Origin: a virus | Length of the DNA stretch: 27,781 bases | Reading direction: 5' to 3' (one strand) | Virus record (IMG/VR): IMGVR_UViG_3300008117_000400 | Location: 1 to 27,781 of that record | In this document: positions 1-27,781 of the stretch, piece by piece | How positions within the stretch are numbered: position 1 is the stretch's first letter | How the letters are laid out: every line of letters begins with the position of its first letter | Made by a program: the position numbers and the translations under genes | Notes under the pieces: model-generated | What the model was told of the DNA's origin: nothing | Databases searched by the model: none | What the model saw: the letters and a program-made list of their open reading frames with translations, nothing else

Positions 1-941
1 TCTAGAATATCATAATGGAACCAAGCGAAGTTTACAGTTGCACTACCGCCACGAATACCATTTTGATGGCAACTCTTTACAGTAGATTCAAATGCTTTAG
101 CAAATGGAATTGGACCTGTGTGTACTACTTCACCATTGCGAATAGGAGCATTAGTAGCACGTAGTCTTGATAGATTCAATCCAATACCATAACGACTTGC
201 AGTAGCAAAACCAACTGCACTGTTGTTACTGAAAATACTACGTAGATCATCATCTACTGTGAATAGTGAACAGCTAGCATAACTCTTCATTGGAGTTCTT
301 ACCCCAGCCATAATTGGTGTGGGTAGGTTAATCTTATGTTTACTAAAGTAGTTGTAAGCTTTCTTTACGTACTCAATACGGTTTTCTTTATAGTCTTTAA
401 AGAATGTCATTGCAATAAGCATATATGCAAATTGCGGAGTTTCATAAATTACTTTGGTAACTCTGTTTTGTACCAAGTACTTATCACACAACTGTTTGAT
501 ACCGGCATACGTGAAATTAAAATCACGGTCATGCTTTAGATATTCATCTAGCTTATCAAACTCTTGTTTACTATACCAATCAAGAATAGATGAGTCATAG
601 ACTAACGCATCAATATTAGTTTTAACTAGATCATATAGTTTAGGAGGATTCTTACCTCCCCAAACATTTTTTCTCAATTGATAATTCAACAAACGAGATG
701 CCACAAATTGATAGTTTGGCTTCTCTTCTGTAATAAGATTTGCAGAAGCTTCAATTAACATTGCGTGAATGTCCTTAGATGTCATTCCATCAAAAAATGA
801 CAAATGTGCATTCATTGCTACTTCTTCAAATCCAACACCTTTTATGTCTTCTGTAGCCCATTGTAAAATCTTATTGATTTTGTCTGCATTGAACTTTTCA
901 GTATTACCATTTCGTTTCTTTATAAAAATTTCTTTATTCAT
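1..941 (-). CDS. nrdA: Ribonucleoside-diphosphate reductase large subunit (class Ia NrdA), N-terminal part
   Basis: Reads as 313 codons from ATG at 941 and runs off the left edge, so the C-terminal half is missing. Seen: an N-terminal ATP-cone-like region (about residues 3-90: IKKRNGNTEKFNADKI), then the alpha-subunit core with MKSYASCSLFTVDDDL at about 218-233. Cys224 there corresponds to the redox-active Cys225 of the E. coli enzyme. Also seen are NLSRLRATNAPIRNGE and SCHQNGIRGGSAT, both close to the E. coli NrdA core. The family reduces NDPs to dNDPs with a small subunit (NrdB) that supplies the radical; none is visible here. It is the most downstream gene of the replication block, fitting dNTP supply for phage DNA synthesis. 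No Shine-Dalgarno is visible; a hairpin with a T-run lies directly upstream. Confidence 0.95.
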   Translation of the reverse strand, partial: MNKEIFIKKRNGNTEKFNADKINKILQWATEDIKGVGFEEVAMNAHLSFFDGMTSKDIHAMLIEASANLITEEKPNYQFVASRLLNYQLRKNVWGGKNPPKLYDLVKTNIDALVYDSSILDWYSKQEFDKLDEYLKHDRDFNFTYAGIKQLCDKYLVQNRVTKVIYETPQFAYMLIAMTFFKDYKENRIEYVKKAYNYFSKHKINLPTPIMAGVRTPMKSYASCSLFTVDDDLRSIFSNNSAVGFATASRYGIGLNLSRLRATNAPIRNGEVVHTGPIPFAKAFESTVKSCHQNGIRGGSATVNFAWFHYDIL

Positions 942-942
942 A

Positions 943-973
943 TGGGTAAAAAATAACTATCTTTTGGATAGTT
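943..973 (-). terminator. Intrinsic terminator between helicase gene and nrdA
   Basis: A 7-bp stem (AACTATC/GATAGTT at 955-961 and 967-973) with a 5-nt loop is followed on the minus strand by ATTTTTT. It lies 70 bases after the helicase stop and its T-run ends just before the nrdA start, so it would end helicase transcripts. The stem is A/T rich and only moderately stable. On the plus strand the stem is also followed by T5, so it could work both ways. Confidence 0.5.
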
Positions 974-1042
974 CTTTTTGTGTTTAGATTATAACTTTTT
1001 AATAATTTTTTTGTATGTTTTTTGTCTGTTACATACTATCAA

Positions 1043-2284
1043 TTATTCTTCATCATCGTTGTTATGAACGTTCCATTTGGATTTTAGAGCCTTTTTGACT
1101 TGATTTTCACCATCCATCATTTCATTCAAGATGCTCATACCCTCACGGCTATTTTCGCCATAAATTTCGATGTGACCACAACCAGCGTTCATTTTACTTG
1201 GGAATGTCAAACCATCTGGTCCGAAACGATTCTTAATTACGTGGAATCGTGCAGTATTTGCTTGTTTATCGTTAACTTTACGACTTAGACTCATAACAAA
1301 GTCAGCGGTCATAATCTTACGATAACTATCAGCAATGTTGTTAGCCTGAATAATATCTTCATCCATAGCAGCACGATTACTCTGTGAAGCACTCCAAATA
1401 GGAACTTGTAATTCACCAGCTACACCACGAAGTTCTTCATAAATACCACCAGCTTCAGGAAAGTACTTGATCTTCAACTTGCCAGGCACATCAGCAATCT
1501 TCTGCTTTACGATGTCTACGTTGTTACGAATGTTCTGGAAATCAATTCCAGTAAAACAAGCATCATAACGAAGACCCACATAGTTTTCATTCAATTCTAG
1601 AGTGAAGTGAACTACGTTCTTACCTTGTTTCATAGCTTCAGCTCCTAACTTAGATAGTACCCAACTCTTACCGCTACCTGCACAAGCTGTAATAATACCC
1701 AATTCACCAGCTGCTAATCCGCCGTCCATAATAGTATCAATTTCAGTCCAATTGGTCTTGACACAATTACGACTCATTACACTCATACGTTTTTCAACGT
1801 CTTCAGTATAATCGTGGCCGATATTACGTTCCATACCAGCTTTCATTGCGTGATCAACTACATTCTTGATCTTTTCATATTGACCAAGTGCCAATAGGTC
1901 TGCACTTTCAATAATAGCATTCTTTAGTTTCTGATTTTTGCAGAATTCCAAGAACTGTTCTTTGACAAACTTCAAATCATTGTCGCTTACCTTTTGGTAA
2001 ACTAACTTTAGATTGTCTACGATACTTCGTTTGAGAAGCTCATCATTTACTTCATCAACTTTAATTTTAAATACGGTTAAGGTTGGTAGATCTTTATACT
2101 CGTTAAAGTATTTAATACTTTCTTTTACAACCCACTTGTTTGCATCACTTTCAAAGAAATCTACTTCGATAATATCGTTAATACGTTCAATAAATGAACG
2201 ATCAGATATTAAGCACGAAATACACTTGATTTGGAAGTCACGACCGTATTTTGTTAATGAATCAATTGCTTTTTTGTTTTCCAT
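1043..2284 (-). CDS. gp41: Replicative DNA helicase, T4 gp41/DnaB type, lacking the Walker B segment
   Basis: 413 aa. In T4-like phages this hexameric helicase unwinds the fork with the primase. Seen: a helical N-terminal domain (about 1-150), Walker A TACAGSGKS at 199-207, then VVHFTLELNENYVGLRYD. After KYFPEAGG (residue 280) the sequence passes directly to IYEELRGVAGELQVPIWSASQSNR (281-304), which is the region that normally follows Walker B. The expected stretch of about 40-45 residues with hhhhD (the Mg-binding Asp) is absent, in frame; T4 gp41 is about 475 aa. The C-terminal part (ARFHVIKNRFGPDG, about 349-362) is intact. As read, ATP hydrolysis should be impaired. Either a real deletion or an assembly collapse is possible. 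The gene lies between the 5' nuclease and nrdA; no clear Shine-Dalgarno. Confidence 0.9.
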   Translation of the reverse strand: MENKKAIDSLTKYGRDFQIKCISCLISDRSFIERINDIIEVDFFESDANKWVVKESIKYFNEYKDLPTLTVFKIKVDEVNDELLKRSIVDNLKLVYQKVSDNDLKFVKEQFLEFCKNQKLKNAIIESADLLALGQYEKIKNVVDHAMKAGMERNIGHDYTEDVEKRMSVMSRNCVKTNWTEIDTIMDGGLAAGELGIITACAGSGKSWVLSKLGAEAMKQGKNVVHFTLELNENYVGLRYDACFTGIDFQNIRNNVDIVKQKIADVPGKLKIKYFPEAGGIYEELRGVAGELQVPIWSASQSNRAAMDEDIIQANNIADSYRKIMTADFVMSLSRKVNDKQANTARFHVIKNRFGPDGLTFPSKMNAGCGHIEIYGENSREGMSILNEMMDGENQVKKALKSKWNVHNNDDEE

Positions 2285-2300
2285 AAGATAACTCTACTAT

Positions 2301-2316
2301 ACCACTGAATTAAGTG
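2301..2316 (-). other. Small hairpin between 5' nuclease and helicase genes
   Basis: CCACT/AGTGG inverted repeat (5 bp, 6-nt loop) in the 60-base gap between the 5' nuclease stop and the helicase start. No T-run follows on the minus strand, so it is not a convincing terminator; it may be chance. Confidence 0.2.
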
Positions 2317-2344
2317 GCCTTCAACTTTTATTAACCGATATTTT

Positions 2345-3289
2345 TTATTCTACGAAACTATTTAATTTACCGAAACATTCATTGAGCCAAATGTGATAAT
2401 TGGGGATATTATTCCACATTTTGTCCTCTGTGATTAATTTAGAAAAGCTCATTTTATCAATTCTACGTACAGGAGATTTTATAATTTCTTCTATACGTAA
2501 CTGGGTAAATGATTGCACTTGCGTATCTTTCAACTGCATCAAACTATAATTACGTTCAAGTAATAACTTGTTGTCTAATACAGTCTGATATACTTTATAT
2601 TTACTCTTGTTATTCTCCGCGTAATTGTAAATCTCATTCAGATCATATTGACGTTCTTCTGATAAGAAAGGAAATGATTTTACTACACGTTTTAAACCTA
2701 CACCATCTAAACCAGGTATATTATCACTTACATCACCTTCCATAACTCTATACAAGATATAGTTGCTGCATGTAACACCATATTCATCCAAGATTTCTTT
2801 ACAACCAAAAATTCTCTTTTTGACAGGACTCCAAATTTTGACTTTATCGTTTGCCAATTGTAAAAAGTCTTTATCAGTGGACATAATTGTTACATTACTG
2901 TCCTTAAAAGTTTCTGTAGCTAAATAAGCAATTGTATCGTCTGCTTCTATTTGATCAATCGCCATTACAGTAACAGGCAATGTATCTAAATAATTTATAG
3001 TACGAATTAATTCTTTTTTAAAATTTACAGATTCTATTTCAGATGACGATAGTTCTTCGTAATTACGATTGAGTCTAATATCTGTCTTTCTACCATTTTT
3101 GTACGCTGGATAAATCTTTCTGCGTTTCTGACTACCACCTTTACCATCAAATACAATAATAACTCGGGTAGGAGAAAGTAATTTAATTGCATACCCAATG
3201 CTTTTCAAAAAACCAGCAATACCACCTGTATGTAATCCATCCTCATTGAGAGAAGGAATGGCCATAAAACTTCTAATGTAAGTATTCAC
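2345..3289 (-). CDS. 5'-3' exonuclease (RNase H/FEN, Pol I 5'-nuclease type), main body of an interrupted gene
   Basis: 314 codons from a GTG at 3289. The family removes RNA primers and flaps during lagging-strand synthesis. Seen: SFMAIPSLNEDGLHTGGIAGFL, VIIVFDGKGGSQKRRKIYPAYK (second metal-binding Asp region and helical arch), IEADDTIAYLA, IMSTDKDFLQL and GDVSDNIPGLDGVGLKR (helix-hairpin-helix). All match Pol I/T5-type 5' nucleases. The expected first motif hhhDGxN is missing from this frame; it is encoded just upstream in another frame (3289-3417) as LLVDGL followed by TAG. Removing five bases (TAGTG, 3287-3291) would give DGLNTYIRSF, which has the same spacing as T5 exonuclease DGTNLGFRF. 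As it stands the body could only be made by reinitiation at the overlapping UAGUG, by recoding, or not at all. Confidence 0.85.
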   Translation of the reverse strand: MNTYIRSFMAIPSLNEDGLHTGGIAGFLKSIGYAIKLLSPTRVIIVFDGKGGSQKRRKIYPAYKNGRKTDIRLNRNYEELSSSEIESVNFKKELIRTINYLDTLPVTVMAIDQIEADDTIAYLATETFKDSNVTIMSTDKDFLQLANDKVKIWSPVKKRIFGCKEILDEYGVTCSNYILYRVMEGDVSDNIPGLDGVGLKRVVKSFPFLSEERQYDLNEIYNYAENNKSKYKVYQTVLDNKLLLERNYSLMQLKDTQVQSFTQLRIEEIIKSPVRRIDKMSFSKLITEDKMWNNIPNYHIWLNECFGKLNSFVE

Positions 3290-3417
3290 TACAATCCGTC
3301 AACCAAAAGGACATCACTATTAAGTGATTTTTTAAGTCCTCCGGTGACGGAATCGCTTTCTATGTTTTGAAATAAAGAAAATAATTTCTTCATTTCTTTG
3401 TTGTCAAAGTTGCTCAT
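3289..3417 (-). CDS. N-terminal 42 codons of the 5' nuclease, ending in a stop at the first catalytic motif
   Basis: ATG at 3417 opens a 42-codon frame (MSNFDNKEMKKLF...) that ends ...NSDVLLVDGL then TAG. LLVDG is the canonical first beta strand and metal-binding Asp of 5' nucleases, which the main body (2345-3289) lacks, so this is its true amino terminus. Its start overlaps the last codons of the homing endonuclease gene (stop at 3404-3406), which suggests translational coupling. The stop TAG shares one base with the GTG that opens the main body (TAGTG), a typical termination-reinitiation arrangement. Too short to be an independent protein of known function. Confidence 0.75.
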   Translation of the reverse strand: MSNFDNKEMKKLFSLFQNIESDSVTGGLKKSLNSDVLLVDGL

Positions 3418-4336
3418 TTAATAGTTTTTTAATGTATATATTTTTGTCTTTACATTGTTCCCAGTCATGTTGCCATATAACTTTTATTATATACCCATTC
3501 GATTCAGCAATCAACATTTTATTTTTATCTTTTTCCCATATTTTAATAACTTCATCGGACGATGTAAAAAATCTAGGATCTCTGTGCCAATAAGTACCAT
3601 TAAATTCTATTAATAAATTTTTTTCTTTTACAAACACATCGTATGGCTTCCCCCCAACAACATATTCATCTTGAATTGAATATCCTTGTTCTTTTAACAA
3701 TCTAATTACTTCCTGCTGGCCTTTAGATTTAAAAATTGGTTTATGAATTCCACTTTTCCACTGATTTTTAGTAATTAACGATAATTTGTGTTTTGTTTCA
3801 ATAGTATGTCTAAAATTAGATCGTTTGGCTTTCTTTGGTTTTCTTAATTTTAACTTATGTTCTTCTGTTAATGGCTTTCCAAGTTGTGATTGCGACATTT
3901 TTTGTTTAGTGTCTTCACTGGGTTTATACCAGTCTCTACTTTTTACTCGTTTTATTTTACTCTCAATTGTTTGACACTTTGGTAAACAATGTTTAATCAT
4001 TAAATCCCTACATCTAGATTTAGCGGACTGATTATTTTTATAATATTTTTTAATACCAACAGACATTTTTTGTCTTCTTTCCGAAGAAATAAAATAACTA
4101 TCTTTGGATCTTTTTTGATGAGCAACTTTAGACGTTCTAACAGCACTTATTTTTTTCAAATAAGTTTCACCATATTTATCATATAAATATTTTTTTATTT
4201 TTGATCCGATTTTGCTACCAATTTTATTTAGTTTAAATAAAGAAGCAAATCCACATATCGATTCATCTTTTATAAAGATTTGATATAATCGTTCAGATTG
4301 ATCTTCAAAAAAAAGTTTTTCCGCATTGTTATCCAT
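3404..4336 (-). CDS. Free-standing homing endonuclease, EDxHD/Vsr-like with NUMOD3 repeats
   Basis: 310 aa. Such enzymes cut a site in a neighbouring gene of a related genome and spread by repair. Seen: a Lys/Arg-rich middle with NUMOD3-like DNA-binding helices (about 88-195; SEDTKQKMSQSQLGKPLTEE, then TIETKHKLSLITKNQW), and a C-terminal nuclease domain (about 205-305) with KPYDVFV, LIEFNGTYWHRDPR, KDKNKMLIAESNGY and VIWQHDWE, the pattern of the Vsr-related EDxHD family (I-Bth0305I type). It sits between recA/uvsX and the 5' nuclease gene and its 3' end overlaps the latter's start. By eye it is more AT-rich than its neighbours, consistent with separate origin. The start codon lies inside the loop of a 14-bp hairpin, suggesting tight control of expression. 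Confidence 0.88.
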   Translation of the reverse strand: MDNNAEKLFFEDQSERLYQIFIKDESICGFASLFKLNKIGSKIGSKIKKYLYDKYGETYLKKISAVRTSKVAHQKRSKDSYFISSERRQKMSVGIKKYYKNNQSAKSRCRDLMIKHCLPKCQTIESKIKRVKSRDWYKPSEDTKQKMSQSQLGKPLTEEHKLKLRKPKKAKRSNFRHTIETKHKLSLITKNQWKSGIHKPIFKSKGQQEVIRLLKEQGYSIQDEYVVGGKPYDVFVKEKNLLIEFNGTYWHRDPRFFTSSDEVIKIWEKDKNKMLIAESNGYIIKVIWQHDWEQCKDKNIYIKKLLNEQL

Positions 4337-4366
4337 ACTAATAAATAGTAGGCAATGCGGAAAAAC
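4307..4366 (-). terminator. 14-bp hairpin with T8 spanning the homing endonuclease start codon
   Basis: Perfect inverted repeat: arms 4353-4366 and 4315-4328 (GTTTTTCCGCATTG and its complement), loop of 24 nt (4329-4352), then T8 on the minus strand (4314-4307). It begins 16 bases after the uvsX stop. The loop holds the TATTTATT box and the ATG (4334-4336) of the endonuclease; the 3' arm is its codons 3-8. In RNA it should act as an intrinsic terminator for uvsX transcripts and also fold back the translation start of the endonuclease. Confidence 0.75.
4340..4350 (-). promoter_or_regulatory. TACTATTTATT box ahead of the homing endonuclease
   Basis: Minus-strand TACTATTTATT ends 3 nt before the ATG at 4336. 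The same box precedes the genes at 23924 and 22144. It may be a phage promoter -10 element giving a leaderless mRNA, or a non-SD translation signal. Function inferred only from recurrence and spacing. Confidence 0.4.
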
Positions 4367-4382
4367 ATCCTATCAATGTGTT

Positions 4383-5522
4383 TTATTCCTCGTTGCCTGC
4401 AGTTTCTTCTGTTTCAACTACAGCATCGTCAATGATTTGACTATTAGGATCTTTGTATTTCATAATTACAGCGTCACAAATCTTCAAGTAAATTTCTTCA
4501 CTCAATTCCTTGTCACTTTGCATAATGTTTACAAAGTCTTTGGATTGGAACTTCCATTCACTGCCATCGGTCTTCTTATATGTATAATAAGCACCACCTT
4601 GCTTCACCAAGTTATTTTCCTTCAATACCTTGATCCAAGAACCATAATCTGCAATTCCAGAATCAAAATAAATATCGAAACTAGCTTGACGTTGTGGTGG
4701 ACCCATACGATTCTTCACAACAACTGCTTTGCATTCGTTTCCAATAATCTCTTCACCCTTTTTGAGTTTACCAGTATTATTCAAACGAACACGAACACTA
4801 CAGTGATAAGCAAGTGCCTTACCACCACTTACTACATACTTGTCACCAAATGCCATAGCATTTAGATTCTGACGCAATTGGTTGGTGAATACAGTAAGAA
4901 CCTTCTGACGACCAATCATAGTGGTAATCTTACGCATTGCTTTACTGATAATAATTGATTTACCCGTAGCATAACCATCTTTACCGTGGTCACTTTCAAG
5001 TTCTACCTTGGTTGATGCCGCTGCTACAGAATCAACGATAATTGTTAGAATACGATCTTTGTTGCTCTTACGAACAATAGCAATCATTCGTTCCATCTGA
5101 GCAAAAATATCTTCAACGGTTTCACATTGAACATATAGTAACTTGGATAGATCTACACCCAAACTTCTCCAGAATTCAGGAGCAGCTGCATTTTCAGTAT
5201 CAATTACTACTGCAACTCCACCTTTCTTCTGAGTGTCGGCAACAACGTGTGCGGATAGCAAACTTTTACCAGTACCTTCGAGGCCGTTAAATTCTACCAT
5301 TTTACCAACTGGTAATCCGCCGTGAGGACGATTACTAATCGCCAAATCCAAAATAGAAGAACCAGTGCTAATCCAATCCGTGATTTCAGATGGATTGTCT
5401 TGTTCATCTAGAAAATGAGCAATCTTTCCACCGTCTTTATTTGCTTTATTTAATTCATTTGCCAACATTTCGATAAGCTCGTCACGTTGACCCGTATCTT
5501 TACTAACACTTTTTTTTGCCAT
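4383..5522 (-). CDS. uvsX: RecA/UvsX-like recombinase
   Basis: 379 aa from ATG at 5522 (MAKKSVSKDTG). The frame is open upstream to 5564, but that extension runs through a terminator-like hairpin and is rejected. Seen: Walker A GLEGTGKS at about 80-87, Walker B TIIVDS at about 160-166, and the L2/DNA-binding stretch VFTNQLRQNLNAMAFGD followed by SGGKALAYHCSVRVRL, closer to bacterial RecA than to T4 UvsX. It ends in an acidic tail (DDAVVETEETAGNEE). The family forms ATP-dependent filaments on ssDNA for strand exchange, which in T4-like phages also starts late replication. It follows the SSB gene, its natural partner. No Shine-Dalgarno is visible. Its transcript would end in the hairpin/T8 at the endonuclease start. 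Confidence 0.95.
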   Translation of the reverse strand: MAKKSVSKDTGQRDELIEMLANELNKANKDGGKIAHFLDEQDNPSEITDWISTGSSILDLAISNRPHGGLPVGKMVEFNGLEGTGKSLLSAHVVADTQKKGGVAVVIDTENAAAPEFWRSLGVDLSKLLYVQCETVEDIFAQMERMIAIVRKSNKDRILTIIVDSVAAASTKVELESDHGKDGYATGKSIIISKAMRKITTMIGRQKVLTVFTNQLRQNLNAMAFGDKYVVSGGKALAYHCSVRVRLNNTGKLKKGEEIIGNECKAVVVKNRMGPPQRQASFDIYFDSGIADYGSWIKVLKENNLVKQGGAYYTYKKTDGSEWKFQSKDFVNIMQSDKELSEEIYLKICDAVIMKYKDPNSQIIDDAVVETEETAGNEE

Positions 5523-5538
5523 AACGTATATAACTAGA

Positions 5539-5580
5539 AAGCCGGTGGGGTATAAAAACTCCACCGGCTTATTTTTATTT
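5539..5580 (+). terminator. GC-rich hairpin filling the SSB-uvsX gap
   Basis: Perfect 10-bp stem AAGCCGGTGG/CCACCGGCTT (5539-5548 and 5561-5570) with a 12-nt loop. The T-rich tail (ATTTTTATTT) follows on the plus strand, so it is a textbook terminator for plus-strand transcripts, although all genes here are on the minus strand. On the minus strand it is followed only by TCTAGTTAT. It may end antisense transcription, or attenuate or stabilise the SSB-uvsX transcript. Confidence 0.65.
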
Positions 5581-5581
5581 T

Positions 5582-5782
5582 TTAGGAGTTAAACAAGTCA
5601 TCAAATGCTTGTTCTACACTATCCTTACCCTTTGCTTTAGCAGCAGTTGGTGAAGCTGGTGCTGTAGCTACGGTAGCTTTAGCTGGTGTTGCAAATGGAA
5701 CATCATCATCATCAACAGAAGCAGCTGTTTCAGTTGGAACAGTTGACTCGGCCGATGTTTCCGGATTTAACCACTTATCCAT
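5582..5782 (-). CDS. C-terminal acidic tail of gp32-type SSB, in a shifted frame
   Basis: This frame continues upstream to about 5830 and reads FLDLFPELSYDELKEVMDKW, then an Asp/Ala/Pro/Thr-rich linker and DSVEQAFDDLFNS. A short helical segment, flexible linker and acidic terminal peptide are typical of the gp32/SSB C-terminus that contacts other replication proteins. It belongs to the SSB gene at 5767-6357; one base is missing near 5825-5835 to join them (...KPNVSVF + LDLFPELSY...). The ATG at 5782 is an internal Met of the joined protein, not a likely independent start. Confidence 0.8.
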   Translation of the reverse strand: MDKWLNPETSAESTVPTETAASVDDDDVPFATPAKATVATAPASPTAAKAKGKDSVEQAFDDLFNS

Positions 5783-6357
5783 AACTTCCTTGAGTTCATC
5801 ATAAGAAAGTTCTGGGAATAGATCCAGAAAACACTTACATTTGGCTTAACTCGGATACTGGTTTCTGGGAAACTAGCTCCACCTTCAGCCGTCTTGAATT
5901 CTACAACAATATCACGACCATTGGTTAGATCAGTAATATCACCGAAGTCAGGATCACTGATGATCGATAGAAGTTCTTGATAAACTTGTTTACCAAATCC
6001 CCAGAACTTAACTCCTTCACCTTCTTCACCACGAACGATAACTGGTACGAAAGTACGCATCTTTGGTTCCATCTTACGACCCATCTGCCAATCTTCCTTT
6101 GAACCAGTCTTCTTCAGACGGTTAGCAAATTCAACGATTGGATCTGGACGACCAAAACTATCAGGAGATAGATATGTCTTGTTGTTGATGTTGTAATGAA
6201 ACTTTAGTTCGATGAATGGATTCTCCGGTACATACTTGTACGGAACAATACGAACTACCTGTTTTCCAGGCTTTGGTTTCCAAATCAAGTTAGATTTTTG
6301 ATTTGTGTTTGAGAGAGAGCTCAAACGGCTCTTTAACTTACTTAGATCTAATGCCAT
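5767..6357 (-). CDS. gp32: Single-stranded DNA-binding protein, gp32 type (N-terminal and core part; frameshifted)
   Basis: 196 codons from ATG at 6357 (MALDLSKLKSRLSS), of which about the last 20 (after KPNVSVF) are out-of-frame. gp32 coats ssDNA and organises replication and recombination proteins. Seen: a basic N-terminus with LKSRLSSL (place of the cooperativity motif in gp32), then an OB-type core: WKPKPGKQVVRIVPYKYVPENPFIEL, RTFVPVIVRGEEGEGVKFWGFGKQVYQELLSII and GRDIVVEFK. The core has no Cys, so the zinc site of T4 gp32 is absent. It is directly upstream of uvsX, the usual functional partner. The true C-terminus is in the next frame (5582-5782). No Shine-Dalgarno; the leader is AT-rich with repeated TTTAATG-like units. 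Confidence 0.85.
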   Translation of the reverse strand: MALDLSKLKSRLSSLSNTNQKSNLIWKPKPGKQVVRIVPYKYVPENPFIELKFHYNINNKTYLSPDSFGRPDPIVEFANRLKKTGSKEDWQMGRKMEPKMRTFVPVIVRGEEGEGVKFWGFGKQVYQELLSIISDPDFGDITDLTNGRDIVVEFKTAEGGASFPETSIRVKPNVSVFWIYSQNFLMMNSRKLWISG

Positions 6358-6482
6358 AATTATTTAATGTTTAATGTTTAATTAGTTAATTAATTCGTCT
6401 GGTTCACTCAAACCAGATTGTATAACCAACTCGAAACTAAGTCTACACTAGGTGCAGACAAAAATCAAGTCAAAAATATATA
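6358..6482 (-). promoter_or_regulatory. AT-rich leader of the SSB gene with small hairpin
   Basis: 125 bases between the 131-aa gene and the SSB gene. They hold a 7-bp hairpin (TCTGGTT/AACCAGA, 6398-6417, 6-nt loop) and then, toward the SSB start, repeated ATTAA/TTTAATG units. No T-run follows the hairpin on the minus strand. A promoter or a translational operator for SSB autoregulation is plausible by analogy with T4 gene 32, but I see no decisive motif. Confidence 0.35.
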
Positions 6483-6878
6483 TCAAATTTCGGAGATAGA
6501 AAACAATTTTAATGGAACTATTTTAACCCCAACTTCATTTGTTAAAATGATACTATTTTTATATAAATCCCAATTTAATTGAAAGCTCTTATCAAATACA
6601 CCATTGTTTTCGTCAGCAATCAACTTATTCATTGCGTTGAGCGTATATAGTGTATTTGTTTGCTTCTTACGATGTATGCTAATAGTGCCTTTGAATCGAT
6701 TATTGCGATCATTCTTTTCCACATTGAATGTAAGATATAACTCCCTTAGATTAGTTTCATTAGCAAAAACAAATATCTTATTATCTATAAGAGTATATTG
6801 ATTTGGTATTTCTTTTAATACGTCTATATAATTTAAGCTATTTGCGAATGTGCAAAGTAGTTGTTTTTGTATTATCAT
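6483..6878 (-). CDS. Protein of unknown function (131 aa)
   Basis: 131 aa; not recognised. Mixed alpha/beta composition, no signal peptide or membrane segment, no obvious catalytic motif. Its ATG overlaps the stop of the 773-aa gene by 4 bases (ATGA, 6875-6878), so the two are very probably translationally coupled and functionally linked. It could be a small accessory to that protein (chaperone or virion partner). Last gene before the replication block. Confidence 0.7.
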   Translation of the reverse strand: MIIQKQLLCTFANSLNYIDVLKEIPNQYTLIDNKIFVFANETNLRELYLTFNVEKNDRNNRFKGTISIHRKKQTNTLYTLNAMNKLIADENNGVFDKSFQLNWDLYKNSIILTNEVGVKIVPLKLFSISEI

Positions 6879-9196
6879 ATTTTTTCAACGACTTTCTGAC
6901 CTTCTACTTTGAATGTAAATTTACTTCCGCTACTACTATCCATCAAATAATAAACATATGTTGGAGTTGGCACATCATCAATAGATGCAATGCCATTGAA
7001 CAAATATAAATTGACAGTTAGATATCCCTGACTAGGCAATATGTTAATTCTTATTTTACCCAACTTGAGATCATCTATTTTTTCTGGAAGTACCAATTTA
7101 TAATCCTTCTTATATCTCAACTTTTCAATTTTATCGCCGGTAAATTTAATCAACGGCAAACTAACGTTATTTCCAAATACTGCTTCTGAAGACAATACAC
7201 TGGATAACTTGATAAATTCCTCTCTAATTTTTTCAGGATTAGATGTACTTACATCCTTCAAAATATTATTCAAAATCAATTCGATATAACCAAGTGCTAA
7301 AACATTACTTCTGTATTTTAGAATTGGTTGTAGCTCGGATCTGTCTACACACTCACCTTCATCATACGCATCCAACAAATGATCAATTGTGCCTAATGTG
7401 GTATTTCTTAAAGACGCAGCTTCTACTGCTTGAGATTTATCGATTATGACTGGAAAATATTGAACAAGTAATGGATTTTCTGCAAATTTATAAATTTGCC
7501 CTATTAATCTACTATCTTCCCTTGTAGAGTTTAAAGATTGTCTAAAACTATTTAGATTTTTGATTAGCTGTGGTTTCAATGCTGCGGATTCAGAATCACA
7601 ATCATCATAATCTTCTTTTACCGATTTTATATCCTTCTCAATTTCTTTTTCCAAATGAGCCAAATTACGTAATTCGGTACTTTGCATCTTTTGCACATCC
7701 GCGTTTAGTTCTTTGAATAAAAAGTTGTTTATCTTAATTTCAAATGGTTTAATCAGATTAATAAAATTTTGGAAAATATTATTTATATACTCAGGCAATT
7801 GTTTAATCTTCTTAGTAAAATCTTTAATACTCGACACAATCGTATCAACAATTCCTTCTTGCAATGTATTTTCTTTTACTGATTTCTTTGGTGAAATTGG
7901 TATTTCTTGTCCAATATAGCTTACCAATTGTTGTAGTACGTGTCCCAATCTAGCACTACCAGCTTTCAAACTAATCAAAGCAAATTTAACATCTTTGCTA
8001 TTAACTTTTGCCATTGAGTCTTCGTCTTGTTGAGATATATCTCCAGATTGAAGAGCTCTATAAACATCGTCAGCTTTTCCGCCATATATCAAAACAATAT
8101 CAGCTGTGTTTTCTTTCGTTTCTTTTCCCTGTACAAATTTTTTATTATATTCACCTGAATACTGATAAAACTTTCTTATGTCTTTATGAATAAAGTCCGT
8201 AGGCGATCCCAATTGAGAAAGTGATACACCATTCTTACTCCCTATTTCTTTAAGATCAGTATCCACCAAATCATAAATCTTTAAGTTTTCATCTCTTGCA
8301 ATCTGTTTTTCTATTGTCTCTAACTTACTTCTTAAATCTCCCCATTCTTTTAAGAATTTGATTGCATAATCGTGATAATCGCCGCTCACACTTAAGTTTT
8401 TAAAGTCGTTTATACCATTAGCAAACAATATAGGAATAGTTTCAAATATTAATGTTCTTTGACTTTTTTCAGCGTTTTTTAAAAATTCCAACTTAGACAA
8501 AAGATCCTTGTCCATTAAAGAGTAAATTCTTTCTGCTTTTTTCAAATAAGATGATGGTGATATAGCGTCAGACACTATCACATTTTTCGACTGACTTTCA
8601 TCATATACTTGTTCTCCAATAAAACTACCCTCAGTATCATACCAATTAAATCCTTTTTTATAGAACCCAAATTTTTTAGCCTCGTCTACACTATAGTTTA
8701 CTAATGGAGTTTGTCCAATTAGTATTGCTTCTACACCACCAGCGTCAATTTGTTTTTCTTTGGGAGTTCTATCATCGGTATCTTTGTCACTAACAATATC
8801 TTTTTCTAGTGTTTGATCCAATGTAGCTGGTTCTTCTTTTGGTTTTGAAGAATCGTCTTTTTGATCAGCTCCTTGTTCAGCATCTGCTTTAAAAATATTA
8901 GCTTGAGCCTTCTTAGGATTTTCTGCAAAGTGAGTACCTTTGTTTACAGCTCTATCTCTATATTGTTTGTTTGGAAATGTTACAAGTATACCATCTTTGT
9001 TGTATGCTTGTCTATCAGGAAATCTACCAGCTTCAAATAATTTTGCAGTCTTTTCTACGATTTCATTAATATCATAACCAGCCTTCTCCAAGTACTCTTG
9101 CAATACAAAAACGTGATCTTCGTTTTTAAGATCCAATGTTCCGTTTTTAATACGACTATCACAACCAATTTCGTTTACTAATGATTTAAAGTTCAT
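6875..9196 (-). CDS. Large protein of unknown function, probable virion component (773 aa)
   Basis: 773 aa; no family recognised with confidence. Seen: an N-terminal region (1-90) with FPNKQYRDRAVNKGTHF, a charged low-complexity linker (about 95-150, rich in D, K, E and T), a middle region with NTADIVLIYGGKADDVYRAL (about 370-390), helical stretches around 450-560 and a beta-rich C-terminus. A large multi-domain protein with disordered linkers, lying next to baseplate genes and translationally coupled to a small partner, fits a structural or injected virion protein; this is inference from context. Two TATTTATA boxes lie upstream, one ending 4 nt before the ATG; no Shine-Dalgarno. Confidence 0.75.
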   Translation of the reverse strand: MNFKSLVNEIGCDSRIKNGTLDLKNEDHVFVLQEYLEKAGYDINEIVEKTAKLFEAGRFPDRQAYNKDGILVTFPNKQYRDRAVNKGTHFAENPKKAQANIFKADAEQGADQKDDSSKPKEEPATLDQTLEKDIVSDKDTDDRTPKEKQIDAGGVEAILIGQTPLVNYSVDEAKKFGFYKKGFNWYDTEGSFIGEQVYDESQSKNVIVSDAISPSSYLKKAERIYSLMDKDLLSKLEFLKNAEKSQRTLIFETIPILFANGINDFKNLSVSGDYHDYAIKFLKEWGDLRSKLETIEKQIARDENLKIYDLVDTDLKEIGSKNGVSLSQLGSPTDFIHKDIRKFYQYSGEYNKKFVQGKETKENTADIVLIYGGKADDVYRALQSGDISQQDEDSMAKVNSKDVKFALISLKAGSARLGHVLQQLVSYIGQEIPISPKKSVKENTLQEGIVDTIVSSIKDFTKKIKQLPEYINNIFQNFINLIKPFEIKINNFLFKELNADVQKMQSTELRNLAHLEKEIEKDIKSVKEDYDDCDSESAALKPQLIKNLNSFRQSLNSTREDSRLIGQIYKFAENPLLVQYFPVIIDKSQAVEAASLRNTTLGTIDHLLDAYDEGECVDRSELQPILKYRSNVLALGYIELILNNILKDVSTSNPEKIREEFIKLSSVLSSEAVFGNNVSLPLIKFTGDKIEKLRYKKDYKLVLPEKIDDLKLGKIRINILPSQGYLTVNLYLFNGIASIDDVPTPTYVYYLMDSSSGSKFTFKVEGQKVVEKI

Positions 9197-9200
9197 CTGT

Positions 9201-9220
9201 TATAAATATACATATAAATA
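9201..9220 (-). promoter_or_regulatory. Duplicated TATTTATA box upstream of the 773-aa gene
   Basis: Two copies of minus-strand TATTTATA (9213-9220 and 9201-9208), 12 bp apart; the second ends 4 nt before the ATG at 9196. The boxes fill the gap after the polymerase-like gene (stop at 9224). Candidate late promoter or start signal; see the recurrent-motif finding. Confidence 0.4.
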
Positions 9221-9223
9221 TAT

Positions 9224-10522
9224 TTACAATTGGACTAATTTCAAATCATTGTAATTATTTCCAGTGTAGGTTTTTACCTTAAATCGTTTGTTTTTGATAA
9301 TATCAACCAAATCAATTAGTTCTTGTTTATTCGTATCATTGTGTACATCAAATACAATTGAGTCATACACATATAGTATAGGCACGATTCTTTTATCACT
9401 AACAAACTTAATGCACTTACTTAAACTATCAATACCATATTCAGTTTCAGCAGCTTGAATAATATAAGAAAACAATTTGTTTTTGTTGGGGTCAACAATG
9501 TGTTTATTTGTAATCTTACGTTTATAGATAGGAGTTGTTATGTATCCATTCTTTTCAAATTTTTGCCAGTACTTGTCCTTTAATTCATTTACCTTCGCAA
9601 AATATGGAATATCACAATACTGTTGGGAAATTTGTCCATATAGATTAACCATCGTCAGTTTCTTCGATTTAACTATATCATCTGGTGTTACGATTTCAAT
9701 ATCAAAATAGTGTTTCGCTAAATGTTCATATATGGTCTCCTTTTCAGGAACTTTATAATCAATCAAATTAGCCACAATATAAGGATGAAACCCAGTGAAA
9801 TCCACCATCATTAAGTGACCAGATTCCCCATATCTAGACACAAAACTAGCTCTAGATCCATCATCTTTTTTAAGCGCTACATAATTGATATTATCATATG
9901 CATTGCTTGGTCTACCCGTTGGATTATAAATGTTATAATTTGTATATATGAATTTGTTGTACGTTTTGCTTTTAAAGTATTTTGAAAATACATCCGTATC
10001 AACTTTTAATCCGTTTTTCTCCACCTCAAACAAAGTATCGGATATAACATTATTGAAAAACTTGAAACAATAATTGTCTGTGTCTTTGTCACCCAAAGAC
10101 TCAATTTGCTTTATTTCAACGTCAAATATTCGTTGGTGTATAACATAAGGTAATATCATATTGAAGTTATTGATATTACGATAACTATATTTTAGGAAGT
10201 TTTCAGTCAAACACTCCACTTCGTCGAGTATTTCATTGTTATCAATGAAACCAAACAAATTAACATCTATCAAATTACAATTTAACCAGTACTTGTACGT
10301 CTTCTTGTTGTTGACATATACACTTACATTTTGTGACTCAATATCAGATTTAAACTTTTCAAAACTACAATCTATAGGTAAATCTGTATGCGCAAAATTC
10401 AAATACTGTTTTGTACCATCTTTAAAATTATAAATGAAAGCAGCAATAATATCATTACAAGCATTATGATAATTATTGTGTTTTGTAACTAATTTTAAAT
10501 AAATTTTAGATGAATACTCCAC
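9224..10522 (-). CDS. Divergent family-A DNA polymerase-like protein (432 aa)
   Basis: Starts at GTG 10522, directly after an in-frame stop. Pol I-type palm and fingers motifs are visible in order: PTGRPSNAYDNINYV (201-215; compare TGRLSS...NLQNIP), motif A MMVDFTGFHPYIVANL with Asp241, motif B KSKKLTMVNLYG with Lys287 and Tyr295 in the O-helix positions, and motif C LYVYDSIVFDV with Asp387. Both catalytic Asp residues are kept. The O-helix Arg is absent, the Phe is Met291, motif A Glu is His, and HDE is YDS. The first 190 residues show no recognisable 3'-5' exonuclease motifs, and the protein is much shorter than Pol I. It may be the polymerase half of a split enzyme, a repair polymerase or a diverged paralogue. 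Oddly, it sits among structural genes. Confidence 0.78.
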   Translation of the reverse strand: MEYSSKIYLKLVTKHNNYHNACNDIIAAFIYNFKDGTKQYLNFAHTDLPIDCSFEKFKSDIESQNVSVYVNNKKTYKYWLNCNLIDVNLFGFIDNNEILDEVECLTENFLKYSYRNINNFNMILPYVIHQRIFDVEIKQIESLGDKDTDNYCFKFFNNVISDTLFEVEKNGLKVDTDVFSKYFKSKTYNKFIYTNYNIYNPTGRPSNAYDNINYVALKKDDGSRASFVSRYGESGHLMMVDFTGFHPYIVANLIDYKVPEKETIYEHLAKHYFDIEIVTPDDIVKSKKLTMVNLYGQISQQYCDIPYFAKVNELKDKYWQKFEKNGYITTPIYKRKITNKHIVDPNKNKLFSYIIQAAETEYGIDSLSKCIKFVSDKRIVPILYVYDSIVFDVHNDTNKQELIDLVDIIKNKRFKVKTYTGNNYNDLKLVQL

Positions 10523-10552
10523 AACTTAATTTTACATCAACAACATCAAAAG

Positions 10553-10945
10553 TCAATTTATTTGTTTGTAAAATTGAGTAAGATTTGAAAAAACATCATT
10601 AGCACCTCTGATTATGGTGTTTATTTGTTCCACTTGTTTTTTATTAAATTCTATTACTCCCTGTTGTAATAACATCTTGCCATCGTATTTGCTATTTAAT
10701 ACGCCTGTAATCTTCCATTTGAATTTTACCTTTTTAAAAAAGTTACTGTCCATTTTACTATACACATCAGATGAAACTTCAGTTATCTCATTGTAATTTA
10801 TTTTAGAAACCACATATCTTTCTATATATCCAACTTTGTAGTCTTTATCAGTCGGATTTGGCAAAAATGTATTTGGTAGGTTAATATTGAAATTACCCAA
10901 ATTTAATTTTGTCTTGGTTATAATATCTGTGTCTTTTATTGTCAT
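10553..10945 (-). CDS. Small protein, probable baseplate accessory (130 aa)
   Basis: 130 aa; family not recognised. Beta-rich (YKVGYIERYVVSKINYNEITEV; KVKFKWKITGVL) with a short helical C-terminus (QVEQINTIIRGANDVFSNL). Its ATG overlaps the stop of the 954-aa hub-like gene by 4 bases (ATGA, 10942-10945), implying coupled translation and probable co-assembly in the baseplate. No signal peptide or catalytic motif. Confidence 0.7.
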   Translation of the reverse strand: MTIKDTDIITKTKLNLGNFNINLPNTFLPNPTDKDYKVGYIERYVVSKINYNEITEVSSDVYSKMDSNFFKKVKFKWKITGVLNSKYDGKMLLQQGVIEFNKKQVEQINTIIRGANDVFSNLTQFYKQIN

Positions 10946-13806
10946 ACAGGCACCAATTCAATATTTTGATCTGCTACACATCTAGCTAAGCAACCAACAA
11001 CAGTTTCCCATTTACCATTTCCAGCGGTTACGTAATGTGTAACATCGGTAATCATAAATATAACGTTTTCAGGAATATATGGTTTTGGAAAATTAGAAAT
11101 ACCAAAGTGTTGAAACATTCTAAATCCAAATATACCATCAAACGTTACAGTCAATGAAAAGTTTGGCGATATACCACTATATAATGACAAGTTGTTTTCT
11201 ATATCTTGATCATCTATAATTTGCCCCAACTTATCCTTCAAATCAGTAGATAAGTTTAATTGTTTATAGTTCTTTGAAGCATCATTTGCATTTTCACCTG
11301 TAGCTATGTAAGCACTGGTAATAGTTAATACTTTGTCTATAGCACCGTGAGTTTGTATTGTAGAAATCAATTGGTTTTGATCCACTGTAATTTCATCTTG
11401 TGAAGGTACAGTGTTACTTTCACCGGTACCAGTTTCTTCTTTATTAAAAACGTCCAATCTATCTATAAAACTAGTTGCTGGTACACTTGAATTCTTCGCA
11501 CTCATAGATGTATCAGAATTATCTGGTTTATTTATACCAGCTTGAAATAGTGTTAATGTAGCTTGTTCACTTGTTAAAGACGTATCAAGACTAATATTTT
11601 TTATACACGACTCAGTTCCACCCGCATCAAATACATACACCTGTTTCAAACTCGGAGCCTTATCACCCAAATCAATATAATTGTTATCTAGTATTGATAA
11701 CCCACCCAAATCATCCTGTGATATTTGAAACTTCCAAAATCCATTTGAAGATTCATTGATAATGTTTAACACAGCATTTGCAAATTGTTGCCAAGTTTGA
11801 ACTTCTTTATTTTCTACAATTTCAAGCACTTTAGTCTTGCTTATATAGATATTTTTTAAATTGCCATATCTAAATTTCTTATATGTTCTCTTGATAGTAG
11901 AAGATCTTTGTTTTTGTGGATCTGTTAATACCAATTCTTGACCACTCAATTCAACATTTTTATCATAAATAAATGGAAATGATATATTGTCAGATGGATT
12001 ATCTTCGCTCAATCCACCAATATCATAATACAATCTATTTATAACCGTGTCTAAATTATCTCTATAAGCACCAGCTGTTTTGAACACGGTTTCTACCTTT
12101 TTAGCAGCTCTATATAGTTCATCATTTACATCGGTAATTTCTACATCGTATTTGGATTTTAAAAAGTTATTTTGATTTGGATCTCCATTTTTCAAATAAC
12201 CACCTGATTTTATCTCTGTTTCCACTCTACTTTGCGCAGTCGGATCAAGTTTATTATTTTTTATAGTGTTTAAATAACTTTCGTCTGGTAATTTCTTGCC
12301 AATATTAAATTTAGGAGCAATACCATTTGGAATTAATACATGCGGATCACAACTTATTAAGTTAGGATGTGCGTTAATAATCTTATCAACATTTATAGTA
12401 AATGTTTTATTTGAAACAACCGAACAAAATTTGTTAGCCACCTCAAAAAGAAAGTCCAATTGCATCCAAACTTCATCATCACCTTTAGTGTCAAAATCAC
12501 ATCTATCATCTTTATATGATACAGCTTTATAATTTACACCACCAATTTGAACAGACTTGTACGATATACCATCATCACCAACTGGAATAGACGGTTTTTT
12601 GTACACATTAGGTGCATCGGTTCTGCCTATAAAAATTCTATTTTCAACTTTACCATCGTAAAATGTTTGTTGTTGTATAAAATGTTGATTTATTGAATTA
12701 TCATAATCTTCTGAATTGGATATACCGTTTGTTGCGATATACTCCATAAAATTCTTTCTATCTATAATAACTTGTTTTAACTTAGGTAATGCTGTTTTTA
12801 AGAAAGTCTTTAGGCCAGTATACTCTTTTGTTTCCGTTGGAATCTTTTTTCCATTTGCATCCGTTTTTGTTTCTACGGCGGTACTTACGTTATTTTCAGC
12901 TGGCATACCAGCAAACAATGCCTGACGAGAAGTTAATTCAACACTACAATCATATATCGTGCCATCTTGAGTAGCAAAGTTATATTTTGTGATAATGCCC
13001 GTTATACATCCATAATTGCCATATGACTGATACCACTTGTCCATCACTTTTTGAGGGCTTTGTATTATAGACCAACATTCATTAGTATTACTCAATTCGA
13101 TTAATGAATTAATATTAAATAAGTTCCACCCAATTTCAACGAATACATTTATTCTGGGTGTTAAAAAGAATGGTGCTAAATATTCCAATTGAGCCAATCC
13201 ATAACATTTGAATTTTATCGTAGCAAAAGATAACATATCTTTGCTAGTTTTTATTTCTATGCTATCCAAATTAGGAGGGGGTAATACAGAAGATACTTCA
13301 GATTTCTGTACACTCTCTACAATATTACCATTTTTGTTAAAAGTACTTGGCCACTTATAAGAAAATTGAGATCGGTATTTAAGATCTATATAATGCGCTT
13401 CTCCATTGGCTTCATATCCAATAATAGCCTTATCTTGTTTTAATATATTACCTTCTTGTTTGAATCCATACGATTCATAAAAACCGTTTCCAGGAATAAA
13501 TAAAAAACCATCGTATTCTTTTTCCTTACCATTCTTATTCAATATTGTGCTACGTGGCACCAATCCGTTTCCTGCTATACCAGTTCCATTTGAAAATACA
13601 CGTATCCACGGAGTCATTGGACCTTTGTACTGACCGTGTTTATTGAAAAAGTCATAAACTACACCACTTGGATCTCCTGAACTTGGATAGTTGAAACCAA
13701 CGTTATTTGTGTTTTTTCTACGCCGTAACTCACGAATCAGTGCAACTGGAATATTTTGCACTTCCCACCATCTAGGTTCTTCTGCAATTTCATCTTCGTA
13801 TGCCAT
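10942..13806 (-). CDS. Baseplate hub-like structural protein (954 aa)
   Basis: 954 aa. Seen: an N-terminal Trp-rich segment (PRWWEVQNIPVALIRELRRR), a beta-rich region at about 185-235 (LDSIEIKTSKDMLSFATIKF, then FLTPRINVFVEIGW) resembling the barrel and 'flexible interface' wording of gp27/gpD-type hubs, and a C-terminus with FMITDVTHYVTAGNGKWETV, the 'V-x-H...W-x-T' ending common in hub and late-control D-type proteins. It is much longer than T4 gp27, so it probably carries additional domains; no lysozyme motif is seen. Neighbours are a LysM gp53-like gene upstream (5-bp gap) and a coupled small gene downstream. Hub role is inferred from these local features and from context. Confidence 0.65.
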   Translation of the reverse strand: MAYEDEIAEEPRWWEVQNIPVALIRELRRRKNTNNVGFNYPSSGDPSGVVYDFFNKHGQYKGPMTPWIRVFSNGTGIAGNGLVPRSTILNKNGKEKEYDGFLFIPGNGFYESYGFKQEGNILKQDKAIIGYEANGEAHYIDLKYRSQFSYKWPSTFNKNGNIVESVQKSEVSSVLPPPNLDSIEIKTSKDMLSFATIKFKCYGLAQLEYLAPFFLTPRINVFVEIGWNLFNINSLIELSNTNECWSIIQSPQKVMDKWYQSYGNYGCITGIITKYNFATQDGTIYDCSVELTSRQALFAGMPAENNVSTAVETKTDANGKKIPTETKEYTGLKTFLKTALPKLKQVIIDRKNFMEYIATNGISNSEDYDNSINQHFIQQQTFYDGKVENRIFIGRTDAPNVYKKPSIPVGDDGISYKSVQIGGVNYKAVSYKDDRCDFDTKGDDEVWMQLDFLFEVANKFCSVVSNKTFTINVDKIINAHPNLISCDPHVLIPNGIAPKFNIGKKLPDESYLNTIKNNKLDPTAQSRVETEIKSGGYLKNGDPNQNNFLKSKYDVEITDVNDELYRAAKKVETVFKTAGAYRDNLDTVINRLYYDIGGLSEDNPSDNISFPFIYDKNVELSGQELVLTDPQKQRSSTIKRTYKKFRYGNLKNIYISKTKVLEIVENKEVQTWQQFANAVLNIINESSNGFWKFQISQDDLGGLSILDNNYIDLGDKAPSLKQVYVFDAGGTESCIKNISLDTSLTSEQATLTLFQAGINKPDNSDTSMSAKNSSVPATSFIDRLDVFNKEETGTGESNTVPSQDEITVDQNQLISTIQTHGAIDKVLTITSAYIATGENANDASKNYKQLNLSTDLKDKLGQIIDDQDIENNLSLYSGISPNFSLTVTFDGIFGFRMFQHFGISNFPKPYIPENVIFMITDVTHYVTAGNGKWETVVGCLARCVADQNIELVPV

Positions 13807-13811
13807 ATAAC

Positions 13812-14105
13812 TTAACTATTAATCTGTTTGAGATTCTGCAATATATTTGGTAAGTTACCTGGTATTCGCAATTGTTTATTTGCATTAACAGATAATTTAC
13901 CATCTGATATATTATTAGCCAATGCGATTATCCACCAATACATTTCATTACCATAATACTTTTTAGCTAAACTGTCTAAATAATCTTCATTAGACGCTGT
14001 AATATATAGATCATCTTCAGATTCGGGTATGTTTGGATAATATGTTGTTTTAAACACTATTTTACCATCATATCTTTTTTCTGTTGGTGTAAATTGATAT
14101 CTCAT
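13812..14105 (-). CDS. gp53: LysM-domain baseplate wedge protein (gp53-like)
   Basis: 97 aa. The central part is a LysM-like domain (about 40-85): DYLDSLAKKYYGNEMYWWII, then ANNISDGKLSVNANKQLRIP. T4 gp53 and other short phage baseplate proteins carry this fold, which here would hold baseplate parts together rather than bind peptidoglycan. It is about half the length of T4 gp53, so the flanking domain is missing. Its ATG overlaps the stop of the 873-aa gene (14102-14105). Located between the 873-aa tail protein and the hub-like protein, as expected for a baseplate component. Confidence 0.75.
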   Translation of the reverse strand: MRYQFTPTEKRYDGKIVFKTTYYPNIPESEDDLYITASNEDYLDSLAKKYYGNEMYWWIIALANNISDGKLSVNANKQLRIPGNLPNILQNLKQINS

Positions 14106-16723
14106 TTATTTCCTTGTTTATCAACATCATATCTCATATTCGTTGAGAAATCATTATTAGCCACATCATTATAATCTTTGCCATTATATAAATCAGTTGT
14201 ACCAAATGTGGATACAGTAGCAGTTTCCCCAATATCTGCTTGTGTAAAGGTTGGAACAGGAGCATTTCCCCAAACAGCTCTTCCTGTTTTTGGTCTGTCT
14301 TTTTCCATTATAGCCATTGTGATACTAATTTCCGCTTCTCTTGGAAACTGAGCTACTTTACCTTTCATACTGGTTTTACCTTCTGTAAATATATTACCCA
14401 AATTATAACTCCAATCTTGGTTTTTTACAGTACTTTCATTGATCAGTTCCCAAGATGCATCTTCTGGTATAGATACGTTGCAAGCATTTAATACAACGCA
14501 ATGGTTCTTATAAAAGTCACCAAATGTAAATTGTACCATAGGCGGTATCATAAATCCACCATTAACAGTAGACGTATAATTAGAAGGTCTAGTTAATCCT
14601 ACCAAGTAATTTACACGTTGCCACATAGTCAATAATTCTTTAACAGAATGTGCTACCACTTTGAAGTTGAAACTAACATCTCTTGTAAATCCTTTGTAAT
14701 AGTATAACTTGTCAGGTCTTCCAAGATATTCAATTGGCTCCCAGGTTGATGTATTATTTTCTTGCAATCCTTTTACCGTAGCATTAAATGGTATGAATCT
14801 ATTGTTGACAATATCATAAAAATAAAACTTAACCAAATCAGGACCCAATCCATTAAATTGATCGTTATATTTTTCAGCAAATTCATCAGCATTTAACACA
14901 CCCAAACTGTTGACATAATCAACGTTATTGGTGGGTCTTATAAATCTGTCTTTACCCACTCGTTTACCCAATAAGGTTGGGAATTTTTCTTTTTCTGGAT
15001 CTGATCTTATTCTTCCTGTGTATGTATACTGATTTGCACTATCAGATCCCTCGGGATTCGTTCTATCCGATTTTACTTTTGCCAAATAATTAAAACCTAC
15101 ATCATCAGTAACATTTTGTTGTATTTTTCCAAATGCTGGATAATAATCATATTTTTGATTGTCTATTCCAGCAATTGTATTTTTTAAAGTAACGTTTAAG
15201 TCTTGGAGATATTGTACAGTTTTATCCGTTTTATCTGAAAGAGTACGTTGATAATTTAATGATAACTTTGGATCTGTATATTGTTTGTAGTTTAATAGTT
15301 GATCGCTGTATTCTACATCACCATCTATTTTAACCAAGTCGCCATATCGGTTGGTGTTAGCTCCGTCTACAGAACTAATTTCAACGTTATCAATTGTATA
15401 TGAATCGGTTAATTTACCAACGCCAGGAGTAGTCGAATATGTAACCGATAAAAAGCTATTGTTTCTTAAATTTTTATTGCTTTGAACATATAATCTCAAT
15501 CTTTTTGAAACTATGTTTGTTAACGGTGTAGCAAAAAATCTCATTCCACTGGTACCACTACTGTTACCGCCTGTTATATTTTGTAATCCAATAGCTTTCA
15601 ATAACCCACCAATAAAACCACCTTTTGTTTTTGGTTGGGTACCTGTAAATAATAAATTGTTGCCTTGGTTTACGCCAACATTTAAATTTTGACTTTTTTT
15701 GCCACCACGATCTCCACCGTCTTGTGTAATAAAATTACTCCATCTATTAGTATTCAACATTAGCTGATATGTATCTTCGTCCGCTCTATAATTTAATCCT
15801 GCTATTGGTTGAGTAGGTGGCAACAATCCACCTAGAATCGTATTATTCTTTAAAAATGATCCAGCCGCTTTTAATAGATTACCGAAAAATCCACCTTTAG
15901 CTGCCGAATTACTCATCAAACTCTTGTATCGTTTGTTATTATAAGCAGAGGTAGCTGTATTACCTCTTAGTAATCCTTTAACACCGTCTCGACCTGTAAT
16001 AGGCATTACTTGATCCGCTTTATCACCTCCACCAAGCAATCCTGTAAAATTAAAGAATCCTCCCAGTCCGCTTTTTGGCTCACTAGCAGCACTAGCCACA
16101 CTACTACGTGGTGGAGATGGATTTCCTTCAGTAGCACCAAATAAACCACCAATAGCTTTGGTAATGCCACCGAGACCAGCGGCTCCCATTAAACCACCCA
16201 CAAGGTTGCTGCTATCTATAAATCTGGTTGGTCTTTCTATAGCACCAAATGTTGACAATCTAACTGCGGCTAAAAGAGGACTAGCTGGGTTATAAATCTT
16301 TGTTTCGTCAAACGGAGCAAATCCCTGTAGTATTATTTGTTTTGTTAAAAACGTAGCACCTTTGCCAGATCCCAAAAATCTTCTGATACGCGTTCCATCT
16401 CTTAATGCGGATTGTATAGGAAACGATCTGCTAACGTTTATCTTTTGACGCTGCCCTTGATTAGGATTTGCATAAAACGGAGGTGCTAATTCGCTACTAA
16501 TTAATCCTTTGGTATATAAATCAGTTGGCTTATTTTTGCTATACAATACTTCACTGTTATTATTAGTGTTGAATAACGTTTCTAATTTACCAGGCGCTCT
16601 TAGGTTTATATACTGTTCAGTATTTGGCGGTAAAGATAAACCAGCACCTTGTATATTAGAAAGTGTGGTAACCTGCGCACCATCATTGCCTATTGCGCTA
16701 TAATATGTATTACTATTTGCCAT
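14102..16723 (-). CDS. Tail/baseplate structural protein, possibly tube-cap related (873 aa)
   Basis: 873 aa. The N-terminal half has long Gly/Asn-rich low-complexity stretches (about 165-380: GGLMGAAGLGG, GFIGGLLKAIGLQN). The C-terminal third has an ordered domain: PDKLYYYKGFTRDVSFNFKV, ELLTMWQRVNYLVGLTRPS, MIPPMVQFTFGDFY and IPEDASWELI. This layout (beta strands, an MW-x-x-x-NYL helix, then PP-x-x-x-x-x-x-GD) is what I associate with tail-tube-like cap or initiator proteins, but assignment to gp48/gp54 is a guess. It lies directly downstream of the tape measure gene, where T4 has genes 48 and 54. A TATTTATA box ends 4 nt before the ATG; no Shine-Dalgarno. Confidence 0.65.
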   Translation of the reverse strand: MANSNTYYSAIGNDGAQVTTLSNIQGAGLSLPPNTEQYINLRAPGKLETLFNTNNNSEVLYSKNKPTDLYTKGLISSELAPPFYANPNQGQRQKINVSRSFPIQSALRDGTRIRRFLGSGKGATFLTKQIILQGFAPFDETKIYNPASPLLAAVRLSTFGAIERPTRFIDSSNLVGGLMGAAGLGGITKAIGGLFGATEGNPSPPRSSVASAASEPKSGLGGFFNFTGLLGGGDKADQVMPITGRDGVKGLLRGNTATSAYNNKRYKSLMSNSAAKGGFFGNLLKAAGSFLKNNTILGGLLPPTQPIAGLNYRADEDTYQLMLNTNRWSNFITQDGGDRGGKKSQNLNVGVNQGNNLLFTGTQPKTKGGFIGGLLKAIGLQNITGGNSSGTSGMRFFATPLTNIVSKRLRLYVQSNKNLRNNSFLSVTYSTTPGVGKLTDSYTIDNVEISSVDGANTNRYGDLVKIDGDVEYSDQLLNYKQYTDPKLSLNYQRTLSDKTDKTVQYLQDLNVTLKNTIAGIDNQKYDYYPAFGKIQQNVTDDVGFNYLAKVKSDRTNPEGSDSANQYTYTGRIRSDPEKEKFPTLLGKRVGKDRFIRPTNNVDYVNSLGVLNADEFAEKYNDQFNGLGPDLVKFYFYDIVNNRFIPFNATVKGLQENNTSTWEPIEYLGRPDKLYYYKGFTRDVSFNFKVVAHSVKELLTMWQRVNYLVGLTRPSNYTSTVNGGFMIPPMVQFTFGDFYKNHCVVLNACNVSIPEDASWELINESTVKNQDWSYNLGNIFTEGKTSMKGKVAQFPREAEISITMAIMEKDRPKTGRAVWGNAPVPTFTQADIGETATVSTFGTTDLYNGKDYNDVANNDFSTNMRYDVDKQGNK

Positions 16724-16727
16724 TAAT

Positions 16728-16735
16728 TATAAATA
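16728..16735 (-). promoter_or_regulatory. TATTTATA box upstream of the 873-aa gene
   Basis: Minus-strand TATTTATA ends 4 nt before the ATG at 16723 and begins 5 nt after the tape measure stop. One of seven such boxes in the window. Confidence 0.4.
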
Positions 16736-16740
16736 TTAGA

Positions 16741-19700
16741 TTAATTGGTTGTTGCTTGACCAAATGAACCGAATTTTGAATTACTTGTTGCCAATAGTTG
16801 ATTTGCACGTTGTCCATCAATATATACAGCAATTTGACCAGATGCCATCATCGATGTTAGTTTATCTAGTTTTTCAACCACCGCTTTGTTGGAACTTACA
16901 ATTGCATTAATAATAGAATCAGTTTGTAAACCTTGTTGTTTATATTTTTCATCAACTTTCGTAGATTTATCAGTAGGTTCATCAGTAACACCAAGTATTT
17001 TACCAACAAAATTAAATCCTTTTCCTACTAAATCGACTATAAATTCACCTACTCCTTTTAACTTCTCCAATACTTTTTCAAGCGCATTAATAATAAATGT
17101 AAAAGCGCCACTGAATGTATCTTTTAGAACGGATCCAACTTCCGATACAGCAGACTTTATTAGTTGAAACGCTTTTTTAAATGGATATGTAATTAAATCA
17201 AATATTACGTCCACTACTGATTTAAAAGCGTCAACAAATGTTGTTTTTAAAATATTAATAAACTCAGGTATAATTTGAGCTGCTTTTTTAAATGGATACG
17301 TAATTAAATCAAATAACATATCAACTACTGATTCTATACCATCAACGATTGCTAAACCAATTTTTGATGGAGATTTACCGCCCCATAGGTTCATTAGCCA
17401 ATCATAACCCGCTTTAAATGCCCATATTAATGCTGACAGAAGAGCTGGACCTATTGAGACAATTCCCTTGAGGATTAATACTCCTAGTTTTAGTACTACA
17501 GTAGAAATTGCTAATGGCAATTTAATTGCACTAAACATAATCATTTGAAAAAAAAGATTTCCAATATTAAAGAAAATTTTACCCCAATCTATCCCACCAC
17601 TTCCACCACTAAACAACTCTTCGATTTTATCGGGCAAACTTGTCAATGCATCCAATAAAAAGGTAGTTACATCTTTATATATTGATCCAAAATCTATGTC
17701 TGCTAAAAACGATGGTATCTTTTTAAGAAAATCCCCAACCATTTTTAATGGCTCTATTACCAAAGCATTAACTACGGCTTTTAATCCAGCCACAGCTTTT
17801 TGACTCGTAGTACCCGTTGTGTCATTAAAAGCTTTAAAAAATGCTATGCCGCCTTGTATCACAGATACAACTAATCCTATAGGGCCCAAGAATTTAGCTA
17901 CTGCTCCAAAAAGTGGTCCTAACTTTGAAAAAATCCCAACTCCAGCGCCAAGTTTACCAAATATTCCACCGACGAAGCTTCCTATTCCTTTCACCGAACT
18001 ACCTAGTCCACTAAATACTTTTGAAATTATATTTCCAATTTTTGAAATTGCTGGAAATTTTGTAAATACTTTTTCAATATTTATTCCGACATTCAATGCA
18101 CCATTTGAAAGTTTTGTTAATTGCGTAGCTCCTTTTCCGATAAAATTAGATATGTTTTGAAAACCCGCGCCGAATCCTTTTAATGTATCAGCCGTCGATT
18201 TTAATACGCTAGCTACCTTTTCACTTTTGACCGCAATAGCTTCAAAGGTGTTTATAATACCAGATGTACTTGTTGACCATCTAATAATAAAACTTGATAT
18301 TTTTAGTACAATCGATGAAAATTCAGAAGCATAGGAGATTAACTTCCCAAATCCACTGATTAATTTCCCTACACCGCCGAGTACAATTGAAATTATGTTT
18401 AAACTTTTAAACATCATATATAGTTTACCTACGTCTTGAGCAAATGATTTGACAGACTCTCTGTTGTCTTTTATGTACTTTAATAACTCTGTAAATATTG
18501 GCCCTATTTGTTCCAATATAGGTCCGATAAATTCCATAAAAATTGCATTAATTTCATTTTGCAATTGTTTCATTCTGGTTTGATTTTTTTCTTGAATCAA
18601 CCCCTTTTCATATTCGGCCTGAGCAGCTTTTTTAGCAGCTATAGGATCTTTCTTCATCATCTCCGCCATTTGTTTTTTCTTTTCAGCTTCAGCTCTTACC
18701 AATGGATCTTTTGATTTCAATGCTTCTTTCAGATTTTCTTCAGCGTTTAACATTTCTTGTAATTCTTTTACACTCTTACCAGCTGCCTTCGCAAATGCCT
18801 CTTGTGCAATTGGATTTAACTGATTGAACTTAATTTTCTTAGCTTGATCCAATATTATTTTGTTAGCTCCAACAATATCGCCTTGAAATGCCAATCTACG
18901 AGCTTCATTGAAATTAATATTTTTACCAATTAATGCACTAGCTTTTAATTCTGATTGAATACTACTTTCAAAATCAAGAAGACCTTTTGCAGTTTTAGCC
19001 ATATTATCAAGTGTAGTACCCATCTGTCTAGCTTGAGCAGCTGCTCTAACCATTTCATCTGCATTTTTACCAGAAAACATTCTAGCTTCTTCGGATGCAT
19101 TTGCTACATCGTTCATCACATCATCCAACCCAACGCCATAAGCATTTGCAGCAAATTTTGCCAATCCCAACATATTTTGTTTGGCTATTACACTTTTACC
19201 AGATACACCACCTAACGTTTGTAAAAATTTAATGCTTGTTTCAGAAGCTACACCAAATTGTGCAGACATTATTGAAACATCTTTTACCAATCCTTTTTCC
19301 ATAGATTGCAAACTTGTAAAAGTCGAACCTATTTGTTTCATTGTACCACCAAGTTGTTCAGCATTTATACCAAACTCAGCTAACTCAATAGAAGCGTCTC
19401 GTATGTTTTTTTCAAAAATTGCACCTTGGCTAGGCAACAATCCAAATTTTTGTCTTACATTTGTAGCAGCAGTATCAATTTGGTCAAATATGTCTAATAT
19501 TTTTGTAAAAGTACCAACTATTGTAGTAGGCATATTTAGTTTGGTCATTAAACTGCCCGCCAAATCACCCATCTTATTTAACAACTTTTCAGCCTCCTGT
19601 AAACCTTTTTTGAAGACGTTTAACAAATTAATTGATGCATTTAACGCAATATTTTTTAACTTTAACAATTCTAACTGAGAAGCACTAGTTGCCAACAATT

Positions 19701-20130
19701 GTCTTTCCAAATTTAACGATGCTTTTTGTTCATTGAGTTGATTTTGCAATAGTTTAACTTGTTCACTCCCTGGATCTTTACTTTGCTCGAAGTTCAGCTT
19801 AGCTGATGTTGTTTGTATTTGGTCTAGTATGTCTTTTTCCTTCACAAAACTGTTGATTCGTGCCTGCGCCAATTCATCTAACTTTTTTTCAGAATGTTCA
19901 AGTTTTATTTGCAATTGTTCTTGTAAATTTTTTCCTTTTAACTGTTCATCAAGCTTATCTTGTTGTGTTTTATATACTTGACCAAGTTGCTTAGCTATAT
20001 CAAGCATTTTTTTCTCAGCCTCAACACTAGCGGCGAGATCAGATAATGTCTTTTTAGTTTCGGTGCTTAAATTATTAAACGCCTCTGCTAATTTATTAGC
20101 GGTTTCTTTATCAAACGGTTGTGCTGCCAT
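16741..20130 (-). CDS. Tail tape measure protein
   Basis: 1129 aa, the longest frame here. Tape measure proteins set tail length and fill the tube lumen. Seen: an N-terminal coiled-coil region rich in Leu, Lys, Gln and Glu (about 15-180), a helical middle with MARMFSGKN-like Ala/Met-rich helices and a highly charged stretch (about 460-530: KKKQMAEMMKKDPIAAKKAA), then a long hydrophobic Gly/Ala/Ile-rich part (about 590-1000) with several potential membrane-inserting segments, and a short hydrophilic C-terminus. It sits immediately after the gp26-like gene and its frameshift extension, the standard position for a tape measure gene. A duplicated 37-residue unit lies near the C-terminus. A TATTTATA box precedes the ATG. 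Confidence 0.9.
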   Translation of the reverse strand: MAAQPFDKETANKLAEAFNNLSTETKKTLSDLAASVEAEKKMLDIAKQLGQVYKTQQDKLDEQLKGKNLQEQLQIKLEHSEKKLDELAQARINSFVKEKDILDQIQTTSAKLNFEQSKDPGSEQVKLLQNQLNEQKASLNLERQLLATSASQLELLKLKNIALNASINLLNVFKKGLQEAEKLLNKMGDLAGSLMTKLNMPTTIVGTFTKILDIFDQIDTAATNVRQKFGLLPSQGAIFEKNIRDASIELAEFGINAEQLGGTMKQIGSTFTSLQSMEKGLVKDVSIMSAQFGVASETSIKFLQTLGGVSGKSVIAKQNMLGLAKFAANAYGVGLDDVMNDVANASEEARMFSGKNADEMVRAAAQARQMGTTLDNMAKTAKGLLDFESSIQSELKASALIGKNINFNEARRLAFQGDIVGANKIILDQAKKIKFNQLNPIAQEAFAKAAGKSVKELQEMLNAEENLKEALKSKDPLVRAEAEKKKQMAEMMKKDPIAAKKAAQAEYEKGLIQEKNQTRMKQLQNEINAIFMEFIGPILEQIGPIFTELLKYIKDNRESVKSFAQDVGKLYMMFKSLNIISIVLGGVGKLISGFGKLISYASEFSSIVLKISSFIIRWSTSTSGIINTFEAIAVKSEKVASVLKSTADTLKGFGAGFQNISNFIGKGATQLTKLSNGALNVGINIEKVFTKFPAISKIGNIISKVFSGLGSSVKGIGSFVGGIFGKLGAGVGIFSKLGPLFGAVAKFLGPIGLVVSVIQGGIAFFKAFNDTTGTTSQKAVAGLKAVVNALVIEPLKMVGDFLKKIPSFLADIDFGSIYKDVTTFLLDALTSLPDKIEELFSGGSGGIDWGKIFFNIGNLFFQMIMFSAIKLPLAISTVVLKLGVLILKGIVSIGPALLSALIWAFKAGYDWLMNLWGGKSPSKIGLAIVDGIESVVDMLFDLITYPFKKAAQIIPEFINILKTTFVDAFKSVVDVIFDLITYPFKKAFQLIKSAVSEVGSVLKDTFSGAFTFIINALEKVLEKLKGVGEFIVDLVGKGFNFVGKILGVTDEPTDKSTKVDEKYKQQGLQTDSIINAIVSSNKAVVEKLDKLTSMMASGQIAVYIDGQRANQLLATSNSKFGSFGQATTN
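17171..17345 (-). repeat. Imperfect duplication within the tape measure gene
   Basis: Two copies, 111 bases (37 codons) apart, beginning near 17171 and 17282, encode SVVDxxFDLITYPFKKAxQ twice. The DNA is also similar (AAATGGATAYGTAATTAAAT on the plus strand). A whole-codon duplication is consistent with tail-length evolution by repeat gain. Confidence 0.75.
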
Positions 20131-20136
20131 ATAATA

Positions 20137-20144
20137 TATAAATA
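20137..20144 (-). promoter_or_regulatory. TATTTATA box upstream of the tape measure gene
   Basis: Minus-strand TATTTATA ends 6 nt before the ATG at 20130; no Shine-Dalgarno lies in between. Confidence 0.4.
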
Positions 20145-20165
20145 TGACAACTATATCATTTTACA

Positions 20166-20378
20166 CTAAAAAGGCTTATCTACTTTGCCTGACTTTTTAG
20201 CTGGTTCTTTGTAACTATCACTTTCTTTGTTCTTTATATTTGCCAATTGAGCATAATAAAAATTGCGCAAAAATACAGGCAATTGATACGCAATTTGTAC
20301 ATTTACCGCTCCTTGCGAGAAGTAACTCAATTCAAATATTTGACTGTGAACTTGTACCTTGTATTCAGGACTCAGGCC
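20166..20378 (-). CDS. Frameshift extension of the gp26-like protein (second tail-assembly-chaperone part)
   Basis: 70 codons with no ATG or GTG start: GLSPEYKVQVHSQIFELSYF, then ...QIAYQLPVFLRNFYYAQLAN..., a basic tail, and TAG. The frame is +1 relative to the gp26-like gene and joins it at a T7 run (20379-20385), giving ...MTVQFF-GLSPEYK.... The coding appearance (helix with E-x-x-Y/F, 'LPVxLRNFY') matches a small-protein type that I associate with this locus in T4-like marine phages. It ends 35 bases before the tape measure ATG. In many tailed phages the gene upstream of the tape measure makes a minor frameshifted product acting as a tail-assembly chaperone. Confidence 0.7.
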   Translation of the reverse strand, partial: GLSPEYKVQVHSQIFELSYFSQGAVNVQIAYQLPVFLRNFYYAQLANIKNKESDSYKEPAKKSGKVDKPF

Positions 20379-21186
20379 AAAAAAACTGTACCGTCATCGG
20401 TACATCCATCCTTTCCACCTCACCACAGTGTTCACAAACAAAGTCGAAACCCATATCCAATTCAGGCGCAATTGTTTTAATATAGGATCTCAACGCCATA
20501 CTGTCCTTTGACAACAATTCATTATCAACAAATTTATTGATAGCGGCTATATCAGGTTTACCATCAATGCTAACAATCAATCTCTTAAGTCTGGTGGTAA
20601 CTTCAGCGCTGGATTGTTTTTTAATCTTGGTCAATGCTTTAATATCACGTTCAATACTTTCCTGATCACCAGACGTAATTAGTTTAAATGTGATTCGTCT
20701 CTTACAAAATGGAAACTCAAATTCAAATTCATTAGTACCTTTTTCAAACTTACTGAAATCTACTTCTTTTTCATTTAGTGTGCTTAAATCAATATAAGTT
20801 TTGTTTTCGGTGTTACACTTCTTACATTCAATCTTTACTGGTCCATATTTATCACCATATGCCAATCGTCTAGCAGCAATAAACAAAGCGTTTTTATCAA
20901 TCATTAATAGGTCTTGGGTACGTACACCAGGCGTAACAATTAGACCTTCCAACAATTTGTCCAATACAGTACCGTTTTTGATGAAATTTTCATTGGTCAG
21001 AATATCTTCTTCCCTAGCTGTCATCATCTTTAATTCAATAGTTCCTTTGCTCAGTGGATTGGATTCATCGTAAAAATAACCCTTTGATGGCAACTCAATT
21101 GTTTCGGCTGGATAACTCGTAGCTACAGGAGCAGGAGCAGCTGAATGTTGTTGTTTTAATTTTTGAATAATAATTTCGTCACTCAT
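20365..21186 (-). CDS. gp26: Baseplate/tail assembly protein, T4 gp26 family
   Basis: 273 aa. Seen: ETIELPSKGYFYDESNPLSK, IELKMMTAREEDILTNENFI, LLEGLIVTPGVRTQDLLMID and FIAARRLAYGDKYGPVKIEC, the hallmark order of the T4 baseplate gp26-type family. Two CxxC knuckles (CKKC at about 131, CEHC at about 253) look like a zinc ribbon. The in-frame product ends FFWPES. It lies between the tail tube region and the tape measure gene. A T7 run six codons before the stop probably allows a minor frameshifted product extended by 70 residues (20166-20378). No Shine-Dalgarno and no TATTTATW box before the ATG. Confidence 0.88.
   Translation of the reverse strand: MSDEIIIQKLKQQHSAAPAPVATSYPAETIELPSKGYFYDESNPLSKGTIELKMMTAREEDILTNENFIKNGTVLDKLLEGLIVTPGVRTQDLLMIDKNALFIAARRLAYGDKYGPVKIECKKCNTENKTYIDLSTLNEKEVDFSKFEKGTNEFEFEFPFCKRRITFKLITSGDQESIERDIKALTKIKKQSSAEVTTRLKRLIVSIDGKPDIAAINKFVDNELLSKDSMALRSYIKTIAPELDMGFDFVCEHCGEVERMDVPMTVQFFWPES
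20379..20385 (-). promoter_or_regulatory. T7 slippery run, candidate programmed frameshift site
   Basis: Zero-frame codons CAG TTT TTT TGG. tRNA-Phe on UUU can re-pair after slipping +1 (before the Trp codon) or -2, both of which enter the 70-codon extension. The zero-frame stop follows four codons after the run (TGG CCT GAG TCC TGA). A single-base homopolymer error is the alternative. Confidence 0.6.
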
Positions 21187-21214
21187 AACTTTATAACAAT
21201 ATATAGAACTTTAT

Positions 21215-21230
21215 ATAACTTTTTAGTTAT
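21215..21230 (-). other. Weak A/T hairpin between NMNAT-like and gp26-like genes
   Basis: ATAACT/AGTTAT (6 bp, 4-nt loop) just after the stop of the 302-aa gene. No GC pairs beyond one and no good T-run on the minus strand, so weak support as a terminator. Confidence 0.25.
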
Positions 21231-21235
21231 TATAT

Positions 21236-22144
21236 TTAAGTACTTGCTTGATGTTTTGCAGCATCATACATCGATTTTTTTGAATCCACAACTTTTTTAG
21301 CATTTTTTAAAGAAATGTCTGCCGCTGCCTTTTCTTCTGGAGTTGTAGCTGCAGTATATTTTTCATTTGCAACATCATATTTTTCTTCAGCGTCATCTAA
21401 TTCAGCTTGTCTTTGCACAACTAATGCTAAATTTGCTTTATGTGTCGCTGATTTAACTTTAGCTTCATCTTCTTTTAAGATACCCACAATCAACTTCTTT
21501 AATAACTTCTTTTGCTTTTCAGTTAATTTACCGCTGGTATTACCCAACTTGTTGTTTAATATACGATGTATCTTTGAATTATAACTTCCAAATAAATCTA
21601 TAATAAATAATTTTTGTTGTTCTGGGGTTAACGTTGAATATTGATATCTCAATTGACTTGCGCTTCTTACAGGTGACCCCAATACTGTAAAATCTGTTGT
21701 TGGAACAGTAATTAAGTAACCGCGGTTAATTGCGGGTTCCAATTTACTTTCGTTTCTTGGCATTGGTTGTAAATACGAAAGAGATCCGTCTTTTTTGACA
21801 AATCTCTTGAATCTAGGATCTTCAGCCATATCTTTTTGACTAACTGCAAAAATGATACTATCACGTTCTATATTGATTGGTATCTGATTTGATACACTTT
21901 TCAAGTTGTAGTTGTTCTTTACATTTAGTATTTTGTTGGCTGGTATGCCAGTTGCCATCATCATTTCTTTTTTCTCATCAAATGAAAAAGGTGACTTTGG
22001 CAATTTAATTACCCCCGTTGTGGTTACGTATACATCATTACCACCAAATTTGGTGCTTAAATAATTATATACACTTTTGTGCCCTGTGTGAAAGGGGTGA
22101 AATCTACCAGGATAAATGACGAATACTTTCTTGCCCATTTGCAT
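21236..22144 (-). CDS. HxGH nucleotidyltransferase (NMN adenylyltransferase/cytidylyltransferase-like) with helical tail
   Basis: 302 aa from ATG 22144 (MQMGKK; a second ATG at 22138 is equally possible). Seen: a Rossmann-type start VFVIYPGRFHPFHTGHKSVY with the HxGH-family motif HTGH (about 20-23) and the preceding GRFHPFH, then IIFAVSQKDMAEDPRFKRF and a later GSPVRSASQLR in the position of the ISSTxIR motif. The family transfers AMP or CMP onto phosphorylated small molecules; NadM/NadR-like NAD synthesis is the nearest guess. From about 205 onward is a Lys/Ala/Glu-rich helical tail (KLTEKQKKLLKKLIVGIL; LDDAEEKYDVANEKYTAA), unusual for a metabolic enzyme and suggesting a scaffold or virion role. 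It lies between the tail tube and gp26-like genes. Confidence 0.8.
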   Translation of the reverse strand: MQMGKKVFVIYPGRFHPFHTGHKSVYNYLSTKFGGNDVYVTTTGVIKLPKSPFSFDEKKEMMMATGIPANKILNVKNNYNLKSVSNQIPINIERDSIIFAVSQKDMAEDPRFKRFVKKDGSLSYLQPMPRNESKLEPAINRGYLITVPTTDFTVLGSPVRSASQLRYQYSTLTPEQQKLFIIDLFGSYNSKIHRILNNKLGNTSGKLTEKQKKLLKKLIVGILKEDEAKVKSATHKANLALVVQRQAELDDAEEKYDVANEKYTAATTPEEKAAADISLKNAKKVVDSKKSMYDAAKHQAST

Positions 22145-22149
22145 ATGTT

Positions 22150-22157
22150 AATAAATA
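22150..22157 (-). promoter_or_regulatory. TATTTATT box upstream of the NMNAT-like gene
   Basis: Minus-strand CTATTTATTA directly follows the terminator hairpin at 22161-22184 and ends 5 nt before the ATG at 22144. A terminator followed at once by this box suggests a new transcription start here. Confidence 0.45.
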
Positions 22158-22160
22158 GAA

Positions 22161-22184
22161 AACCCCACAGATAAATGTGGGGTT
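22161..22184 (-). terminator. Intrinsic terminator after the tail tube gene
   Basis: Perfect 9-bp GC-rich stem AACCCCACA/TGTGGGGTT with a 6-nt loop, 22 bases after the tail tube stop. It is followed by TTCTATTT on the minus strand and CTTTTTG on the plus strand, so it may act in both directions. Tail tube protein is needed in high copy, so a dedicated terminator is sensible. Confidence 0.75.
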
Positions 22185-22205
22185 CTTTTTGATTTGGCAA
22201 AAATA

Positions 22206-22697
22206 TTAATATTGAAGAATTGCGTAATCAATTGCAATTGATAGGCTGATCATTTGAGCAGCACCATCATCACTCCAATCCATTTCTTGGAAATCAGCAG
22301 TTACAATGAATGCACCTACCAACTTCCATTCTTCTACTTTATCACCAACTGGACCAAGAACGTTGATGGTCAAATCTTTCTTGTAAAAGTCTTGATAACC
22401 ATCACGACCAGTAACAGATTCGTGATGCAACCGAACCCATTCCATTACAGCTTGAGCGCCAGATGGTACAATTGGATCATAAAGTTCCATACTGATTTCA
22501 TCCCATACACTCTTGCCTTTGTAGTAACGTTTTAGATTGATATGATCAAGTTCTTTCTTAGCTTGTGTTAGCTTAGGACGATTGACCTTTTTAATAATGA
22601 ATGATGGAATGCCATCAACATAAAGAATAAAACGATTCTTTACTTTTGGCTCGAAATTTGTTTGAAATATTTCACTTGGATTTAGTAGTTCTGCCAT
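22206..22697 (-). CDS. gp19: Tail tube protein, T4 gp19 family
   Basis: 163 aa, the same length as T4 gp19. Seen: an N-terminal PSEIFQTNFEPKVKNRFILYVDGIPSFIIKKV, LKRYYKGKSVWDEISMELYD and PSGAQAVMEWVRLH in the middle, and a C-terminal WKLVGAFIVTADFQEMDWSD, the standard pattern of myovirus tube proteins (a beta barrel that stacks in hexameric rings). Base composition is less AT-rich than in the neighbours, consistent with high expression. It has one of the few Shine-Dalgarno-like sequences (AAGG, about 9 nt before the ATG) and a TATTTATA box 23 nt upstream, plus its own terminator downstream. Confidence 0.93.
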   Translation of the reverse strand: MAELLNPSEIFQTNFEPKVKNRFILYVDGIPSFIIKKVNRPKLTQAKKELDHINLKRYYKGKSVWDEISMELYDPIVPSGAQAVMEWVRLHHESVTGRDGYQDFYKKDLTINVLGPVGDKVEEWKLVGAFIVTADFQEMDWSDDGAAQMISLSIAIDYAILQY

Positions 22698-22720
22698 ATT
22701 TTTACCTTATTGTTCTTGAA

Positions 22721-22728
22721 TATAAATA
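22721..22728 (-). promoter_or_regulatory. TATTTATA box upstream of the tail tube gene
   Basis: Minus-strand TATTTATA 23 nt before the ATG. Unlike the other boxes it leaves room for a leader with a Shine-Dalgarno (AATAAGG), which supports a promoter rather than a translation role. Confidence 0.45.
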
Positions 22729-22760
22729 TTAAATGATTTAGTTTTATATAAAGTTTTTTA

Positions 22761-23924
22761 TCATTTACTCAAATTTTTATCTGTAATATTGGTTATAGTG
22801 TCTTTTAGTTGATTAACGTACCCAGTGGATCTCAAAAGTTTGAATACCAAGTTCTCTGTACTATACTCCCCACTCTTATCCAATCCAGCTTGACGCATTT
22901 CATATAACCGTTTTACCAACCGCTTTAATTTATCCAAATTTTGTTCTTTTATAGCAGTATTAATAAATGTTACATATTCTTTGTATTTCTTAGAAATAGC
23001 AGCTTTATCTATCTGTATATCTTCAACTTTTGGTTTTTTTACCCAAGCATTTTTCATCAAACTATATACAGCTTGACTTCTATTGACTTCGCTAATATCT
23101 TGAATATAAACTTCTACTGGGTGATTACCAATTCTAATATCGTGTGATTCGTTCCATTTGCTCTTTAATCCATCTACATAATTCTTAACAAGTTCTTTAT
23201 TGTCACCAATTTTAGAAAAATCTACAAGCAAATGTAAATCTATATCGCTGGTTGGAGTCCAATTATACCCAGCGGTACTACCAAGAAAATAAACATCTTC
23301 AAGGGGTACATTCAAATCAGTATCTTTATAGAAAGTATTGGCAATGGTTAATAGTTTATTTAGCACTTCAGTCTTTATTGCATCTTCAGTTGCCCAAATT
23401 TCAGGATTTAAAATACTATTATAAATTCTATGTTTTTCTTTGATACCCAACATTTCTTTTAGTTGATTGATAGTATCTATAGCATTTTTATGCAATATTG
23501 CTTTACCACCAGCATTAATAAAATCATTTACATTATCTTCTCGGTCATCTATCAAGATACTATCAGCAGTTGCAAACTTCGCTTTTAAGTTTCTATGCGG
23601 TACCAAATTAGCTTTAATATCTATTTTATTATTAGCCAACCATTGCTTTTTACCAATATAAGATAGCTTGGTAGGCGCATGACTTAATATTTCTACAGGC
23701 AAATGTGAAACAAAATTATAAAGCAATTTGCCATCTTTCATCCAAGGCATTGTAGTATAATATTCAGGACAGTTTTTATCTACAAACTTAAATCTATTCT
23801 TCTTACCGTGTTCAACATCATAAGTTTCTACAGGCACACCACCGCTATAGCGCTTAAACTGTGATTCCCAATCACTTATTACACCATCCATATCCAAATA
23901 TATTCTATGTTTATTAGTAATCAT
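22761..23924 (-). CDS. Fusion of HAD phosphatase and nucleotidyltransferase
   Basis: 387 aa. N-terminal HAD domain (about 1-150): IYLDMDGVISDWESQF with nucleophile and acid Asp11/Asp13 in DxDG, SHAPTK near 81-86, and SILIDDREDNVNDFINAGG near 122-140, like 5'(3')-nucleotidases. C-terminal Pol-beta-type nucleotidyltransferase (about 170-320): NPEIWATEDAIKTEVLNKLL, then FLGSTAG followed by SDIDLHLLVD, where GS...DxD is the metal-binding signature and VEVYI could supply the third carboxylate. A helical tail follows. Phosphatase plus nucleotidyltransferase in one chain suggests nucleic-acid end repair or nucleotide or tRNA modification; the substrate is unknown. It lies between the fibre and tail tube genes, preceded by a CTATTTATTA box. 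Confidence 0.85.
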   Translation of the reverse strand: MITNKHRIYLDMDGVISDWESQFKRYSGGVPVETYDVEHGKKNRFKFVDKNCPEYYTTMPWMKDGKLLYNFVSHLPVEILSHAPTKLSYIGKKQWLANNKIDIKANLVPHRNLKAKFATADSILIDDREDNVNDFINAGGKAILHKNAIDTINQLKEMLGIKEKHRIYNSILNPEIWATEDAIKTEVLNKLLTIANTFYKDTDLNVPLEDVYFLGSTAGYNWTPTSDIDLHLLVDFSKIGDNKELVKNYVDGLKSKWNESHDIRIGNHPVEVYIQDISEVNRSQAVYSLMKNAWVKKPKVEDIQIDKAAISKKYKEYVTFINTAIKEQNLDKLKRLVKRLYEMRQAGLDKSGEYSTENLVFKLLRSTGYVNQLKDTITNITDKNLSK

Positions 23925-24078
23925 TTATAATAAATAGTAGCATATCAAGCGCTTATCTTTAATTTAACTATCAATAATTTAGTATTATTTAATTAATATT
24001 TAACAAGCATCTAATTAAACAAGCGCTTGCTTTAGCTTATACTTTATATAAAACAAAAAGTCAAGACTATTAGTTATT
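23925..24078 (-). promoter_or_regulatory. Fibre-HAD/NTase intergenic region with twin AAGCGCTT palindromes and a TATTTATT box
   Basis: 154 bases, very AT-rich. The palindrome AAGCGCTT occurs at 23947-23954 and at 24021-24028 (there extended to CAAGCGCTTG), 74 bp apart. Minus-strand TACTATTTATT lies at 23929-23939, 4 nt before the ATG at 23924. The palindromes are the only GC-containing islands and may be operator sites or part of a fibre-gene terminator; neither is proven. Confidence 0.45.
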
Positions 24079-24729
24079 TTAATTTGAGAATAATACTCTA
24101 ACATATTGACAATCATATAAAACATTATCTGATCCTGGAGTTGATATTCTACAACTACCTGCAAGTTGCGCATTAGGTCTTCTTGGTACTGCAATAAACA
24201 TATTATTTATAGATTGACCAGGATTTTCATATTCATATGTTGCGGTACCAGCTACCACATAATTTGCATTTGCAAAAGCTGTGGTAAAATTAATTGTATA
24301 ATCTCCTGTACCATTATCAGTTATGGAACTTACATTGTTTGAAGCATTTGGTGATATACCAGATGTACCACTAGTGCCACCCCCATTAAAATGTACCCAA
24401 GCTTTAATACTAGATATGCCACTACTACCGCTAGTGCCTGGACTACCATTTGCGCCACTGGTGCCACTGGTGCCACTGGTGCCACTGGTGCCTGGACTAC
24501 CATTTGCGCCATTACTACCGCTAGTGCCCGGACTACCATTTGCGCCACTGGTGCCACTGGTGCCTGGACTACCATTTGCGCCACTGGTACCACTGGTACC
24601 GCTCGCGCCACTTGTTGATTTATGTACTACGCCGGTAGTGTTATCTACTGTTAAAAAGTAACCAGTTGCGTTACTGGTCAGACCTTCCAGTTTGAGTGGT
24701 AAATTTGTAGAAGATCCACTTATATGCAA
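24079..24729 (-). CDS. Fibre protein, C-terminal segment: collagen-like stalk and tip
   Basis: 216 codons from the first ATG, but the frame is open upstream to about 24760 and begins GIGTTSPTNKLHISGSS, showing it is the 3' part of the long fibre gene. Seen: a trimeric collagen-like stalk of G-x-y triplets (GTSGTSGANGSP repeats), then an adhesin tip with DNGTGDYTINFTTAFANANY and a C-terminus with two Cys. Phage collagen-like stalks form trimers and display the receptor-binding tip. It ends in TAA at 24079, before a 154-base intergenic region. Joined to 24753-26192 by restoring one base near 24769. Confidence 0.85.
   Translation of the reverse strand: MHISGSSTNLPLKLEGLTSNATGYFLTVDNTTGVVHKSTSGASGTSGTSGANGSPGTSGTSGANGSPGTSGSNGANGSPGTSGTSGTSGTSGANGSPGTSGSSGISSIKAWVHFNGGGTSGTSGISPNASNNVSSITDNGTGDYTINFTTAFANANYVVAGTATYEYENPGQSINNMFIAVPRRPNAQLAGSCRISTPGSDNVLYDCQYVRVLFSN
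24418..24612 (-). repeat. Collagen-like tandem repeat DNA
   Basis: 9-bp units (GGCGCCACT/AGTGGCACC-like on the two strands) and longer 36-bp-scale blocks encode GTSG and GANGSPGTSG repeats. Such arrays recombine readily and vary in number between relatives. Confidence 0.9.
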
Positions 24730-24752
24730 TTTATTAGTAGGACTTGTTGTAC

Positions 24753-26192
24753 CTATACCGCAGAAGTTAAAAATGCAAGATAACCTTTTGTTGTCTGTAA
24801 AGTTCCTTCTTTGCTTACACCAACATAAATGCTTGCTTTTACTGAATCAACGTCAAATCCAGGATAATATACTTTAAAATCAATTGCTCTAGATCCTGAT
24901 CCATAAGCAGCAGCGTCAATTGGTTTACTAAGTGTTAAAATAGTTGATGGACTTGTTGTGCCTATACCAACGTTGCCATCTGATTTAATATAAAATAAAT
25001 CTGAAAATGAATTACTAGCAACAGGTGATCTAGCAATTACAAAATTATCTTGTCCATTACCCCAACCCATTCTTAACTTCCACGATGATCTTGCTGAGGA
25101 ATCTTGAGTACCAGCATCATTTATATTTGTAGTAATTGCAAGCGCATCTATTTGATCTCGTTCACGTATACGCCAACTTGTGTTTTCCATACCACCAAGA
25201 AGCTGTCTAACAGTTCCAGTAGCACCAAGAGATATACCTGCGTTGCTAGGAGAAGTTGTAGTGCCTATTAATAAATCTCCTGTACTAGTTATACGCATTT
25301 TCTCAGTATTATTTATACTGAATATGGTTGGTATAGGAGATGCGGTTCCAATTACTAAAGAAGTTGGATGAGGTGAACCAAGAGTAGTAGTTCCAATATA
25401 TGCTTGACCAGCAGCAGTAACTCCATAGTTGTTACCCGTAGCAGAACCACCGAACATACCCATAATTAACACCGCATCAGATGCAGCTTTTATCTGAAAT
25501 TGAGATACGCTGGTTGTGGTACTTCCATCAAGACGCATTATTGTTTGTCCAGATCCACTTATATGCAATTTACTAGCAGGACTTGTTGTACCTATACCAA
25601 CATTACCATTGCTACTAATACGCATTCTTTCGCCAAGTGATGTAGCGTTATTCGTAAAAAATCTTAACGCACCTCTGTCACCGCCGAAACTACTATCATC
25701 TATTACATCAATTTTTGCAGCAAGACCTCCCGGCATTGAACTGTCTGAAGATAACCAATCAATTGTTCCATAAACGCCAGCATTAACATTAGTGTTACTA
25801 TCTTGTAAACGAATTGTTGGAGATGAATCGTAAACATTTAATTTAGTTGTGGGACTACTTGTTCCTATACCAACATTACCATCACTGGTAATACGCATTC
25901 TTTCACTAGCATTTGTAGTTACTGAAATGAATCCAGCACCACCATTATTAAAGTAAAAATCATTTCCACTTTTTTGTAGATATGAATTTGCTGTAGCATT
26001 TCTTAATGATATCAATGCATCTGTACTACCATACACTTCAATATCACCACGGGCTGCATTTGAATAAACAAATGAAGTTGTGCCTATACCAACATTACCA
26101 CCAAAATATTTATTGAAACTGGTTTCTAAACTATCTTCTGAAATGCTTGTAGCAATTGTAGTAATTGATCCACTATCAAAAGTAGAATACAT
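24753..26192 (-). CDS. Fibre protein, third frame segment (GNVGIGTTSP repeats)
   Basis: 479 codons from the first ATG; the frame is open upstream to about 26280 and there reads GNLYIELNGDDGYLQDSNW, so it is a continuation of the fibre, not a separate gene. About six repeats of the form MRITSDGNVGIGTTSPxxKL alternate with variable beta-rich segments, an architecture seen in long tail fibres and surface adhesins. The frame ends in TAG at 24753; one extra T in the T5 run at 24769-24773 would carry it into the collagen segment (YLAFFNFCGIGTTSP). Confidence 0.85.
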   Translation of the reverse strand: MYSTFDSGSITTIATSISEDSLETSFNKYFGGNVGIGTTSFVYSNAARGDIEVYGSTDALISLRNATANSYLQKSGNDFYFNNGGAGFISVTTNASERMRITSDGNVGIGTSSPTTKLNVYDSSPTIRLQDSNTNVNAGVYGTIDWLSSDSSMPGGLAAKIDVIDDSSFGGDRGALRFFTNNATSLGERMRISSNGNVGIGTTSPASKLHISGSGQTIMRLDGSTTTSVSQFQIKAASDAVLIMGMFGGSATGNNYGVTAAGQAYIGTTTLGSPHPTSLVIGTASPIPTIFSINNTEKMRITSTGDLLIGTTTSPSNAGISLGATGTVRQLLGGMENTSWRIRERDQIDALAITTNINDAGTQDSSARSSWKLRMGWGNGQDNFVIARSPVASNSFSDLFYIKSDGNVGIGTTSPSTILTLSKPIDAAAYGSGSRAIDFKVYYPGFDVDSVKASIYVGVSKEGTLQTTKGYLAFLTSAV

Positions 26193-26257
26193 ACTATTAC
26201 CTAATATATCAGTTTGTATAGTCCAATTACTATCTTGTAAATAACCATCATCACCAT

Positions 26258-27178
26258 TTAATTCGATATAAAGGTTTCCTCTAAATAATTTACACCAGAA
26301 CTATTGTTTGCCATGGCTATGGCTTTTACCTTCACTATAAAATCAGCACCAGTATTAATTTTTGTAAATGGAACGATTATTCTTATAGGATTATTTGTAG
26401 TTATACTATTTACTTTACTATAAACAATCGTACTATCTAACGTTACTAATCCCGCAACATGTAACTTAGCAGCAGGAGCGGTTGTACCTATACCAACATT
26501 ACCTAAATAATTAACAGATAAAGCTTCATAAGTTGGTGACGCTATAGTTCCCTGCGTTGTTACTCTAAGAGGTAAACTTCCATTTGACGTTTCATTAGAA
26601 TGTATTCTGACTAAATTATTTGTTCTCGCTGCGTTAGTGTGGGCAGTTGCGAAGACATTTAATCCAAATGTATCTGAGTAGTCCGTTGCTAAAGAATATA
26701 TAAAATTACCATTTGTACTTCCGCTTCCACCAATCATTTTTACAGACTGAGAATCATTACCATAAGATACATGAAGTTTAGCTATTGGACTTGTTGTACC
26801 TATACCAACATTACCATCGCTAGCAATACGCATTTTTTCAGACCCATTAACATAAAAAGTAAGAGGAATAGCGCTTGTTGAAAAAATAAATGATTCGGAT
26901 GCATAACTGCCAATTCGCACAGTGTTTGTAGTATTATCTCCTATTAGAACATTTCCTCTAACATCTAGTTTATAAGCAGGATTTGTTGTACCTATACCTA
27001 CATTACCTGCTCCTGTTACAACCAATGAAGTTGCGGATGTACCGCCCACTTCAAAGTAATCATTTACATCAACAACTTTCAAATCCCAGTTTCTTACGCC
27101 GTTGTCTGTTAATCTAATGTAAGCATCACCACTAGTAGATATTATACGCATTGCCGTGCTAGTACCATATAACTCCAA
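26258..27178 (-). CDS. Fibre protein, second frame segment (GNVGIGTTSP repeats)
   Basis: 306 codons from the first ATG, open upstream to about 27205 (RGTTSPSQLLELYG). Repeats: GNVGIGTTNPAYKLDVRG, GNVGIGTTSPIAKLHVS and GNVGIGTTAPAAKLHVAG with MRI-x-S/D-G spacers. It ends in TAA at 26258 after VNYLEETFIS; one added T at 26283-26285 would give VNYFRGNLYIELNGDD and continue into the next segment. Confidence 0.85.
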   Translation of the reverse strand: MELYGTSTAMRIISTSGDAYIRLTDNGVRNWDLKVVDVNDYFEVGGTSATSLVVTGAGNVGIGTTNPAYKLDVRGNVLIGDNTTNTVRIGSYASESFIFSTSAIPLTFYVNGSEKMRIASDGNVGIGTTSPIAKLHVSYGNDSQSVKMIGGSGSTNGNFIYSLATDYSDTFGLNVFATAHTNAARTNNLVRIHSNETSNGSLPLRVTTQGTIASPTYEALSVNYLGNVGIGTTAPAAKLHVAGLVTLDSTIVYSKVNSITTNNPIRIIVPFTKINTGADFIVKVKAIAMANNSSGVNYLEETFISN

Positions 27179-27780
27179 TAGTTGAGATGGACTGGTTGTA
27201 CCTCTACTTCAATTGTAAATGGATGAGTGGTATCATATCTTGCACCAATGACTGCAAAAATAGTACTAGGCGCATCTTGTGTTTGAAGCCTTAATTGATT
27301 TGCATTTGATTGAACTGCTAATGGTGATGATGGACTTGTGGTACCAATACCTAAATTACCATTGGCATCAAGACGCATTTTTTCACTATTATTAGGCGCA
27401 AACCTTAAAGGCAAACTACCAATTGTACCTAATTCAGCATATGATGATACGCCATATAAATACGCTCTTTGTGAACCACCAGAACCTATATTTAATGAAA
27501 CATCTGTAGTTCCATTAACAGAAAGCACGGTTCTATTAGCAGCTGTTCCAAACGGGGCTGTTGTACCAATACCTACATTACCACCGTTAAAATAACTTGT
27601 ACCATTTGCTTGAATATCTACTTTGGTAGTAGTATCACTTTTCATTAATAAACGAGCATCATTGGAAGCATTCGTTGAAAGTATAAATGTATTTTTACCA
27701 GCAGTATTTGGAGAAACATATACATCTCCATTTACATCTAATTTAGCACCAGGACTTGTTGTACCTATACCAACATTACC
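27142..27780 (-). CDS. Fibre protein, first visible segment (5' end outside the window)
   Basis: The frame is open to the right edge and starts there in GNVGIGTTSPGAKLDVNGDV, so the true start lies beyond 27781; the ATG at 27645 is internal. Repeats GNVGIGTTAP and GNLGIGTTSPSSPLAV follow. The last in-frame fibre residues are near HPFTIEV at about 27210; after that the frame reads off-frame residues to a TGA at 27142 while the fibre continues in the next frame as RGTTSPSQLLELYG. Confidence 0.85.
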   Translation of the reverse strand, partial: GNVGIGTTSPGAKLDVNGDVYVSPNTAGKNTFILSTNASNDARLLMKSDTTTKVDIQANGTSYFNGGNVGIGTTAPFGTAANRTVLSVNGTTDVSLNIGSGGSQRAYLYGVSSYAELGTIGSLPLRFAPNNSEKMRLDANGNLGIGTTSPSSPLAVQSNANQLRLQTQDAPSTIFAVIGARYDTTHPFTIEVEVQPVHLNYWSYMVLARQCV

Positions 27781-27781
27781 A

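What the first reader, a model, noticed from the sequence alone, without database searches (positions are those of the whole stretch)
1435..1460. gp41-type helicase missing the Walker B segment, in frame
Seen: KYFPEAGG is followed directly by IYEELRGVAGELQVPIWSASQ, with all other helicase motifs intact and the frame kept. Established: in gp41/DnaB a segment of about 40-45 residues with the hydrophobic-D Walker B lies between these. An essential replicative ATPase without its catalytic Asp should be dead. The GGTGGT at the junction (1445-1450) could have been the recombination or mis-assembly point. gp41 genes of related marine phages are also known split-intein hosts, so variation here deserves attention.
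Basis: partly seen in the sequence, partly recalled or inferred. Interest (0 to 1): 0.62.

Follow-up and report, generated by a model that had tools for sequence, protein, structure and literature searches.

The report
Assembly gap in phage helicase gene
The apparent loss of the Walker B segment from this phage's replicative helicase is almost certainly an assembly error: a virus identical at every one of 27,029 comparable bases carries the full gene, and this contig lacks four other short pieces in the same clean-cut way.

Summary
The 413-aa gp41/DnaB-type helicase (1043-2284, minus strand) lacks 47 residues (141 nt, junction 1457|1458), including Walker B (MIIVDYADIL). All 80 relatives retrieved keep the segment, and no other viral contig has the junction. 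An independent contig (IMGVR_UViG_3300031787_000289, "G001") has no substitution against the window over 27,029 aligned bases and carries the intact 460-aa gene. The window differs from it by five clean losses of 141, 55, 58, 112 and 97 nt, with 0-1 nt of microhomology, plus one divergent block of about 200 nt. Four of the five are out of frame; they break gp32 (single-stranded DNA-binding protein) and a tail-fibre gene. A second contig (L095) has the same 141 nt, letter for letter, in place. Five kill-type deletions without one substitution is not how phage genomes diverge. It is how a contig looks when pieces of one genome are butted together across unfilled gaps. The helicase gap kept the frame by chance (about 1 in 3). 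Verdict: assembly artefact, no biological novelty. A real, very recent defective variant cannot be excluded without reads, but is unlikely.

The parts
1043..2284 (-). gp41/DnaB-type replicative helicase ORF, 413 aa as assembled (460 aa in the otherwise identical G001)
1457..1458 (.). Junction J1: 141 nt (47 codons with Walker B) missing; in frame; no microhomology
5621..5829 (.). Short block (uvsX-gp32 side, gp32 C-terminus) that departs from G001 from 5621 and from L095 from 5660: a strain variant or chimeric piece
5829..5830 (.). Junction J2: 55 nt missing relative to both G001 and L095; blunt; breaks the reading frame of gp32
24759..24760 (.). Junction J3: 58 nt missing in a tail-fibre-like gene; blunt; out of frame
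26280..26281 (.). Junction J4: 112 nt missing in the same gene; 1 nt of microhomology; out of frame
27203..27204 (.). Junction J5: 97 nt missing in the same gene; blunt; out of frame

Best explanation
The window is an imperfect assembly of a known kind of uncultured T4-like phage. Exact pieces of one genome were joined end to end across short unfilled gaps (for example scaffold gaps of 55-141 nt whose filler was lost, or false joins around strain variants). One of these gaps fell in the gp41-type helicase gene and removed 47 codons with Walker B. The frame survived by chance. The real phage most likely encodes a normal 460-aa helicase. Shown: identical flanks, intact gene in independent contigs, five clean gaps. 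Inferred: the exact step of the assembly pipeline that made them.
For: 27,029 aligned bases with 0 substitutions against G001, interrupted by five missing segments. Junctions are blunt: microhomology 0, 0, 0, 1 and 0 nt for J1-J5. Four of five are out of frame and break gp32 and the tail fibre, which is one long ORF in G001. The same 141 nt is present, letter for letter, in L095, whose flanks are identical to the window's. 80 of 80 related helicases keep Walker B and none is short. A degenerate search for KYFPEAGGIYEE found nothing in IMG/VR.
Against: No raw reads are available. Neither the window nor 736 kb of related loci contains any N, so stripping of scaffold Ns is only an inference. No other locus in the set showed the same kind of gap against a near-identical neighbour, although few such pairs could be compared.
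Confidence: 0.94

Rival explanations
1. A real, very recent deletion variant: a defective genome in the population that lacks Walker B and is complemented by wild-type phage in mixed infection.
For: The frame is kept at J1; a contig with zero substitutions to an intact relative could be a recent mutant.
Against: It needs five independent deletions without one substitution in 27 kb, four of them out of frame, in gp32 and the tail fibre as well. There is almost no microhomology at the junctions. No second contig carries the junction.
Confidence: 0.05
2. A functional helicase lineage that works without Walker B, or gets the segment from elsewhere (split gene, trans-splicing, intein).
For: Only the retained frame and the other intact motifs.
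Against: 80 of 80 relatives keep the segment and none has an insertion. No 12-mer of the segment occurs elsewhere in the window and no 14-mer elsewhere in G001. A virus with identical flanks has the normal gene. The Pfam DnaB_C match falls from 80.7 to 48.8 bits.
Confidence: 0.01

Closest known systems
T4 gp41 / DnaB-family replicative helicase (PF03796; PDB 8dtp, 8due)
   Same: The intact counterpart in G001 (460 aa) matches the T4-type helicase chains over residues 22-404, Walker B aligned to IIVDY; the window's protein is the same outside the gap.
   Different: As assembled, 47 residues with Walker B are missing; judged an assembly error.
IMGVR_UViG_3300031787_000289 (G001/L002)
   Same: 27,029 of 27,029 aligned bases identical outside one block of about 200 nt.
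   Different: Has the 141, 55, 58, 112 and 97 nt segments that the window lacks.

Membership tests
gp41/DnaB replicative helicase | DnaB_C / RecA-like core with Walker A | tested here: met
   PF03796 48.8 bits (cut-off 27); ACAGSGKS present
gp41/DnaB replicative helicase | Walker B (hydrophobic run followed by D) | tested here: not met
   Absent in the window as assembled; present in the otherwise identical G001 and in 80 of 80 relatives
Assembly artefact | An independent near-identical sequence carries the missing segment | tested here: met
   G001 and L095
Assembly artefact | Reads contradict the junction | not testable with these tools
   Raw reads are not available
Intein or split-gene host | Insertion or split at this site in relatives | tested here: not met
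   All full-length relatives are single ORFs of about 1,374-1,380 nt

The most novel reading that the evidence does not exclude
A real sub-population of defective phage genomes with several short clean deletions, kept alive by co-infecting intact phage.
Probability: 0.04. Interest if true: 0.4.

Novelty: not a real feature. Interest (0 to 1): 0.04.

Why it matters
Mainly as a caution: short clean gaps in metagenomic virus contigs can look like in-frame losses of catalytic motifs. Comparison with a near-identical contig settles such cases quickly. If it were real, it would be an essential replicative ATPase without its catalytic acidic motif.

Tried and rejected
(1) Deletion between short repeats: there is no microhomology at the junction, and the longest word shared within 30 nt of the two breakpoints is 7 nt, out of register. 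(2) Fragment moved elsewhere: not in the window or in G001. (3) A clade with the short form: none in 80 relatives, none by degenerate pattern in IMG/VR, none by exact pattern in the GTDB contigs. (4) Intein or intron: no insertion in relatives. (5) General stripping of Ns in the collection: not established; no other locus showed such a gap in the pairs that could be compared. (6) Literature searches brought nothing that was used.

Full report
Observation. The minus-strand ORF at 1043-2284 encodes a 413-aa gp41/DnaB-type helicase in which KYFP is followed directly by EAGGIYEEL. Aligned with relatives it lacks 141 nt, i.e. 47 codons including MIIVDYADIL, the Walker B strand. In the intact counterpart this segment aligns with IIVDY of the T4-type helicase chains 8dtp/8due (that these are T4 gp41 is my own knowledge). 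The Pfam DnaB_C match covers profile positions 2-86 in the window and 2-240 in the intact protein.

Relatives. A scan of IMG/VR returned 80 related loci. Every one has the Walker B motif and none has the short form. A degenerate DNA pattern for KYFPEAGGIYEE found no viral contig, and the exact junction found no bacterial or archaeal contig. The tools warn that records very near the window may be left out of such scans.

The decisive comparison. The closest contig, IMGVR_UViG_3300031787_000289 (40,843 bp; G001), aligns with the window over nearly the window's whole length. Leaving out one block of about 200 nt at 5621-5829, 27,029 bases align with zero substitutions. Against that identity the window lacks 141 nt at 1457|1458, 58 nt at 24759|24760, 112 nt at 26280|26281 and 97 nt at 27203|27204 (the figure of 111 printed leaves out one base shared by both flanks). 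At 5829|5830, at the edge of the divergent block, it lacks 55 nt relative to both G001 and a third contig, L095. The junctions J1-J5 show 0, 0, 0, 1 and 0 nt of microhomology. L095 is identical to the window from 1355 to 5659 apart from J1, and has the same 141 nt, letter for letter, in place.

Reading. In phage genomes substitutions normally outnumber deletions (own knowledge), so five deletions with no substitution in 27 kb is not credible as divergence. Four of the five (55, 58, 112, 97) are out of frame. They truncate the single-stranded DNA-binding protein gp32 and break up a tail-fibre-like gene that is one ORF of more than 1,100 codons in G001. The helicase gap is the only one divisible by three, no more than chance would give. 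All are 55-141 nt long, about the size of short-read assembly gaps. The simplest account is that exact pieces of one genome were butted together across unfilled gaps. Whether this was a scaffold whose Ns were removed, or false joins around strain variants (the divergent gp32 block next to J2 suggests mixed strains), cannot be decided here. The window and 736 kb of related loci contain no N at all.

Rivals. A real defective variant would need all five lesions in one genome and would depend on complementation; it is not excluded without reads but is unlikely. A functional helicase without Walker B, a split gene or an intein is contradicted by the intact gene in the otherwise identical G001 and by the absence of the segment anywhere else in the window or in G001.

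Verdict. Not a real feature of the phage; interest low.

Noticed in passing
3404-4336 (-): Free-standing homing-endonuclease-like ORF (310 aa; PHROG 559 HNH endonuclease and 3339 homing endonuclease; weak Pfam MTES_1575) between the 5'-3' exonuclease and uvsX/recA genes; relatives such as L029, L030 and L047 show no match between 3287 and 4382.
   Followed up: partly
9224-10522 (-): 432-aa ORF with no Pfam, PHROG or PDB match at useful E-values; by eye it has stretches resembling family A DNA polymerase motifs (DFTGFHPYIVANLI, KLTMVNLYGQI, YVYDSIVFDV). Unverified.
   Followed up: partly
24079-27781 (-): Tail-fibre-like gene with many GNVGIGTTSP repeats and a collagen-like GTSGTSGANGSPGTSG stretch; broken into several ORFs in the window by J3-J5, one ORF in G001.
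   Followed up: partly
5621-5829: gp32 C-terminal coding region differs among otherwise identical contigs (window, G001, L095), which points to local strain variation or a chimeric piece.
   Followed up: partly
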